Shown: in pieces, positions 1-64,000 of the stretch | How the letters are laid out: every line of letters starts with the position of its first letter | How positions within the stretch are numbered: position 1 is the first letter of the stretch | DNA from: Bacteroidota bacterium | GTDB taxonomy: Bacteria; Bacteroidota; Bacteroidia; AKYH767-A; 2013-40CM-41-45 | Length of the DNA: 64,000 bases | Assembly: GCA_004295015.1 (NCBI GenBank) | Contig: SHNE01000034.1 | Span: 1-64,000, forward strand | Direction: 5' to 3' | Translations under genes and position numbers: made by a program | The notes under the pieces: model-generated | Databases searched by the model: none | What the model was told of the DNA's origin: nothing | Seen by the model: the letters and a program-made list of their open reading frames with translations, nothing else

Positions 1-132
1 CGTGAAAAAAAGTAATGAAAAAAAACTCCGACTGACATTTTGCTGCTCTTTTTTTTCGATTAAAGACCGGAGTTTCTTCCTTAACAATAGCCTTTTTAAC
101 CGAAATTGGAAGCTTTCAACTCCCTATTCGTC

Positions 133-1251
133 TCAATATTTCTGTCCCTTAAAAAAGATGCTTACTGTATTATTGCCGGTTTCGAATTTTAAAACAGAAC
201 CGGTTAAATTATAGCCGGTAATAATCTCATAAGAAACTGTACTGATATTTCCTTTGTCAAAATATTTTAAACGACCACTCTCATCAATCCAGGCTATGCC
301 TTCTGTGCCCAACTGAAAATCTCTTGGTGTGTAATTTTCCAGCGTATACTCCTTTCCTTTATACCAAACATTGAACATTCTATTGTAAGCATAGGCAATG
401 ATCTCACCCTTTACAAAGAAAAAGTCCGGTCTTGCCGATAAAATTTTTCTGGTTGATCCATTTTCAAAGATTCTAAAATCGCCCTGCTGATCAACATAAG
501 CCATAATACCGTATCCTACTTTGAATGAATCCGGTGCAAATGTTTCTACAATGGCTGTGTCTCCCTTGTAAAACAAATGGAAATAATGATCAAAGTCATC
601 CACGTAGGCAACGATATCTCTTCCTGCTTCCACGGCAAGTGGAGGGATGTTGTCTAGAGTATGTGTTACTCCACGATAAAAAATATTGAAGAAACCACTC
701 TGATTTACCCAGGCGAGAGTATTAGATCCTGTTCGCACACTCCTTGGCCTGTCGAGCAGAGAATTTTCGAGCAATGCCTCTCTTCCATTATAATAAACAG
801 AAAAAGTGTATTTGGAATCATCGAAATAAGAAAGGATGCTGTCATTTAATGTAACCATACTGTTGTAATAACTCAACAGTTTTTTTTCTCCATTGTCAAA
901 GACATACAACACGGCACCAACGCGATATGCTACGAGGTAATCTGAAACCTCATAGGAAAAGTCAGCTGCGTTTAACTGGTATGTCGACTTTCCTTTGTAA
1001 TAGATTTTAAAATCATTTCGGTTATCTACATAGGCTATAACGCTTCGCCCAAACTTGTAGTTTTTCACGGGCATGTATTCCAATTGCTTAAACATCCCAT
1101 TGTCAAATGCCTGGAGATATCCACGGTAATCGGAATAGGCAGAAATGTTTTGTGCTGAAGTGATGTGAGGTATTGCTAATGCGCAAAACACTAAAGTCAT
1201 CACTGACTTGAAAAGGAAAGTAAAAAATAATCCGTACCTTTTTTTCTTCAT
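133..1251 (-). CDS. Secreted repeat protein, possibly beta-propeller-like
   Basis: The product is 372 residues long. It starts with a basic, hydrophobic segment ending near SAQ at about residue 34, which reads as a signal peptide. The rest is built from repeats of about 40-50 residues, each with a core such as AYVD..GDF.I...G (examples: AYVDNRNDFKIYYKGK, AYVDQQGDFRIFENG, AWIDESGRLKYFDKG). This spacing and the alternating aromatic and Gly pattern suggest a beta-propeller or stacked beta-sheet repeat, which is inference. The start codon overlaps the gldA stop as ATGA, so the two genes are probably translationally coupled. No catalytic motif is visible and I do not recognise a named family. Confidence 0.8.
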   Translation of the reverse strand: MKKKRYGLFFTFLFKSVMTLVFCALAIPHITSAQNISAYSDYRGYLQAFDNGMFKQLEYMPVKNYKFGRSVIAYVDNRNDFKIYYKGKSTYQLNAADFSYEVSDYLVAYRVGAVLYVFDNGEKKLLSYYNSMVTLNDSILSYFDDSKYTFSVYYNGREALLENSLLDRPRSVRTGSNTLAWVNQSGFFNIFYRGVTHTLDNIPPLAVEAGRDIVAYVDDFDHYFHLFYKGDTAIVETFAPDSFKVGYGIMAYVDQQGDFRIFENGSTRKILSARPDFFFVKGEIIAYAYNRMFNVWYKGKEYTLENYTPRDFQLGTEGIAWIDESGRLKYFDKGNISTVSYEIITGYNLTGSVLKFETGNNTVSIFFKGQKY

Positions 1252-2174
1252 TTCTTGGAATCGTTTTCCAGTGTTAGTTTCTGGAAAATATCTTCCAGTT
1301 TCTGTTCCTGTTTTTGAAGAGAAAGTATTGCGAGATTGTTGTCAACCGCAAATTTAAATAGTGCGCCTCTGGCATCTGCACCCGGTTGAGTTTTTATCTT
1401 CCAGTTATTTCCCTGAATATTTTCAACTCCTGATACGCCATTGATTTGAAGCAAGGAATTTTTATTCACAGTTTGTTCAAATTCAACAAGAATAAGCTCA
1501 CCGGAATTACTCGCCTTAGTCAAACTTGCACTCGAGCCATCAGCGATTATCTTGCCACGATTAATAATAATAACCCTGTCGCAAATGGCTTCAACTTCCT
1601 GCATAATATGGGTTGAAAGAATCACCGTCTTCTCCTTGCCGAGGGCACGGATCAGCTGACGTATATCTGCAAGCTGATTCGGATCGAGCCCGGTTGTGGG
1701 TTCATCCAATATAAGAACTTTAGGATCGTGAATGAGTGCCTGTGCCAGACCAACTCTTTGTCTATAACCTTTTGACAGAGCTCCGATTTTTTTATGCTGT
1801 TCGAGGCCCAAACCTGTGATCTCTATCATCTCAGCAACTCTTTTACTCCTGGAACCGCTTAACTGATGCAGCCCAACTACAAACTCCAGGTATTCTTTGA
1901 TATACATATCGGTATACAAAGGATTGTTTTCCGGAAGGTATCCCACATTCTTCCTTACTTCCAATGAATCTTCAATGACGTCCTGTCCACAAAATTCTAC
2001 AATTCCTGAATTTTGAGGAATGAAACAGGTGATTATTTTCATCATGGTTGATTTTCCTGCTCCATTAGGTCCAAGAAAACCGACAACACTTCCCGATTCT
2101 ACCTTAAATGACACATCGTCCAATGCCTTTTGACTGCCATAAAGTTTAGTAATGTTTTTAACGGTGACTGACAT
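1248..2174 (-). CDS. gldA: GldA-type ABC transporter ATP-binding protein
   Basis: This is a cytoplasmic ATPase subunit of an ABC transporter, about 308 residues from the preferred start MSVTVKNITKLYG. A start nine codons upstream is possible. The Walker A motif GPNGAGKST lies at residues 35-43, followed by the signature LSKGYRQRVGLAQ and Walker B VLILDEPTTGLDP. The C-terminal domain, about 90 residues, is typical of the GldA/CcmA-like class. In gliding Bacteroidota GldA works with GldF and GldG membrane subunits. Neither is in this window, so a role in gliding is only suggested by family resemblance. The stop overlaps the start of the following secreted repeat protein. Confidence 0.88.
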   Translation of the reverse strand: MSVTVKNITKLYGSQKALDDVSFKVESGSVVGFLGPNGAGKSTMMKIITCFIPQNSGIVEFCGQDVIEDSLEVRKNVGYLPENNPLYTDMYIKEYLEFVVGLHQLSGSRSKRVAEMIEITGLGLEQHKKIGALSKGYRQRVGLAQALIHDPKVLILDEPTTGLDPNQLADIRQLIRALGKEKTVILSTHIMQEVEAICDRVIIINRGKIIADGSSASLTKASNSGELILVEFEQTVNKNSLLQINGVSGVENIQGNNWKIKTQPGADARGALFKFAVDNNLAILSLQKQEQKLEDIFQKLTLENDSKK

Positions 2175-2331
2175 GTTCGGTGTTTTACTTATCGCATGCA
2201 AATTTAGTGCTTTTCCTTCAAAGACGACAGCTTTATCCTATTATGGAAGATCGGCACATTAATGCATGAGTTTTTTCTCAATTTCAATAAAGCTTTTGAA
2301 AGAGCCCGTACATTTTTTCTACTTTCGCTTC

Positions 2332-3252
2332 ATGGAGGGATTAGTAATCAAATCTACCGGTTCACAATATTTAGTCAGGTTCGACGATGGAAGTATTCTT
2401 CTTTGCCGGATCAGGGGAAATATGCGTATGAAAGATTTCGAAGCGACCAACCCTATTACTGTCGGCGACAGGGTGGAAGTTGACTGGAAGAAAGGCGATG
2501 ATGTTGGACAGATTAATAACATGCTCCCCAGAAAGAATTATATTATCAGGAAATCGGTTAAGCTTTCCAGACAAGTTCAGATTCTTGCGTCAAACATTGA
2601 TCGTGCTTTTGTTGTAGCTACTCCTGTTCTCCCTAAGACATCGCTTGGGTTTATTGACAGATTTCTTGCAACGGCAGAGGCTTATAACATTTCAGCCGGA
2701 ATTATATGGAACAAAGCGGATTTATACGATGATGAGGTTTGGAGTTTTGTAGACCAAACAAAGGAATTATATGAATCTATAGGTTATAAAGTCTTTTGCG
2801 TTTCAGCTGTTAATGGTTTTGGCTTTAAGTCTCTTCTTGATGAAATGAATGGGAAAGTAAATCTTTTTTCCGGTCATAGCGGAGTTGGGAAATCATCGTT
2901 AATAAATGCCTTAATACCTGGTATGAAGTTGAAGACAGCTGAGATTTCAGCTCAACATCAGAAAGGAAAACATACTACCACATTTGCAGAGATGCACATG
3001 ATTCCTGAAGGGGGATACATCATTGACACTCCCGGAATCCGTGAATTTGGGATGATTGATTTTGATACTTATGAAGTTTCACATTTTTTCCCTGAAATTT
3101 TTAAAGTATCTAAAAATTGCCAGTACGGGAATTGCATTCATCTTAATGAAAAAGATTGTGCTGTCAAAAGAGCAGTGGAAGAAGGCGTGATAGCAGAAAG
3201 CCGGTTTGATAGTTATCTCAGTATATTAACAAAGCAGGACGTGTTTAAATAA
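2332..3252 (+). CDS. rsgA: Ribosome small subunit-dependent GTPase A
   Basis: RsgA binds the 30S subunit late in its maturation and hydrolyses GTP, releasing assembly factors. The protein is about 306 residues if started at MEGLVIKSTG, the start that fits the OB-fold domain. Its G motifs are circularly permuted, as expected: NKAD (about residue 126) comes before the P-loop GHSGVGKSS (about 181) and DTPGIRE (about 232). The C-terminal zinc site has the form C.YGNC.H....C. Upstream in-frame codons exist to 2266 but add a hydrophobic stretch unlike the family. It lies 57 bases upstream of dtd on the same strand. Confidence 0.96.
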   Translation: MEGLVIKSTGSQYLVRFDDGSILLCRIRGNMRMKDFEATNPITVGDRVEVDWKKGDDVGQINNMLPRKNYIIRKSVKLSRQVQILASNIDRAFVVATPVLPKTSLGFIDRFLATAEAYNISAGIIWNKADLYDDEVWSFVDQTKELYESIGYKVFCVSAVNGFGFKSLLDEMNGKVNLFSGHSGVGKSSLINALIPGMKLKTAEISAQHQKGKHTTTFAEMHMIPEGGYIIDTPGIREFGMIDFDTYEVSHFFPEIFKVSKNCQYGNCIHLNEKDCAVKRAVEEGVIAESRFDSYLSILTKQDVFK

Positions 3253-3309
3253 GACCAGAATTATTAGTGTAAATTCAGCTGTGGTTTTGATTAATGAGTA
3301 TTGTTATAT

Positions 3310-3762
3310 ATGAGAGCAGTCATTCAACGTGTAAGCGAAGCCTCTGTCAGCATCAACGGAAAAATAAAATCACAGATTGGGCCCGGTTTGTTGATTTTAC
3401 TCGGTATAGAAGAAGCCGATTCATCAGAAGATGCAGAATGGTTGGCAGGCAAAATATGTCGCCTTCGTATCATGCCTGATTCGGATGATGTTATGAATTT
3501 ATCTGTCGATGAAACTAAAGGGGATATCATCGTTGTAAGCCAGTTTACGTTGCATGCAAAGACGAAGAAAGGAAACCGGCCTTCATATATACATGCTGCA
3601 GCTCCGGAAATTGCTATTCCTCTTTATAATTCCTTTGTTACAAATCTTGAAACAATCTTGAATAAAAAAGTTGGAACCGGAGAGTTTGGTGCCGACATGA
3701 AAGTAGCCCTGATAAATGACGGACCGGTTACAATACTAATTGACACTAAAAATAAAGAATGA
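3310..3762 (+). CDS. dtd: D-aminoacyl-tRNA deacylase
   Basis: Dtd removes D-amino acids wrongly attached to tRNA, a cytoplasmic proofreading step. The protein has about 150 residues from the start MRAVIQRVSEASV, the usual length. Both family signatures are present: SQFTLHA, carrying the catalytic Thr region, and NDGPVTILID near the C-terminus. An ATG three codons upstream is in frame but less like the family. The last codons overlap the ATG of the following MazG-like gene (ATGATG at the junction), which points to coupled translation of the two quality-control enzymes. Confidence 0.96.
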   Translation: MRAVIQRVSEASVSINGKIKSQIGPGLLILLGIEEADSSEDAEWLAGKICRLRIMPDSDDVMNLSVDETKGDIIVVSQFTLHAKTKKGNRPSYIHAAAPEIAIPLYNSFVTNLETILNKKVGTGEFGADMKVALINDGPVTILIDTKNKE

Positions 3763-4115
3763 TGTCTTCCCCAATTCTCAATAACCTAAGCATTAAACAA
3801 GCTCAGGAGTTGGTTGATTCCTGGATTAACAAGTATGGTGTCAGGTATTTTAATGAACTCACGAATATGGCACTTCTGACAGAGGAAGTTGGTGAAGTTG
3901 CCAGAATTATCGCCAGAACATACGGCGAGCAGAGTTCAAAAGAAAGTGACTTGAAAAAAAACCTGGCTGATGAGATGGCGGATGTATTGTTTGTGCTGAT
4001 ATGCCTTGCCAACCAAACAGGAATCGATCTCAATGATGCTTTTCAGAAAAATATGGAAAAGAAAATATCCCGTGACCATTCCAGACACCGGGATAATCCG
4101 AAGTTGAAGGATTGA
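3759..4115 (+). CDS. MazG-like nucleotide pyrophosphohydrolase
   Basis: This is a 118-residue all-helical protein of the MazG/all-alpha NTP pyrophosphatase superfamily, which hydrolyses nucleoside triphosphates to monophosphates plus pyrophosphate. The metal-binding signatures are visible: LLTEEVGEVARII around residue 38 and LADEMADVLFVLI around residue 73, giving the paired ExxE and ExxD ligands. It is a single-domain short form, so its substrate (canonical or damaged dNTP) cannot be told from sequence. Its start overlaps the end of dtd. The second of two adjacent ATG codons (3762) is an equally good start. Confidence 0.87.
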   Translation: MMSSPILNNLSIKQAQELVDSWINKYGVRYFNELTNMALLTEEVGEVARIIARTYGEQSSKESDLKKNLADEMADVLFVLICLANQTGIDLNDAFQKNMEKKISRDHSRHRDNPKLKD

Positions 4116-4122
4116 AAATTAA

Positions 4123-4845
4123 TTATTTCTTTTTACGGGTTTTCTTTTTTTCCGGATCTTCATGAAAGAAATACCTGAGGTCAAGGGTAAGGTAATTACC
4201 GAGTAATTCAATTGACGCACCGGCGTCCGGATCAGTTGCATAATATTGTGTACGACTCAGGTAAATAAAGTTAAACGGACGATGATAGGAAGCGCCAATG
4301 TATATATAGCCGCTCTTTTCGGTCCGCCATTCCCATCCTAAATTAGCGATAACGGCGCCTTGCATTACCCTGTTTCGTAAACTTACCTGATTGAAAACGG
4401 TATCATAGATTTGGACGGCACTTGCGAACATATCTAAACTGCCTCCCATAGAAGCATTCATATAAAGCTTATCACTGAGTTGGATGAACACAAGTAAGGA
4501 GAGCGGTATTTCATAACCAATGATGCGAAATGAAGCATTGTGTTCAAAGTCCTTGTCCTGAATTTGCAAGTCATACTTTCTCTTCACATAATTTATTCCG
4601 CTTTCAATACTGAGCAAGTCTGAAATTCCTCTGCGTATAACCATTCCTCCCGCAAAACCTGATTTGAGCCCAACTGTGAATTTCACGTCCAGATCGAGGC
4701 TGCTGGTTGCACCTGTTCCCAAAAAATCTAAAGGGAAAATTGGTTTGAGTTGTAAGCCCACGGTTGTAACATTTCTTTGAGCATGCGTAGCTAAAGAAAC
4801 ACACAGTAAGGCTGACAGTAAAAAGATTTTTTTGAAATTTATCAT
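4123..4845 (-). CDS. Probable outer-membrane beta-barrel protein
   Basis: The product has 240 residues, with a clear signal peptide (MINFKKIFLLSALLCVSLATHAQ) followed by alternating hydrophobic/polar strands typical of the small PorT-like or OmpW-like barrels of Bacteroidota. Aromatic-rich strands such as GYIYIGASYHRPFNFIYL fit membrane-spanning strands. The expected terminal aromatic residue is followed by a short basic tail (EDPEKKKTRKKK), which is unusual for a barrel and may lie in the periplasm. Function is unknown. It converges with the MazG-like gene, leaving only seven bases between them. Confidence 0.8.
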   Translation of the reverse strand: MINFKKIFLLSALLCVSLATHAQRNVTTVGLQLKPIFPLDFLGTGATSSLDLDVKFTVGLKSGFAGGMVIRRGISDLLSIESGINYVKRKYDLQIQDKDFEHNASFRIIGYEIPLSLLVFIQLSDKLYMNASMGGSLDMFASAVQIYDTVFNQVSLRNRVMQGAVIANLGWEWRTEKSGYIYIGASYHRPFNFIYLSRTQYYATDPDAGASIELLGNYLTLDLRYFFHEDPEKKKTRKKK

Positions 4846-4867
4846 AGCATCTTAATCATAGCTGCTA

Positions 4868-5614
4868 TCAATTTTGAGATTTTAACTTACCCAAAAAGCT
4901 CATCAATGCAATCCAATATTCCTGGTTTTCCGGGGCAGAGGACCAGAGAACCTTAGAACCATGATCCCCTTCTTTTTTAGGAATGTATTGGATCTTGATT
5001 CTTGAATTGACGTCTTGCAGGAGTTCTGTTACCTTATCAGCTTCTGCCCGGGATGATGTTGCAAAGACCGGTTTATCCAGTGTCTTTATAGAGTTTTTAA
5101 TAAAATTTGTGTCTGTGAAATATTCACCAGGGCTGAACACGGCGACAGCACTTATTCGAGGATTGGATGCTGCTATTTTCAAAGCGAGTGAAGCCGAATA
5201 TGAGCTCCCGATAAGAATAATTTTTTGCTTGTATTGTGTCTGCAGGTAATCGATTGCTGCTAGAATGTCTTGTTCAGCGTCTTCGTATTTTGGATTCAGT
5301 TTCTTTTCCACCGCATCTGATGCCGTTTCGTTTTTTACACCATTCACTTCTTTTCCTACTCTTTGATCAATTGCCAGACAATTGAATCCGAATTTGTTTA
5401 AACGTAATGCAGTCTCAGTATATTCTCCCCGACTGGCTCCATTTTGATGACAAAGCAATATCACAGGTAATTTAGAGCTTATCGGGTACCAATCGGCAGT
5501 TACCATAAGATCGTCTTTGGATGGAAAAAGTACTTTAAGTTGCGCCTTAGTTGAAGTACAGGCAATCATTGCAAGAAAAAAAGCGAGATAAAAGGAATAG
5601 CGGATTGATTTCAT
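4868..5614 (-). CDS. Alpha/beta hydrolase, probable lipoprotein
   Basis: This is a serine hydrolase of the dienelactone-hydrolase/prolyl-oligopeptidase-like alpha/beta fold, about 248 residues from the start MKSIRYSF. An ATG at 5620 is just as possible, and 5677 is less likely. The N-terminus ends in AMIACTS, which could be a lipobox, so the enzyme may be anchored in the periplasm or outer membrane. The nucleophile elbow is GSSYSA, preceded by an IDQRVGKEVNG segment. An Asp/Glu near VFATSSRAEADK and the His of EGDHGSK are the likely remaining triad members. The substrate is unknown. Confidence 0.83.
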   Translation of the reverse strand: MKSIRYSFYLAFFLAMIACTSTKAQLKVLFPSKDDLMVTADWYPISSKLPVILLCHQNGASRGEYTETALRLNKFGFNCLAIDQRVGKEVNGVKNETASDAVEKKLNPKYEDAEQDILAAIDYLQTQYKQKIILIGSSYSASLALKIAASNPRISAVAVFSPGEYFTDTNFIKNSIKTLDKPVFATSSRAEADKVTELLQDVNSRIKIQYIPKKEGDHGSKVLWSSAPENQEYWIALMSFLGKLKSQN

Positions 5615-5877
5615 TTTCATCTTATGTATGTGGGGAAAGATACTAATTATACCCAAAGGTATAGCTTTCAATGACAAGATCTTGTGAGTTGTTGTATGGA
5701 CTTTTAATTTTTATTTCCCTGCTGATTATGGAATTGATGCCATTGTTGCATCTCAGGCTAACCTGGCTTAATAAGGTTAAAAAAGCCTACAATAAGTTTG
5801 GGTCATGTTGCGTTTTCACTAACAAATCATTGTTTAAAAGTAGCTGCGTCCTTACTCTGTTCAACTCTGCGACCCGG

Positions 5878-5885
5878 TAACTTTG
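5878..5885 (+). promoter_or_regulatory. Candidate -7 promoter element for exbB operon
   Basis: TAACTTTG matches the Bacteroidota -7 consensus TAnnTTTG and lies 26 bases before the exbB-like ATG. The -33 region holds only TCTG with an 18-base spacer, so the match is partial. Confidence 0.35.
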
Positions 5886-5910
5886 CATGTTACCTAAAGA
5901 ATTCTAATTC

Positions 5911-6630
5911 ATGATAAAAGCATTCATTTTACAAATTTCTCAACCGGGCGCAAGTGCAGCTGATACCATCCTCAATGCTGCCAATTCTCTGACTCAACCT
6001 GCTGAGCAAAGCATTTCATTATGGGATATGGCCGAAAAAGGCGGACCAATCCTCATTCCGATCGCTATTCTTTCCATAATGGCACTCTATATATTTTTCG
6101 AGAGGCTGTTTACCATCCGCCGTTTCTCAAAAATTGATATGAACTTCATGCATCAAATTCGCGATCATGTGCATAGCGGAAATGTTGATGCTGCCAAATC
6201 ACTTTGTAAGAACACCAATAGTCCCGTTGCCCGGATGATCGAAAAGGGTATTATGAGACTTGGAAAACCGGTGAAGGACATTGAAGGGGCCATTGAGAAT
6301 GTAGGCAAACTGGAGATTTATAAGATGGAAAAGAATATAAATATTCTTGGTGTCATCGCAGCTATCGCACCGATGTTCGGATTCCTTGGAACGATCTTCG
6401 GGGTAATTAAAATTTTCTATATGATCGCCTTGCAGAATAGCCTGGAGATTAACACGATTTCCGGAGGTCTCTATGTAAAAATGATTTCCAGTGCTGCCGG
6501 TCTCCTCGTTGGAATGGTTGCGTATGCTTGTTACCACTATCTGGTACATATGATTGACCGGATTATCCATAAGATGGAAATTAATGCAGTCGAATTCATC
6601 GATGTATTGGAAGAGCCTGTGAAGAATTAA
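5911..6630 (+). CDS. exbB: ExbB/TolQ/MotA-family proton channel protein
   Basis: This is the inner-membrane proton-channel subunit of a TonB-ExbB-ExbD energy transducer, 239 residues. It has an N-terminal periplasmic or signal-like stretch, a membrane helix around residues 45-65 (ILIPIAILSIMALYIFFERLF), then the cytoplasmic domain. Two further helices are GVIAAIAPMFGFLGTIFGVI and the segment after ISSAAGLLVGMVAYACYHYL. The TIFGVI helix is typical of the MotA/TolQ/ExbB domain. It heads an operon with an ExbD-like and a TonB-like gene. Such systems power outer-membrane receptors; one TonB-dependent receptor lies elsewhere in this window. Confidence 0.93.
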   Translation: MIKAFILQISQPGASAADTILNAANSLTQPAEQSISLWDMAEKGGPILIPIAILSIMALYIFFERLFTIRRFSKIDMNFMHQIRDHVHSGNVDAAKSLCKNTNSPVARMIEKGIMRLGKPVKDIEGAIENVGKLEIYKMEKNINILGVIAAIAPMFGFLGTIFGVIKIFYMIALQNSLEINTISGGLYVKMISSAAGLLVGMVAYACYHYLVHMIDRIIHKMEINAVEFIDVLEEPVKN

Positions 6631-6672
6631 ATTATTCAGGCTAATTCCACATCATAATTCAAAGAGAAACAA

Positions 6673-7074
6673 ATGAATCTTAAAAGACGAACAAGAGTAG
6701 TTGGAGAAGTATTTACAGGCTCATTGAATGACATCATGTTTTTTCTGCTGTTATTCTTCCTGATTACTTCGACATTGGCCACTCCAAATGTATTGAAACT
6801 TCTCCTGCCAAGCGCGACCAGCGGAACACAGTCGGTTAAGCATCCTATTACTATTTCGGTAGATGCGGATCTGCAATATGCCATTAATAGCACTCCTGTT
6901 ACAAGTGATATGCTGGAAGCTGCTCTCCGTGCTGAGATTCAAGGCCAGGTAGATCCGGCTGTATTATTGAAGGTGGACAAGACTATCCAGGTCCAAAATC
7001 TTGTTGACTTACTGGATATCGGCAACAGGTTAAAGATAAAGATGGTGCTAGCCACGCAGACTTCCAAACAATAA
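6673..7074 (+). CDS. exbD: ExbD/TolR-family biopolymer transport protein
   Basis: This is a 133-residue single-pass inner-membrane protein. The transmembrane helix near residues 17-37 begins with the motif LNDIMFFLLLFFLIT, whose Asp is the proton-carrying residue of the ExbD/TolR family. The C-terminal periplasmic domain ends with LLDIGNRLKIKMVLAT, as usual in the family. It sits 42 bases after exbB and 27 before the TonB-like gene, so it is almost certainly cotranscribed. Together the three would transduce proton motive force to outer-membrane transporters. Confidence 0.93.
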   Translation: MNLKRRTRVVGEVFTGSLNDIMFFLLLFFLITSTLATPNVLKLLLPSATSGTQSVKHPITISVDADLQYAINSTPVTSDMLEAALRAEIQGQVDPAVLLKVDKTIQVQNLVDLLDIGNRLKIKMVLATQTSKQ

Positions 7075-7101
7075 ATATCAGTAAAGAGATTATTACGAAT
7101 C

Positions 7102-7941
7102 ATGGACGATACTATTAGGTCCCGCTCAATAATTTTATCCGTTGTAGTGCACGCTGTGATATTTCTGGTGCTGCTCTTCACTGTGATGAAAACTTCCATT
7201 CCTCCATTTCCCGAGGCAGGTGGTAGTGGCGGAGTAATTGTAAATATCGGATACCTCGACGAGGCGGGTGGATTGATCCAGCCTGTTTCAGAGAATATTA
7301 CTGTTGATCCATCAGTGAATAAAGTGAAGCAACAATCTCAACCTGAAGAAAATTATGCGACTCAGGATATGGAGGAGTCGCCTATAGTGAAGGAGAATAA
7401 GGATATAAAGAAAGATGTTAAAAAGGTAACGACAACTCCTGTTAGCACTAAGGTTGAGAAGACCAATGTTGAACCCGTGAAGACGGTTAACACCAAAGCA
7501 TTGTATCAAGGGAAAAACAATAACAGCAAATCGCAGGGAACGGGAGAAGGAGCAGGAGACCAAGGTGATCCTAAGGGTGATCCTAATTCAAATTACTATG
7601 GTAAAAGTGGAAATGGTACAGGCCTAGGACAGGGAGATGGAGAAGGTACAGGTTCCGGCTCGGGAAAAGGTGTTTCCTTTTCTCTTTCAGGGAGAAAAAT
7701 GGTTCGTACTCCACAGATCAATGACAGATCACAGGAGACAGGAAAGGTTGTTGTAGATATAACAGTAGATAAAGACGGTAACGTGGTTGCAGCTATTCCC
7801 GGAGGAAGAGGGTCGACAACCACTTCTGCATATCTCATGCGTCTCGCGAAAGATGCCGCAATGAAGGCGAAGTTTAACCCAAGTCCGGAAGGCGCGGATA
7901 TTCAAAAAGGTACAATTAGCTTCGTCTTTTTGGTTCAGTAG
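7102..7941 (+). CDS. TonB-like energy transducer
   Basis: The 279-residue protein has one N-terminal membrane helix (about residues 9-29), then a charged Lys/Glu/Pro-containing linker and a Gly-rich, low-complexity stretch (about residues 140-195). The C-terminal domain resembles the TonB C-terminus (VVVDITVDKDGNVVAAI...AAMKAKFNPSP...KGTISFVFLVQ). This architecture fits a TonB protein spanning the periplasm. The Gly-rich linker is longer than in enterobacterial TonB. The gene follows exbD in the same operon and precedes folC by 81 bases. Confidence 0.85.
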   Translation: MDDTIRSRSIILSVVVHAVIFLVLLFTVMKTSIPPFPEAGGSGGVIVNIGYLDEAGGLIQPVSENITVDPSVNKVKQQSQPEENYATQDMEESPIVKENKDIKKDVKKVTTTPVSTKVEKTNVEPVKTVNTKALYQGKNNNSKSQGTGEGAGDQGDPKGDPNSNYYGKSGNGTGLGQGDGEGTGSGSGKGVSFSLSGRKMVRTPQINDRSQETGKVVVDITVDKDGNVVAAIPGGRGSTTTSAYLMRLAKDAAMKAKFNPSPEGADIQKGTISFVFLVQ

Positions 7942-8022
7942 TTTAACGGCCTGGTTTATTTTTCATTCCATAATTTTCAAAAGCGCTTTTTCCCTGAATT
8001 AGTTTCCCTAATTTTATCCTGA

Positions 8023-9351
8023 ATGAATTATCAGGAAACACTCGACTATTTATTTTCTCAACTGCCCATGTTTCACCGCATCGGTGCAGCAGCATACAAG
8101 GCTGATTTAAAAAATACTGTCGCTTTGTGCGAGTTGCTTGATCATCCGGAAAAAAAATTTCGTTCGGTGCATGTGGCAGGTACAAATGGAAAGGGTTCCG
8201 TGTCAAGCATGCTTGCAGCAATATTGCAGGAAGCTGGTTATAAGACCGGTCTGTTTACGTCGCCACATCTAAAGGATTTCCGTGAGCGTATACGAATTAA
8301 TGGAAAAATGATTCCGGAAGAAGCAGTGATTCAGTTCGTGGAAAAGTATCAACAGCATTTTGAAGAAATACAGCCATCTTTTTTTGAATGGACCGCTGCT
8401 TTGGCATTTGATTTTTTCGCAAGAGAGAAAGTGGAAATTGCTATCATGGAAACCGGAATGGGCGGAAGGCTGGACTCTACCAATGTAATTATACCTGAGC
8501 TTTCTTTAATTACAAATATTGGTTTCGATCACATGCAGTTTTTGGGTGATACATTAGAAAAAATTGCATTGGAGAAAGCAGGTATTATTAAAGAGGGTAT
8601 TCCGCTTGTGATTGGGGAAATTCAGGAGGAGATTGCGCATGTTTTTACATCAATAGCGACAGACAGAAAAACTTCTTGTGTTTTTGCACCAGTACTCTGG
8701 AAAGTGGAAGCGAATGAACAGAAATCTTTTTTGAAGAGAGAAGATGAAGGAAGGCCAACAGTTGATTCTGATGGACTTTTGCTTGATGTTTACTATGGAG
8801 GAAACTTGCAATACAAAAACCTTGAACTTGATCTCATCGGAAATTACCAGAAAAAAAATATTCCGGCGGTTTTGCAGGCTGTGAATATATTAACCGGGAA
8901 AGGCTATATCATTACCGAAGCAAATATTCGATCTGCATTGAAAAGGGTAAAAGAGCTAACGGGCATTCGTGGCCGGTGGGAAATTCTCGGTCATAATCCA
9001 TTGATTGTGGCTGACACAGCTCACAACAAACCAGGCCTGGCAGAGGTATTAGTTCAAATTAAAAGGCAGAAGTTTGATAAACTGCATTTTGTCTTAGGAC
9101 TCGTGAATGATAAGGATATAAGTGGAATCCTGGACTTGTTGCCCACTGAGGCCACATATTATTTTTGCAAAGCAAATATACCCCGGGCCATGTCAAGCAT
9201 TGATCTGAAAGACGCAGCTGCTCAATTTAGTTTGAAAGGAGAAACGTTTACTTCTGTAAGTGAAGCATACAATGCAGCTAAGTTGAATGCCACCGAGAAT
9301 GATATGATTTATATTGGAGGCAGTACTTTTGTGGTGGCAGAAGCGCTTTGA
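8023..9351 (+). CDS. folC: Bifunctional folylpolyglutamate/dihydrofolate synthase
   Basis: FolC joins glutamate to dihydropteroate and adds further glutamates to folates in the cytoplasm. The 442-residue protein is Mur-ligase-like. It has the P-loop HVAGTNGKGSVSSML near residue 50, the folate-site motif TGLFTSPHL, METGMGGRLDSTN in the central domain, and GRWEILG...VADTAHNKPG at the start of the C-terminal domain. Length and motif order match bacterial FolC. It follows the TonB-like gene in the same direction and could be part of the same transcript. Confidence 0.95.
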   Translation: MNYQETLDYLFSQLPMFHRIGAAAYKADLKNTVALCELLDHPEKKFRSVHVAGTNGKGSVSSMLAAILQEAGYKTGLFTSPHLKDFRERIRINGKMIPEEAVIQFVEKYQQHFEEIQPSFFEWTAALAFDFFAREKVEIAIMETGMGGRLDSTNVIIPELSLITNIGFDHMQFLGDTLEKIALEKAGIIKEGIPLVIGEIQEEIAHVFTSIATDRKTSCVFAPVLWKVEANEQKSFLKREDEGRPTVDSDGLLLDVYYGGNLQYKNLELDLIGNYQKKNIPAVLQAVNILTGKGYIITEANIRSALKRVKELTGIRGRWEILGHNPLIVADTAHNKPGLAEVLVQIKRQKFDKLHFVLGLVNDKDISGILDLLPTEATYYFCKANIPRAMSSIDLKDAAAQFSLKGETFTSVSEAYNAAKLNATENDMIYIGGSTFVVAEAL

Positions 9352-9396
9352 AAAAAATATTTCCCGAGTTAGCTCGAATGGATTAATTGAACTTTC

Positions 9397-10707
9397 TCAT
9401 TGTTTGATAAACATCGTCCTTTCTTTATCTATCTGTAGGGTGTAGATTCCTGTTGTCAAATTAGAAATATCAATCGAATTACCGCATTCAATTATGTTGC
9501 CGGATCGAATGCATACTCCCAGATAATTATAAAGCTGATAATTAAACAGTGATTTTTTGGACCCTTCAATTTTCACATTCAGTTTTCCTGCAACAGGATT
9601 GGGGTGAATCATAATCTTTCTTGGTGTTGCATTGGGATTTGAAGTTTGTGTAGTTTGATTAAAGATGTTTTCAAAATTTTCAGCAAATTGATAAGAATCT
9701 TCACAGGAATTTATGGCATCCCAATTTATCGACCAGGTCATCATTCCTCTCAAATCAGCGTAAGCACCGGATTGTATAAGACTATAAGATCCGGGTTGAG
9801 GACCGTTTCCTATTAAATAGTCTATTGCTGATTTTACCATTAATGTATCAGCAAACCCTCCACCTGCAGCCAATGAACAAGCGGGTAGGCCAACAACAAT
9901 TTTTGATGCCGGGAGTCCGTTGAAAAAGCCGCCGCTTGTATTGAAGCCTTGAATGCAGGCCTCTGTCATCGCAACAATGAAATCTGCAGTACCTTGGGTG
10001 TAAATGTTTCCATCTATTCCATACATACTTCCACTATTGTATAGTTGTACATGGAGAATATCAATGGAATCACGAAGTGCGTCGATAATCGGCAAGTATG
10101 CTCCCCAAATACCTCCATAAGCAGACATCCCGCCCTGAACAAAAGCAGTTTCCGGTGCAATACTTAAAAACATTTTTCTATTATAGGTCGAGCGGTAGTC
10201 GCTCATGATTTGTTTTATTGCATCGATTAAGTTAATAATCTTCGCATCGACCGGAATCGCAATGGTGCCACCTGAAACTACAACAGAATTACCTTCAAGA
10301 TCAATATCTATACCATCAAAGCCGTAGGTGTTTAAAATCGTATTCATTGTATTGATAAAAGTATCCCGCTTACTGATTTGATCCAAGGCGATATGAGTTC
10401 CTGCTCCTCCCAGACTTATGTTTACTGTTCTTCCTTGAGACTGCAGGAACTGAATTTGGCTGATTAGTGTCGTGGAATTAACCTGGTCAGGGATAAACTC
10501 CATTTTATAATCGGTTCCCGTTTGTGGAACAGCAAATGAAATGTTCACAACCTTATAGCGTGCATCAACCTGATCGAGTGGGATATAAGGTGCATTGGAG
10601 TCGTCCCAGTTGTGCCAATAGCCAATCAGGGTTGGGCTTGTTGTTTGAGCTTCGGAGCTGATCGGGATTAAGAGTATGAATAAAATAAAAAGGCTAAGTT
10701 TTTTCAT
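9397..10707 (-). CDS. Secreted GH18 chitinase-like hydrolase with T9SS signal
   Basis: This is a 436-residue secreted glycoside hydrolase. A signal peptide ends at SSEAQ (about residue 21). The GH18 catalytic signature DGIDIDLE lies at residues 131-138, with E138 the expected acid/base, and the barrel strands VNISLGGAGTH and HVQLYNSG are also present. Some 80 C-terminal residues (from HPNPVAGKLNV to TTGIYTLQID...FIKQ) match a type IX secretion sorting domain, so the enzyme should be exported to the surface or medium. GH18 members cut chitin or related beta-1,4-GlcNAc polymers. The true substrate is not determined by sequence. Confidence 0.93.
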   Translation of the reverse strand: MKKLSLFILFILLIPISSEAQTTSPTLIGYWHNWDDSNAPYIPLDQVDARYKVVNISFAVPQTGTDYKMEFIPDQVNSTTLISQIQFLQSQGRTVNISLGGAGTHIALDQISKRDTFINTMNTILNTYGFDGIDIDLEGNSVVVSGGTIAIPVDAKIINLIDAIKQIMSDYRSTYNRKMFLSIAPETAFVQGGMSAYGGIWGAYLPIIDALRDSIDILHVQLYNSGSMYGIDGNIYTQGTADFIVAMTEACIQGFNTSGGFFNGLPASKIVVGLPACSLAAGGGFADTLMVKSAIDYLIGNGPQPGSYSLIQSGAYADLRGMMTWSINWDAINSCEDSYQFAENFENIFNQTTQTSNPNATPRKIMIHPNPVAGKLNVKIEGSKKSLFNYQLYNYLGVCIRSGNIIECGNSIDISNLTTGIYTLQIDKERTMFIKQ

Positions 10708-10796
10708 TCAGTTTAGTTTGGTGTTTCTTGCCATTTTTATATTTAAAATTTGAGGGAAGAGTACCGTTGGATTTTATTGGGCTTCCATAAAATTAA

Positions 10797-12005
10797 CTAT
10801 AGATTCTTTAATATTAGTTGTTCCAGTTCTTTCTTCAGTTCTTCAGTAAACCCCATTTTCGAGAAAATTATTTTCCCTGATTTGTCAATGAGATATACAG
10901 TTGGGTATCCGGTCACATGATATTCTTTGGCAGCTTCGAGACCTCCGAGCAGAACAGTATAGGTCACGCCTCGTTTTTCAAGAAATGCTACGATTCCTTT
11001 GTCTTTTTCATCGAAGGGATTGATGCCGACAATCTTCAAGCCCTTATCCTTGTATTGTTGATGTAATTCTTCCAGTCCCGGTAGTGCCAACATACAGTAA
11101 TAGCAGGATTTATAGAAAAAGTCTACCAAAACTAAACTACCCTTTAAATCCGTCAAATTTATTTTCTCGTCTTTCAGGGAAGTTAATTCCCAATATGGTG
11201 CTTGGCTGTCATTTGCTAAGAGTTGAGGCTCATCAATTGGGACATAATTTTTGAGCTTGGTATACTCCGGTAAAGAATGTAATTTAAATATCTTTTCATC
11301 TTTAATATTATTCAAGTCGTATTTTTTTAGCGTGATCAATTCATATTGGTACATACTGTCATTATTCATCACCATATCATAGGCTACAGAATATTGCATC
11401 GGAATTGAGTCCGCTTTGCTGATCCAATAATGTTGTTCAATTCTGAAAGTTTGAATTTCATCCAGACTGTCATTTTCAGGGGTTTTATTCAGCTGAACGT
11501 GATAACACATGGATCCATTGATACTTTCTTCATTGATAAATTTTAATTGATTTTTCGGATTAACAAGGTCAGATTCTCCGGGTAATGCAGATTTTTCAGT
11601 TTTTGTGAATGGTGTAAAAAAATGGAAGTTGTGTCGTATAGACTTTATTTCATCTGCCCATAGGGTTTTAGAGTAAAATGTTCCACTGCTATCCTTTGAG
11701 TAGGCCGTAATAAAGTCCTCACCATCATACAGTACTTCCCTCTCTTCTTTGTTCCGGTAAATTGTTTTTAAATGAAACTTAGCGGAAAAGAGGGTGTCAT
11801 CTTTTAGTTTTTTAAAATGACATCGATGTATACTTTTCGATGTATCCGGGCCGTCCATGAATTTCATGTTTCTTTCTAATTCATAATAGCCGTTGTCAAT
11901 AGAAAGGCATTTTATATAGGAGGCTTTCAGTATGGATATTGGTGATTGCGCAGCTGAATTGAAAAAGAGAGAAAGCAAGATTGCCAAAAGTTTTTCTGTT
12001 TTCAT
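10797..12005 (-). CDS. TlpA-like thioredoxin-fold protein with long N-terminal domain
   Basis: The protein has 402 residues, with a signal peptide ending near NSAAQ. About 240 residues of beta-rich sequence with no recognised function precede a C-terminal thioredoxin-fold domain of about 140 residues. The redox motif is SCYYC, within LVDFFYKSCYYCMLALPG, followed by GLKIVGINPFDE and the cis-Pro region TGYPTVYLID. This layout is common in Bacteroidota periplasmic or surface TlpA/ResA-like proteins. The expected role is thiol-disulfide exchange outside the cytoplasm, but its partner is unknown. It stands 52 bases downstream of the NTF2-like gene. Confidence 0.88.
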   Translation of the reverse strand: MKTEKLLAILLSLFFNSAAQSPISILKASYIKCLSIDNGYYELERNMKFMDGPDTSKSIHRCHFKKLKDDTLFSAKFHLKTIYRNKEEREVLYDGEDFITAYSKDSSGTFYSKTLWADEIKSIRHNFHFFTPFTKTEKSALPGESDLVNPKNQLKFINEESINGSMCYHVQLNKTPENDSLDEIQTFRIEQHYWISKADSIPMQYSVAYDMVMNNDSMYQYELITLKKYDLNNIKDEKIFKLHSLPEYTKLKNYVPIDEPQLLANDSQAPYWELTSLKDEKINLTDLKGSLVLVDFFYKSCYYCMLALPGLEELHQQYKDKGLKIVGINPFDEKDKGIVAFLEKRGVTYTVLLGGLEAAKEYHVTGYPTVYLIDKSGKIIFSKMGFTEELKKELEQLILKNL

Positions 12006-12057
12006 CAGGATAAAATTTTAATGAATAAGTTTGGTTAGAAAGAATTGCAGAGTTTAT

Positions 12058-12537
12058 TCAAATTGATGCCTTGTTATTTTGAGTGTACTTTAACAAATTT
12101 CGTCTTGCCATTTTTCTGATTCCAATTTTCATAAAAGGTGTCCATCCTAATACATACCCCTTCCATCCTAATGCCTGCCGGGACCATTTCCATAAGTCGA
12201 ATTCGTCTGTATGTCTTATGATTTTTCCGTTCTGAAATTCAAATTGAGCATGGATGTGATTAATCACTTTGCGTCCTGTTTTGCTGAAGTCATATTCAGC
12301 TACCCAATTTGCTGAGCCTGCTTTATTGTCGACAATCACATTTTCGAAATCTATTTTTAAATTTCCCTTGCTGCTTGCAATTAGCATCCGCCACATATTC
12401 TTTGCCTCGGTTCCTTTTAATTCTCCAAATACCGGGTCTGAAAAAACAATATTCGAATCATAGCAAAGAATCATTCCTTCAGCATCTCCATTTTTAAATG
12501 AAGTGTAGAAGTGTTTTATCAATTCTTCGTTAAGCAT
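12058..12537 (-). CDS. NTF2-like (SnoaL-type) cytoplasmic protein
   Basis: The 159-residue protein belongs to the cone-shaped NTF2-like/SnoaL superfamily. Typical elements are HFYTSFKNGDAEGMILCYDSNIVFSDPVFG at the start and the later strands ANWVAEYDF, VINHIHAQFEFQNGKIIRHTDEFD and LWKWSRQALGW. It carries no signal peptide. Members range from isomerases to binding proteins, so no reaction can be assigned. It is seven bases downstream of the small membrane protein and may be cotranscribed with it. Many Bacteroidota annotate this family as 'nuclear transport factor 2 family protein'. Confidence 0.85.
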   Translation of the reverse strand: MLNEELIKHFYTSFKNGDAEGMILCYDSNIVFSDPVFGELKGTEAKNMWRMLIASSKGNLKIDFENVIVDNKAGSANWVAEYDFSKTGRKVINHIHAQFEFQNGKIIRHTDEFDLWKWSRQALGWKGYVLGWTPFMKIGIRKMARRNLLKYTQNNKASI

Positions 12538-12544
12538 AATGCTT

Positions 12545-12820
12545 TTAAGGATTTACGGCATTCCGTTCTGTTCGGGTAAGCATAAAAACGGGGATGGCAA
12601 TTCCGCCCATCAAAACTAAAAAGAAAGTCCAGGGCCATTTGTTTTCAATCTTAGTGCCCCAGAGTTCCTTTAAAATGAAGACAAGTGCGACAAAAAGTAT
12701 GAACGATCCAATTCCCAGTTTTATAATCAGGAAATTCGAATTCATATACATGGCATTAATCACAATTAACAATCCTGTGATGTAGAGTGCCCAGATTAGT
12801 TTTGGGTTGAGTTTGTTCAT
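12545..12820 (-). CDS. Small three-helix membrane protein, unknown function
   Basis: The 91-residue protein has three hydrophobic helices (LIWALYITGLLIVINAM, LIIKLGIGSFILFVALVFIL and WTFFLVLMGGIAIPVFML) separated by short basic loops, so an inner-membrane protein is likely. It ends in a polar tail (TRTERNAVNP). I recognise no family motif. It sits between a TPR/metalloprotease-like gene and an NTF2-like gene on the same strand. The short spacings suggest one transcript, but nothing shows a shared function. Confidence 0.7.
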   Translation of the reverse strand: MNKLNPKLIWALYITGLLIVINAMYMNSNFLIIKLGIGSFILFVALVFILKELWGTKIENKWPWTFFLVLMGGIAIPVFMLTRTERNAVNP

Positions 12821-12863
12821 AGCAGCGAATTGGTTTTTAACCTTTGTGAAAAAATTATAAAAA

Positions 12864-13928
12864 TTATTTTTTGTTCAGCGCGTTCTCAAATTCGGATAAT
12901 AGATCGTCGAAGTCCTGGTAAATTAATTTCGCTGCCGCAGAAGTTTGTTCTGCTAATAGTTTTTTTAACTGTGCTTCTGATCCTTTTTTATTCAGATATT
13001 CAATCCAGGCAGAGCCCACCGTATAGTTTAAGTCTGATGTGTATTTATCAGGATTATCCCATAAATCTAATACTTTAATTTCGATTTCGGCAATGGCTTC
13101 TTTTGCAACTTCCATTCTGTTTCTGTCGGTCTGATCAAAAAAGGTCGCTGTTCCTTCATTGATAAATCCCGTTTTAATGATTGGATGCAGACCGTATTCA
13201 AGCAGAATGTGGGTAATTTCATGGCCCCGGGTCTGATTTTTCATGACGTTTATAATACATAAATCGGCAATCGCAAAACCTACATTTTTTCCGAGTTGTG
13301 ATTTTCCTGCATCGGCATCCGACCAGACATAGAAATCAATTTTTTTTGGTGGTGTCCCTTTAAAAAATTTGTTTATGTTTTCATATGCCTTTTCACGTAA
13401 ATCAGTAAATGAGGCCATGTCAGGAATATCCTTCTTGTTTTGAAAGTGAAAACGAAAATGAACTGTTTCTATACTATGCCAGGATTTGTAGTATTCGTCA
13501 AGTTGAAATGCTTTGAGTCTTCTTTCTGCGTGTTGTGTTGAGTTTTTTGTGGCATTTAATCTAATACAAGCATTAAAATGTTCTTGGGCTTTGAGGATTT
13601 CATCCGTGAAATAATAGCACAGGCCAAGATAAGTGTGACTCCATGCAATCACCCACTTTGGGTTGTCCTTCTCCGCTAATCCTTTTATTAAATAGGGGAT
13701 TGCTTCTTTGAATTTTTTTGAATCGGTTAAAGCGCGACCGACAACGGAATTGACCAATGCATTTTCCGGGTCCGATTCGAGTGCTTGAAGGCCCAGACTG
13801 ATTACTTTTGCAAAATCTTTCCTGACATAATGTTCTTGAATTTCTTCAATCGACTGAGAGTAGGTTTGAAGGGTTGATAGCACTAAGCAAAGAAAAAGCA
13901 GCACCAGGTTTTTAGTAGAATATCTCAT
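12864..13928 (-). CDS. Secreted TPR protein with HExxH metallopeptidase-like domain
   Basis: The product has 354 residues with a signal peptide ending at QTYSQ (about residue 25). Residues 30-130 contain tetratricopeptide-type helices (YVRKDFAKVISLGLQALE, SKKFKEAIPYLIKGLAE). The C-terminal half contains GHEITH, an HExxH zinc motif with H236, E237 and H240, and a Glu 18 residues further on in NEGTA (E258). This is the gluzincin arrangement seen in peptidase-MA-like proteins. Proteolytic activity is therefore plausible but not shown, and the target is unknown. It lies 21 bases downstream of the DUF4173-like membrane protein, suggesting an operon. Confidence 0.82.
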   Translation of the reverse strand: MRYSTKNLVLLFLCLVLSTLQTYSQSIEEIQEHYVRKDFAKVISLGLQALESDPENALVNSVVGRALTDSKKFKEAIPYLIKGLAEKDNPKWVIAWSHTYLGLCYYFTDEILKAQEHFNACIRLNATKNSTQHAERRLKAFQLDEYYKSWHSIETVHFRFHFQNKKDIPDMASFTDLREKAYENINKFFKGTPPKKIDFYVWSDADAGKSQLGKNVGFAIADLCIINVMKNQTRGHEITHILLEYGLHPIIKTGFINEGTATFFDQTDRNRMEVAKEAIAEIEIKVLDLWDNPDKYTSDLNYTVGSAWIEYLNKKGSEAQLKKLLAEQTSAAAKLIYQDFDDLLSEFENALNKK

Positions 13929-13949
13929 GGAGAATAATTGAAAATTATT

Positions 13950-15467
13950 CTAAGGAGTTGAATTTACAAATAATTTTTGATACGCTCTATACTCCGCCAA
14001 ATTCCATGATAAAATTCCCTTACGCTCCCAATGTAGTTTAAAGTTAGATTTTCTTTTTTGAATCAATTCGTGATAGCGTTCGGGTTTTAAGTAATATTCT
14101 TCGATGGGAAATATGGTTCTCTGGACAGAGTCAATGCGGATTAATTCTGGTAGTGGTTGATCAAGGATGGGAAGAGTTTTATAGGATAGATTAACCATAT
14201 AATTCAAGTGAAGAAAAGATTTGTCCGCATGAGCAAAATTGTATTTTGCTATAATGCTATCCCAGTTGAAAAGGGAGCTAAATATTAACACAACATAGAC
14301 AAATAGCGCATTTTGTCGGAATAAGTAAAATGCTGATTTGCGTTTTGAGACTTTTAGGTAAACAGTGAAAAGTCCGTATAGCGTTAAAAGAAGGAAAATG
14401 ATAACGCCAATTCTTCTGTATGCCAGGTTGAAGTGTTGTATGTAGTATAAATTCCGGATGCCGACTGAAATAGCCAGGATTGCATTCTGTGCTATCCATA
14501 TGTAGCATAAGCTTTTTAGTAATTTGTTTTCCTTGTAGAAATTAATGTTCCCTCTGAAGAAATACAAGACAATTCCAATGGATATAAGAATTGAAAGAAT
14601 CAGAAAGTGAGTGCCTTCGTGCACAAACTGCTTGAGGTACTGGCCCTCCCATTCAAAGTTGAACCAGACCCAGTAAATATCTATGCAGTTTAGAATAAAT
14701 AGAACGAAATTTAGTGTGAAGACCAGAAACAATGCTGCTTTGTACTCGCTTTTAAGAGCGCTTAAGTTAAATTGGCTTCGATGTTTCTTTTTTAAGCGAA
14801 TCAGTTCATCGCTTGAGTTTTGATCTTCGTCTATTATCCTTTTACTGGCTGTTCGAAGAAAAATGTAATTGCTCATGAGCAGGAAGAAAGTGAATGTTAT
14901 TATCAGCTGAACATTCACATGCTTAAATAGAACCAGTATATTTTCAGCAATAAAAATTTCTATGCCTTGAATCAATGAATCAAAAACCGGATTTGATACT
15001 CTGTAGAACACGATGAACAGAAATATAATTATCAATGGAAAGAATAGAATTCTGGTTTTGTGAATATACTTTCCAATATTTTTTCCAATAGTTCCGGAGT
15101 TTGATAATTCCCTTAGAAATTGGAATTGCGCGTTAAAACTATGAAGGAAGGATAGCCTTCCGCTGTTAATGAAAGATTTTGTTTGCGGATAAATAAGCAC
15201 TCCAACAAAAATTATCAAAGCAAGAAAATTGGATAGAATGGTAAACGGAGAAAAGTTGATTACAATAAAGATGCTTGTTAGTATAAGTCCGCCTGCGCTG
15301 ATAGATACAAGGCTGTTGTTGAGTTTTACTTGCTTCGTGAATAGTAGCCAAAGAAAAAATGTTGCTTCTGCAATAAGGATGTTTAAACCTAGGGACTCCT
15401 TATAAAAGAGAAAGGTGAGGATTGAGGCTGAAATGAGAACAAGGGGAAGAGGAGATTTATTCTTCAT
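13950..15467 (-). CDS. Polytopic membrane protein, DUF4173/DUF4153-like
   Basis: The 505-residue integral membrane protein has around ten or more predicted helices, starting with two near-contiguous ones (LPLVLISASILTFLFY and LNILIAEATFFLWLLF). A soluble, charged C-terminal segment of roughly 80 residues ends in ERKGILSWNLAEYRAYQKLF. The early YKESLGLN segment and the overall layout resemble DUF4173-type proteins of Bacteroidota, recalled by pattern rather than search. Function is unknown. It is the first gene of a minus-strand run that continues with the TPR/HExxH protein. Confidence 0.75.
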   Translation of the reverse strand: MKNKSPLPLVLISASILTFLFYKESLGLNILIAEATFFLWLLFTKQVKLNNSLVSISAGGLILTSIFIVINFSPFTILSNFLALIIFVGVLIYPQTKSFINSGRLSFLHSFNAQFQFLRELSNSGTIGKNIGKYIHKTRILFFPLIIIFLFIVFYRVSNPVFDSLIQGIEIFIAENILVLFKHVNVQLIITFTFFLLMSNYIFLRTASKRIIDEDQNSSDELIRLKKKHRSQFNLSALKSEYKAALFLVFTLNFVLFILNCIDIYWVWFNFEWEGQYLKQFVHEGTHFLILSILISIGIVLYFFRGNINFYKENKLLKSLCYIWIAQNAILAISVGIRNLYYIQHFNLAYRRIGVIIFLLLTLYGLFTVYLKVSKRKSAFYLFRQNALFVYVVLIFSSLFNWDSIIAKYNFAHADKSFLHLNYMVNLSYKTLPILDQPLPELIRIDSVQRTIFPIEEYYLKPERYHELIQKRKSNFKLHWERKGILSWNLAEYRAYQKLFVNSTP

Positions 15468-16039
15468 GGATATTCATTTATAATAGGGGTTAAAACGATG
15501 CAAACGGTAAAATATTTTATGCCCCTTTGAAACAATTATTTTGTTTTATTCAGTTATTGTTGCTTTTGGAACTTTGTTAATACAAACTGTAATTTACCCT
15601 AGTCAGATCTATTAGAAAAGAGAGCCGCATACCTGGATCAAGGATAGAATTCAAAACGTTTCAATTCATTTAGCTGTTTGTCTTTTCTCTGATCTTTAAG
15701 CCCTGCACTGAAATAAATAGTTGGTGTATGTAATTGTATCCTATATCACTTAATTTTCTATGGAGACAACTTATTAATAGCACATGCCTACGCTTTTTAT
15801 TGCGAAAAATGTGATTTTAGGAGGAGAGCAGGTGGTATTAAATCTCCTTATTTTTTGACCGGATACTTAGAGTCATTTTGAATTAGTAGAAATGGTCTTG
15901 AATTTTTATTCAATAGTGTAAGAGTGCGAAATACTATTGAACCTTTGTCAAGTTAGCGAACACCAGGCATATTTTATAGTGTGAAGATTGACCTTCTGCA
16001 AAGTTCGAGGCGGACTTGCATTTCAATTTTTTGCAAATC
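15468..16039. other. Non-coding or decayed stretch
   Basis: This stretch of 572 bases upstream of the DUF4173-like gene is AT-rich, with stops in all frames. I find no reading frame with protein-like composition and no strong hairpin. It presumably holds the promoter of the minus-strand run, but I see no clear TAnnTTTG element. Confidence 0.5.
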
Positions 16040-16130
16040 AAAAAAGCCTACAGAGAAAAATCCTGTAAGCCTTTGATTATTAAGTGGGAACTGCTGGGTT
16101 TGAACCAGTGACCCTCTGCCTGTAATGCAG
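16040..16130 (-). repeat. Degenerate copy of tRNA-Val 3' half plus terminator
   Basis: This 91-base segment matches 17700-17791, the terminator and the 3' half of the intact tRNA-Val(TAC), at roughly 85% by eye and in the same orientation. Shared blocks include tcctgtaagcc, gtgggaact, ctgggtt, gaaccagtgaccctctgc and tgtaa.gcag. Homology stops just past the anticodon stem. The terminator stem here carries mismatches (agcctacag against cctgtaagcc), so the copy is decayed. This is the arrangement left when an integrase uses the anticodon-to-3'-end part of a tRNA as its core site. A decayed tandem tRNA gene is the alternative. Confidence 0.75.
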
Positions 16131-16383
16131 AATTTGGCACAAAAGAGACACCTTAGCTTTATTGGAGCACATGTGCATAAGATTGGTTTAAAAGAAAAAA
16201 CTGGGACATTGTTTTTCGGCTCTTTCCATTAATTTTATTAATTATTATATGAGACGCCAGAGGAATTTGTAGCTTCAGACTTCGCCACTCCATTAACCCG
16301 GCTTGTCAGTGGAAACCAAACATCAAACAAACAATTTTCATAGCGTTTAACAACACATATTCCACCATTAACATAAAAGTGTC

Positions 16384-17589
16384 ATGAAGAAAAATCTACT
16401 TTTTTTATTTCTATTGTTCTTGGTTAAGAATGGCAATGCCCAATTAACTGATTGGCTACCTCTAGCAGACCAACATTATGGCGGTACGTCATTTGCACAA
16501 AGCAGTAATGGGTCTAAAATCTATAAAGGAACATACGGAGACGGCGTCTATATGTCATCTGATTTTGGGAATACTTGGCAAAGTATTTATCCATCTCTAA
16601 TACGTGGAGCCCATAGTATTGCAATTCGCAGGGATACTCTATTTGCTTGTATTGGTGGTTGTGGTGCCCTGGGAATACAATACACTGCAAATGATGGTCA
16701 GCTATGGACGCGAATTGATAACGGTTTTGTAGACACCTTGGATGCATATCAAATAGCCGTTAATCAAACAACATTATTTATTGCGTGTTCAAAAGGGGTT
16801 TTTAAAACAGATGATTTGGGGAAATCTTGGCAAGTATATTATACCTCCCTTAATAGTGGCGGAGGTGGATTTTCTGTATGCACAGATGGCAACAATATTT
16901 GTGTTGGTTCGCTCGGAAAAATCTTGGTGTCCAATGATAATGGTAATTCATGGCGAGAAACGATTGTGCAAGGAGTTAGTGGCTCCGTTGCTTGGGTAGT
17001 CTATATCAAAGGGAACACCTTGTTTGCGGGTTTCGGTAAAGGATTGTACCGTTCATTAAATAATGGTGAAAGTTGGACACGCGTTGGATTACCGGGGAGA
17101 AATGTTATTTCTTTTGATCTTTTTGGCAACTATGCTTTTGCAGGGACTGATTATGGGTATTCAGGAATTGCTGAAATCTTTTTTTCAACTGACAGTGGCA
17201 CAACATGGTCACAGAGCAACTTTACTCCTCCATCGGCAAGAGGCGTTTGGGGATTTGAAAAGATTGGAAATAAAATAATTTCCGGAGGCTGGAGCGACGG
17301 AATGTGGTTTGCTGACTTAGCGACTGGAAGAAATAGTGTTTCGAGCAAAGATTTACGGGTATTTCCAAATCCCGCAAGAGATTTTCTTAGAGTTGTTGGA
17401 AATGTTTCTGTACCTGCTGACTTCTCTTTATTCAACATTGTCGGCGAGAAGGTTTTGCAAATTGCGATTAAAAAGATGGATGATACAATCAATATTGAGA
17501 TTGCAAACCTTGCATCTGGGGCATATCTATGGAAGCTAGCAACCAAAGACCAGCAACTCTATACTGGCAGAGTACTTATTGACAACTGA
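16384..17589 (+). CDS. Secreted BNR/Asp-box repeat protein with T9SS signal
   Basis: This 401-residue secreted protein has a signal peptide ending at NGNAQ (residue 20). At least five Asp-box (BNR) hairpins follow: SSDFGNTWQSI, DDLGKSWQVY, SNDNGNSWRE, SLNNGESWTRV and STDSGTTWSQS. They predict a beta-propeller of the sortilin/sialidase-like class. Catalytic residues of sialidases are not evident. The last 75 or so residues (FPNPARDFLRVVG to LASGAYLWKL...VLIDN) form a type A T9SS sorting domain. It is the only gene inside the tRNA-Val-bounded segment and may be cargo of a former mobile island. A surface adhesive or binding role is inference. Confidence 0.9.
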   Translation: MKKNLLFLFLLFLVKNGNAQLTDWLPLADQHYGGTSFAQSSNGSKIYKGTYGDGVYMSSDFGNTWQSIYPSLIRGAHSIAIRRDTLFACIGGCGALGIQYTANDGQLWTRIDNGFVDTLDAYQIAVNQTTLFIACSKGVFKTDDLGKSWQVYYTSLNSGGGGFSVCTDGNNICVGSLGKILVSNDNGNSWRETIVQGVSGSVAWVVYIKGNTLFAGFGKGLYRSLNNGESWTRVGLPGRNVISFDLFGNYAFAGTDYGYSGIAEIFFSTDSGTTWSQSNFTPPSARGVWGFEKIGNKIISGGWSDGMWFADLATGRNSVSSKDLRVFPNPARDFLRVVGNVSVPADFSLFNIVGEKVLQIAIKKMDDTINIEIANLASGAYLWKLATKDQQLYTGRVLIDN

Positions 17590-17701
17590 AACTGTAATCC
17601 ACAATTGCGTTCCCAGCGATTCTAAATGACCCATGGCAAGGACAAATTCCTTAAAAGAGGCCATGATTATTAGGATTTTATGCAAATTTTATGCAAATGA
17701 A

Positions 17702-17736
17702 AAAAGGCTTACAGAAATAAATCCTGTAAGCCTTTT
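17702..17736 (-). terminator. Rho-independent terminator of tRNA-Val(TAC)
   Basis: The perfect 13-base-pair stem (aaaaggcttacag, with ctgtaagcctttt) encloses a nine-base loop and runs into T residues on the minus strand, directly after the 3' end of the tRNA. Confidence 0.85.
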
Positions 17737-17745
17737 GAAATCTAG

Positions 17746-17820
17746 TGGGAACTACTGGGTTCGAACCAGTGACCCTCTGCTTGTAAGGCAGATGCTCTGA
17801 ACCAGCTGAGCTAAGCTCCC
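17746..17820 (-). tRNA. tRNA-Val (anticodon TAC)
   Basis: On the minus strand the gene folds into a standard 75-base cloverleaf. Acceptor strands GGGAGCT and AGTTCCC pair with one G-T wobble. The D arm has TTAGCTCAGCTGG, the anticodon loop is CTTACAA (anticodon TAC, reading GTA and related Val codons), and the T arm has GGTTCGAACCC. The discriminator is A and CCA is not encoded. A perfect terminator follows. A decayed copy of its 3' half lies 1.66 kb further on (16040-16130). Confidence 0.96.
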
Positions 17821-18183
17821 AATGTGTTGATTATCAATTAGTAAACAATAATTAGAGCTTGTTTTTTTCTAATTGGGAGCGCAAATATATTCAAATTTCT
17901 AATTCAATAATACTTTCTTCAAATTTATTGAAAAAAATGTGTTTTGCCGGATGCTTATCCACTGGCATTCTTAGAGGAATGCTATACTATGCAATATGGC
18001 GATTTGCAAGAAGGAGAATTCTTTAAAGTGCTTGCCTTCTTTTGATAAATGCTGGTTTTCCAACATAAAAGGTATATATTTAAAAAAGATTATGGCCATT
18101 TAGTATTACTAATGAATGGGATGTGGACCGGAGCATTGACTAATTGTTCCGGATTTTATATGAAAATTACAATCTGAAATTAT
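17821..18183. other. Intergenic region with tRNA promoter, otherwise featureless
   Basis: These 363 bases separate divergent tRNA-Val and the lysyl-oxidase-like gene. Apart from the -7 element at 17882-17889, only an imperfect inverted repeat (ccggagca with ttgttccgg, near 18129-18154) is visible ahead of the protein gene. Confidence 0.5.
17882..17889 (-). promoter_or_regulatory. Candidate -7 promoter element of tRNA-Val(TAC)
   Basis: On the minus strand this reads TATATTTG, a match to the Bacteroidota TAnnTTTG, followed by CGC. It would give a leader of about 60 bases before the tRNA. A good -33 element is not obvious. Confidence 0.45.
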
Positions 18184-21100
18184 ATGAAGAAATTATTTAC
18201 GTTCATTCTCTTTGTCTGCATTGTTCATTTCTCCAAGGCTCAAACTTTTTACTGGAATGGAAGCGAGCCAATCATGGATTTACAAACAGATACTATCCCG
18301 ATAGTTGTTTCGGGATTGCCAACAGCCATTGATACAACTTTTGGAATTGGTCATGCTTGTATCACCCTGACTCATTCTTATTTGTCGGATCTCATTATTA
18401 AATTAATGTCACCTGACGGATCAATTGTAGTATTAATTCAGAACCAAGGCGGATCAGAAAATAATTTTTACGGTACTTGCCTCGCTATGGATGGCACGGA
18501 ATTCAGCAACCTTGTACCTCCTTATTCTGGTCTGATGGTGCCGGTGGGTAATCTCGCGTCAATGAATAATGGACAGAATCCGAATGGTATCTGGAAATTT
18601 ATTATTTCAGATGTAGCAAATTCTGATACGGGTACCGTGCAGGAGTTAAATATTGAATTCACTAACAATCCTCCAAGACAAACTCCTGGGCCGAACGGTG
18701 GTGGTCCGACCGGCGTTGCCATATGTGCTACCTGCGTTTGTCCGGGTGGAGCGGCAAATTGTGATCTCTTGCCGGACATGACAGCTTCTTACAAAGAGAT
18801 AAATCTTAATCATAATGAAACTCCGGGCTTTCTTGATATTTCCAATGCTACACCTAATATCGGTTATGGTCCCTTAGAGATATATGGTATGGATTCTTGT
18901 TTCTGTGGAACCGTCAATGTGCCATGCGGGACTGTATGTCCCGGAGGTGAAGATATTGAGCACGTTGTACGACAAAGAATTTATCAGAAAGTGGCCGGCA
19001 CGGATACTCTGAGTTTTTATGACCGGCTTGCAGGCAGGATGACATACCATGCTGCACATGGACATATTCACGTTGACCATTGGTCTAATTATACATTGCG
19101 TTCTGCAACTTCTGATCCTGATCCTAAAAACTGGCCGATCATTGGAACCGGCACCAAGCAAAGTTTTTTTTTTATAAATTTAGACTCCTGCAACAGTAAT
19201 CCGGGTGAATGTACCGACAACAATGGAAATACCATTCTGACTGTTCCGAATAATGGTGTAGGTTTTCACACCGGCTGTGGACTCAATCAAGGAATTTATC
19301 CGGGGCAATATGACGTTTACAGCATGGGATTGAATGATCCGATAATTTTGGATAATGTTTGTAATGGAACCTATTATATTGTTTCTATCACCGATCCCAA
19401 CAACAATTTTCTTGAAAGCGATGAGACAAATAATACCATAGCCGTCCCTATCACACTTACGCAGCAAAATGCAACTCCTGCAATCACTGCAAGTGGCCCA
19501 ACCACAATTTGTCCCGGTGATAGTGTGACTTTGACATCGAATACTGCCTCAAATTATTTATGGAGCACCGGAGCAACAACCCAATCGATTGTGGTGTATA
19601 CTGCAGGAAGCTACACAGTGTCTAGCACATGCGGAGCATCTACAGCCTCGTCAGCCCCTGTCGTAGTTAGTGTTCTTTCCGGAACCGTGACCCCAAGTGT
19701 ATCAATTGCTATCACCTCAGGTAGTAATCCAATGTGTTTAGCCGGTACGGTTACAGTAACTGCTACTCCGACATATGGTGGCTCTGCTCCTGTGTACCAA
19801 TGGAAAGTTGATGGAACAAATGTTGGCACAAACAGCCCAACATATACCGCCTCAAATTATTCAAATGGCCAGGTAGTAACTTGCGTATTGACTTCAAGTC
19901 TTTCATGTGCAACAACAAGTACCGCCACCTCCAATGGCATTACAATGATAGTCAGCTCTACAGTTTGTTATTGTATTCCGGTTTATGGAACAACAGGTAA
20001 CTCAGGCTGTCTGGATGGTGATGTAATTGCCCGTGTAATTTTAAATACCCTTGATAATAATTCCGGCGCAGGTTGCCCCTCGGGTGTTGCCGGTTATTCA
20101 GATTATTCTGCGAGTTCAAATCCGCTCCATACGACAACATTACAAGCCGGGAACACTTACAATTGTACGGTTTATGCCGGTCAATATGGTGAGGGCTATG
20201 CAATCTGGATTGATTTTAATGATGACGGAGTTTTTTCTTCCACTGAAAAAGTTGGAAATACTACAACCGTAGTACCGGGAAGTGGAAGTGTAGGAGTCAT
20301 AGGTTCATCGCGCGCCATTCCAATCGTTATTTCTTGTAATGCTCCGGCCGGTCCTCACAGAATGAGGGTTCGTGGAGTTTATAATCTTGCCGGCCCAACT
20401 ATTGATCCTTGTATTTACCATTCCAATTATGGCGAAGCCGAAGACTATACAATAACAATTGCGGGATCTGTTGCGTGCCCAAAACCTTCGGCACAAACGG
20501 CAACGGCGATTACCTCAACTACGGCCACTTTGAACTGGACACCGGGATGTTCAGAAACATTATGGAATCTGCATATAACAAATTCAGGCGGCGGAGCTCC
20601 AACAGGTTCTCCGTCTAATCCTTCTGTGTCAAGACCATTTAATGCAAGTGGACTGACGGCCGGTACTCCTTATGAATTTTGGGTTGCAGCAGATTGTATA
20701 GCCGGCGGGAATGGTACAAGTTTATGGACAGGACCATTTCCTTTCACTACAGCAGCCAATTGCACAAGTATTCCCGGAACCTCATTTGCAAATCCTATTG
20801 TGATTGGGCAAGCTCCTTGCTCTACAAATGCCTACGTGAATACGCAGACCAATTCAACCGCAAATTGTTTTTCAAATAATTATAGCGGGGCTAATAACCA
20901 GGCTTCACCTGACATATGGTATAAGTTTACATTGGCTTCAACCCAAACCGTACAAATCGGACATTGTGCGACGAGTGGTTTGGCGGATAGCTATCTCCAT
21001 TTATTGAATAGCAGTGGAACTCAATTATTATTTAACGATGACAACGGACCTTTATGTACCGGTAATCGCTCATCAATTTCGACGAGTCTGGCTGCAGGAA

Positions 21101-21756
21101 CCTATTACATTGTTTCAGAAGGATACAGTTCAGGTGTTGGAGTTATTACCACTACTGTCAGAACAACTACAGCATGCCCAAGCTCTACAACCTTAAACCT
21201 TTCAGCTCTCATAGAAGGACTCTATGTTGGGGGAGGCATGATGAGACCCGTATTGTATCAGCAAGGCTTAAGCGGTGACGTTGCTGCCTGTGATTCTATC
21301 ACTGTAGAACTTCGTAATTCTACCAGTCCATTCGCTGTTTTTTCTTCTGTAAAAGCCTTGCTACGGGAAAATGGTCTAGCTGTTGCAACATTCCCTTTGT
21401 ACATTTCAGGTCAATCGTATTATATTTCAGTAAAGCATCGAAACTCACTTGAAACATGGAGCATGCTTCCTGTTTTCTTTGATGGAAATCCTGTTAGCTA
21501 TGATTTCACAAGTGCCGTGAGTCAGGCTTTTTCCAAGAACATGAAAATCTTAAATGACGGTAAAACTTCCCTGTACAGCGGCGACGTTAATCAGGATGGA
21601 ATGATCAGTCAGCTTGATTTTACCGCACTGGAAATTAGTAAGCAGGTGTTTTTGTATGGATATTTTACAGATGATTTAAATGGCGATGGTGTTATTGAAT
21701 CCAGTGATTATAGTTTGCTTGAAAATAATATTTCGCGAATGAGTATGAGGCCATAA
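18184..21756 (+). CDS. Giant secreted mosaic protein with lysyl-oxidase-like domain
   Basis: The 1190-residue protein has a signal peptide ending at FSKAQ (residue 20). In order I read: a proprotein-convertase P-like domain (about 25-165, NGIWKFIISDVANSDTG); a lysyl-oxidase-like domain (about 195-430) with the copper-type motif HAAHGHIHVDHW and the family-like end FLESDETNNTIAVPI; two Ig-like repeats (about 435-590); a GEVED domain (about 595-755, ending NYGEAEDYTI); a fibronectin-III-like domain; a pre-peptidase C-terminal-like domain (about 865-1000); and a C-terminal dockerin-like pair of calcium loops (GDVNQDGMISQLDFTA and DDLNGDGVIESSDYS). The last element replaces the usual T9SS signal. 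Enzyme activity is not shown. Confidence 0.88.
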   Translation: MKKLFTFILFVCIVHFSKAQTFYWNGSEPIMDLQTDTIPIVVSGLPTAIDTTFGIGHACITLTHSYLSDLIIKLMSPDGSIVVLIQNQGGSENNFYGTCLAMDGTEFSNLVPPYSGLMVPVGNLASMNNGQNPNGIWKFIISDVANSDTGTVQELNIEFTNNPPRQTPGPNGGGPTGVAICATCVCPGGAANCDLLPDMTASYKEINLNHNETPGFLDISNATPNIGYGPLEIYGMDSCFCGTVNVPCGTVCPGGEDIEHVVRQRIYQKVAGTDTLSFYDRLAGRMTYHAAHGHIHVDHWSNYTLRSATSDPDPKNWPIIGTGTKQSFFFINLDSCNSNPGECTDNNGNTILTVPNNGVGFHTGCGLNQGIYPGQYDVYSMGLNDPIILDNVCNGTYYIVSITDPNNNFLESDETNNTIAVPITLTQQNATPAITASGPTTICPGDSVTLTSNTASNYLWSTGATTQSIVVYTAGSYTVSSTCGASTASSAPVVVSVLSGTVTPSVSIAITSGSNPMCLAGTVTVTATPTYGGSAPVYQWKVDGTNVGTNSPTYTASNYSNGQVVTCVLTSSLSCATTSTATSNGITMIVSSTVCYCIPVYGTTGNSGCLDGDVIARVILNTLDNNSGAGCPSGVAGYSDYSASSNPLHTTTLQAGNTYNCTVYAGQYGEGYAIWIDFNDDGVFSSTEKVGNTTTVVPGSGSVGVIGSSRAIPIVISCNAPAGPHRMRVRGVYNLAGPTIDPCIYHSNYGEAEDYTITIAGSVACPKPSAQTATAITSTTATLNWTPGCSETLWNLHITNSGGGAPTGSPSNPSVSRPFNASGLTAGTPYEFWVAADCIAGGNGTSLWTGPFPFTTAANCTSIPGTSFANPIVIGQAPCSTNAYVNTQTNSTANCFSNNYSGANNQASPDIWYKFTLASTQTVQIGHCATSGLADSYLHLLNSSGTQLLFNDDNGPLCTGNRSSISTSLAAGTYYIVSEGYSSGVGVITTTVRTTTACPSSTTLNLSALIEGLYVGGGMMRPVLYQQGLSGDVAACDSITVELRNSTSPFAVFSSVKALLRENGLAVATFPLYISGQSYYISVKHRNSLETWSMLPVFFDGNPVSYDFTSAVSQAFSKNMKILNDGKTSLYSGDVNQDGMISQLDFTALEISKQVFLYGYFTDDLNGDGVIESSDYSLLENNISRMSMRP

Positions 21757-21788
21757 ATGAGATTGGCTTGCGGATTTGAATAGTCATT

Positions 21789-21835
21789 CGGACAAAAGGG
21801 TGGGGAAATCCATTTTTTTGTCCGGATTTTTTTTG
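21789..21835 (+). terminator. Rho-independent terminator after the mosaic protein
   Basis: The stem cggacaaaa with ttttgtccg is followed by a run of eight T on the plus strand, 33 bases after the stop codon. Confidence 0.75.
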
Positions 21836-21921
21836 TGACAGACTAAAGCTTTTTGAACGGTTTTATTAGTGCCTTTTCATAGCCGGCTTCAGTCCACCTA
21901 CATCATTGCCACATCATTTTT

Positions 21922-21954
21922 TTTGGCAATCATCCGCGAGATGAAATAACTTTG
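21922..21954 (+). promoter_or_regulatory. Candidate promoter of the 162-residue protein gene
   Basis: TTTG at 21922 and TAACTTTG at 21947-21954 are separated by 21 bases, slightly longer than the preferred 19. This would give a leader of about 75 bases. Confidence 0.45.
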
Positions 21955-22034
21955 AGAATATTATTTTCAGGAAATGCTATTCTTTTATTCATTCGGGTAT
22001 TCCTGGGAGTATTATAACAATACTTATTCAGCTC

Positions 22035-22523
22035 ATGAAAAATGTTGCCGGTAGCATCATTCTCGTTTTTTTAATTCATGTCAATTGCATGTCACAAAAA
22101 ATGTCTGAAACAGATTTGGATTTCTGGATAGGGAATTGGAATTGCTTTTCATCTGATACACTCATAGGGGAGAATCTGATTTTGAAGAGCATGAACAATA
22201 AAGTTGTTGAAGAGAAATTCATGACATTCGACGATGGCTTTGAAGGCGGCAGCTGGAGCGTGTTTGATAGCGTTTCAGCAGTATGGAATCAAACCTGGGT
22301 AGATAACTCCGGAGCGTATATGCTTTTTACCGGATCCAAAGACCGGGACACGATTTTCTTCACCGAAAATAATTCTGTGACACTAAACGGACAGAAACAT
22401 TACAGACGGATGATATTTTATTCAATCGAATTAAACAGTTTTGAATGGAAATGGCAGAGCTCTCCCGATAGAATTAAATGGAAAACAAACTGGCATATTT
22501 CGTACAAAAGAAGATTGCCTTAA
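22035..22523 (+). CDS. Small secreted protein, DUF1579-like
   Basis: The protein has 162 residues with a probable signal peptide (MKNVAGSIILVFLIHVNCMSQ). The mature part begins with DLDFWIGNWNCFSS, the 'FWIGxW' motif that opens DUF1579-like and related calycin-type beta-barrels. Aromatic-rich strands follow (GGSWSVFDSVSAVWNQTW and FEWKWQSSPDRIKWKTNW). Such proteins are usually annotated as hypothetical, and no ligand is known. A consensus-like promoter lies upstream. The next gene, a YciI-like protein, begins 39 bases later on the same strand. Confidence 0.78.
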   Translation: MKNVAGSIILVFLIHVNCMSQKMSETDLDFWIGNWNCFSSDTLIGENLILKSMNNKVVEEKFMTFDDGFEGGSWSVFDSVSAVWNQTWVDNSGAYMLFTGSKDRDTIFFTENNSVTLNGQKHYRRMIFYSIELNSFEWKWQSSPDRIKWKTNWHISYKRRLP

Positions 22524-22562
22524 TTGAATTAGTATTTAATTATTCTCAATTAATTATACACT

Positions 22563-22910
22563 ATGTTACAAGAACTACAAAACAATTTACGCATGGAAGA
22601 TTTTGAAGTTAAGGGAATGAAGCAATTGTATTTCATTCTCTGGACCATCGGAGAAAAATTCCCGGCACAAAAAACTTTGTCTAATCATGAATTGCCAAGG
22701 CATGAAAACTACCTGAAGCAAGCATACAGGGATGGACGTTTACTGGTGGCTGCTTTATTCGAAAATGGCAGTGGTGTAATCACTTTGATGGAAGCCGAAA
22801 CCGAATATGAAATCCATAAGTTTGTTCGCAATAATCCCGAAGTGATGGATAAAAAGATTCAGGCAAGAATTAAACCATGCAGACCTGTGCATTGGAAGAA
22901 TATTGAATAG
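22563..22910 (+). CDS. YciI-like domain protein
   Basis: This 115-residue cytoplasmic protein has a ferredoxin-like fold of the YciI type. The pattern is visible in HENYLKQAYRDGRLLVAAL (a conserved His then a DG.L strand), followed by GSGVITLMEAETEYEIHKFV and NNPEV at the helix expected to carry the conserved acidic residues. The true start could also be MKQLYFILW, 18 codons in, which gives the more usual length of about 97 residues. Family members lack a common reaction, so no function is assigned. It is likely cotranscribed with the preceding secreted protein. Confidence 0.72.
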   Translation: MLQELQNNLRMEDFEVKGMKQLYFILWTIGEKFPAQKTLSNHELPRHENYLKQAYRDGRLLVAALFENGSGVITLMEAETEYEIHKFVRNNPEVMDKKIQARIKPCRPVHWKNIE

Positions 22911-22991
22911 TCAATTTTTTTTCTGAACAGGGTCAATCAGATTACTTTCTTTTTGTTCTCCTGGTTTATTGGTATGCACTAATTCTGCAGC

Positions 22992-23560
22992 CTAAACCTG
23001 TTGATCGTTTTCATCATCACCACGATCCCGGCTTTCCATCTGTGTACTAGTAATCTGGATTTCAGAAGCGACCAAGGTGGCTTCTTTTCTGTCGATCAGG
23101 CGCTTCTCACCATCGCTTCCGCCCACAAAGTGAGTTGAATCAACTTTTTTCTAAAAAACTATACAAGCCTCCTTTTCCTTGATGGAGTCATACTTCAGAA
23201 CTTCAAGCAATGCAGATTGCCGGGAAAATCGCAGAGGGTTTTGCAACAGATACAAAGTACTTTCAAAAAGGCCGGATTCTGATTCCGTAAGTTTATAAAT
23301 GCCCCACGATAGGTTTTTGTAATTGTGTGGCATGAGCTTGCCCCTCGTAAAACCGGATGGCTCCATATCTTGAAGTCCGGATCAGGGCAATCTCAAGATG
23401 CATGTCGAAATAATTCGACGTATCTTTGAGGTGCCGGTCGTGTCCATCAACACTTCCTCGCATCCATCCGGAAGATTGATGTCCTTAACTTGTCCATGCT
23501 TCATTTTAGTAAATTGAAAAACAGGAGGGCTGCAGAAGACACCATGAATGTTTGATTCAT
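22992..23560 (-). pseudogene. Decayed gene for an exported protein, family unknown
   Basis: Protein-like sequence can be followed across several frames. It begins with a signal-peptide-like start (MNQTFMVSSAALLFFNLL, from ATG at 23560). Next comes a segment GHDRHLKDTSNYFDMHLEIA in another frame, then a 72-codon open stretch from 23366 (MEPSGFTRGKLMPHNYKNLS...) ending at an in-frame TAG at 23151-23153. The same frame continues with KKVDSTHFVGGSDGEKRLID to a second TAG at 22994. At least two frame changes and one internal stop are needed to join the parts. I do not recognise the family. Confidence 0.5.
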
Positions 23561-23596
23561 ATTAATACTTATCTTGGATTTAATAATAAAAAAAAT

Positions 23597-25111
23597 ATGA
23601 AATTAAGTACTGCTTCATTTTCTTGCATTTCTCTATTGCTGTGTTTTTTTATATTTCCATCAATTATTTCCGGACAAACAGTAAAGTGGTCAAAGCCGGT
23701 TAGCGATAATAGTAAGTTGCCCTATATGAAGATTATGGGTGCAAGTGCAACAGGAATTTTTGTGCTGCGAAGTAACATTACATTTGACAATACAAAGGCC
23801 CGGTCAGGATTTAAAACAAGGAAGTATTTACTACAGAAGTTTTCAATGGAAATGCAACTGCTTTCTGAGTATGATCTTAAAGCTCCAGTTGAAAATGCGC
23901 GTCTTGCCGATTTGCAGATGGTTAATGGAAAAGTTTTACTCATATTTTATTCAACTGACAAAGGTGAACACAGTTATAAATTTTATGCTCAGTATTTAAC
24001 TGATGCCGGAGATCTGGAAGGTCAGGCCGTGCTTATGGTGGAGTTTGCTGCAGATAATATCGATGAAGACAATTTGCCGGGAATAGTAAGCTCAAAAGAT
24101 GAATCTAAAATTGCTTTTACCTATCGGCAACTTTCTAAAGATAAGTCCGGACAGTATTACCATACTGTAGTCATGGATTCGGCTTTGAACCTTATCTACA
24201 CTAAGGATTTTGATGTTGTGCTCCCGGTGAAGATGTATGTGCCGCTTACATTTTTACTTACCGACGAGGGTAACTTTTTTGTTCTCGGGATGAAATTTAC
24301 AACGGAGAAAAAAGTCAAATCCCCCGGTGAAAGCTTTTACCTGATTTCAGGCTATAACAGAAGCCTGAATCAATTTTTGAATCGGGAAGTTAAAGTAGAG
24401 GATAAATTTCTTACGGATGTTTCAATTACTGCAGACAGTTATAACAGAAAAATCGTTGTTATAGGATTTTATTCTGACAGAACCACCTATTCTACTGCAG
24501 GCGCGTTTTACTACAGCATGAATGAAGACAGTCTCACTGAATCACGTGTGTACACATCAGCCTTTCCACAGGAGTTCATGGTCAAATTTATGGGGGAGCG
24601 AAGAGAGGGGAAAAGTAAAGAATTGGTTAATTATTCCATTGACAGGCTTATGTTGCGTAAGGATGGGGGAGCTGCCTTGGTAGCGGAATCGTTCTATCAA
24701 ACTAGCAGAACCTATTGGGATTATTATACACAGTCTACTTTAAGTCATTACTATTACCATTTTGGGAGCATTATGATTGTTTCAATCAATCCCGATGGAA
24801 AAATTCTTTGGGGAAATGTGGTAAGCAAAGATCAGAATTCAATAGATGATGCCGGTTATTTTTCGTCATATTGTTCCGTTGTTTCCGGCGGAAAGTTGTA
24901 TTTTATCTTTAATAAGTACGTAAACGAAACATCGTCGGTGCTTATCGCCGATGTTGATGGACAAGGAAACCAGAATACGAATGTGCTCTTTAATGAAACT
25001 GAACGGGTATCCATATTACCCCATAGTGGGAAGCAGCTGGATGAGGATTTATTTATTTTGCCTGCTTACAAGGAAAATAAATTTCATTTTGTCCAGATTT
25101 CCTTTGATTAA
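23597..25111 (+). CDS. Secreted hypothetical protein, beta-rich
   Basis: The product is about 504 residues from the preferred start MKLSTASFSCISLLLCFF. A TTG-type start 15 codons upstream is possible but spoils the signal peptide. The signal peptide ends near SIISGQ. The rest is beta-strand-rich with repeated motifs around aromatic and Asp residues (GVIIVAE-like strands, IMIVSINPDGKILWGNVVSK, SVLIADVDGQGNQNTN), resembling large propeller-like secreted proteins of Bacteroidota. There is no T9SS signal and no catalytic motif. The gene is single and ends before a strong bidirectional terminator. Confidence 0.8.
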   Translation: MKLSTASFSCISLLLCFFIFPSIISGQTVKWSKPVSDNSKLPYMKIMGASATGIFVLRSNITFDNTKARSGFKTRKYLLQKFSMEMQLLSEYDLKAPVENARLADLQMVNGKVLLIFYSTDKGEHSYKFYAQYLTDAGDLEGQAVLMVEFAADNIDEDNLPGIVSSKDESKIAFTYRQLSKDKSGQYYHTVVMDSALNLIYTKDFDVVLPVKMYVPLTFLLTDEGNFFVLGMKFTTEKKVKSPGESFYLISGYNRSLNQFLNREVKVEDKFLTDVSITADSYNRKIVVIGFYSDRTTYSTAGAFYYSMNEDSLTESRVYTSAFPQEFMVKFMGERREGKSKELVNYSIDRLMLRKDGGAALVAESFYQTSRTYWDYYTQSTLSHYYYHFGSIMIVSINPDGKILWGNVVSKDQNSIDDAGYFSSYCSVVSGGKLYFIFNKYVNETSSVLIADVDGQGNQNTNVLFNETERVSILPHSGKQLDEDLFILPAYKENKFHFVQISFD

Positions 25112-25143
25112 TTTCTCCTGTGTAATTTCTAAAGTATCACATT

Positions 25144-25193
25144 AGAACAAAAAAAATCATGCCTCAGATCGAGGCATGATTTTTTTTTGTTCT
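25144..25193. terminator. Bidirectional terminator between convergent genes
   Basis: A nearly perfect inverted repeat of about 22 bases per arm (core atcatgcctc, loop agatc, gaggcatgat) is flanked by A and T runs, so it can end transcription from both the secreted-protein gene and the LysM gene. Confidence 0.9.
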
Positions 25194-25204
25194 CTAAATA
25201 TATA

Positions 25205-26170
25205 TCAGGATCTTTTCTTCAAGTATATTTTCTGTCCGGGTTTGAGTGCTTGTGTTTCTTCAAGATCGTTATATCGGCACAGGTATTTTACTTTTATTCC
25301 CATTGACTGGGCAATCGAATGAATGGTGTCGCCATCTTTTACTACAACAAGGGCCTTTGTGCCGGTGCTTTTCTTCGGCTGTAGATAAATCCGCTGTCCG
25401 GCTGCCAACATCTGATCGCTTTCCATTTCATTGTATTTTGGCAATTGCCAATGACCAAGTTCAAATTCATGTGCCAGTTTTTCAAATGTATCGCCTTCCC
25501 GGGCTATGATATAATTTACGCCATTATTCTGTTTTACCTGTCGGGACTCAAAAGCTTCAACCACTTCAACTGCAGGCACCGAAATCCGGGTAAAATTATT
25601 GTTTGGCTTTTCTTCAATTACCGGAACCGTAGTATTGCTTGCATATGCCGGCCCTCCGGTATCATTATCCAATAAATACAGCTCATTATCCTCTATAATT
25701 TTGATAAGTCGGTCTGCATAAGTTGGATCCGTTGCGTATCCTGCTTTTTTTAAGCCCTTGGCCCAGCCTTTGTAGTCTTTGATGTCAAGCTCGAACAGGA
25801 AGGCATAGCGCGGTCGGGTTCTTAAGAAATTTGAATGGTCATCATATGATTCAAGTACAGAGTTATACTTTCTAAAACATTCGTCCTTCGTGTCATCATC
25901 CTGGATATATGAAGGTCCTTTCCAGTCTGAACATTTTATCCCGAAATGATTATTGGCAAGTCTGGCCAGATTGCTGTTTCCATCACTTGATTCAAGCAAT
26001 GCCTGAGCCATGGTAATACTTGCCGGTACTCCCATTTTCTTCATGTCATTAATCGCATCATTTTTATACATGGCGATGTACTCAGCCCTGTTGATTTTTC
26101 TGCCACCATTTGCAGCAACAATCAAGGGTAGAAAAAAGAGGATGCTTAAAAGACGCACTTTACTATTCAT
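25205..26170 (-). CDS. Glucosaminidase-domain protein with two LysM repeats
   Basis: This exported peptidoglycan hydrolase has 321 residues. A signal peptide (LLSILFFLPLIVAANG) is followed by a FlgJ/mannosyl-glycoprotein endo-beta-N-acetylglucosaminidase domain (about 25-165). That domain contains GVPASITMAQALLESSDGNS with the catalytic Glu, and NNHFGIKCSDW. Two C-terminal LysM repeats (YIIAREGDTFEKLAHEFEL and VVVKDGDTIHSIAQSMGIK) bind glycan strands. It likely cleaves between GlcNAc and MurNAc in the periplasm for growth or cell separation. It lies alone between a terminator and a divergent intergenic region. Confidence 0.92.
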   Translation of the reverse strand: MNSKVRLLSILFFLPLIVAANGGRKINRAEYIAMYKNDAINDMKKMGVPASITMAQALLESSDGNSNLARLANNHFGIKCSDWKGPSYIQDDDTKDECFRKYNSVLESYDDHSNFLRTRPRYAFLFELDIKDYKGWAKGLKKAGYATDPTYADRLIKIIEDNELYLLDNDTGGPAYASNTTVPVIEEKPNNNFTRISVPAVEVVEAFESRQVKQNNGVNYIIAREGDTFEKLAHEFELGHWQLPKYNEMESDQMLAAGQRIYLQPKKSTGTKALVVVKDGDTIHSIAQSMGIKVKYLCRYNDLEETQALKPGQKIYLKKRS

Positions 26171-26306
26171 AAGCTATTAACGTATTGATTGGTATGGTAT
26201 TCTATTGCTTGTCCGATTTCAAGTCCTTAATTTAACGGAAAGCCTCAGAAAGGGATACATTTATTTTCAGTTTTATCGAAATTCTTACAGAATGGGTTTC
26301 AATAGC

Positions 26307-27215
26307 TTAAAAATCAAGGGGCTTTTTAAAATCGAATATTCCACCTGTATGTATGAGGACGATTTTAGAACCCTTTGGAAAATAATTATTTGAAAGAAGA
26401 TCTATGCATGCGAAAAATAATTTTCCTGTATAAACCGGTTCCAATGGAATGCAGTAGTGATTGCTAAAGTTTTTGCAAAACAAATTCAATGTCTCAGTGC
26501 TTTTGGCATATCCTCCAAAGTGATAGTCGAAGAGAATTTTTGTCCGTTCTTTTGGCTCTCCTTGTCTGACTACTGATTCAGGAAGAAAGTTTTCACCTTT
26601 TAGTACCGAAACTCCAATAGTATTTTGCTTTTCATGGCTTGCGATGCTAATTCCGGCAAGTGTCGATCCCGTGCCGCAAGCCACCATAATGTGTGTGCTG
26701 TCTATCGGAATATCTTGCATTATTTCTACACAGCCTCTAACACCCGCAGCGTTGGAGCCTCCTTCGGGTATCATAAATAGTTCATCAGGAAAGCTAATCA
26801 GCTCAGGGAATTCACGTACACATCGTTCAGATAATTCAGATAAGAATTCAGCATTCTCACGAAGTCGGTACTCTTCACGACTGAGTGACAATAAATGCAT
26901 CCCACATTGTTTGAGAAACGTTTGTTGCGGATTGATAACCGTTTCATCTCCTCTTAAAATGCCAATCATGGGAATGTTGAGAATTTTTCCTGCTGCAGCG
27001 CAGGCCACAAGGTGATTGGAAAATTTGCCTCCAAAAGTCAATATGGCCTTCTTTCCTGAGTTTTTGAAGTCCAGGAGGTTATATTTGAGTTTTCGCCACT
27101 TATTTCCCGATAAAAATGGATGCGAGAGATCCTCGCGGAGAACGGATAGTTCAACACCTGCCTTAAGGCCAATTTCGGTTTGTATTTTCTGCAGAGGCGC
27201 TTTTAGAATATCCAT
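26307..27215 (-). CDS. PLP-dependent D-cysteine desulfhydrase/ACC deaminase-like enzyme
   Basis: This is a 302-residue fold-type II pyridoxal phosphate enzyme. The cofactor lysine is K39 in the motif LSGNKWRKLKYNL, followed by LTFGGKFSNHLVACAAAG, where Ser and Asn hold the substrate carboxylate. The phosphate cup is in MVACGTGSTLAG, with EGGSNAAGVRG just before it. Members either deaminate 1-aminocyclopropane-1-carboxylate or release H2S from D-cysteine, and most bacterial homologues are of the latter type. Sequence alone does not settle which applies. It is divergent from the DUF5522-hutU transcript. Confidence 0.88.
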   Translation of the reverse strand: MDILKAPLQKIQTEIGLKAGVELSVLREDLSHPFLSGNKWRKLKYNLLDFKNSGKKAILTFGGKFSNHLVACAAAGKILNIPMIGILRGDETVINPQQTFLKQCGMHLLSLSREEYRLRENAEFLSELSERCVREFPELISFPDELFMIPEGGSNAAGVRGCVEIMQDIPIDSTHIMVACGTGSTLAGISIASHEKQNTIGVSVLKGENFLPESVVRQGEPKERTKILFDYHFGGYAKSTETLNLFCKNFSNHYCIPLEPVYTGKLFFACIDLLSNNYFPKGSKIVLIHTGGIFDFKKPLDF

Positions 27216-27234
27216 AGCCTTTTTGATTCTGCGC

Positions 27235-27265
27235 TTTGTAAGAAGCTCAGGAATCGGTAAATTTG
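27235..27265 (+). promoter_or_regulatory. Consensus Bacteroidota promoter for DUF5522-hutU
   Basis: TTTG at 27235-27238 and TAAATTTG at 27258-27265 are separated by exactly 19 bases, the ideal -33/-7 pattern. It lies about 57 bases before the first ATG. Confidence 0.75.
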
Positions 27266-27321
27266 CAGAAATTTATTTGAAACGCTATTCGATTGACGAA
27301 CATCGAAACGTAAAAACAAAT

Positions 27322-27489
27322 ATGGCCATACATGAAAAATTTGAACCGGAAGATTATTATCTCTCACCGGAAGGCTATATTATTTTCACCGAAAAATATC
27401 ATTTGAAGAGAGGCTACTGTTGCCAGAGTGGTTGTAAGCATTGCCCATGGAACTTTAATAAGCCAAAGAAGAAAAAGGATTCACAATAA
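27322..27489 (+). CDS. DUF5522 Cys-rich small protein
   Basis: This protein of 55 residues starts [18 protein letters not shown]. It carries the strongly conserved DUF5522 core [13 protein letters not shown] followed by SGCKHCPW, with four cysteines arranged CC...C..C, suggesting metal binding. Its reading frame is open far upstream, but this ATG is the start that matches the family length and follows a consensus promoter. Function is unknown. It is 11 bases from the urocanase gene, so the two are probably cotranscribed. Confidence 0.85.
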
Positions 27490-27500
27490 TTTTATTCATC

Positions 27501-29186
27501 ATGCAAACAGAGCTTCACACAGAGAAATTGGATTTAGCACAAAGTAAAACAGCTACCGGAACAAAAATTTCCTGCAAAGGTTGGATTCAGGAGGCTGCCT
27601 TAAGGATGCTCATGAATAACCTTGATCCGGAAGTTGCAGAATGTCCTGAAGATCTTATTGTGTATGGTGGCAGAGGAAAAGCAGCCCGTAATGTGCCCGC
27701 ATTTCACATGATTGTGAAAGCACTCAGAGACTTGAACGACGATGAAACATTACTTATCCAAAGTGGTAAAGCAGTAGGAATTTTACCAACACATAAAGAT
27801 GCACCTCGTGTGATAATCAGTAATTCACAGCTTGTTCCTCATTGGGCTAATTGGAAAGTTTTTGATGAGCTGGAAAAGAAAGGACTCATGATGTACGGAC
27901 AAATGACTGCCGGCTCATGGATTTACATTGGCTCGCAAGGGATTGTGCAGGGGACCTATGAAACATTCAATGCCCTTGCCGATAAACATTTTAAAGGCAG
28001 CTTAAAGGCTAAGTTATGTGTGACTGCCGGATTAGGCGGTATGGGTGGAGCTCAACCACTCGCTATAACAATGGCTGAAGGTGTTTGTCTGGCCGCTGAG
28101 GTTGAAGAGTGGCGAGCGCAGAAACGTATTGATACAAGGTATCTGGATTTCATCGAGCATGACATAGATAAAGCAATTGATAAGGCACTGGAGTTTAAAG
28201 CGAAGGGTGAGAATAAATCAATTGCAGTAATTTGTACAGCAGTAAAATTATTAAAGCGCTTGTTAGAGCGTGGAATTGTTCCGGATGCATTAACCGATCA
28301 GACTTCTGCTCACGATCCTCTGGTTGGCTATTTGCCGGAAGGTTTAACAATATCCGAAGCAGCAGTCCTCCGAGAGAAAAATCAGGAGAAGTATATTCAA
28401 ATGGCTTATGATTCCATGGCTGAGCATGTAAAGCTTATGCTGAAATTTCAGAAGATGGGTAGTGTTACATTTGATTATGGAAATAATTTGCGCGGAAGAG
28501 CCTTAGAACATGGTGTAACAAATGCATTTGATTTTCCGGGATTTGTTCCTGCATACATCCGGCCGCTTTTCTGTGAAGGAAAAGGTCCGTTTCGTTGGGC
28601 TGCCCTCTCCGGAGATCCACAGGATATTTTAGAAACCGACAAAGTAATTCTGGAACTTTTTCCTGAGAACAAGTCGCTGCATCGTTGGATAAAAATGGCA
28701 CAGGAACGAATTGCATTTCAAGGTTTGCCGGCCAGAATTTGCTGGTTAGGAATGGGAGAAAGGGAAAAAGCCGGACTTGCTTTCAATGAATTGGTGAAGA
28801 AAGGAATCGTTAAAGCTCCCCTGGTGATCGGAAGGGATCATTTGGATACGGGTTCAGTTGCATCTCCCAACCGGGAAACAGAGGCTATGCTTGATGGGAG
28901 TGATGCTGTGGCTGATTGGCCTGTGCTAAACGCACTTATTAATACTGCAGGAGGAGCCAGTTGGGTATCATTGCATCATGGGGGAGGTGTCGGAATGGGC
29001 TACTCCATTCACGCCGGTATGGTGATCGTAGCAGATGGTACTGATGATGCTCATCGTCGTTTAAAAAGAGTACTTAATAATGATCCGGCAATGGGAGTTA
29101 TACGACATGCAGATGCAGGATATGACATAGCAAAAGATACCGCGAGGAAATTTCGACTTAACATCGAGGATCATTTTAAATCATAG
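27501..29186 (+). CDS. hutU: Urocanate hydratase
   Basis: Urocanase adds water to urocanate, giving 4-imidazolone-5-propionate in histidine breakdown, with NAD+ as electrophile. The 561-residue protein matches the family over its whole length: [11 protein letters not shown] near the N-terminus, the NAD-binding Gly-rich [30 protein letters not shown] carrying the active-site region, and [20 protein letters not shown] near the end. No hutH, hutI or hutG is present in the window, so this copy is away from any full hut cluster. It is cotranscribed with the DUF5522 gene. Confidence 0.97.
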
Positions 29187-29260
29187 AAACAAATGAGCGG
29201 TTTTACAGATTCTCTGATTGCGGCAAGGTTATTGCTTCCAGGAGGTCATTATTTATTCCC

Positions 29261-29674
29261 ATGAAAAATAGAAATTCAATAGTACTCTTATGCATGTTCC
29301 TTGGTTCAATGCTTTTCATCAGCTCCTGCGAGAAGACGAATGACGAACTGGATACTGATAATCGTGAGAAGTTTTTAGGCATCTGGCGCGCAGTTTCAAC
29401 CGGACCGGGTGGGGACGTAAATTTCAATATGAATATTACGGCTTCGAACAGTGATCCTTCAGAAATTTTAATGGAAAATTTTGATGCTCTGGGAAACGGA
29501 ACGTATGTAGCCGGAAATATAAGCGGAAATTCAATTTCTATTCCAAGAAATCTTGTTCACTCTGACACGATTATCGGGGAAGGCAGGTACCTCAGCGACA
29601 AAACTCTGTCTTTTACCTATGAAGTGCGTGATGGTCAAACGGTAGAAAACCGGTCGGCAACAGCGAGAAGATAA
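29261..29674 (+). CDS. Small lipoprotein, unknown function
   Basis: The 137-residue protein has a signal sequence ending in a good lipobox (LFISSC), so it should be a lipoprotein. The mature part, after a charged linker (EKTNDELDTDNREKFLG), begins IWRAVSTGPGG. It contains beta strands (NFNMNITASNSD, GTYVAGNISGNSISIP, KTLSFTYEVRDG), a pattern like the lipocalin-like or META-like small lipoproteins of Bacteroidota. I recognise no defined family. It lies 74 bases downstream of hutU on the same strand. Confidence 0.75.
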   Translation: MKNRNSIVLLCMFLGSMLFISSCEKTNDELDTDNREKFLGIWRAVSTGPGGDVNFNMNITASNSDPSEILMENFDALGNGTYVAGNISGNSISIPRNLVHSDTIIGEGRYLSDKTLSFTYEVRDGQTVENRSATARR

Positions 29675-29788
29675 TTTGTACTATTTAATTACAAAGCTGT
29701 CCTCTCAGATTTTATCGTAGATTTCTTCATGCTGAGCGGTAGACTCAGAAATTTGGATTTACCAACTTCAAATAATCGCTTTATTTTT

Positions 29789-30448
29789 TTAAGCTAATTC
29801 AGCAAGAACAGTTTCTCCGCCACGCACTTTATCCTCAAGACTAACATTTATTTTGGTTCCTAGCGGCAGGTAAAGGTCAACCCGGGAACCGAATTTGATA
29901 AAACCCATCTCTCCACCCTGAGTCGCTGAATCACCGCTTTTAGAATAGCAAACTATTCTCCTGGCTAAAGCGCCCGCAATCTGACGGAACAGGATGGGGA
30001 CTTTAGCGTTGGTTTCAACAACAACTGTTGTTCTCTCATTATCCGTTGAAGATTTCGGATGCCATGCAACCAGATACAAACCCGGATGGTATTTAGAATA
30101 AGTTACTTTTCCACTCACAGGATAGCGGTTCACGTGCACATTAATTGGCGACATGAAAATCGATACCTGAATGCGTCTGTCTTTTAATACTTCTGTTTCA
30201 TTCGTTTCTTCTATTACAACTACTTTTCCATCGGCAGGTGCGATGATGTGTTTTTCATTTATCGGAGTAGTACGTTTTGGGTGGCGGAAAAACTGGAGAA
30301 CAATAAGAAACAAAACAATCGAAATGACTAAAATAAAGGTTTGAATGATCGGCCAGTTGTGAAGAAACTGTGCGCTTATACCATTGAGTAATCCCATTAA
30401 AAGAATGGTGATTAAAAGTGAAGGGTATCCTTCTTTATGAATTGTCAT
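29789..30448 (-). CDS. psd: Phosphatidylserine decarboxylase family protein
   Basis: This 219-residue protein of the short Psd class makes phosphatidylethanolamine from phosphatidylserine. Two adjacent N-terminal hydrophobic segments anchor it in the inner membrane. The middle has IIAPADGKVVVIEETN and the phospholipid-site motif SIFMSPINVHVNRYP with its conserved His. The self-cleavage site is FGSRVDLYLP, where the GS serine would become the pyruvoyl group. It is followed upstream by GDH and near cdsA, also a phospholipid gene, on the same strand. Confidence 0.92.
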   Translation of the reverse strand: MTIHKEGYPSLLITILLMGLLNGISAQFLHNWPIIQTFILVISIVLFLIVLQFFRHPKRTTPINEKHIIAPADGKVVVIEETNETEVLKDRRIQVSIFMSPINVHVNRYPVSGKVTYSKYHPGLYLVAWHPKSSTDNERTTVVVETNAKVPILFRQIAGALARRIVCYSKSGDSATQGGEMGFIKFGSRVDLYLPLGTKINVSLEDKVRGGETVLAELA

Positions 30449-30490
30449 CTAACTGATCTTGTTTTATTTTATGGAATAATAATACTTAGC

Positions 30491-31786
30491 TTAATATGAA
30501 CCTCTGGACTTTATGGCTGTAGCAACTTTTTCAAGGGCAAACATATAGGCAGCTATCCTTAGAGATACTTTATATTTCTGTGACATCTTCCACACATTGT
30601 TGAATGCCCTGGACATAGATCTGTCGGCGCGTTTGTGAATTTCATCCACAGCATAATAATATCCGAAACGATTTTGTGTCCATTCGAAATAGGAGACAGT
30701 TACACCTCCGCCATTGGCCAGAATATCCGGTACAACAATAATTCCATTCTCCTGAAGAATTTCATCAGCACCGGCAGTAATAGGCCCGTTGGCACCTTCG
30801 ACAATCAGCTTTGCTTTTATATCATTTGCATTTTTTCTGCTGATTTGATTTTCTAATGCACATGGAGCCAGGATACTTACTTCAAGCGTAAGTAATTCTT
30901 CATTGGTAATTTCCTTCCCGCCTTTGAATCCTTTTAGTACGCCATTATTTTCATTCCTGAATGCAATCGCTTTTTGTATGTCTATGCCTTTAGGATTGTG
31001 CCATGCTCCTGTGTGATCACTAATAGCTACAATACGGACCCCTTCAAGCTCCATATATTTCGCAGTGATAGAACCGACATTCCCGAATCCCTGAACTGCG
31101 GCTGTGGCCTTACTAAGGTTCAGTTTCATTTTTTTTGCTGCTTCAACGGTTGCCACATTTACTCCGCGGCCGGTAGCTTCGACTCTTCCCTCTGAACCAC
31201 CAAGATGCAGTGGTTTTCCGGTGACAACGCCCGGAGTGAATTCGCCTTTGAGCTTTGAGTACTCATCTACAATCCACGCCATTTCTCTTGGTCCTGTTGC
31301 AACATCCGGAGCCGGTATATCCTTGTCAACACCAAAGACATCGCGAAGTGCAACAGTATATGCTCGTGTAAGCCTTTCCAGTTCGCCTTCTGACATTTTC
31401 GAAGGATCACAGGTGATACCGCCCTTGGCTCCGCCATAAGGTATATCTGCAACAGCGCATTTCCATGTCATCCAGGCGGCGAGTGCTTTTACTTCATCGA
31501 GGTTTACATCCATGGAATAACGGATACCTCCTTTTGAAGGGCCTCGGCTAGTGCTATGTACAATTCGGTAACCTTCGAAGACTTGCATTTTCCCGTTGTC
31601 CATTTTCACCGGAAGACTTACCAGATATTGTCGATCAGGTGATTTTAAAATATTGTATGTTTCCTCATCCAGCCCGATAATTTTTGCAGCCTCCTGAAAT
31701 CGCTGCATCATTGATTCGTAGGGATTGTTTGATTCGGTCTGGCTTAAGTCTAGTGCTTTTTTCTTTTTGATTCCTGCAGTGATCAT
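30491..31786 (-). CDS. Glu/Leu/Phe/Val dehydrogenase (glutamate dehydrogenase-like)
   Basis: This cytoplasmic NAD(P)-dependent amino-acid dehydrogenase has 431 residues. The catalytic lysine motif PYGGAKGGITCDP, the substrate segment KGGIRYSMDVNLDEVKALA and the Rossmann motif VQGFGNVGS are clear. NGPITAGADEIL and PDILANGGGVTVSYFEW are typical of the hexameric GDH family of this length. Glutamate is the likely substrate, but valine or leucine dehydrogenases share these motifs. It lies between psd and cdsA in the same direction, 42 bases from psd. Confidence 0.92.
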   Translation of the reverse strand: MITAGIKKKKALDLSQTESNNPYESMMQRFQEAAKIIGLDEETYNILKSPDRQYLVSLPVKMDNGKMQVFEGYRIVHSTSRGPSKGGIRYSMDVNLDEVKALAAWMTWKCAVADIPYGGAKGGITCDPSKMSEGELERLTRAYTVALRDVFGVDKDIPAPDVATGPREMAWIVDEYSKLKGEFTPGVVTGKPLHLGGSEGRVEATGRGVNVATVEAAKKMKLNLSKATAAVQGFGNVGSITAKYMELEGVRIVAISDHTGAWHNPKGIDIQKAIAFRNENNGVLKGFKGGKEITNEELLTLEVSILAPCALENQISRKNANDIKAKLIVEGANGPITAGADEILQENGIIVVPDILANGGGVTVSYFEWTQNRFGYYYAVDEIHKRADRSMSRAFNNVWKMSQKYKVSLRIAAYMFALEKVATAIKSRGSY

Positions 31787-31927
31787 TCCGTCTGTTTTAT
31801 GGCAACGAAGTTAATAATATTAATCTGTCTGCCTGTTCGGCAAATATAAGTGTGTGATTTTTAGCCGTATGGCTTTGAGGTTTAGCTCTTGTAGGAGATA
31901 CTTATGCTGATAAGAGGCAATGAGTTT

Positions 31928-32752
31928 TTAGGAGAAAAGTAAGTGGAATACAAATACAAATGGTGCTGAAACGAAAAGTCCGTCGAAGCGGTCCAACACC
32001 CCGCCGTGCCCGGGCAATAAATTTCCAGAATCTTTTTTGTTCAGACTTCTTTTGAATAGTGATTCTACCAAATCTCCAAATGCACCGGAAACAATAATGA
32101 TACCTGCGGTGATCAACCAGTCAGTCAAAGTAAAACTCGATACAAAGTATGAGACTGCAAATGCAGCCAGCGTGCCCATTACCGCTCCTCCTATAAATCC
32201 TTCCCAGGTTTTTTTTGGAGAGATTCTTTCAAATAGTTTATGTTTTCCCAGATACTTTCCTACAAAATAGGCTCCGATATCTGTTGACCATAATATCATA
32301 AAGAAGCCAAGAATGTTTCCTCCATTGTAACCTGAATCATTTGCCTCTGAAGATTGAAAAGCGAAAAGGTAAAACATAAATAGGGGCGCTATGATATAAA
32401 TGAAGCCCAATAATGTAAAGGCAATATTCGTGAATGGTTTTAACGAGTGAGTGTACAGTTCACGAATGAAGATCAAGGATGGAACGATCAGGATTAGTGG
32501 TAATAGGTTGACAGGTATTTCGAAGGCACTGTGCAGCAAAGGTGCCAGAAATGGGAGTACTCCTAATATTAACCCGAACGATATTTGAGGCTGAACACCA
32601 TCGTCTTTGCAAAGGCGGTAAAATTCAAGTAAGCATAAGACAGCCATTAAGATGAGTAAAAGTAAGAAGCTGGTCTCACTCCATAGTATTGCACTGATCA
32701 TGATAAAAGCACCGGGGATTCCGGTAGCGAATCGCTTTGCAAGATTGTTCAC
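31928..32752 (-). CDS. cdsA: Phosphatidate cytidylyltransferase
   Basis: CdsA makes CDP-diacylglycerol from phosphatidic acid and CTP, the branch point of phospholipid synthesis in the inner membrane. The 274-residue protein has about seven or eight membrane helices. The C-terminal family signature is intact: GDLVESLFKRSLNKKD, then the segment ending PGHGGVLDRFDGL, with the metal- and CTP-binding Asp residues. Its start overlaps the stop of the DUF2007 gene by four bases, and it is part of the lutC-like/DUF2007/cdsA group seen in many Bacteroidota. Confidence 0.96.
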   Translation of the reverse strand: MNNLAKRFATGIPGAFIMISAILWSETSFLLLLILMAVLCLLEFYRLCKDDGVQPQISFGLILGVLPFLAPLLHSAFEIPVNLLPLILIVPSLIFIRELYTHSLKPFTNIAFTLLGFIYIIAPLFMFYLFAFQSSEANDSGYNGGNILGFFMILWSTDIGAYFVGKYLGKHKLFERISPKKTWEGFIGGAVMGTLAAFAVSYFVSSFTLTDWLITAGIIIVSGAFGDLVESLFKRSLNKKDSGNLLPGHGGVLDRFDGLFVSAPFVFVFHLLFS

Positions 32753-32955
32753 AGGCTGTTTTGTTCAATTAAAACTTGTGCAAGGATAGCGTTTTCTTCA
32801 GAAACATATACTTCAATATCGCCAATGCTGATATAGCTCGAATCTCTTTTGTCGACAACAACTGATGGAATATCATTATCCGCAAGAACGGCTCTGACGA
32901 TTTCGACCAGGTGTATTTTATTACTGATGTAAATTCTTTTCCATTCCTTCTCCAT
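32749..32955 (-). CDS. DUF2007 small protein
   Basis: This protein of 68 residues matches the DUF2007 (putative signal-transducing protein) pattern: an N-terminal strand WKRIYISNKIHLVEIVRAVL, then DNDIPSVVVDKRDSSY, then IGDIEVYVSEENAILAQ. The fold is a small ferredoxin-like or GlnB-like unit. The role is unknown. Its stop overlaps the cdsA start and its ATG lies nine bases after the LUD-domain gene, so these genes form one translationally linked unit. Confidence 0.88.
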   Translation of the reverse strand: MEKEWKRIYISNKIHLVEIVRAVLADNDIPSVVVDKRDSSYISIGDIEVYVSEENAILAQVLIEQNSL

Positions 32956-32964
32956 AATATTGTC

Positions 32965-33615
32965 TCAGGAAAGGTTGGAGTCGTCGATGAGAAAAACAAA
33001 AATATCACGCGGGCCATGCGCTGGAGACACAAGGGTTTTTTCAATATCTGCTGTGCGACTCGGGCCTGTTAAGGAGGCTATCATGGAAGGAATCTGATCG
33101 CTGTACTTATTTTTAATCAAAAGCAGCGCATCCTTCATTTCAGGTACAAGCTGAGAGGAATATGCGATGACGATATGTGAGGTGGGTACAGGAAATAATT
33201 TTCTTCCCGAACCCTGACGGGAAGAAACAATGACACTTCCCAAACGGGCAACCAATGCTTCACATTAAGGTAGACCTACCATGCCTTCGGGCAGATCATA
33301 ATCTTCCGTCGTATAAGGAAATTCAGCTTCGTCTAAAAAGTCGGTAATGTTTTTCTCCCAAACATGAAATCTGGTCCATTCAAATTGCTTGGAAAGGTCC
33401 ATAATATGTTCCAGTATTTCCAACTTGTTTTCACAAAACACAAATTTTCCTCCGACTGCCTGAAAAGCCATGGCAAATTGTTCCTCCAGACTTTGATCTT
33501 GCGTAGCATAAATGTTTTTATCCCAGTCAATCGCCGGAAATCGAGGAGGCGTTTTATTGATCAAAGCCTGCCGAATTTTTTTTAACATTTTCTCTCTGGA
33601 TGTGCTGTCTTGCAT
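32965..33615 (-). pseudogene. LUD-domain (LutC/YkgG-like) gene with one in-frame stop
   Basis: The two halves read as one LutC-like protein of about 216 residues. The first is 116 residues (MQDSTSREKMLKKIRQALIN to LPEGMVGLP). A single TAA at 33265-33267 follows, and the same frame continues directly with CEALVARLGSVIVSSRQ to the end. The sequence after the stop is exactly the conserved CEaLvAr.GSi.vSS core, so nothing is missing but that codon. Such proteins are linked to lactate use and, in Bacteroidota, often lie beside ftsH. The cause may be a true nonsense mutation, a sequencing error or, less likely, readthrough. Confidence 0.8.
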
Positions 33616-33756
33616 GGTATAATTTCAACAGGAGCGAAGATACAAAATGAGAGCAGAAAGGACCATTTTAGATGATTTTATTATGCCTTCTGATTAATAG
33701 ATCTGATGAGAAAGCCATCGGAAATTATTGTAGACTGTTTGTATTTTTATCCATGA

Positions 33757-33795
33757 AAAACGGCTCATTTTCCTTAGAAGATGAGCCGTTTAATA
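33757..33795 (-). terminator. Rho-independent terminator of ftsH
   Basis: The 11-base-pair stem aaacggctcat with atgagccgttt has a 12-base loop and is followed by T residues on the minus strand. It lies 14 bases after the ftsH stop. Confidence 0.82.
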
Positions 33796-33808
33796 AATAA
33801 TTGCGGAT

Positions 33809-35914
33809 TTATGCCAAACCGGGTTCGGTACCAGGGGGAGCATGAACAGTAGGGATTTCCGTTTCCGGGCTTTTTGTCTCAGGGCTCACTTTTTTATCTT
33901 CCCCATTGACTATAACCGGCTTCATGAGTACCTCGTGCCTGTCGGCCCACTGTCTCTTTCCAAAAATCTTTTCCAGGTCTTCTTTGAACAGAACTTCTTT
34001 CTCCAACAAATGCTTTGCAAGAATTACAAGCTTGTCCTTGTTTTTCAGTAGCAAGTCTTTCGTACGTGCATAAGCCGAATCGATTAGCTTTTTAACTTCT
34101 TCGTCGATCGTCTGTGCTGTCTTTTCACTATATGGTTTACCAAAGGTATACTCCTGCTGTCCGGATGAGTCATAAAAACTGACGTTTCCGATTTTATCAT
34201 TCAGGCCATAAATGGTTGTCATTGCATATGCCTGCTTGGTGATTTTCTCCAGGTCACTTAATGCACCCGTTGATATTTTTCCAAAAGCTATTTCTTCAGC
34301 TACACGACCACCAAGGGCTGCACATATTTCATCCATCAGCTGCTCTGTCGTAGTGATGGAACGTTCCTCCGGAAGATACCATGCAGCTCCAAGTGAATTT
34401 CCACGCGGAACAATTGTAACTTTTACCAAAGGATGAGCATGTTCGAGTAGCCAACTTACCGCTGCATGACCTGCTTCGTGATAAGCAATAACTTCTTTTT
34501 CCTGAGGAGAGATAATTTTATTTTTCTTCTCCAATCCACCAATGATACGATCAATCGCATCAAGAAAATCCTGTTTTTCAATGGAGGTCTTATTGCGACG
34601 GGCTGCTATGAGAGCTGCCTCATTACATACGTTAGCAATATCTGCTCCGGAGAAGCCGGGTGTTTGTCTGGCCAGGAAATCGAGATCTAAGGTGTCAGAG
34701 ATTTTTAAAGGCTTTAGGTGAACTTCGAAAATTTCTTTCCTTCCATTTAAGTCAGGTAGCTCAACGTAAATCTGTCGGTCGAATCGTCCGGGACGAAGTA
34801 ATGCTCTATCCAGTATATCTGCACGGTTGGTTGCTGCCACGATGATTACCCCGGAATTAGACCCGAATCCATCCATTTCAGTCAATAACTGATTCAATGT
34901 GCTTTCACGTTCATCATTGGCACTAAATGAGGGCGACTTTCCACGGGCGCGGCCTATTGCATCTATCTCATCGATGAATATAATACAAGGAGCTTTCTCT
35001 TTTGCCTGACGGAATAAGTCACGAACCCGTGATGCACCGACTCCAACGAACATTTCGACAAAATCTGAACCTGAGAGAGAGAAGAAAGGAACCTGGGCCT
35101 CACCGGCCATTGCTTTCGCAAGAAGTGTTTTACCTGTTCCGGGAGGTCCTACAAGCAAGGCTCCACGAGGAATTTTTCCTCCCAGTGATGTGTACTTCTT
35201 AGGATTTTTTAAGAAGTCAACAATTTCCATTACTTCAACTTTGGCTTCTTCAAGCCCTGCAACATCATTAAAGGTCACTTTTACTACAAGGTCCTTGTCA
35301 AAAAGCTGGGCCTTGGACTTGCCAATGTTGAAGATCTGACTACCACCACCTCCGCCACCCATTCGGCGCATGATCAGAATCCATATTATGGCAAAAAATG
35401 CAATCGGGAGAACCCAGTTGAGAACAACATCCCAATAGCTTCTCGTGTCTTGCTTATAATTTAAACCAACTTTTTCTGCCGGTAAAAAATCCTTTTGGGC
35501 TTCTTCAACTTTTTTGGCGAAGAGTTCAGCCGGACCTGTATTCAGGAAATAATGCGGACCCGGATTTTCAGATTTTCCAAAGCCTTTTGTGTTGACGGCT
35601 TTGTACTTTTCTTCAGACAATTTCTCACGCTTGATATAGATGTGGGCTACGTCATTGGTGACTTCTATTTTGTCTACATCTTTTGGAATCAACATCGTTC
35701 TTTCAAAGACATCGTATGTTGTTTCGTGTTCCGCAGATCCCCAGGAAAACATTTGGGTGACAATGAGTAATACGATGATTATACCGTAGATCCAATAGAA
35801 GTTGAAGTTGAACTTGGGATTCGTCGGAAATTTTTTCCCGTTCGATCCCTTAGACGGACTTCCCTTTTTCTGGTCTTCCGAATTCTCGTTATTGTTTTTT
35901 TTCTGGTCGCTCAT
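33809..35914 (-). CDS. ftsH: ATP-dependent zinc metalloprotease FtsH
   Basis: FtsH is a hexameric membrane AAA+ protease that degrades misfolded membrane proteins and regulators. The 701-residue protein has a charged N-terminus, a first membrane helix ([20 protein letters not shown]), a periplasmic domain and a second helix ([20 protein letters not shown]). The AAA module has Walker [13 protein letters not shown] (about residue 256), Walker [14 protein letters not shown] and the SRH segment [20 protein letters not shown]. The protease site HEAGH is at about residue 478. It ends in a polar tail. Gene order rsfS-ftsH-lutC-cdsA is usual for the phylum. Confidence 0.97.
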
Positions 35915-35989
35915 GTATAATTTTACTTAGAAAACCTATGTCAAAGTTGATGCCATAAGGCATTTGTCTGACAGGTCGTCATCCTACAA

Positions 35990-35997
35990 CAAAGTTA
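35990..35997 (-). promoter_or_regulatory. Candidate -7 element upstream of ftsH
   Basis: The minus strand reads TAACTTTG, a match to TAnnTTTG, five bases beyond the rsfS stop and about 75 bases before the ftsH ATG. No clear -33 element is present. Confidence 0.35.
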
Positions 35998-36001
35998 CGG
36001 A

Positions 36002-36418
36002 TTAATAGTTACTTGCTATTTTTTGAATTTCAGCATCGGCCCAAAGTCGTTCGATGCCATAATATTGGCGTTGTTCCTGCTTGAAAATATGGGCAACCAC
36101 GTTAAAATAGTCCATAAGGATCCACTCGGAATTTGTTTTTCCCTCTATGTGGAGGGGTTCTTCGCCAATCGTTTTGTAGACATATTCCTCCACTGACTTT
36201 GCAATCGCTTCAATATGAGTCTTGGAATCTGCGTGACAAATAATAAAAAAATCTGCAAAAGAATTTTTTATGTTTCTCAAATCGATACAAACAATTTCTT
36301 TGGCCTTTTTCTCCTGCATTCCTTCGACAATATTGTCGCGGATTATTTCTGATTCATTCAGTTTCTTTACAGACTTTTTGGCTACTTTTCGGACAGGAGA
36401 TTTTTTCTTATTGATCAT
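36002..36418 (-). CDS. rsfS: Ribosomal silencing factor RsfS
   Basis: RsfS binds ribosomal protein uL14 on the 50S subunit and blocks subunit joining when nutrients are scarce. The protein has 138 residues. A basic N-terminal extension (KKKSPVRKVAKKSVKK) is followed by the family core: IVCIDLRNIKNSFADFFIICHADSKTHIEAIAKSVEE (positions about 43-80) and EPLHIEGKTNSEWILMDYFNVVAHIF. Only the basic extension is longer than in most homologues. It is the first gene before ftsH and is divergent from birA, the usual arrangement in Bacteroidota. Confidence 0.95.
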   Translation of the reverse strand: MINKKKSPVRKVAKKSVKKLNESEIIRDNIVEGMQEKKAKEIVCIDLRNIKNSFADFFIICHADSKTHIEAIAKSVEEYVYKTIGEEPLHIEGKTNSEWILMDYFNVVAHIFKQEQRQYYGIERLWADAEIQKIASNY

Positions 36419-36452
36419 TCAGTGATATCGACGGATTTAAATATCTTAGTTG

Positions 36453-36460
36453 CAAAAATA
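36453..36460 (-). promoter_or_regulatory. Candidate -7 element of rsfS
   Basis: The minus strand reads TATTTTTG, about 34 bases before the rsfS ATG and in the divergent gap with birA. The -33 match is poor. Confidence 0.35.
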
Positions 36461-36519
36461 CGCAAAATAATATCGTCTTTTAAAGGTATTCTTTGCCGTC
36501 ATCCATTATAAACCCATCT

Positions 36520-37284
36520 ATGCCAAAAGAGTTAACAACCTTATTCACAGGTCAGGAACGCGAAGTCCTCGATGACATAGATTCCACGAATACCTACATG
36601 GCCGAATTGCTCAAAAAAAGGCGAATTCCTGAAGGCTTTTTAGTATCAGCCCTACAACAATCGGCAGGACGGGGGCAGGCGCACGCAAAATGGAAGAGCG
36701 AGGCGGGCATGAATTTGCTCTTGAGTTTTGTCTTTTACCCTTCCTTTGTGAGTATTCCTGATTTGTTCATGGTGAATAAGGCCATCTCTTTGGGAACCTC
36801 GGACCTGGTAAAGAAAATGACAGGAGAAAAAGTATCCATTAAATGGCCTAATGATATTTATCACGGAGACAGGAAAATTGCGGGTATTTTAATGGAAAAT
36901 AGTCTCAACACTTCTCAAATACAACAATGTATCGTCGGAATCGGATTGAATGTAAATCAGGACGATTTTCCTAAGGAGCTGCCTAACCCAACTTCACTTA
37001 AACTGATAACTGGAAGAAAAATGGATCGGGATGAAGTGTTGAATGAATTATGCTCATGCCTTGAACATCGTTATCTCCAATTAAAAAGGAATGAATATGC
37101 TGATCTTGACCGTGAGTTTACAAACAGTCTTTATCGCAAAGACGAGTGGCATTTGTTCATTAGTGAGCGTGTTGAATTCGAAGGAATGATAAAGGGAGTT
37201 GATAAGCGTGGAAGAATGCTTGTTATGCACCGAAACGAAATAGAAAGGTTTTATGATTTGAAGGAGATAAAATTTATCATGTGA
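36520..37284 (+). CDS. birA: Biotin--[acetyl-CoA-carboxylase] ligase
   Basis: BirA activates biotin with ATP and attaches it to the carrier protein of carboxylases. This is the single-function form without an N-terminal DNA-binding domain. It has about 254 residues from ATG MPKELTTLF (a TTG nine codons upstream is less likely). The biotin/adenylate loop is QQSAGRGQAHAKWKSEAG, with VSIKWPNDIYHGDRKIAGIL and CIVGIGLNVNQDDFP following. The loop reads GRGQAHAKW, one of several accepted variants of GRGRRGRxW. It is divergent from rsfS. Confidence 0.94.
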   Translation: MPKELTTLFTGQEREVLDDIDSTNTYMAELLKKRRIPEGFLVSALQQSAGRGQAHAKWKSEAGMNLLLSFVFYPSFVSIPDLFMVNKAISLGTSDLVKKMTGEKVSIKWPNDIYHGDRKIAGILMENSLNTSQIQQCIVGIGLNVNQDDFPKELPNPTSLKLITGRKMDRDEVLNELCSCLEHRYLQLKRNEYADLDREFTNSLYRKDEWHLFISERVEFEGMIKGVDKRGRMLVMHRNEIERFYDLKEIKFIM

Positions 37285-37487
37285 TCGATTAGGTATTTGA
37301 GCAAATGATCTCTTCAGTCTGCCCGGGAATTTTTATCTGCATTTGAAAGAAGCTGTTCTTAGTAAATGAATGTAATTTTCAATTCACAAAATTGTATTTT
37401 CATTCTGAATAATTTATTGTCTTAATCAGAATCATTTTGAAATGGAGATCTGTCTGCAAACTATCAATGGTTCATCGTGCAGAGTAT

Positions 37488-37883
37488 TTATGGGAGCGAC
37501 TTCAATTTATTTACTAAAAGATTTAAAAAATTCCCAAGAGGCTTAACTGCCATCATTTTTAACATTGGATTTAAATCGGCGTCAAAGGATAATTGGACTT
37601 CGCAATCCTTTCCTTTGTCTTCAATGTTGCAGTTTAAAAGGAAGTCAAAAGGGGCTTTCCCATGACGCGCAACCCGAATAAGACTGTTAGGTATTTTATC
37701 TTGAATTTTCATTCCTAAGCTGGCCATGCCTGCAATCGTAAAGCTGCATTCTTCTTCCGTTGATTCCCAATTTGTCACCTGTTCCGGCATAAGTTTTTGG
37801 AAGTTGTTGAAATTGCTGAGGAATTCGAAAATTTCTTTTGCCGGTTTTTCAATCGTTACTTTCTCACTATCTATTTTAGTCAT
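37488..37883 (-). CDS. SRPBCC-fold (START-like) protein
   Basis: The 131-residue cytoplasmic protein has the polyketide-cyclase/START-like fold. It opens with a strand and helix (VTIEKPAKEIFEFLSNFNNFQKLMPEQV) typical of SRPBCC proteins. Strands such as CSFTIAGMASLGMKIQDKIP and DCEVQLSFDADLNPML follow, and it ends with a long C-terminal helix. These proteins hold small hydrophobic ligands, but no ligand can be inferred. It lies downstream of pyrE on the same strand, 58 bases away, so the two may share a transcript. Confidence 0.82.
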   Translation of the reverse strand: MTKIDSEKVTIEKPAKEIFEFLSNFNNFQKLMPEQVTNWESTEEECSFTIAGMASLGMKIQDKIPNSLIRVARHGKAPFDFLLNCNIEDKGKDCEVQLSFDADLNPMLKMMAVKPLGNFLNLLVNKLKSLP

Positions 37884-37941
37884 TTGATTTTTTTTCTTGG
37901 ATTTAATATTGTTTTCCTGACTGAACTATGGTCCCGGAAAT

Positions 37942-38586
37942 TTATTGATTCTGACCCCATGTTTGCGGGGCTTTCCTCCATGCCTCCAGCGTTTCGAGTT
38001 CAGTTTTTTGAATGTAACCTGATTCCAGGGCGCATTTCAATAAATCATCATAATTGCAAAGCGAAACCAGTTTGCAATTTGATTCATTAAAATTATTTTC
38101 TGCCTGAACGAAGCCATAATTGAAAACGCTGATCAGACCCATAACAGTACAACCTGCATCTCTCAAGGCTTCAACCGCTTTGAGGGATGACTTGCCAGTT
38201 GACACCAGGTCTTCAATTACTACGATTTTTTGTCCGGGTTTAATTTCTCCTTCTATTAAATTTTCACGACCATGATCCTTGGGACTTGATCTGACATAAA
38301 CAAAAGGCAAATTCAAGTTTTCTGCTACCAGAGCCCCTTGGGGAATAGCCGCGGTTGCGACACCGGCAATTGCCTCAACACCGGGAAAATTATTTCGAAT
38401 GGATTCAGACAAGGCATCACGAATGAAAGTGCGAATCTGAGGGTATGAGAGAGAGATTCTGTTGTCACAATAGATGGGTGACTTCCATCCGGAGGCCCAG
38501 GTGAATGGGTTTGCCGGCTGCAATTTTATTGCTTTAATTTCTAAAAGAAATTCTGCAATTTGCAAAGCTGTACTTGTTTTTACCAT
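37942..38586 (-). CDS. pyrE: Orotate phosphoribosyltransferase
   Basis: PyrE makes orotidine monophosphate from orotate and PRPP in pyrimidine synthesis. The protein is 214 residues long, the usual size. It contains the PRPP-binding motif VVIEDLVSTGKSSL (about residue 122) and the flexible catalytic loop with VRSSPKDHGRENLIEG. The N-terminal substrate segment is WASGWKSPIYCDNR. The gene is divergent from the Nudix gene, whose start codon at 38663 is 77 bases away. Confidence 0.95.
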   Translation of the reverse strand: MVKTSTALQIAEFLLEIKAIKLQPANPFTWASGWKSPIYCDNRISLSYPQIRTFIRDALSESIRNNFPGVEAIAGVATAAIPQGALVAENLNLPFVYVRSSPKDHGRENLIEGEIKPGQKIVVIEDLVSTGKSSLKAVEALRDAGCTVMGLISVFNYGFVQAENNFNESNCKLVSLCNYDDLLKCALESGYIQKTELETLEAWRKAPQTWGQNQ

Positions 38587-38662
38587 AACATTGCAAACCT
38601 ACGGCATTTTTTTGGGCCTACAGCCGGGAAATTTATCAGGATCAAAAATCGGAACAGAATTT

Positions 38663-39322
38663 ATGGAGAAAACAAAGTATTCTGCTTATATCAATGACAA
38701 ATTGATTTGTTTTACGGATGTTTATTCTTCACAAAGCGAACTGGATATTCCCGGCGTGCGTTTATTTTCTGATGCCACTCACTCTTTGGATGAAGTAATC
38801 AGGAAGTTGTCGAAACGTGAAGATTGGACGGGGGTGATCTATATCAGCGCTTCTCCAAAAAGAGCATGGGATGAATTTGTTTCGAGATATACACTGCAGG
38901 AAGCAGCCGGAGGACTGGTAAAGAATGAGATGGGAGAATATTTGATAATTTACAGGAAAGGTCGATGGGACCTGCCAAAAGGTAAAATAGATTATGATGA
39001 GAATCCTGCGGACGCTGCACTTAGAGAAGTTAAAGAAGAGTGTGGTGTAGAAAACCTTGAGCTGGGTTCCCTGATTTTAACTTCTTTCCATACTTACACG
39101 GAAAAGAATAAGGACATTCTAAAAAAGACTCATTGGTATATGATGAAATCTTCCGGTGAGGATAAACTCATTCCACAGCTGGAGGAAGGTATTGAAAAAG
39201 TTGAATGGATGAGTGAATTACGTATTAAGTCGGAAGTATATTCAAATACTTTTGGCTCCATTAAAAACCTCTTGAGCTATTATTTTGATAGGCAGGATTT
39301 ATTTGAATCCAACAAAGCCTGA
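38663..39322 (+). CDS. Nudix hydrolase
   Basis: The product has about 219 residues from MEKTKYSAYINDKLICF. An open frame extends upstream across pyrE on the other strand but is not coding. The Nudix box is complete (G.IDYDE.......REVKEECGV at about residues 112-134, with the E residues binding Mg2+). It is preceded by an N-terminal domain of about 80 residues (IPGVRLFSDATHSLDEVIRKLSKREDW) not seen in minimal Nudix enzymes. The substrate (a nucleoside diphosphate linked to a moiety X) is unknown. Its 3' end overlaps the end of the convergent secreted-protein gene by 24 bases. Confidence 0.9.
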   Translation: MEKTKYSAYINDKLICFTDVYSSQSELDIPGVRLFSDATHSLDEVIRKLSKREDWTGVIYISASPKRAWDEFVSRYTLQEAAGGLVKNEMGEYLIIYRKGRWDLPKGKIDYDENPADAALREVKEECGVENLELGSLILTSFHTYTEKNKDILKKTHWYMMKSSGEDKLIPQLEEGIEKVEWMSELRIKSEVYSNTFGSIKNLLSYYFDRQDLFESNKA

Positions 39323-40057
39323 TGTGATGAGTGCATTATCACTTGTGTGTACATCCACTTTGTAGTCATTTCTGGCAGGGAATGCCAGCTCATATATTCC
39401 GGACTCTCCATCTTTTACGAATGTGGCTTTTTCTGAACGAATAAACTTTTTATATTGACCTCCCTCACTTTGCCAGATATCTAAAAGTCTTACCGGTTCA
39501 TTTTCGTTAAATGGTTGGAGGATTAGTTTTATTTTCCCTCGTGTAGCCTGGAATGAAAATTCAGTATTAAAATTTTCAATGTTGTCTTCAGAAAAAAACA
39601 AATCTACATGATCAGGTAAATTTGGATCTGTATTGTTCACTTCGTGTTTGCTTCCGGCTTCTGACATTTCAACTGAAACGCTGAGGATTTCTTCTGCAAA
39701 TATTTTCCCTTCCTGATTTGTGAGCCGAAACCGATAGTCTCCGGCTGATTTCAAACTATAAGGAATGGAAACGATTGATTTTGTCGGGTCAGTAAAAACT
39801 GTACGAAGGTCGGTTTTTTGAAAACTGTGATTTATTAATTTGGCTATTTCAAGTTTTAACTGAGCAGTACCGATGGGGCCCTTTTCAGAATGAAATAAAA
39901 GTTGAATTGTTTGTCCTTCCGGCGAAAGAATAAGGGACTCAAAAGAATTTACAGCATTGCCTGAAGGATCTACACTGTCACAAAATAACAAGGATCCCTG
40001 AGCTTTGGTAGCATATGCTGTACAAACTAATAAAAGCAGAACCATTAATCTTTTCAT
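39299..40057 (-). CDS. Secreted hypothetical protein
   Basis: The 252-residue exported protein has a signal peptide ending at YATKAQ (about residue 19). The mature sequence is rich in beta strands and reads as two or three Ig-like or beta-sandwich domains (IQLLFHSEKGPIGTAQLKLEIAKL, GDYRFRLTNQEGKIFAEEILSVSV, GIYELAFPARNDYKVDVHT). It ends NALITSGFVGFK without a T9SS signal. I do not recognise a family. It follows coaD by three bases in the DUF3822-rsmD-coaD unit and its stop overlaps the Nudix gene on the opposite strand. Confidence 0.82.
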   Translation of the reverse strand: MKRLMVLLLLVCTAYATKAQGSLLFCDSVDPSGNAVNSFESLILSPEGQTIQLLFHSEKGPIGTAQLKLEIAKLINHSFQKTDLRTVFTDPTKSIVSIPYSLKSAGDYRFRLTNQEGKIFAEEILSVSVEMSEAGSKHEVNNTDPNLPDHVDLFFSEDNIENFNTEFSFQATRGKIKLILQPFNENEPVRLLDIWQSEGGQYKKFIRSEKATFVKDGESGIYELAFPARNDYKVDVHTSDNALITSGFVGFK

Positions 40058-40060
40058 GGA

Positions 40061-40528
40061 CTAAATTTTTACTGCATCCGGAACAAATTTGTTGACATTC
40101 CCCTGATATAGCAGAATGTCTCTTACGATTGTGGAGGAGATATGTGAAAGAGCCGGGTCTGATACAACGAATATTGTTTCAATTTCCGGGGCCAGATCCC
40201 TGTTCATTTGTGCGATGGCTCTTTCGAATTCAAAATCTGCAGAGGTTCGTAAGCCACGTAGAATGTATTTTGCTCCAACCTCATTACAGAAATTTACGGT
40301 AAGCCCACTGTAACGGTTTACTTTTATTTTAGTCTCACCCTGAAAAGTTTGCTGAATAAAATGTTCCCGTCTGTCTTGAGAGAAGAAGTAATTTTTATTG
40401 CTATTATATCCTATGCCGACAATAATTTCGTCAAACAGAGGAAGGCAACGTTTGATGATACTTTCATGACCACGTGTAATGGGGTCAAAAGAGCCGGGGA
40501 AGACCGCTATTTTTTTTTCGGAAGACAT
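40061..40528 (-). CDS. coaD: Phosphopantetheine adenylyltransferase
   Basis: CoaD transfers AMP to 4'-phosphopantetheine, the penultimate step of coenzyme A synthesis. The 155-residue protein begins with the nucleotidyl-transferase signature FPGSFDPITRGHESII (the TxGH motif reads TRGH). It contains GYNSNKNYFFSQDRREH and ends with the ISSTIVRDI motif, where the catalytic Ser/Arg residues lie. Size and motifs are typical. It is the third member of the DUF3822-rsmD-coaD cluster, common in Bacteroidota. Confidence 0.96.
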   Translation of the reverse strand: MSSEKKIAVFPGSFDPITRGHESIIKRCLPLFDEIIVGIGYNSNKNYFFSQDRREHFIQQTFQGETKIKVNRYSGLTVNFCNEVGAKYILRGLRTSADFEFERAIAQMNRDLAPEIETIFVVSDPALSHISSTIVRDILLYQGNVNKFVPDAVKI

Positions 40529-40544
40529 ATACTTGAATTATAAA

Positions 40545-40552
40545 CAAATGTA
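40545..40552 (-). promoter_or_regulatory. Candidate -7 element of coaD
   Basis: The minus strand reads TACATTTG, 16 bases before the coaD ATG. It lies in the 108-base gap after rsmD, so coaD may have its own promoter; the -33 box is poor. Confidence 0.35.
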
Positions 40553-40636
40553 AAAAGTTCCGGGGATTATTGGTGTTTCTTTTGACCTTAAGTATTTGTT
40601 TTTTTAGGGCTTTGTCAGGAAAAAATGCTTTCCTCC

Positions 40637-41179
40637 TTAGAGGGAGGAGTTTTTGTAGATTGAGAATGCACAATTTCCATATTCCCTCACTTCAGCCGGT
40701 TCAAAATCTGTTTTTAGTTTTCGTTTATTCATATGTTCAACGATCAACCAGCCATTTTCTTTTAGCATTTGTTTCTGAAGTATCAGGTTGGTGAGTTCAT
40801 CGGTATCCATCAGTTCGAAGGGAGGGTCTGCGAAAATAATGTCATATTGAGCTTCATGTTGCCTGATAAATTTTGTTACGTCGGCCTTCACTGTTTTAAT
40901 TCCCAAAGCACCTATTTTACCTGCGAATTCCGAAACAAATTTTACACATCCCGGATGCTTATCGACACAGGTTATGTCATTGGTTCCTCTGGAAGCAAAT
41001 TCGAAACTGATATTTCCGGTTCCGCAGAATAAATCTAAAACTTTCAGGTTTTCAAAATCAAAATGATTGTTGAGTATATTGAACAAACCCGATTTTGCAT
41101 AGTCCGTTGTAGGTCTCACCGGCAAGGAAGTTGGTGCCAGAATGCTGCGACCGCCAAATTTACCAGCTATAATTCGCAC
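40637..41179 (-). CDS. rsmD: 16S rRNA (guanine(966)-N(2))-methyltransferase
   Basis: RsmD methylates G966 of 16S rRNA using S-adenosylmethionine. The 180-residue protein has the family start MRIIAGKFGGRSILAPTSLP with RPTTDYAKSGLFNIL, the SAM-binding motif VLDLFCGTGNISFEFASRG, and the catalytic motif FADPPFE (a variant of NPPY). The first bases of the gene overlap the end of the DUF3822 gene by 13 bases, so the two should be cotranslated. Length matches the family. Confidence 0.95.
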   Translation of the reverse strand: MRIIAGKFGGRSILAPTSLPVRPTTDYAKSGLFNILNNHFDFENLKVLDLFCGTGNISFEFASRGTNDITCVDKHPGCVKFVSEFAGKIGALGIKTVKADVTKFIRQHEAQYDIIFADPPFELMDTDELTNLILQKQMLKENGWLIVEHMNKRKLKTDFEPAEVREYGNCAFSIYKNSSL

Positions 41180-42087
41180 AAGGCCAGAGTGAAAAGTGAA
41201 AAATGCTGATGTGCCGGAAGCTGTTCTATGCGATAGCTATAGTTCAGATTTCCCGGACGCTGGCTTAATTGCAGGTTGCGGAAATATTGATAAAGCAATT
41301 TGTATTTCGCGGATTCTTTTTCAAATTCACCGCTAAGCCAAACCTGAATTGAGTCCGGATCCAGTTCAAGTTGATCGCAGACCATTAATGAAAAATACAG
41401 AAGATCATCTGCTGTTGGGCTGGCGTATGAATTCATAAGCAAGAGCTTTTTTCCTTCAAGCACTATAATATCCACACTTGCCTTTCGAACATGAAGGAAC
41501 AGTTCCCTTTCTTTTTTGCCCCGTGATTGAAGGTGTGCTGCTTCAAGCAATGTGCTTGTTGCATGAATTAATTCAGGTTCTTCAAACAAGTGGAAAAGTT
41601 CGTGGTACAATTCTTCGCTGATTCCAAAAAGAGTTTTTAGCTGGAATGGATTTACCTGCCGTGAAAAAACCCTTTGCGTATTTTCTTTATCTTCAAAATG
41701 GAAGTCAATAAACTTTTTGTCATCGCCCGCTTTGTAAATTGCTTCCGGAACCAAGGTGTATGGAGATGAAAATATTCCAACTATCGCTTTAGTAAATTCG
41801 AAATGACGAAGAAGGTAACTGTTTCTGGAAAGTTGTTCCAGGGCTTCAGTCCAGTTGATTGCTTTGTTGCCGCTTTCTGATTGAAAAATTTCAAGAGCCA
41901 GAATACGGTTGCTTTTCTTTTCCTTAAGTGCCAGTTGAATACTGTCAGCATCAAGAACTACCAGCAGCTCACAGGCAAGAGCAGTTCGGGTTTCCAGGGA
42001 TTCATCAACAAGGAGCAAACCGGCCTCGCCTGACTTGCTTCCGTGCAGAAAGATGTTTTCACTTGGGTTTTGTATGTCTTGACGCAT
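41167..42087 (-). CDS. DUF3822 family protein
   Basis: The product has about 306 residues from the preferred start MRQDIQNPSENIFLHG, upstream codons having no support. It has two related halves with an ASKHA/actin-like look: strands LLVVLDADSIQLALKEKKSNRILALEI and later ELFLHVRKASVDIIVLEGKKLLLMNSY. The end is HQHFSLFTLALCEL. DUF3822 proteins occur beside rsmD and coaD in Bacteroidota, the case here, which supports the call. Function is unknown. It overlaps rsmD by 13 bases. Confidence 0.85.
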   Translation of the reverse strand: MRQDIQNPSENIFLHGSKSGEAGLLLVDESLETRTALACELLVVLDADSIQLALKEKKSNRILALEIFQSESGNKAINWTEALEQLSRNSYLLRHFEFTKAIVGIFSSPYTLVPEAIYKAGDDKKFIDFHFEDKENTQRVFSRQVNPFQLKTLFGISEELYHELFHLFEEPELIHATSTLLEAAHLQSRGKKERELFLHVRKASVDIIVLEGKKLLLMNSYASPTADDLLYFSLMVCDQLELDPDSIQVWLSGEFEKESAKYKLLYQYFRNLQLSQRPGNLNYSYRIEQLPAHQHFSLFTLALCEL

Positions 42088-42233
42088 GATTGACAAAGCT
42101 ACAAATATCATCTGTAAAGTATGGTGTCTATGAGGATTTTTGCTTTCACCGGACAATTTGCTTGAACCTGAGTTTCATGCAATTAGTTGTTTTTCTCTTC
42201 GAATGGAAATAAAGCATATCCGGGATTTTTTTT

Positions 42234-42241
42234 TATTTTTG
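42234..42241 (+). promoter_or_regulatory. Candidate -7 promoter element of tRNA-Val(GAC)
   Basis: TATTTTTG, a match to TAnnTTTG, is followed by CGC, the same extension as at the other tRNA-Val and at atpD. It lies 14 bases before the tRNA 5' end, a good place for a start site. Confidence 0.5.
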
Positions 42242-42255
42242 CGCCTTCATAAAAT

Positions 42256-42330
42256 GGACGCTTAGCTCAGTTGGTTTAGAGCATTACCTTGACAGGGTAG
42301 GGGTCACAGGTTCGAATCCTGTAGCGTTCA
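42256..42330 (+). tRNA. tRNA-Val (anticodon GAC)
   Basis: The 75-base cloverleaf has acceptor strands GGACGCT and AGCGTTC, with one G-T wobble. The D arm is TTAGCTCAGTTGG, and the anticodon loop TTGACAG has anticodon GAC, reading GTC and GTT Val codons. The T arm contains GGTTCGAATCC. The discriminator is A, and CCA is not encoded. Together with tRNA-Val(TAC) at 17746-17820 it covers the valine codon box. Confidence 0.96.
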
Positions 42331-42373
42331 CAGATTCCCTTCTGTTTTTTCGTCACCTATCTTATAGCATTGT

Positions 42374-44041
42374 TTATTTAAACAATGGAGGATGTATTAA
42401 ATGAAAAGCGGTTTTGTCCTGATACTTCTTCGCTACGGATAATAATTTTCCTTCTTCATAAAGTTGTCCAATAAACACGATGCTGGTTGGACTACTTTCA
42501 TTAATAAATCCATTCGGTATTACTATTGATGGATGTCCTGTCAGGTTTGTAATGAGAAGATTGTCGCCCGCGAGTGAAGGTGCAATGCACAGATCAACCC
42601 GGCTCATCATCCTATCCATTTCCTGGATAAGTAAATACCTTAATCTGTTGGCTCTGATATATTCAGTGGCTGGAATAAAATGAGCAGCCCTGAAGTAATT
42701 GGGCCAACGGTTTTTATTTTGTTGCACCATCTCATCGTCCCGGTTCGTGAGTGTTAGTTCTTCGAATGCAGCAGCAACTTCACATTCAAGCAAAAGCGAC
42801 ATGTCGTTTACCGGCAAATCCGGAAGTTTTAGAGGAATGAGTTCAACGCCCATGTTTTTAAGATATTCCAAGCTTGCCATATTATAGGGCTTATTAATGG
42901 AAGTGTCTTTTGCGAAATCATCAGGGAAGAAACCAATTTTTAATTTCGTTAAATCAATTATCGGATCATAGTTGAATGGTACATCGATCATGACAGGATC
43001 TTTAGGATCGATACCGGCAATGGCATTTAATACCATAGCACAGTCTTCAACATTCCGGCAAAGCGGGCCAATTTTATCCATGGTCCAGCTTAGCGCCATG
43101 GCACCACTACGACTCACTCTGCCAAATGTCGGCCTCAATCCTGTAACGCCACATGCAGTAGCAGGGGATACTATTGAACCCCAGGTTTCGGAGCCAATAG
43201 CAAATGGTACCAAGCCGGCTGCAACGGCTGCTGCCGGACCGGCCGAGGAGCCGCTGCTTCCTTTAATGGTATCCCAGGGATTTCGTGTTTGTCCTCCGAA
43301 CCATATATCATCCATAGCTAATTCTCCCAGCGAAAGCTTTGCAATGAGTACTGCCCCTGCGTCTTGAAGTTTTTTCACGACAGTAGCATCTTCATTGATC
43401 AACTGATCACGGAATGGAGGCGTTCCAAAACTTGTGGGATAATTTTTTGTCGCAAACATATCCTTTATACCATAGGGGATTCCATGAAGTACTCCGCGAT
43501 ATATGCCTGCAGAAATTTCCTTATCTGCTTGTTTTGCCTGGAGCAAAGCCAATTCATCTGTGTATGTGATGACACAGTTTAATGCAGGAGAGTGTTTTTT
43601 TAACCGATCAAGGAAAAAAGCGGTTAGTTTTTCTGATGTGATTTTTTTTGTTTTAATCAGATGTGCAAGCTGACCTATCGAGAAATAGGCTAATTCATTT
43701 ATATCAGCAGGTAGAATGGTTGAATCATAGTCAGACATGACACAAAATCTTTTACTGAGGTCTATTTTTTTTCCGATAGGTATCGGGTTAAATATAAAGG
43801 CAGGAGGGATGCTGTTTGAAAGTGGAAAAGTCCGCATAACATCAAAGTTCTCCTTATGAAGTGCTAAAAGATCAAGCATGCTGTCTGCTTCCATCTCACT
43901 GAAGTTAACGGAGATGAATTTTTGGGCTGTTTGAACATCCTTAGCGCTAAATTTTTTTATGGCGTCGCTCACAAGAGCGCCACCGGTAAAAAGGATAATT
44001 CCTCCAATGATGAACAGGTATTTTTTTAGAAATCTTTTCAT
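42374..44041 (-). CDS. Amidase-signature hydrolase, membrane-anchored or exported
   Basis: The 555-residue protein belongs to the amidase signature family. An N-terminal hydrophobic segment (YLFIIGGIILFTGGALVSD) anchors or exports it. The catalytic Ser-cisSer-Lys triad is visible: Lys in PYGIKDMFA, the Gly/Ser-rich GSSGSSAGPAAAVAAG, and the Ser of IGSETWGSI. Family members include the GatA glutaminase subunit and many amide hydrolases. The exported N-terminus and lack of a partner argue against GatA. The substrate is unknown. It is convergent with tRNA-Val(GAC), 44 bases away. Confidence 0.9.
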   Translation of the reverse strand: MKRFLKKYLFIIGGIILFTGGALVSDAIKKFSAKDVQTAQKFISVNFSEMEADSMLDLLALHKENFDVMRTFPLSNSIPPAFIFNPIPIGKKIDLSKRFCVMSDYDSTILPADINELAYFSIGQLAHLIKTKKITSEKLTAFFLDRLKKHSPALNCVITYTDELALLQAKQADKEISAGIYRGVLHGIPYGIKDMFATKNYPTSFGTPPFRDQLINEDATVVKKLQDAGAVLIAKLSLGELAMDDIWFGGQTRNPWDTIKGSSGSSAGPAAAVAAGLVPFAIGSETWGSIVSPATACGVTGLRPTFGRVSRSGAMALSWTMDKIGPLCRNVEDCAMVLNAIAGIDPKDPVMIDVPFNYDPIIDLTKLKIGFFPDDFAKDTSINKPYNMASLEYLKNMGVELIPLKLPDLPVNDMSLLLECEVAAAFEELTLTNRDDEMVQQNKNRWPNYFRAAHFIPATEYIRANRLRYLLIQEMDRMMSRVDLCIAPSLAGDNLLITNLTGHPSIVIPNGFINESSPTSIVFIGQLYEEGKLLSVAKKYQDKTAFHLIHPPLFK

Positions 44042-44154
44042 GGTTAATCAATTAAAGATAGCCTTTTTGAAATAGCAATTTGAATAGCTAAGCTATGACA
44101 TTATTTTGTACGGGAATGAAGTGAGCAAAAAGAATAAAATTTAATCGAAACTGA

Positions 44155-44772
44155 TCAAAATGTAACGAAAACTTTCAAAACCATTTGTAAGCCAAAAGCC
44201 ACCAGGACCAGTCCAACAATTCTGCTAATCCATGTGATTACATTCTCCTTGAGGATGTTTTTTATCCTGTGAGAAATAAAAGATTTTAATATGTCGGTGC
44301 TGAATACTGTAAACAAAAGTGTGACAAAAAAAACAGAAGTATGAATTTTTGTATAATGTTCTTTTAGGGTAACAATGCCAATGACACCCAGCCAAAAGAG
44401 CAAGACAGCCGGATTAAAAATATTCAGAAAAAATCCCTGGGCTATAAATTTAGCATGAACGGTTTTTTTATTGTCATCTACTTCTTTCACTCTTATTTTC
44501 TTGAAAAAATTGAATAAGCCAAAGCCAATGAGCAGTCCACCGCCAATGAATCCCATCAGCATTTTGTTTTGTTCAAGAAGATTTAACTGTGCGGCAAAAA
44601 AATAGCAAATGCCGATAAGAGCAGTATCACTCATCAGTACTCCGAAGGCCAGGTAGGCACCGGCTTTAAAGCCTTCATGCAAACTGGTTTGTAACAGAGC
44701 AAAAAATACCGGTCCAAGCATTGTGGCTAAGAGAAGGCCAAAGGCAATCCCGCTTAATACCGGTTCGATCAT
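44155..44772 (-). CDS. LysE-family amino-acid exporter-like protein
   Basis: The 205-residue inner-membrane protein has six predicted helices. It has the LysE/RhtB features at the start: VLSGIAFGLLLATMLGPVFFALLQTSLHEGFKAG with the GP.... motif, then LNIFNPAVLLFWLGVIGIV in the fourth helix (NPA/NPK-type motif). Members export amino acids or related small molecules. The substrate here is not known. It follows the GH3-like gene on the same strand with a gap of 47 bases. Confidence 0.87.
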   Translation of the reverse strand: MIEPVLSGIAFGLLLATMLGPVFFALLQTSLHEGFKAGAYLAFGVLMSDTALIGICYFFAAQLNLLEQNKMLMGFIGGGLLIGFGLFNFFKKIRVKEVDDNKKTVHAKFIAQGFFLNIFNPAVLLFWLGVIGIVTLKEHYTKIHTSVFFVTLLFTVFSTDILKSFISHRIKNILKENVITWISRIVGLVLVAFGLQMVLKVFVTF

Positions 44773-44819
44773 AGTATGATTTGATGATTAAACATACAAA
44801 AAACAGAAACTGTCATTTG

Positions 44820-46382
44820 CTAATTGTTAGCAAGATAATTTTTCCAGTCGTCTAATTGCGTAGCTTTTAAAACCCTTGGAAATTTATTTTGGCCTCCAAG
44901 CTTACCCTTGGAATTCATGAATCCGTAAAATGCATCTACGGGAACGGTTTCAACGAAAATTTCTTTGAGGGCACTTCCTCTTTCAACAGCATAATCATCA
45001 TTTAGTTGTTTGAGGATTCCGTCCAGTTTTTCTTTTATAGCTTTTTTGTCGGCATCTCCATCAAGACCGATATACCATTGGTGAGCAAAAGTGCCGTCAT
45101 ACGGAATTCCGCTCACGGTATATTCACGGATATCAAGTTTCATATCACTTGATAGTTGTGCTATGGCTTTATTCATGTTGTCAACTGACAGGTGTTCGCC
45201 AACCAAGCTTAAAAAATGTTTGGTGCGACCGCTTATAACAATTTCACAGTTTACCGTATCAGTAAATCGGACGACATCTCCTATGAGATATCTCCAGGCA
45301 CCGGCGCAGGTGCTGATAAGTAAGGCATAGTCTTCACCTGTTTTCACTTCATTGATAAGTAAGGCTTCCGGATTTTCTCTTAACTCGCCATTCTCATCAA
45401 AATTCTTGTCGTTGAAAGGAACGAATTCATAATATAGCCCATTATTCAGGATAAGTTTCATGCTTCGTGAATCCGGCACATCCTGATAAGCAATAAAACC
45501 TTCTGATGCCGGATACATTTCGATGTAGTGTACCGGTTTGGCAAAGAATTTACTAAATCCTTTTCGGTAGGGTTCAAAAGATACCCCTCCATGTGCGTAA
45601 ACTTTCAGATTGGGCCATATATCATGAATGGTTTCAACCTTGTAATGCGAAATAACTTTTTCGAGCAGGATTTGTATCCAGGCAGGAACACCGGTGATGA
45701 TTCCTATATCCCAATTTTTAGCTTGAAGAGTTATTTCTTCTAATTTTATATTCCAGTCTTTTACCTTTGAAATCTTGTTACCGGGTTTGTAATACCGTTG
45801 AAACCATATGGGAACTTTTCGAGCTGATATGCCGGATACATCTCCTTCAAAATAACCACCATTCTGATTAAGATCTGTTGAACCGCCGAGCCATAAAATT
45901 CCTTTGGTAAAAAAAGACGCAGGAAGATCATACTTTCCTAAAGTGACGATGTGTCGGATACTTGCTTTCCGAAGGGAGCGCATCATAGCATCAGTTACCG
46001 GAATATGTTTGCTCGCTGAATCAGAGGTGCCGGAACTGAGAGCGAAATATTGGATCTTTCCAGGCCAGCAAACATCCGGCTCTTCTTTCAAACAACGATG
46101 CCACCATTTCTCATAGATACTTGAATAGTTGAAAACATCAACGCCTTCCTGAAAGGCTCTCGGAATATTGTTGGATGCGAGTATTTTGTTGAAGTCGTAG
46201 TGCCTGCCGAAGGCAGTGTTTTCAGCAGTTGAAAGCAATTCTTCAAGTACCTTTTGCTGCTGCTTCATTGGAGAATGCTCCCGGAGTTTGACTTTGTTCC
46301 CCAGAATCAATCCTTGTTTAATAAGAGCTCCAAGTAAGGGCATGGTTAAATTGAATTTTCTATTTTCTACTTGCCATTTCAA
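44820..46382 (-). CDS. GH3-family acyl-adenylate-forming protein
   Basis: The 520-residue cytoplasmic protein belongs to the GH3 auxin-responsive-promoter family (ANL-type adenylating enzymes). It contains ENTAFGRHYDFNKIL, the ATP-binding segment YFALSSGTSDSASKHIPVT, and VHYIEMYPASEGFIAYQD in the core. The C-terminal part has DVVRFTDT...VISGRTKHFLSLVGEHLS. Plant members join amino acids to auxin or jasmonate. Bacterial members are common in Bacteroidota with no proven substrate. It is upstream of the LysE-like exporter. Confidence 0.92.
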   Translation of the reverse strand: MKWQVENRKFNLTMPLLGALIKQGLILGNKVKLREHSPMKQQQKVLEELLSTAENTAFGRHYDFNKILASNNIPRAFQEGVDVFNYSSIYEKWWHRCLKEEPDVCWPGKIQYFALSSGTSDSASKHIPVTDAMMRSLRKASIRHIVTLGKYDLPASFFTKGILWLGGSTDLNQNGGYFEGDVSGISARKVPIWFQRYYKPGNKISKVKDWNIKLEEITLQAKNWDIGIITGVPAWIQILLEKVISHYKVETIHDIWPNLKVYAHGGVSFEPYRKGFSKFFAKPVHYIEMYPASEGFIAYQDVPDSRSMKLILNNGLYYEFVPFNDKNFDENGELRENPEALLINEVKTGEDYALLISTCAGAWRYLIGDVVRFTDTVNCEIVISGRTKHFLSLVGEHLSVDNMNKAIAQLSSDMKLDIREYTVSGIPYDGTFAHQWYIGLDGDADKKAIKEKLDGILKQLNDDYAVERGSALKEIFVETVPVDAFYGFMNSKGKLGGQNKFPRVLKATQLDDWKNYLANN

Positions 46383-46429
46383 TTGAAGGTTTGAATCTTC
46401 AATTATATAATTGTTATTCAGGAAAGATA

Positions 46430-46476
46430 TAAAAAAAGAAAAGGCAAATATTCGTTTTCTGATTCTTTGCCTTTTC
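46430..46476 (-). terminator. Rho-independent terminator of icd
   Basis: The stem gaaaaggcaaa with tttgccttttc is followed by a run of eight T on the minus strand, 33 bases past the icd stop. Confidence 0.8.
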
Positions 46477-46509
46477 GTTCTGAATTTATAGTAAACTCGT
46501 TTCTTTAAT

Positions 46510-47838
46510 TTACATATTAGAAATTACCTCTGTGCCAAATTCTGAACACTTTAACAAAGTTGCGCCCTTCATCTGTCGCTCAAAGTCGTAGGTAACTCTT
46601 TTTTTCGCAATGCTCTTCTCGAGTCCTGAGTAAATAAGTGTTGCTGCTTCCTTCCATCCCATGTGTTCCAGCATCAAGGCTGCTGATAATATTACTGATC
46701 CCGGATTTACCTTGTCCTGATCAGCATATTTCGGAGCGGTGCCATGCGTTGCTTCGAAGATGGCGTGACCGGTTATGTAATTGATATTGGCACCCGGAGC
46801 AATTCCTATTCCTCCAACCTGCGCTGCCAATGCATCACTAAGATAATCGCCGTTGAGATTCAAAGTTGCAATAACTTCAAAGTCTTCCGGACGCGTGAGT
46901 ACCTGTTGCAATGTGATGTCAGCAATGGCATCTTTAATAAGAATTTTGCCGGTGGCCAATGCAGTTTTTTGTTCCTCATTAGCAGCAGCCTCACCTTTGT
47001 CTTTTTTTGTTTTTTCCCACTGAGACCAGGTATAAACTTTTGAAGCAAATTTAGAATCTGCAAGTGCATAGCCCCAATCACGAAATGCACCTTCAGTAAA
47101 TTTCATGATATTCCCTTTGTGCACGAGTGTCACCGATTTGCGTTTATGTTCAATCGCATATTCAATAGCGGCTTCAATCAAACGCATGGAGCCAATCTCC
47201 GAGACAGCTTTAATTCCAAGTCCTACATGCACCGGAGCCGGGCCATTCTGACCTGCACTTTTCAAAAATTCTTTTCCTTTTGCTTCTGTACCAAAACGGA
47301 TTTTATTAAAGTCTTTTGGGAATTCTTTCTCTATGAAATCAAGGATCTTTTGTGCCTCCGGTGAGCCGGCAACGTATTCAATACCTGCATATATATCTTC
47401 TGTATTCTCACGAAATATTACCATGTCAACAGCACCCGGGTTTGTAACAGGAGAAGGGACACCTTCAAACCAACGAACAGGACGAACACAGACGTACAGG
47501 TCAAGTATCTGACGTAATGCAACATTCAGTGAGCGGATACCTCCACCAACGGGAGTGGTGAGAGGCCCTTTTATTCCAACCAGATATTCGTTGAAAGCTG
47601 CCAGCGTTTCATCCGGGAGCCAATTACCTGTTTGCTTAAATGCTTTTTCACCTGCCAGTACTTCTTTCCAAACGATTTTTTTTGTTCCCTTATAAGCTTT
47701 TTCAACAGCTGCATCTATCACACGAACTGATGAACGCCAAATATCCGGGCCGGTTCCGTCACCTTCTATGAATGGTATAATTGGATCATTGGGAACATTT
47801 AGTTTATTCCCTGACATGGTAATTTTATTTCCTGACAT
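46510..47838 (-). CDS. icd: NADP-dependent isocitrate dehydrogenase
   Basis: Icd oxidises isocitrate to 2-oxoglutarate in the TCA cycle. The protein has about 442 residues if started at the first of two near-identical starts (MSGNKIT then MSGNKLN; the second ATG is 47817). The substrate-site segment [23 protein letters not shown] carries the serine that is phosphorylated in E. coli. The cofactor segment [18 protein letters not shown] has the Lys-Tyr pair that favours NADP. Length and motifs match the enterobacterial type. A perfect 14-base-type repeat at the start explains the double ATG. Confidence 0.95.
47803..47838. repeat. 21-base tandem duplication at icd start codon
   Basis: The 15-base motif TTTATT(C/T)CCTGACAT occurs at 47803-47817 and 47824-47838, a period of 21 bases. 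On the minus strand it gives two in-frame ATG codons, each followed by the codons for SGNK. Confidence 0.9.
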
Positions 47839-48122
47839 AGTATTTTGATTAATTTTTGCGAACTTACACAATATGCTGCATTTTTGAAAGAATATCACTT
47901 CTGAATGCCTGTCTTCAATGCTAAAATTCGAGTATATTTCAGCCATTTGTTGATCGTAACAAGCAGGCCTCAATTCGTAGAGTCTTAATATGTAACTTGT
48001 TAATAGGGGAGATGCCGGTAAGCCCGCTGTCTATCCATCTTAGCCCTGAAATCATTTTACGGTTTGCTGATATTTTTTAGGCTTTCCGAAGTAACTAAGT
48101 ACGGCATATTCGATTGGAATCT

Positions 48123-48130
48123 TAATTTTG
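48123..48130 (+). promoter_or_regulatory. Candidate -7 element of ribF
   Basis: TAATTTTG, a match to TAnnTTTG, lies 18 bases before the GTG start of ribF. A TTTG at the right -33 spacing is not present. Confidence 0.4.
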
Positions 48131-48148
48131 CAGCAGATTCTATAATGT

Positions 48149-49075
48149 GTGAAGATTTATAATTCCATTGACGATTTTCAAGTTCTTCCAAATGCTGTCG
48201 TGACCATAGGCACATTTGATGGCGTACATGAAGGACATCTTCAGATTATCCAACGATTATTGGAACTTGCGCGTATCCAAAATGCAGAGTCGGTGGTCCT
48301 CACTTTTTTTCCCCACCCAAGAATGGTTTTACAACCGGAGGATAACGGACTGAAGTTAATAACGACAATGGAAGAACGTAAAATTCTTCTTCAGAAAAAC
48401 GGGATCGAGCATTTGATTATCCAGCCCTTTAGTAAGGAGTTTTCACGCCTGACTGCAATTGAGTTTGTACGTGATGTATTGGTGGAAAAAATAGGAATGA
48501 AGACTCTGGTGATTGGCTATGACCATCATTTTGGCAGAAACAGAGAGGGTTCCTATAAGGACCTTGAAGAAATGGCTCCCGCTTACGGTTTTCAACTGGA
48601 AGAAATAACTAAGAAAGTTGTCGACGAGGTAGCGGTCAGTTCAACCAAAATCCGAAACCATTTGCTTTCAGGGGATATTCACCTGGCGAACAAATTACTA
48701 GGTCATGATTTTATGCTGAGCGGTGAAGTCATCAAAGGTGACCAAATTGGCGCCGGCTTAGGTTTTCCGACAGCTAATTTAAAAATTGCTGATCCATATA
48801 AATTAATTCCGCGCCACGGAATCTATGCAGTTCTGGCTGAAGTCGAGGGAGAGATGTTCAAGGGTATGCTCTACATTGGAACCCGGCCGGTTTTGAATGG
48901 AAAAAAATTAAGTGTAGAAGTAAACCTTTTTGATTTTGACAGAAACATCTATGGTAAAATGGTGAATATTTATCTGAAATCATGGGTTAGAAGCGATATG
49001 TACTTCGATAATCTTCAGCAATTGAAAGAAAAGATGGAAGAAGACAAAGTGAACGCAACAAAATTGCTCAGTTGA
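48149..49075 (+). CDS. ribF: Bifunctional riboflavin kinase/FAD synthetase
   Basis: RibF phosphorylates riboflavin to FMN and adenylates FMN to FAD. The 308-residue protein begins at a GTG codon (MKIYNSIDDF); the nearby ATG at 48145 is out of frame and soon stops. The N-terminal adenylyltransferase has TIGTFDGVHEGHLQII and GYDHHFGRNREG, and VSSTKIRNHLLSGD marks the ISSTxIR region. The C-terminal kinase has GDQIGAGLGFPTANL and MLYIGTRPVL. It is followed after 12 bases by the LRR gene, so the pair is probably cotranscribed. Confidence 0.95.
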   Translation: MKIYNSIDDFQVLPNAVVTIGTFDGVHEGHLQIIQRLLELARIQNAESVVLTFFPHPRMVLQPEDNGLKLITTMEERKILLQKNGIEHLIIQPFSKEFSRLTAIEFVRDVLVEKIGMKTLVIGYDHHFGRNREGSYKDLEEMAPAYGFQLEEITKKVVDEVAVSSTKIRNHLLSGDIHLANKLLGHDFMLSGEVIKGDQIGAGLGFPTANLKIADPYKLIPRHGIYAVLAEVEGEMFKGMLYIGTRPVLNGKKLSVEVNLFDFDRNIYGKMVNIYLKSWVRSDMYFDNLQQLKEKMEEDKVNATKLLS

Positions 49076-49087
49076 CGTTTTCTTATT

Positions 49088-49714
49088 GTGAGACGCCTCA
49101 GGTTTTTATGGATTGGTATTTTTAGCCTAATCACAGGTTCAGGTTTGCTATTTGCTCAATCTTCTGACCCGGTAAGTGGGAATGTCGCAATTGGCGATAC
49201 CAATAAAGTTTATCGAAATTTAACGGAGGCTCTCTTGTCTCCGGATCAAGTCTATCGACTCGATTTGAGCCGGCGTCGTCTCGACTCAGTACCTATGGAG
49301 ATCTTTCAGTTCAGAAACCTGAGAGAACTCAATCTAAGCAGAAATAAGCTGGAGTTTTTACCTGTTGAAATTTCTTCTCTCGTAAAATTGGAGAGACTTG
49401 ATCTTGCCAATAATAAATTAAAGACTTTGCCGAATGAAATTTCATCCTTGAAAGAACTGCGTTATCTTGGATTAAATCGCAATGTAATTGATACACTTCC
49501 ACCGGGTATTGGCGGTTTAATCCGACTCGAAGTTTTTGAACTTTGGGATAATGAGTTAGGTGATATTCCGGATGAAATAGCTGAATTAAAAAATCTGAAA
49601 GTACTCGAGTTACGTGGAATACTTTTTTCTGAGGAACAACAGGCTCGAATTGATGAGATCGTGGTACGCTCTGCAAAAATTCATATGTCACCCAGCTGCC
49701 ATTGTAACTACTAG
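49088..49714 (+). CDS. Exported leucine-rich-repeat protein
   Basis: The 208-residue protein starts with GTG (MRRLRFLWIGIFSLITG), giving a signal peptide that ends near LLFAQ. Six or so leucine-rich repeats follow, in the form LxxLxLxxNxLxxLPxEI (LRELNLSRNKLEFLPVEI, LERLDLANNKLKTLPNEI, LRYLGLNRNVIDTLPPGI, LEVFELWDNELGDIPDEI). The short tail ends SPSCHCNY, with two cysteines. LRRs bind proteins or other ligands, and the partner is unknown. The close distance to ribF suggests cotranscription, with no obvious functional link. Confidence 0.86.
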   Translation: MRRLRFLWIGIFSLITGSGLLFAQSSDPVSGNVAIGDTNKVYRNLTEALLSPDQVYRLDLSRRRLDSVPMEIFQFRNLRELNLSRNKLEFLPVEISSLVKLERLDLANNKLKTLPNEISSLKELRYLGLNRNVIDTLPPGIGGLIRLEVFELWDNELGDIPDEIAELKNLKVLELRGILFSEEQQARIDEIVVRSAKIHMSPSCHCNY

Positions 49715-49721
49715 CTTTTTG

Positions 49722-52139
49722 TCAGAATAATAAATTGATTCCTGCCATAAAATTCCTTCCGGCCTGCGGGTAGAAGTAATTAAAGGTTGACATTTCTCCA
49801 CCATAGATATAACTGTAGGTATATCCGTTTGAACTGTATTCTGTATTCATTAAGTTGTTCACGCGTATATTCAGGCCAAATTCTCTCAGTGATTTTAATT
49901 GAATAGTATAACGGAGTCCGAGATCTGTTGTCAGGTATGCAATAAGACTTCTGCTCATGCTTTCAGTGTTATCGAGATACTGCTTCCCGACATACTTTCC
50001 TGTGAGGTCAACATTCAGTGAGCGGACAGGATTCCAGCTTAATCTGGCCATGGAAACCACTGCAGGTGAAAAAGCAATATTTACTGTGCCATAGGTTCTG
50101 AGTACTTGGATTTCTGTGTCATAGTCGTCAATGTATTCGTCGAAGTTTTTAATTTTATTTTTACTAAGACTGATATTGCCTTCGAAGAGGAGCTTGCTTG
50201 TGATGGTATAAGCAATTTCCAGTTCAATGCCTGAGCGGTAGCTCTTCGGGACATTTTGCCTGGTATATTCTCCAACATCATTGATTTTTCCGGTGAGAAT
50301 CAGTTGATCCTTGTAGTTCATGTAATAGATATTTAATCCGAAACGCACTTTAGCTGAATACAGCTGATAGCCGCCTTCATAGTCAGTCAGCTTTTCCGGT
50401 TTTGGCCTGCTGAGACTTGTTGAATTAATGAAATCGTCTCTGACAGGTTCTTTTTGTGCAATACCCGCTGAAACATAAATTCTTTGATTGCTTTTGGGCG
50501 AGTATACAAGTCCCAGCTTTGGATTCAGGAATGAGTTGCTTGCCGATTGGGCTGCAATGTCTCCATTCGATAATCGACCATCGAAGCTGTAATCGATTTT
50601 TCTGAGTTGGATATCGGTGAAGGCATCAAGATTATCGAAAATTTTTCCCGTAATTTTCCCATATACATTCAGCTCTTTTTTTTGTGCTTCATTAGTATAG
50701 TATTTGAGAGGAAGAGAAGCGAGTGCCTGATCTTTTGACCATAATAATTCACCAAAATGTAATCCCTCGTAAATATTTGCTCCGGCCCCGATGGTGATTT
50801 TTATTTTTTCATTTTCATAATTTCCGGAACCGATTATTCCATAGAATGTATTATCCAGCCATCTCTGTCTGATAAAATCTGAATTTGTTACCGTGTCAGC
50901 ATTAATTATAACAATCGGAAGGGAGTATTTGCTAAAATCATCTCCTGCAGAATATTCTTCATAATATCCTTTTCCCAAAGTTCCATGAAGAGAAAGATTA
51001 AAATTCCAGGCCTTGTTGATTTGTTGAGTGTAGTGCAGCTGGTAATTGTCTTGTTGGTAGTTGTCAGTTTGATTGTCATAAAAAGCGGTGTCCCCTCCTT
51101 GATTTAAATACATTCCTGCCGGGTTGAATGTCCGATTGCTTTTCAAATTCTCTTCAGGAACACCATACCAGGCCTGGTAGGTATTTTCTTTCCCCGACAT
51201 GATAACTGCTTTAAGAGAAGATTTTTTTCCGTAATAACCTCCTGACAGAAAAAAGGATTTTAATTTAGTTGTTGCCCGGTCTATGTATCCGTCAGACCCG
51301 ATGATTGACATGTTTCCATCTATGGCAAAATGATCAGACACAACTCCGCTACCAAACCCTATTGTATTTTTATAGGAATTGAATGAGCCGACAGAACTAC
51401 GGAGTGATGCATATGGCTGTTGACTTAACGATAAAGTTTGAATGTTTACACTTCCTCCAAAAGCCCCGGCTCCGTTTGTGGATGTTCCAACTCCCCGTTG
51501 AATTTGTATGTTCTCTGTTGCCGATGCCAGATCAGGCAAGTCTACCCAATACAATTGATGTGATTCAGCATCGTTAACCGGAATACCATTAATGGTCACA
51601 TTTATTCTTGTTGCATCACTTCCTCTGATTCTTAAGCCGGTGTATCCAATGCCGGTTCCCGCATCAGAAGTCACTACCAGTGAAGGCGTGCTATTAAGCA
51701 GGTAAGGTAAGTCTTGCCCCAGATTTACTTTGTCCAGATCAGTTTTGCTAATGTTTGTATAAGTTATCGGCGAACTGTTGTCAGCCCTGGTAGCTGAGAC
51801 AGTGATCTCCTGATTCACATAGGTGACAGGTCTCAAGCGGATTGTCATTTGCGTATCAGTTGATTGAATGGTGTCTTTCTCAAAAGAAATATGGGAAATG
51901 TATAAAGTTATGCCTGAAGATTTACTTGTGGCTAAACTGAATCTTCCGGCCCGGTCACTTAGTGTTTGATCAAAAGAATCCGGGATTCTGATAAGTGCTC
52001 CTTCGACAGGTTGATTGCTTGATTCATCGATCAGCACTCCATGAATCGTGTGTTGTGCTGAAATCAAGAGTGGGATAAAGACAAGAAGACCCAGACAAAG
52101 GTAGAACCTTTGAATCAGGCCGGATAATTTTTTGGTCAT
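49722..52139 (-). CDS. TonB-dependent receptor, likely for thiamine
   Basis: The 805-residue outer-membrane protein has a signal peptide ending near LISAQ. A carboxypeptidase-like regulatory domain (about 30-110, GALIRIPDSFDQTLSDRAGRF) is followed by a plug domain (about 125-240, with TGLRIRGSDATRINVTINGIPVNDAE and NGAGAFGGSVNIQT). A long beta-barrel ends in AGINLLF with a terminal Phe. A TPP riboswitch lies directly upstream, so it should be repressed when thiamine pyrophosphate is plentiful and probably takes up thiamine or a precursor. This follows the known rule that TPP-regulated receptors of this class in Bacteroidota import thiamine compounds; the substrate itself is inferred. Confidence 0.93.
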   Translation of the reverse strand: MTKKLSGLIQRFYLCLGLLVFIPLLISAQHTIHGVLIDESSNQPVEGALIRIPDSFDQTLSDRAGRFSLATSKSSGITLYISHISFEKDTIQSTDTQMTIRLRPVTYVNQEITVSATRADNSSPITYTNISKTDLDKVNLGQDLPYLLNSTPSLVVTSDAGTGIGYTGLRIRGSDATRINVTINGIPVNDAESHQLYWVDLPDLASATENIQIQRGVGTSTNGAGAFGGSVNIQTLSLSQQPYASLRSSVGSFNSYKNTIGFGSGVVSDHFAIDGNMSIIGSDGYIDRATTKLKSFFLSGGYYGKKSSLKAVIMSGKENTYQAWYGVPEENLKSNRTFNPAGMYLNQGGDTAFYDNQTDNYQQDNYQLHYTQQINKAWNFNLSLHGTLGKGYYEEYSAGDDFSKYSLPIVIINADTVTNSDFIRQRWLDNTFYGIIGSGNYENEKIKITIGAGANIYEGLHFGELLWSKDQALASLPLKYYTNEAQKKELNVYGKITGKIFDNLDAFTDIQLRKIDYSFDGRLSNGDIAAQSASNSFLNPKLGLVYSPKSNQRIYVSAGIAQKEPVRDDFINSTSLSRPKPEKLTDYEGGYQLYSAKVRFGLNIYYMNYKDQLILTGKINDVGEYTRQNVPKSYRSGIELEIAYTITSKLLFEGNISLSKNKIKNFDEYIDDYDTEIQVLRTYGTVNIAFSPAVVSMARLSWNPVRSLNVDLTGKYVGKQYLDNTESMSRSLIAYLTTDLGLRYTIQLKSLREFGLNIRVNNLMNTEYSSNGYTYSYIYGGEMSTFNYFYPQAGRNFMAGINLLF

Positions 52140-52202
52140 TTGGATTGATCAATTACAAGTTTAACAATAGTGGCACATGGGGTGTGCGCACAAATTAATA
52201 TG

Positions 52203-52284
52203 TTTACCTCGTTCCCTTCGCAGGCATTATCCTGAACAGGTTCGATGGGTATAATCTCAGCCCTTGAAGGAGCACCCCATTAAT
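52203..52284 (-). promoter_or_regulatory. TPP riboswitch (THI element)
   Basis: Read on the minus strand, the segment holds all conserved blocks of the TPP aptamer in order: GGGGTGCTCC, the box GGCTGAGATTATACCC, GAACCTG, GGATAATGCC and GCGAAGGGAA. It precedes the TonB-dependent receptor ATG at 52139 by about 65 bases. A downstream segment CACCCCAT (minus strand, 52177-52184) is complementary to ATGGGGTG at the aptamer's 5' side (52273-52280). It can also form the loop of a GCACA-CCCCA-TGTGC hairpin. Confidence 0.95.
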
Positions 52285-52290
52285 CTTTGA

Positions 52291-52298
52291 CAAAGATA
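52291..52298 (-). promoter_or_regulatory. Candidate -7 element ahead of the TPP riboswitch
   Basis: The minus strand reads TATCTTTG, matching TAnnTTTG, seven bases before the riboswitch begins. This is the right place for its transcription start. A CAAA/TTTG pair occurs at 14 rather than 19 bases upstream. Confidence 0.5.
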
Positions 52299-52382
52299 GA
52301 ATTATTTTATTGCAAACCGGTATTGCTATATATATCTGTAGCTTTTAGATATTTCTGTAAATTGTGCTCAGATTCTGATGCC

Positions 52383-52904
52383 ATGAGGAAAATTTTTATC
52401 GTACTGGTCATTTGTTTTTTTGCCACATCTGCGTATTCCCAACTTTATATTTCCGGCATTGGGATTCGTGCAGGGAAATTTAATACCGGTCTTACTTCAA
52501 AATTTTTTTTTGTAGCCAATAACAATAGTGGAATGCAATTTGACGCATATTATACGAATATTGCTTCCGGTGGCTATACTCTCAAAGGTTTTTTTGTAAA
52601 ACAGGTGCCCTTTAAAATTCCGATTATACAATTACCACTTGATTTTGTTTTTGGCGGAGGAGTACATGCAGGATATTTCCCTTTTGAAACACAAGGTTAT
52701 TATCGCAAGTCAAAAAAAGATGCGAACTATTATGACAAATCCGTAGTCTCTGTAGGTCTAGATGCGACTATACAAATCGAGTATCAGGTAAAAAAAATAG
52801 CCCCGTTCACCATAGGAATAGATTGTGTTCCTTTTTTCGAATTTATGAATCCGGGACCTGAGTTTATTGATTTTGGTGTATCGGTTCGTTATGTCTTCCG
52901 CTAG
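52383..52904 (+). CDS. Small outer-membrane beta-barrel protein
   Basis: The product has about 174 residues from MRKIFIVLVICFFATSAYSQ, whose signal peptide is clear. The frame is open upstream but without support. The mature part has eight or so alternating strands (GIRAGKFNTGLTSKFFF, MQFDAYYTNIASGGYTLKGF, FGGGVHAGYFPF, SVGLDATIQIEYQV) and ends FIDFGVSVRYVFR, the aromatic pattern of a barrel. It is divergent from the TPP-regulated receptor and its 3' end overlaps the NadR-like gene by 41 bases. No family assignment is certain. Confidence 0.82.
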   Translation: MRKIFIVLVICFFATSAYSQLYISGIGIRAGKFNTGLTSKFFFVANNNSGMQFDAYYTNIASGGYTLKGFFVKQVPFKIPIIQLPLDFVFGGGVHAGYFPFETQGYYRKSKKDANYYDKSVVSVGLDATIQIEYQVKKIAPFTIGIDCVPFFEFMNPGPEFIDFGVSVRYVFR

Positions 52905-53436
52905 GATTGTCAAAAAAATTGTGAATGATATTTATTGCATTTACCAATCGATCAGGCCCGCTTCCTTTGATTATGGCATAGGGGAGTTTTCGTTTTTTTA
53001 ATTCACTTTCATACCATAGAAAAAAGAATTCTCGCCTCAATGGATTTTCTCTTACAGGATCGTTTTCAAATGGGAGATCTGTATTGCAGAGGAGATACAA
53101 GTCATAAGGCTTTTGCTGAATGGCCTTTTCTATCCAGTCCGGATAATAGTTATAGACATCTTCCATCCAGACTTTAGCCATGATATTTTCTGTGTCGGAA
53201 AAAAAATAGTTGTTTGCATTTTTTATTAAGCTTGTTTCCAGATTAATTTGTTCCGCTATACAATACAGCACATCAGATTCTGTATATTTTCTATGGAGAT
53301 TTGCCATATAATCGCGTGCGAACTCAGGAGCAAAAAGGGTATTGAAATGTTCTGCCAGGCCTTTGCACAGGGTTGATTTACCGGTTGATTCCGGTCCGAT
53401 AACAGCTATCCGGAGTATTGGTAGTTTTTCAGGCAT
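52864..53436 (-). CDS. NadR-like P-loop kinase (ribosylnicotinamide-kinase type)
   Basis: This 190-residue cytoplasmic protein is an AAA-like/NadR kinase domain. The P-loop is GPESTGKST (residues 14-22), followed by LAPEFARDYMANLHR-like and DTENIMAKVWME segments and the pattern LLCNTDLPFENDPVRENP. It resembles the C-terminal kinase domain of NadR, which phosphorylates nicotinamide riboside, but lacks the NadR adenylyltransferase and DNA-binding domains. Its start directly follows the pnuC stop, with no gap. A role in thiamine or nicotinamide-riboside salvage is inference from neighbours. Confidence 0.83.
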   Translation of the reverse strand: MPEKLPILRIAVIGPESTGKSTLCKGLAEHFNTLFAPEFARDYMANLHRKYTESDVLYCIAEQINLETSLIKNANNYFFSDTENIMAKVWMEDVYNYYPDWIEKAIQQKPYDLYLLCNTDLPFENDPVRENPLRREFFFLWYESELKKRKLPYAIIKGSGPDRLVNAINIIHNFFDNPSGRHNEPIHQNQ

Positions 53437-54045
53437 TTATTGCACAGATAAATTTTGTTTCCATTCGCGCCAACCTTTTAGTGCGAGAAGCAGGAAAAGA
53501 AAATAAAGAAAGGCAGTTAGCGGAAGGTCTTTGTAAATGTAAAGAGGAATGTAGAAACTGTTAGCCACTATCCAAAGTAACCAGTTTTCAATTTTCTTTT
53601 TAGCAATCATCCATTGAGCAAGTAAACTGATAACAGTAAGTGGCGAATCTATCCAGGCCAGATCGGCATTGGTGAATGTGCTTAGGAATGCGCCAAGTAT
53701 AATTGTGGCAGGAAGCGATATTAAAATGGCCTTTGTCCATTCTGCCTTTCGCATGTATGTCGGCGCTTCCACCTTTTTTTCGGTCTTTTTCCCGGACCAC
53801 ATATACCAGCCATAAATGAGCAGGCCGAGGTAAGCGCATTGCAATAATGCATCAGCATAAAGTCTTATTCCCGGTGTGAAGAAGAGAATTGCATAAAGCG
53901 AAACATTAAGCATACCAACAGGAAAACACCAAACATTTTGTTTCATTGTTAACCAGACTCCTGCAACTCCGCTGAGCATGGCAGTAAGTTCCAGGAAGCT
54001 AATCCACTGGCCCCAAAAGTAAAATCCTTGTTCAATCACCTGCAA
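53437..54045 (-). CDS. PnuC/PnuT-family vitamin transporter
   Basis: The 202-residue inner-membrane protein has about seven helices. It has the PnuC-family C-terminal signature WLLWIVANSFYIPLYIYKDL followed by TAFLYFLFLLLALKGWREW. The family facilitates uptake of nicotinamide riboside (PnuC), thiamine (PnuT) or riboflavin (PnuX). The gene abuts the NadR-like kinase, as PnuC genes do with nicotinamide-riboside kinases. The TPP-regulated receptor in the next operon raises the thiamine option. The two cannot be told apart here without reference to binding-site residues. Confidence 0.9.
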   Translation of the reverse strand: MQVIEQGFYFWGQWISFLELTAMLSGVAGVWLTMKQNVWCFPVGMLNVSLYAILFFTPGIRLYADALLQCAYLGLLIYGWYMWSGKKTEKKVEAPTYMRKAEWTKAILISLPATIILGAFLSTFTNADLAWIDSPLTVISLLAQWMIAKKKIENWLLWIVANSFYIPLYIYKDLPLTAFLYFLFLLLALKGWREWKQNLSVQ

Positions 54046-54289
54046 ATATTGAAAATAGATGGATGATATTCAGATTTCCATCCTTTTTCTTCGTTTTTTT
54101 GATTTAATGGCCTTAGTATGAGTGTGATCAGATTAACACTCTGTCATGGTTTCGTCATAAATTTTCATATACGCTCTAGATTAACAAGATATATTCACGG
54201 AAAATTTTAACATTGAGGAAATTTTAACAATAATCTTTAACAAAATCTAAACGGGGCTGCTAAACCTTTAAAGGGTTAAATTTTTTATC

Positions 54290-54297
54290 GGGGGGGG
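54290..54297. repeat. Run of eight G upstream of the AraC-type gene
   Basis: A homopolymer of eight G residues lies nine bases before the ATG of the regulator, in the leader or ribosome-binding region of an otherwise AT-rich sequence. Such runs can change length by strand slippage. Confidence 0.85.
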
Positions 54298-54305
54298 ATT
54301 ACTAT

Positions 54306-55229
54306 ATGTCACTACTTAGAAAGTTTGTTGACTCCTTGCACGTGAATATTCTTCGTGCCGGATTCAGGGAAGGGTTGACCCCTTTTTCCATGTCTAATCA
54401 TTATCAAAAGTCTAACGTAATTATACATCTCCAGCGAGGGAATGTGTTTGTTGGAAAAGAGAGAACCAAGCTGGAAGAGAATAGTTTTTATTTTTTACCC
54501 GTTGGTCAACCGATCTATGTTCAGCATGGGCTTCCGCCTTATCATGATCTGGGGGAAGATGGTTTTTACAGTGATATTGAGGTTACCAAGTATCTTCGTT
54601 TTATTCATCCTACTGAAGATATGAGTCACTGTACACAATTGTACACACTGATGGCCTTTGATATAAGTCTATTCAATGCCATTCCATTTTTCGAAATTCT
54701 GGATATGCCCGGCTTTGTAATTCCGCCGGATGAGGAATTCGGTTTTCTGGTGAAGCATGTTGCGGCAGAGTTTCATCAGGATAAATTGGGCAAAGACAAA
54801 ATTATTCAGAATTACATGGAAGAGATAGTTATACATCTCTGTCGCTTTTTAGATTCTCAACCAAATTTTGAAAAGTATATTCAGAAACTTGAGTTACTCT
54901 CCGATAAACGCCTGGTAGATATTGTGAAGTATATTCAAATGAATCTTGGAAAAGATTTATCGAATAAAACCATTGCCAACGTTGCCTATGTTTCGGAAGA
55001 TTATGTGGGACAATTTTTCAAATCGCTTACCAAAAGAAATTTACAAGACTATATCGAAAATCAGCGTTTGGATAAGGCTATGTTATTCTTGCGCACGGAG
55101 CCTGATAATATTCAGGAGATAGCACATCGTGTGGGCTTTAAGGATCCGGCTTATTTCAGCAGGCGTTTCAAAATGAGATTTGGTTTTAATGCCAACTCCA
55201 TCAGAAGTCAGTACAGCCCATTAGTGTGA
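54306..55229 (+). CDS. AraC-family transcriptional regulator
   Basis: The 307-residue DNA-binding regulator has an N-terminal cupin-like ligand domain (about 30-130, VIIHLQRGNVFVGKERTKLEENSFYFLPVG). The C-terminal double helix-turn-helix includes LSNKTIANVAYVSEDYVGQF and IQEIAHRVGFKDPAYFSRRF. The effector is unknown. The leader contains a run of eight G and near-palindromic AACCTTTAAAGGGTTAAA, a possible operator for self-control. Its stop codon region overlaps the end of the convergent GGGP-synthase gene by nine bases. Confidence 0.9.
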   Translation: MSLLRKFVDSLHVNILRAGFREGLTPFSMSNHYQKSNVIIHLQRGNVFVGKERTKLEENSFYFLPVGQPIYVQHGLPPYHDLGEDGFYSDIEVTKYLRFIHPTEDMSHCTQLYTLMAFDISLFNAIPFFEILDMPGFVIPPDEEFGFLVKHVAAEFHQDKLGKDKIIQNYMEEIVIHLCRFLDSQPNFEKYIQKLELLSDKRLVDIVKYIQMNLGKDLSNKTIANVAYVSEDYVGQFFKSLTKRNLQDYIENQRLDKAMLFLRTEPDNIQEIAHRVGFKDPAYFSRRFKMRFGFNANSIRSQYSPLV

Positions 55230-55970
55230 TGATTCTTTCAATGCACCTGCAATTTCATTGAGCAGGTTGGGCTGTGATTCGATCGCATTGCCTACTACAA
55301 TAATGTCGGTACCGGCAGCACACAATTCGATGGCTTTTTCTGCTGTTTTTATTCCACCTCCAACAATCAATGGAATTTTAATTGCTTTTCGAACTGCGCT
55401 AACCATGTCTGCACGGATCGGAAAACGTGCACCACTGCCGGCATCCAAATAAATTGCCTTTAAACCAAGGAGCTCTCCGGCTATAGCTGTGCATTCTGCA
55501 ATGTCATTTTTGTCATGAGGTATTGGAAAAGTCTGGCTCATGTAAGAAGCGGAAGTTGGAGCTCCGCTATCTATCAGCATATAGCCTGTAGGAATCACTT
55601 CGAGCTTACTGGCTCTTATCATCGGAGCAACAAGAACGTGATTACCGATAAGCAGCTCAGGATTTCTGCCGCTGATCAGCGAAAGAAAAAGAATGGCATC
55701 GGCGTCGCTGCTCACCTGCATAATATTGCCCGGAAAAAGTATAACTGGAATGGAAGATGTTTTCTTCAATGCCTCGACACAAGTCTGAAGGTGATTTTGA
55801 CGAAGGATGCTGCTGCCCACAAAAAAGAAATCGACACCACATATGCCGGCTTCCTGTGCTAACAATGTGCATTGTGAGGGGCTCGTCTTGTCAGGATCAA
55901 CAAGCACAGCGAGGCTTTTTTTTCCCTCTTTTCTATGCAAGTCAATTTGGCTATAAAGTGTGTTCATCAT
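55221..55970 (-). CDS. Geranylgeranylglyceryl/heptaprenylglyceryl phosphate synthase-like
   Basis: The 249-residue protein is a TIM barrel of the GGGP synthase/PcrB family, which joins a polyprenyl diphosphate to glycerol-1-phosphate. VLVDPDKTSP near the N-terminus, VGSSILRQNHL, the YLDAGSGARFPI loop and the phosphate-binding PLIVGGGIKTAEKA and IIVVGNAIE segments match. Archaea use this for ether lipids. Bacteroidota carry related group-II enzymes of unclear purpose. An adjacent ATG one codon earlier (55970 against 55967) does not change the reading. It converges with the AraC gene. Confidence 0.9.
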   Translation of the reverse strand: MMNTLYSQIDLHRKEGKKSLAVLVDPDKTSPSQCTLLAQEAGICGVDFFFVGSSILRQNHLQTCVEALKKTSSIPVILFPGNIMQVSSDADAILFLSLISGRNPELLIGNHVLVAPMIRASKLEVIPTGYMLIDSGAPTSASYMSQTFPIPHDKNDIAECTAIAGELLGLKAIYLDAGSGARFPIRADMVSAVRKAIKIPLIVGGGIKTAEKAIELCAAGTDIIVVGNAIESQPNLLNEIAGALKESSH

Positions 55971-56037
55971 ATGTAAGCTATACGAATGTAAGAAGAAATG
56001 AGGGAATAGTTATACGAGATGTTTTGAAACTATTTTT

Positions 56038-56673
56038 TCAATCAGAAGTGCTGTAGGTAAGCATCATATTATTCCAAAGTTGATATGCTATGAGGTGAGA
56101 TGAAGAGCGATCGTTCTTGTGGACACTTGCGTTTACCGTACCTTTTTTTTCAAATTGGAATGGTTCAATGTGTAAGTGGGCTCGAAAATCCATTTCTCCT
56201 CTTCCATGCAGTTTATATAGCACCTCTTTGGCGCCCCAGAGCACGTGCAAATATTCAATACGGTTCAATGCCGGAACGGCGTTCAATTCCTCTTTATTAC
56301 AAAACTTTGAGGATAGCACAGTGATTCGATCTCTGAGCGTTTCAATGTCTATGCCGGCATTGGCCTTATCGGTAATAATTATTGCTACAAATTCTTTGGT
56401 GTGGGAGATGGAAATTCCCCGATTGATGTCTAAGGAGGGTTTGCCAAATTGATCGTAAGTGATGAGTGGAAGGGTCGAGGCGGGAAAAAAGGTCCTGAGT
56501 AATACTCTTACAGTTAACCATTCTCTTTTTCTCTTATCACTTTGAAAATTCTCCCATTTCTTCTTGTCGGCACTGCTAAGTGCTTCAGTTTTCAATAATT
56601 CTTCAAATGATTCAGTGCTATGCCAAATCCTGATGGAGAAATCATTTTCGTCTTTTTTTAAAACTAATGGCAT
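56038..56673 (-). CDS. 4'-phosphopantetheinyl transferase family protein
   Basis: The product has about 211 residues from MPLVLKKDENDFSIRIW. An upstream start at 56733 adds 20 codons without homologous features. It is a Sfp-type transferase. Its signatures are GIDIETLRD (Mg2+-binding Asp) and WGAKEVLYKLHGRGEMDF (catalytic Glu and Lys). It would transfer phosphopantetheine from CoA to carrier proteins of fatty acid, polyketide or peptide synthesis. Its carrier partner is not in the window. It lies 67 bases upstream of the GGGP-synthase gene on the same strand. Confidence 0.88.
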   Translation of the reverse strand: MPLVLKKDENDFSIRIWHSTESFEELLKTEALSSADKKKWENFQSDKRKREWLTVRVLLRTFFPASTLPLITYDQFGKPSLDINRGISISHTKEFVAIIITDKANAGIDIETLRDRITVLSSKFCNKEELNAVPALNRIEYLHVLWGAKEVLYKLHGRGEMDFRAHLHIEPFQFEKKGTVNASVHKNDRSSSHLIAYQLWNNMMLTYSTSD

Positions 56674-56739
56674 TTTATCTTGTTGTGCCTGCAAGATGTC
56701 AATTTTTTTAAGAAAATTGGCGGAATTGCACATTTCAGT

Positions 56740-56770
56740 TTTGCTTTCAGAGGGCTATTTACTACCTTTG
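56740..56770 (+). promoter_or_regulatory. Consensus Bacteroidota promoter of ahcY
   Basis: TTTG at 56740-56743 and TACCTTTG at 56763-56770 are separated by exactly 19 bases, a full -33/-7 match. The expected start site gives a leader of about 35-40 bases before the ahcY ATG. Confidence 0.8.
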
Positions 56771-56811
56771 CAGCCTGAAATTCAAATAGATCTATTTTAA
56801 AAAAAATCATA

Positions 56812-58134
56812 ATGGCGAACACAACAAGCGTGGAAAAATTTGTAAAATTTAAGGTTAAAGACATCTCATTAGCAGAATGGGGTCGCAAGGAAATTCAATT
56901 GGCCGAGGCTGAAATGCCCGGACTGATGGCTCTTCGCGAAGAGTTTGGCAAGCAAAAGCCACTAAAAGGGGCGCGAATTGCAGGATGCCTGCACATGACG
57001 ATCCAAACTGCTGTACTTATCGAAACACTTGTTGAATTGGGTGCGGAAGTAACCTGGTCTTCATGCAATATCTTTTCAACGCAAGATCATGCTGCTGCTG
57101 CAATTGCTGCGGCAGGTATTTCTGTTTATGCCTGGAAAGGAATGAATGCAGAGGAATTTGATTGGTGTATTGAGCAGACCCTCTTTTTTGGAGAGGACCG
57201 TAAGCCATTGAATATGATTTTGGACGACGGTGGTGACTTAACCAATATGGTTTTTGATAAATATCCTGAGCTGGTTTCTGAAATCAGAGGATTGTCAGAA
57301 GAAACTACTACAGGTGTACATCGTTTGTACGAGCGAATGAATAATGGCACTTTGCCTATTCCGGCAATTAACGTTAATGATTCAGTAACGAAATCTAAAT
57401 TTGACAATAAATACGGTTGCCGTGAATCATTGGTTGATGCGATTCGTCGTGCAACAGATTTGATGCTTGCCGGTAAAGTGGCTGTAGTTGCCGGTTTCGG
57501 TGATGTTGGAAAAGGATCAGCAGAGTCACTTCGTGATGCCAAGGTTCGTGTTATCGTAACTGAAATTGATCCTATCTGTGCGCTTCAGGCTGCCATGGAA
57601 GGATACGAAGTGAAAAAGATGGACGATGCAGTGAAGGAGGCAGATATTATTGTAACAGCTACCGGAAACTATAACATCATTCAGGATCGTCACTTTAAAT
57701 CGATGAAGCATAATGCGATCGTATGTAATATCGGACACTTCGATAATGAGATTGATATGGCATGGTTGAACAAGCATTATGGTAATACCAAAAATGTCAT
57801 CAAACCACAGGTTGATAAGTATACCGTGGAAGGAAAAGACATTATCGTATTGGCTGAGGGGCGCCTTGTAAACCTTGGTTGTGCAATGGGTCATCCTTCA
57901 TTCGTTATGTCGAATTCATTCACAAATCAAACGATGGCTCAATTAGAGCTGTGGATGCATCATAAGAATTATGAGAATAAGGTTTATACACTACCTAAAC
58001 ATCTTGATGAGAAAGTAGCCCGTCTACACCTTAGCAAAATTGGTGTTGTGTTGGATGTATTGACTGATGAGCAGGCTAAATACATTGGCGTGTTAAAGAC
58101 CGGTCCTTACAAGCCTGAACATTATCGCTATTAA
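56812..58134 (+). CDS. ahcY: Adenosylhomocysteinase
   Basis: AhcY splits S-adenosylhomocysteine into adenosine and homocysteine, keeping methylation running. The 440-residue NAD-dependent protein contains [16 protein letters not shown] and [18 protein letters not shown] in the substrate domain, and the conserved Lys/Asp region [10 protein letters not shown]. The NAD site is [17 protein letters not shown] and the C-terminal tail ends [12 protein letters not shown], as in the family. It is a single gene with a consensus promoter before it and a strong terminator after it. No SAH or SAM riboswitch is visible in the short leader. Confidence 0.97.
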
Positions 58135-58154
58135 TTTTGGGCCATTACTTATTT

Positions 58155-58189
58155 AAATCCCTGAAGAATTTTCTTCAGGGATTTTTTTG
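58155..58189 (+). terminator. Rho-independent terminator of ahcY
   Basis: The stem aaatccctgaagaa with ttcttcagggattt is followed by T residues on the plus strand, 20 bases past the ahcY stop. Confidence 0.9.
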
Positions 58190-58604
58190 TTCTAATCGGC
58201 TAGCGATGGAATAATTGATCTTGAGGGTTGTGTAAATGCGTATACATATACATTTATAGTGTTAATCGTAGAGGCATCTTAGGGCTTCTGTTAGCCTGTT
58301 CAATATCTTTTGTCAATGGATTGAAATTCTTGACGATGAAATCTGTGAATTAATGGGGATCTATATCGTCAAGGTGCAATTATTATGTTTTTGATTTATT
58401 CGAAACGAATGAATTAGCTCCGGCAGAAGAGGTAAAACCAGTTAGTATTGGTTATCGGAATCAGGGTAGCTCAGAGAACTAATAGAACCATTGACCAAGT
58501 CATTTTTAGGATTTACCAAATTTTTATGCTTTTCGACCAAGTCAGAACTTACTTTGTGCCTTCAAGAACTCTCAACAAAACTGATTTCTATTAGAACCCA
58601 AAGC
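58190..58604. other. Upstream region of the first paralogous secreted protein
   Basis: About 415 bases with no convincing gene. A direct repeat GACCAAGTCA (near 58493-58502 and 58539-58548) may be an operator. No consensus promoter is apparent. The frame open from 58491 is a pre-start extension without signal-peptide character. Confidence 0.5.
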
Positions 58605-59615
58605 ATGAAAATGATTTTTACTTCTCCTGTACGTATAATTCTATGTTTATTGATCCTTCTAAATTTCCGGCCGGAAGTATCAAAAGCAGCAGTAGGGGTG
58701 GCAGTTGCCAATTCGAACTGGGGTACTGCTTCTACCTGGTCATTTAACGGAGTTAACAGGGTTCCGAATTGTGGCGATACAGTAAGCATACCCGCAGGAA
58801 GGGTAGTCACTGTTGCATCCCAGAACGATTATACTTCTTGTGTGTCTCCACTAAGCATTATCGTTGGTGGAACGCTTCAGTTTTCTAACGGGAACAAATT
58901 ACAGTTACCCTGCAATTCTACCGTTAATATTTTATCAGGCGGATTGGTAAAGAAATCAACTGCAGGAGGGGGGAATTCTACTTTTATAGAGATTTGCGGT
59001 ACAGTGGAGTGGAAAGCGGCTGATGGGGATTTATATGGACCACGAATTTTAGGTGGAAATACTTTGCCGGTAACACTTCTTTTTTTCAAGGCAAAATCTT
59101 ATGAAAGCTTTGTGGAGTTGACATGGGCTACAGGATCTGAGATTAACAACGATTATTTCACAATTGAAAGATCGATTGATGCCGAAAATTTTACCGTGAT
59201 CGCCACAGTATCCGGTGCCGGAAATAGTAGTGTTAAACAAGCTTATCTGGGATATGACAGAGATCGCTTAAATCAATTATGTTACTACAGGTTGAAACAA
59301 ACAGATTATGATGGAATGAGTTCATATTCAGATATTATTGCAATTAATTCAACAATTAAATCAGGCTTACAGATAGTTGAACTCAGCGCTGCCGCTACAA
59401 ATACATTGTCAATACGAATGAATGATTCAGAAGGAGGTTTGCGTCAATTTTCTATCTTCAATCTCCAGGGTAAATCATGCTATCGCTCATCGAAAATCGT
59501 TGGCAAAGGGCTAATGAATTTGTTAATAGATGATTGCCACCTCAGCCCGGGGATTTATACATTAAGGATAACAGGCAATGATTTACAAGAGTCAAAAATC
59601 TTTTTGATTAATTGA
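58605..59615 (+). CDS. Secreted T9SS protein, tandem paralog 1
   Basis: This protein has about 337 residues from MKMIFTSPVRIILCLLI (ATG at 58605; the ATG at 58611 is as likely). The signal peptide ends near EVSKA. The N-terminal domain has an Asn/Trp-rich start (ANSNWGTASTWSFNGVNRVP), paired cysteines (CGDTVSIPAG, YTSC) and a Gly/Asn-rich beta-helix-like stretch (QFSNGNKLQLPC, AGGGNSTFIEICG). The second half has FKAKSYESFVELTWATGSEIN and an ending typical of a T9SS sorting domain (LSPGIYTLRI...KIFLIN). It is closely related to the following gene; function is unknown. Confidence 0.85.
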   Translation: MKMIFTSPVRIILCLLILLNFRPEVSKAAVGVAVANSNWGTASTWSFNGVNRVPNCGDTVSIPAGRVVTVASQNDYTSCVSPLSIIVGGTLQFSNGNKLQLPCNSTVNILSGGLVKKSTAGGGNSTFIEICGTVEWKAADGDLYGPRILGGNTLPVTLLFFKAKSYESFVELTWATGSEINNDYFTIERSIDAENFTVIATVSGAGNSSVKQAYLGYDRDRLNQLCYYRLKQTDYDGMSSYSDIIAINSTIKSGLQIVELSAAATNTLSIRMNDSEGGLRQFSIFNLQGKSCYRSSKIVGKGLMNLLIDDCHLSPGIYTLRITGNDLQESKIFLIN

Positions 59616-59809
59616 TTTTTTGACAAGAACACCTTTTTGACTTATTGATCAAATTTCATTCATTTATTCAATTAATTTATCTAATCTCATTTTTTCTGTA
59701 AGGTAAGTAGGGCTATAGTTAACGATTCGGCAGGTTTAGCTATAGTTTTGTAGTAGAAATTATGACATTGATCACCACCTTGATTGGGGGGAGTTTATCA
59801 ATAAAAATT

Positions 59810-60817
59810 ATGAAACAACTTTTTTTCGGGACTCTGCGAAATTTGATGTTGCTGTCACTCCTGCTGGTTTTACACACGAAGGACGCACATTCAGTATCCG
59901 GAGTTTCTGTCGCAAACGGGAACTGGAACAATACATCTACCTGGTCATTCAATGGAGTGAACAGATTACCGATTTGTGGAGACACTGTTACCATTCCTTC
60001 CGGGAAGGTTGTGACTGTAACCGCTCAGACAGATTTTACATCATGTAATTCAAGATTATATATTGTGGTTGGTGGTACATTTCAGTTTAATAATGGAAAT
60101 AAATTACAACTGCCATGTCAGTCGCAGGTAAGAATATTGTCCGGAGGTGTAGTTAAAAAAGCTACTGCAGGTGGTGGGAATTCTACGAACATAGAAATTT
60201 GTGCAACCATTGAATGGAAGGCCGGCGACGGAGACCTATTAGGACCTGCTTTGCTTGGTCAGTACACCTTACCTATTAGTCTTGTATATTTTAATGCCAA
60301 GGCTACGGATGATGCGGTGAATCTGTCATGGCTTACATCCTCAGAAATCAACAACGATTATTTCACAATTGAACGATCAACAGACGGAATTAATTATGAC
60401 AGTATTCTAATGCAAACAGGAGCAGGGAACAGCAGTTCTTCTATTTATTACTCGGTTATAGATCTGAATCCATTCCAAAGTTTGTCTTATTACCGCCTTA
60501 AACAAACAGATTTTGATGGTAAGTATTCCTATTCATCTCCTGTAGCCCTCAGCTTTTCCAATGCAAATAATTTTGAATTGTTATCTGTTAATTCCGCAAA
60601 TTCTCTGTTGAGTGTTTGGCTAAATGATCCGCAGGGAGGAAGGCGTGCGGTTACTATCACTCAAATCGACGGTCATTTTGCAGAGAAGTCTTTCGTAAAT
60701 ACTCAGCGAGGAATGAGCAGTTATACTATTGATGCATTTTATTTGGCTGCCGGAGTTTATACTATCCAGATTCAAACAGAACATATTTTGGCTTCAAGAA
60801 AATTTATTCGGAATTAA
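59810..60817 (+). CDS. Secreted T9SS protein, tandem paralog 2
   Basis: This protein has about 335 residues from MKQLFFGTLRNLMLLSL (start 59810; an upstream ATG at 59762 lacks support). It is a close relative of the preceding gene. Shared segments include TWSFNGVNRxP, CGDTVxIPxG, GNKLQLPC, KATAGGGNST, SEINNDYFTIERS and the ending AAGVYTIQI...RKFIRN, a T9SS-type C-terminus. Cysteine positions are conserved between the two, suggesting a disulfide-braced N-terminal domain. The pair arose by tandem duplication. Function is unknown; a surface adhesive role is a guess. Confidence 0.85.
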   Translation: MKQLFFGTLRNLMLLSLLLVLHTKDAHSVSGVSVANGNWNNTSTWSFNGVNRLPICGDTVTIPSGKVVTVTAQTDFTSCNSRLYIVVGGTFQFNNGNKLQLPCQSQVRILSGGVVKKATAGGGNSTNIEICATIEWKAGDGDLLGPALLGQYTLPISLVYFNAKATDDAVNLSWLTSSEINNDYFTIERSTDGINYDSILMQTGAGNSSSSIYYSVIDLNPFQSLSYYRLKQTDFDGKYSYSSPVALSFSNANNFELLSVNSANSLLSVWLNDPQGGRRAVTITQIDGHFAEKSFVNTQRGMSSYTIDAFYLAAGVYTIQIQTEHILASRKFIRN

Positions 60818-60864
60818 TTGAAATGCCTCCTTTCCCTGTATAAATTGAAGTTTAGGAGGCAAAA

Positions 60865-60890
60865 AAAAAGACATCATATGATGTCTTTTT
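60865..60890. terminator. Bidirectional terminator between paralog 2 and atpC
   Basis: The perfect palindrome GACATCATATGATGTC (60870-60885) is flanked by A and T runs and lies between convergent genes, so it can stop transcription from both sides. Confidence 0.85.
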
Positions 60891-60923
60891 ATTAATATAT
60901 ATAGTAGAATTTGCTTCAGGCGA

Positions 60924-61163
60924 TTAGACAGATTCCGCCAGAATAATTATTTTATTTTTTAAATTTTCAACAATTCCACCTTTAACATCGAAAGTTTTAA
61001 TTCCTTCTTTGTCTTTAATTTTGACTTTCCCATTCAGCAAAGATGAAATAACTGCCGCGTGATTCTTCAGCATTTCGAACCGGCCATTAGTTCCGGGAAC
61101 AGAAACCGAACTCACTTCGCCGGAGTATACTTTTTTATCGGGGGTGATTATTTCAAGCTGCAT
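60924..61163 (-). CDS. atpC: F1-ATP synthase subunit epsilon
   Basis: AtpC is the epsilon subunit of the F1 rotor stalk. The product has only 79 residues, holding the N-terminal beta-sandwich (MQLEIITPDKKVYSGEVSSVSVPG, then FEMLKNHAAVISSLLNGKVKI). The C-terminal helical hairpin of longer homologues, which can lock the rotor, is absent. This short form is common in Bacteroidota. It is 29 bases downstream of atpD in the same transcript; other ATP synthase genes are not in the window. Confidence 0.95.
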   Translation of the reverse strand: MQLEIITPDKKVYSGEVSSVSVPGTNGRFEMLKNHAAVISSLLNGKVKIKDKEGIKTFDVKGGIVENLKNKIIILAESV

Positions 61164-61192
61164 GTTGTGGCTGATAAATTATTTTTTGATTG

Positions 61193-62707
<1,515 letters not shown>

Positions 62708-62737
62708 TTAATATGATCGATGTTGAATTTGAGAGCG

Positions 62738-62745
62738 CAAAAGTA
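62738..62745 (-). promoter_or_regulatory. Candidate -7 promoter element of atpD
   Basis: The minus strand reads TACTTTTG followed by CGC, the same TAnnTTTGCGC layout as at both tRNA-Val genes. The -33 box is weak (TTTT). Confidence 0.5.
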
Positions 62746-63051
62746 CTGTTTTAATCGGAAAAAATCCCGGGATGTTAGTAAAATTCTTTACTGCTTTAAG
62801 TCCCGGAAATATTATTCTAATTAACTGATATATAGATAGTTGAATTTAATCGTTTTCCCAGGCTGAATCGTCTTTCTCAGGAGATGTTTTCAGGTTTGCT
62901 ATCCGGAATGTATTCGATAGAACTTTTGCTAATCAAATGCAATTGGGCGTTTGAACCTTTTGAGATGCAAAGCTGATGTTATTACTATTAAGCTTTTAAA
63001 ATTCATCTTCTACACCATGAATGGAAAGCATATCCTCCTTACTTTTAGCCC
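62746..63051. other. Divergent intergenic region atpD-murF
   Basis: About 300 bases between atpD and murF. Apart from the atpD element at its edge I see no conserved structure or protein-like frame. TACTTTTA at about 63040 is a poor candidate for murF. Confidence 0.5.
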
Positions 63052-64000
63052 ATGATTTCTCCTGAAGAATTGTACTCGATTTACCTGAACAATCCGATTA
63101 TTTGTACGGACACCCGATCCATTCAGAAAGGGTCAATCTTTTTTGCCCTGAAAGGTCCAAACTTCAATGGAAATTCATTCGCTGAGGCGGCCATAGAGCA
63201 AGGTGCGGCTTATGCAGTCATTGATGAACCAAAGTTTAGAAAGGATGACAGATACATTCTTGTCGAGCATGGCTTGAAGGCTCTCCAGGAACTCGCCAAT
63301 TATCATAGGCGCCAATTAAAAATTCCTTTTTTAGCTATTACCGGGTCAAATGGAAAAACAACTACCAAAGAATTAATACGGGCTGTACTCAGTAAAAAAT
63401 TCAAAACTCTCGCTACAAAAGGCAACCTGAACAATCACATTGGTGTTCCATTGACAATTTTATCCATCGATAAAAGCATCGAATTTGCCGTGATAGAAAT
63501 GGGAGCAAACCACCAGGGAGAAATTGAAAGTTATTGTCATATAGCTGAGCCGGATTACGGTCTTATAACAAACGTAGGTAAAGCACACCTGGAAGGTTTT
63601 GGAGGATTAAGCGGCGTGAAGAAAGGCAAGCGTGAATTGTATCATTGGTTGGATGAGAATGGGATAAAAATTTTTATTAACGGCGATAACGGTGATTTGG
63701 GTGAGATGGCTTCGCAGATTGATCCACGTAAATTGGTGTTTTACGGAACTAACTCGGCTTTCGACACTTTTGCTGTGTTGAAGAAATCACAACCCGAATT
63801 GGTGATCAGTTGGAAGAGTGGATTGCAGCAAGGGCAGCATACATGCCGACTTATAGGCGCATATAATTTCGAAAATGTTGTTGCAGCTGTTGCTGTCGGA
63901 AATTATTTCGGGGTGGAAGCTCATTTGATTGATTTGGCAATTTCTTCCTACATGCCTGATAACAGCAGATCCCAGAGATTACAAAAGGGCAGTAACAGTA
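63052..64000 (+). CDS. murF: UDP-MurNAc-tripeptide--D-Ala-D-Ala ligase, 5' part
   Basis: MurF adds D-Ala-D-Ala to the UDP-MurNAc-tripeptide in peptidoglycan synthesis. The reading frame opens at ATG 63052 (MISPEELYSIYLNNPIICTD) and runs to the window edge, about 316 codons, so the 3' part is missing. Family motifs are present: TDTRSIQKGSIFFALKG at the start, the P-loop ITGSNGKTTTKEL (about residue 99), NLNNHIGVPLTIL and AVIEMGANHQGEI, and ITNVGKAHLEGFGG. No stop occurs before the edge. Nothing abnormal is seen in the visible part. Confidence 0.95.
   Translation, partial: MISPEELYSIYLNNPIICTDTRSIQKGSIFFALKGPNFNGNSFAEAAIEQGAAYAVIDEPKFRKDDRYILVEHGLKALQELANYHRRQLKIPFLAITGSNGKTTTKELIRAVLSKKFKTLATKGNLNNHIGVPLTILSIDKSIEFAVIEMGANHQGEIESYCHIAEPDYGLITNVGKAHLEGFGGLSGVKKGKRELYHWLDENGIKIFINGDNGDLGEMASQIDPRKLVFYGTNSAFDTFAVLKKSQPELVISWKSGLQQGQHTCRLIGAYNFENVVAAVAVGNYFGVEAHLIDLAISSYMPDNSRSQRLQKGSNS

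Follow-up and report, generated by a model that had tools for sequence, protein, structure and literature searches.

What process left a second, partial copy of tRNA-Val(TAC) 1.66 kb from the intact gene in the 64,000-nucleotide stretch of a Bacteroidota genome analysed here (the window), and what is the DNA enclosed between the two? With a probability of roughly 0.8, we consider the region to be the decayed footprint of site-specific integration at the segment of tRNA-Val(TAC) from the anticodon to the 3′ end, by tyrosine integrases of a Bacteroidota clan. The features under discussion, in window coordinates, are as follows.

8023..9351, plus strand: folC, a conserved chromosomal neighbour and the left edge of the insertion hotspot (synteny).
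9352..16014, no strand assigned: segment from folC to the displaced copy, with GH18, TlpA-like, SnoaL-like, TPR and DUF4153 genes (synteny).
16015..16039, minus strand: decayed paired TTTGCA motif GATTTGCAAAAAATTGAAATGCAAG behind the displaced copy (alignment; the same tandem arrangement is intact in relative G044).
16041..16076, minus strand: hairpin of the displaced copy (repeat and alignment).
16084..16131, minus strand: displaced tRNA-Val 3′ half, anticodon stem to 3′ end, a slightly decayed attR-type junction (repeat and alignment).
16176..16309, plus strand: degenerate attC of the genome's integron-like cassette family (covariance model, identity to array attC).
16384..17589, plus strand: 401-aa Asp-box protein, predicted to be T9SS-exported (ORF, domain search).
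17679..17697, minus strand: putative paired arm-type motif TTTGCATAAAATTTGCATA (P′ arm; pattern match, motif class 34–74 nt behind tRNAs).
17702..17736, minus strand: hairpin/terminator GGCTTACAG...CTGTAAGCC, directly 3′ of the intact tRNA (inverted repeat; related hairpin modules behind other tRNAs).
17745..17820, minus strand: intact tRNA-Val(TAC), the target gene (ARAGORN).

A repeat search aligned positions 16040–16131 with 17701–17792 as a direct repeat of 92 nt, 85% identical and with a spacing of 1661, comprising the tRNA-Val(TAC) 3′ half from the anticodon stem on and the hairpin. Within the window's genome (G000), a 171-nt query matched the displaced copy at E=1.3e-25, far above chance. 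The degenerate 3′-half copy and terminator described in an earlier note on this DNA are thus real, although the homology reaches slightly further than that note had placed it, beyond the hairpin and into a paired TTTGCAnA motif in the alignment. The two 3′ halves are identical at 41/45 positions in an ungapped stretch from the anticodon stem onward, and the anticodon loop reads ATTACAG in the displaced copy versus CTTACAA. The tRNA-Val 5′ half was undetectable in the 49 nt beyond the copy's anticodon stem (score 12 versus a shuffle mean of 11, p=0.40). Together, the identity of the 3′ halves and the missing trace of a 5′ half indicate that the copy consists of a 3′ half which ends sharply at the anticodon stem, rather than of a whole gene that has decayed evenly. 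An intact tRNA gene with a displaced 3′ fragment downstream, in the same orientation, is the arrangement of a tRNA-integrated island. On the 5′ side of the tRNA (18184–21756) lies the gene for a 1190-aa P-domain/GEVED/fn3/dockerin protein, which is unmatched at the locus in the relatives compared.

Among 61 genomes the motif TTTGCANANNATTTGCANA has 13 matches, 12 of them at tRNA 3′ ends, tRNA 3′ halves or integrase genes and one elsewhere. What stands downstream of tRNA-Val in relatives is either a hairpin with ATTTGCAnAnnATTTGCAnA after it or an ordinary terminator. GTDB genomes, scanned with a longer pattern (the motif with its T-run), returned at least 81 motifs in at least 80 loci; among the matches listed, 56 of 81 motifs lie 34–74 nt (nearly all 39–46 nt) behind an intact same-strand tRNA, and these 56 listed cases involve 15 kinds of tRNA. 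About eight more of the listed motifs, from rows read by eye, stand behind tRNA 3′ halves, and in five of these cases an integrase lies on the anticodon side; nearly all motif-bearing loci among the matches listed are from Bacteroidota. From their position, and from the matching between junctions described below, the TTTGCA pairs are putative integrase arm sites, and the TTTGCAnA motif would mark the arm sites of a Bacteroidota clan of tRNA-targeting tyrosine integrases.

In two relatives, G044 and G054, the tRNA-Val 3′-half module adjoins integrase genes. G044 has two tRNA-Val 3′ halves in tandem, each beside an integrase of 425–427 aa, and a third site that is the intact tRNA. Its arm pairs match from one junction to the next. 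The intact tRNA is followed by TTTCGACAC, which also stands beside one of the integrases; the 3′ half at that integrase is followed by TTTGCAnA, which also stands beside the second integrase; and the remaining 3′ half is followed by an ordinary terminator. These three pieces come from different contigs, and their order is the one we infer. A third such integrase is present at the tRNA-Val core in G054, and all four integrases tested, including the window genome's own, contain Phage_int_SAM_5 and Phage_integrase domains. The element of the same clan in G000 occupies tRNA-Arg(ACG), with one part on contig C2 and the other on C11; over 50 nt its hairpin module shares 81% identity with that following the displaced copy in the window. 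From this similarity across tRNA-Arg(ACG) and tRNA-Val sites, the hairpin/arm module seems to move as part of the elements and not to belong to the tRNA. The resident integrase differs in its target tRNA and in its arm subtype (TTTGCACA). An integrase with a matching attachment sequence, which the earlier note had thought might be encoded elsewhere, is found at the tRNA-Val core in relatives, whereas the genome's own enzyme of this clan is the one at tRNA-Arg(ACG).

The enclosed DNA itself contains no integrase, as had been noted from its sequence: there is no Phage_integrase (PF00589) match on the window's 88.7-kb contig, so the locus differs from a tRNA-integrated island with an integrase gene inside and is a relic rather than an active island. 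No relaxase, excisionase or integrase is left in or near the insert, and the identity of the responsible enzyme is accordingly deduced from relatives. Both attachment sites are kept (the one at 16040 decayed) and the integration and transfer genes are lost, as in a CIME. Base composition was discarded as an insertion marker, the G+C of the insert (0.392) being the chromosome average.

The integrase-footprint geometry proposed earlier is supported not only by these tRNA-Val-core integrases but also by islandless sites and other inserts in relatives. folC adjoins tRNA-Val in several relatives; the two genes are 135 bp apart in G003 and 450 bp apart in G009, both from other genera of the family, compared with 8.4 kb in the window. 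G003 and G009 are the sites without the island that such a history predicts; in G009, a degenerate tRNA-like copy and a small ORF region occupy the gap. Other inserts at the same tRNA are present in G007, where a Rep_1 protein, a HicA-like toxin gene and a truncated P-type-ATPase-like ORF lie between folC and an arm-module tRNA, in G044, and probably in G006, which has the arm module, has contig breaks at the junctions and probably carries another element between folC and tRNA-Val. G001, the only relative from the same genus, is without the arm module, and there a contig break and tandem GIY-YIG and tRNA-like repeats disrupt the locus. tRNA-Val and folC are codirectional in G005 (L039 6701–6776), G044 and G054 and convergent in the window, G003, G007 and G009, a difference that is a local inversion.

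In the mechanism that we propose, the attachment region of this clan (Phage_int_SAM_5 plus Phage_integrase) would consist of the tRNA 3′ half, a terminator-like hairpin and a TTTGCAnA arm-type pair. At each insertion the element would supply a 3′ half that makes the tRNA whole again, and the old 3′ half, together with whatever follows it, would be moved away. The tRNA gene at 17745..17820 would have been reconstituted by element DNA and form an attL-type junction, and the hairpin at 17702..17736 would be part of the module travelling with the elements. Since a decayed TTTGCA pair also follows the displaced copy at 16040, a succession of at least two insertions is probable. These arm sites had been missed when the 3′-half copy was first recognised; they suggest an older insertion to the left, of which the pair at 16015..16039 is probably the P′ arm. 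The older element would extend towards folC (9.35–16.0 kb), with the younger at 16.13–17.70 kb. The segment 9352..16014, which is absent in relatives without the island, is probably cargo of the older insertion; its DUF4153 gene, left of the displaced copy, is missing from same-genus G001 and most of the family. A search near folC and inside 9.34–16.04 kb gave no third attachment remnant above shuffles (best local score 27 versus a shuffle maximum of 29), so the older insertion shows no recognisable left edge. Both elements would have lost the integrase and the integrase-side arm sites, giving a CIME-like relic; the insertions would have occurred in this order, the integrases would have gone by deletion, and the region would now be immobile.

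The cargo of the younger segment would be cassette-derived, a degenerate attC with the T9SS-secreted Asp-box gene behind it. Domain searches of the 401-aa ORF matched a T9SS sorting tail (Por_Secre_tail, 5e-9) and a Sortilin/BNR (Asp-box) repeat, in agreement with the exported Asp-box repeat protein of the earlier note, which had listed the gene and the tRNA copy but missed the attC-like site at 16176–16309. Sequences matching the non-coding DNA that separates the displaced copy from the gene recur at multiple places in the genome, and a covariance model of 16 sites, with the window's own site left out, detects the site at 16176–16309 with 59 bits (E=6e-12). The site is 80% identical to the array attC. 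Its outer boxes are mutated (CATAAG, GTCAG), it shows no excess folding (−25.9 versus −25.3), and the matching partner cassette ends expected for it were not found. Given the mutated boxes and the missing excess folding, its sequence identifies it as a degenerate member of the family by descent, rather than as a functional site. The 401-aa gene is placed after the attC-like site, as cassette genes are, with no attC of its own detected downstream. The 1.57-kb segment has no close copies in relatives and no second copy in the 61 genomes.

The attC-like family occurs at 21 places in G000 including the site in the window (about 20 others), in cassette arrays on C46, C49, C50 and C16 and as solo sites on C5, C6 and C36; none was detected in 60 relatives, and none in PLSDB plasmids. 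In the array cassettes the start is the reverse complement of the end in 11/11 (a 10-nt run in 10, 8 nt in one) and position 11 never matches, whereas mismatched pairs of cassette ends match over only 4–8 nt. Two array sites fold 5–6 standard deviations better than mononucleotide shuffles (−47/−51 versus −26/−30 kcal/mol), and the family has the R and L boxes, unpaired spacers and bottom-strand fold of attC-like sites. No canonical IntI scores over the TIGR02249 cut-off in G000 or 20 relatives. The best candidate, an integrase at C30, was rejected: it reaches 110 bits versus the cut-off of 265, and its score comes from two separate blocks of the model only. By this measure no complete integron was recognised. 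Many genes in the arrays (L221 on C46, L222 on C49, L226 on C50, L254 on C16) have T9SS-type C-terminal tails. The solo sites outside the arrays (L255 5136–5267, L256 6698–6835, L257 6078–6202) each lie behind one gene, the three genes being RelE-like toxin, unknown and DUF5615-like; for L255 the cassette boundaries can be recognised (1 mismatch, 0.58 kb), as they probably can for L256.

The attC and gene might instead have entered the leftover spacer of an older island at a later time, through cassette integration at a secondary site and independently of the tRNA integrase. We hold this to be possible rather than probable; it concerns only the order of events inside the integration history set out above, with which its likelihood overlaps. 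Solo cassettes with recognisable ends elsewhere in the genome, on C36 (0.58 kb) and probably C5 (0.63 kb), are consistent with such an event, but they have the gene before the attC and matching ends, whereas the gene in the window has neither the expected cassette start upstream of it nor an attC downstream. A broader scenario for this lineage, in which single-gene units are inserted into the chromosome by an integron-like cassette system without a canonical IntI and then spread by tRNA-targeting integrases as tiny integrase-less islands, would make the locus a fossil of this coupling and T9SS-secreted proteins its recurrent cargo; we regard it as improbable.

The copy at 16040 might also be a decayed tandem tRNA-Val gene, with the 1.6 kb between acquired independently, which the earlier note had offered as the simpler alternative. 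Degenerate tandem tRNA-Val-like copies do occur beside this tRNA in relatives G006, G009, G001 and G049, but in most of these D-arm sequence is preserved, the anticodon arm is rich in G+C and the terminators are ordinary, whereas the window copy has a native anticodon arm, a TTTGCA module and a sharp edge at the anticodon stem. The missing 5′ half and the arm module make a tandem gene very unlikely, and we reject it. tRNA-like copies with the anticodon arm replaced by a G+C-rich palindrome (CCCGG..CCGGG or TCCCGATGCGTATCGGGA) were also seen at L031 9553–9780, L093 9524–9640, L016, L026, L132, L137 and L155, sometimes as tandem arrays beside a real tRNA. GIY-YIG nuclease-like ORFs lie directly behind tRNA-Val at L259 4438–4974, L041 1–214, L023 and L029; those of G001 form tandem units with a terminator and a tRNA-like copy.

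An intact, small non-autonomous element (CIME/satellite), moved in trans by an integrase encoded elsewhere, is also a very unlikely account of the 1.57-kb segment. In favour of this reading, the genome does encode a same-clan integrase, and [Flexibacter] sp. ATCC 35208 has a 0.7-kb integrase-less interval of the same design (L171 2991–3900; YefM/YoeB-like pair, bounded by an intact tRNA(CAT) and a tRNA(CAT) 3′ half with arm module). Against it, the window's two attachment copies have diverged at either end of the anticodon loop, the older arm pair has decayed and the attC has degenerated, the resident integrase is directed at a different tRNA, and the segment is single-copy among the 61 genomes searched. 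Of the two options first put forward, a relic or a mobilised mini-element, the relic is thus favoured.

On the integrase-footprint reading, a decayed island that is too small and integrase-poor for standard island finders is still recognisable and explainable. A DNA signature as simple as a tRNA 3′ end, about 42 nt of hairpin and a paired TTTGCAnA would mark the insertions of one integrase clan, spanning many tRNAs across Bacteroidota, and may be useful for mapping hidden islands. The attC-like sites point to an integron-like cassette family in a phylum with few integrons reported: the IntegronFinder 2.0 survey lists only In0 and a Salinibacter integron in Bacteroidetes (PMC9024848). Like CALIN or single attC (PMC9024848), the sites are attC-like and folded, with one gene per unit and no integrase gene nearby; the family in the window's genome differs in its 10-nt matching cassette ends and in having no canonical IntI in the assembly.

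tRNA fragments are an established mark of islands, and tRNA islands, their displaced fragments and filters for them have been described (PMC4383910). The locus resembles such Islander-type islands in its tRNA gene, same-orientation displaced 3′ fragment and anticodon-loop subsite, but fails the Islander filters (integrase needed, at least 2 kb), as a relic would. The Riemerella anatipestifer 10K island at tRNA-Arg, with an IntN1-like integrase and a printed 53-bp direct repeat that contains a hairpin-like sequence (PMC6764341), and NBU1 at tRNA-Leu (PMC5704250) are likewise Bacteroidota tyrosine-integrase elements at tRNA 3′ ends. Both are complete and active, whereas the locus described here has lost its integrase and has tRNA-Val(TAC) as its target. 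CIME decay and accretion at tRNA 3′ ends are also known (PMC5704250). As in CIMEs and accretion islands (PMC5704250), attL/attR-type repeats are kept, integration and transfer genes are lost, and the element stands in tandem with another at the same tRNA; the locus differs in its very short remnant, its Bacteroidota clan, its hairpin and TTTGCA module and its cassette-derived cargo. tRNA islands and their decay to CIMEs are thus known, and the locus described here is a degenerate member with unusual cargo.
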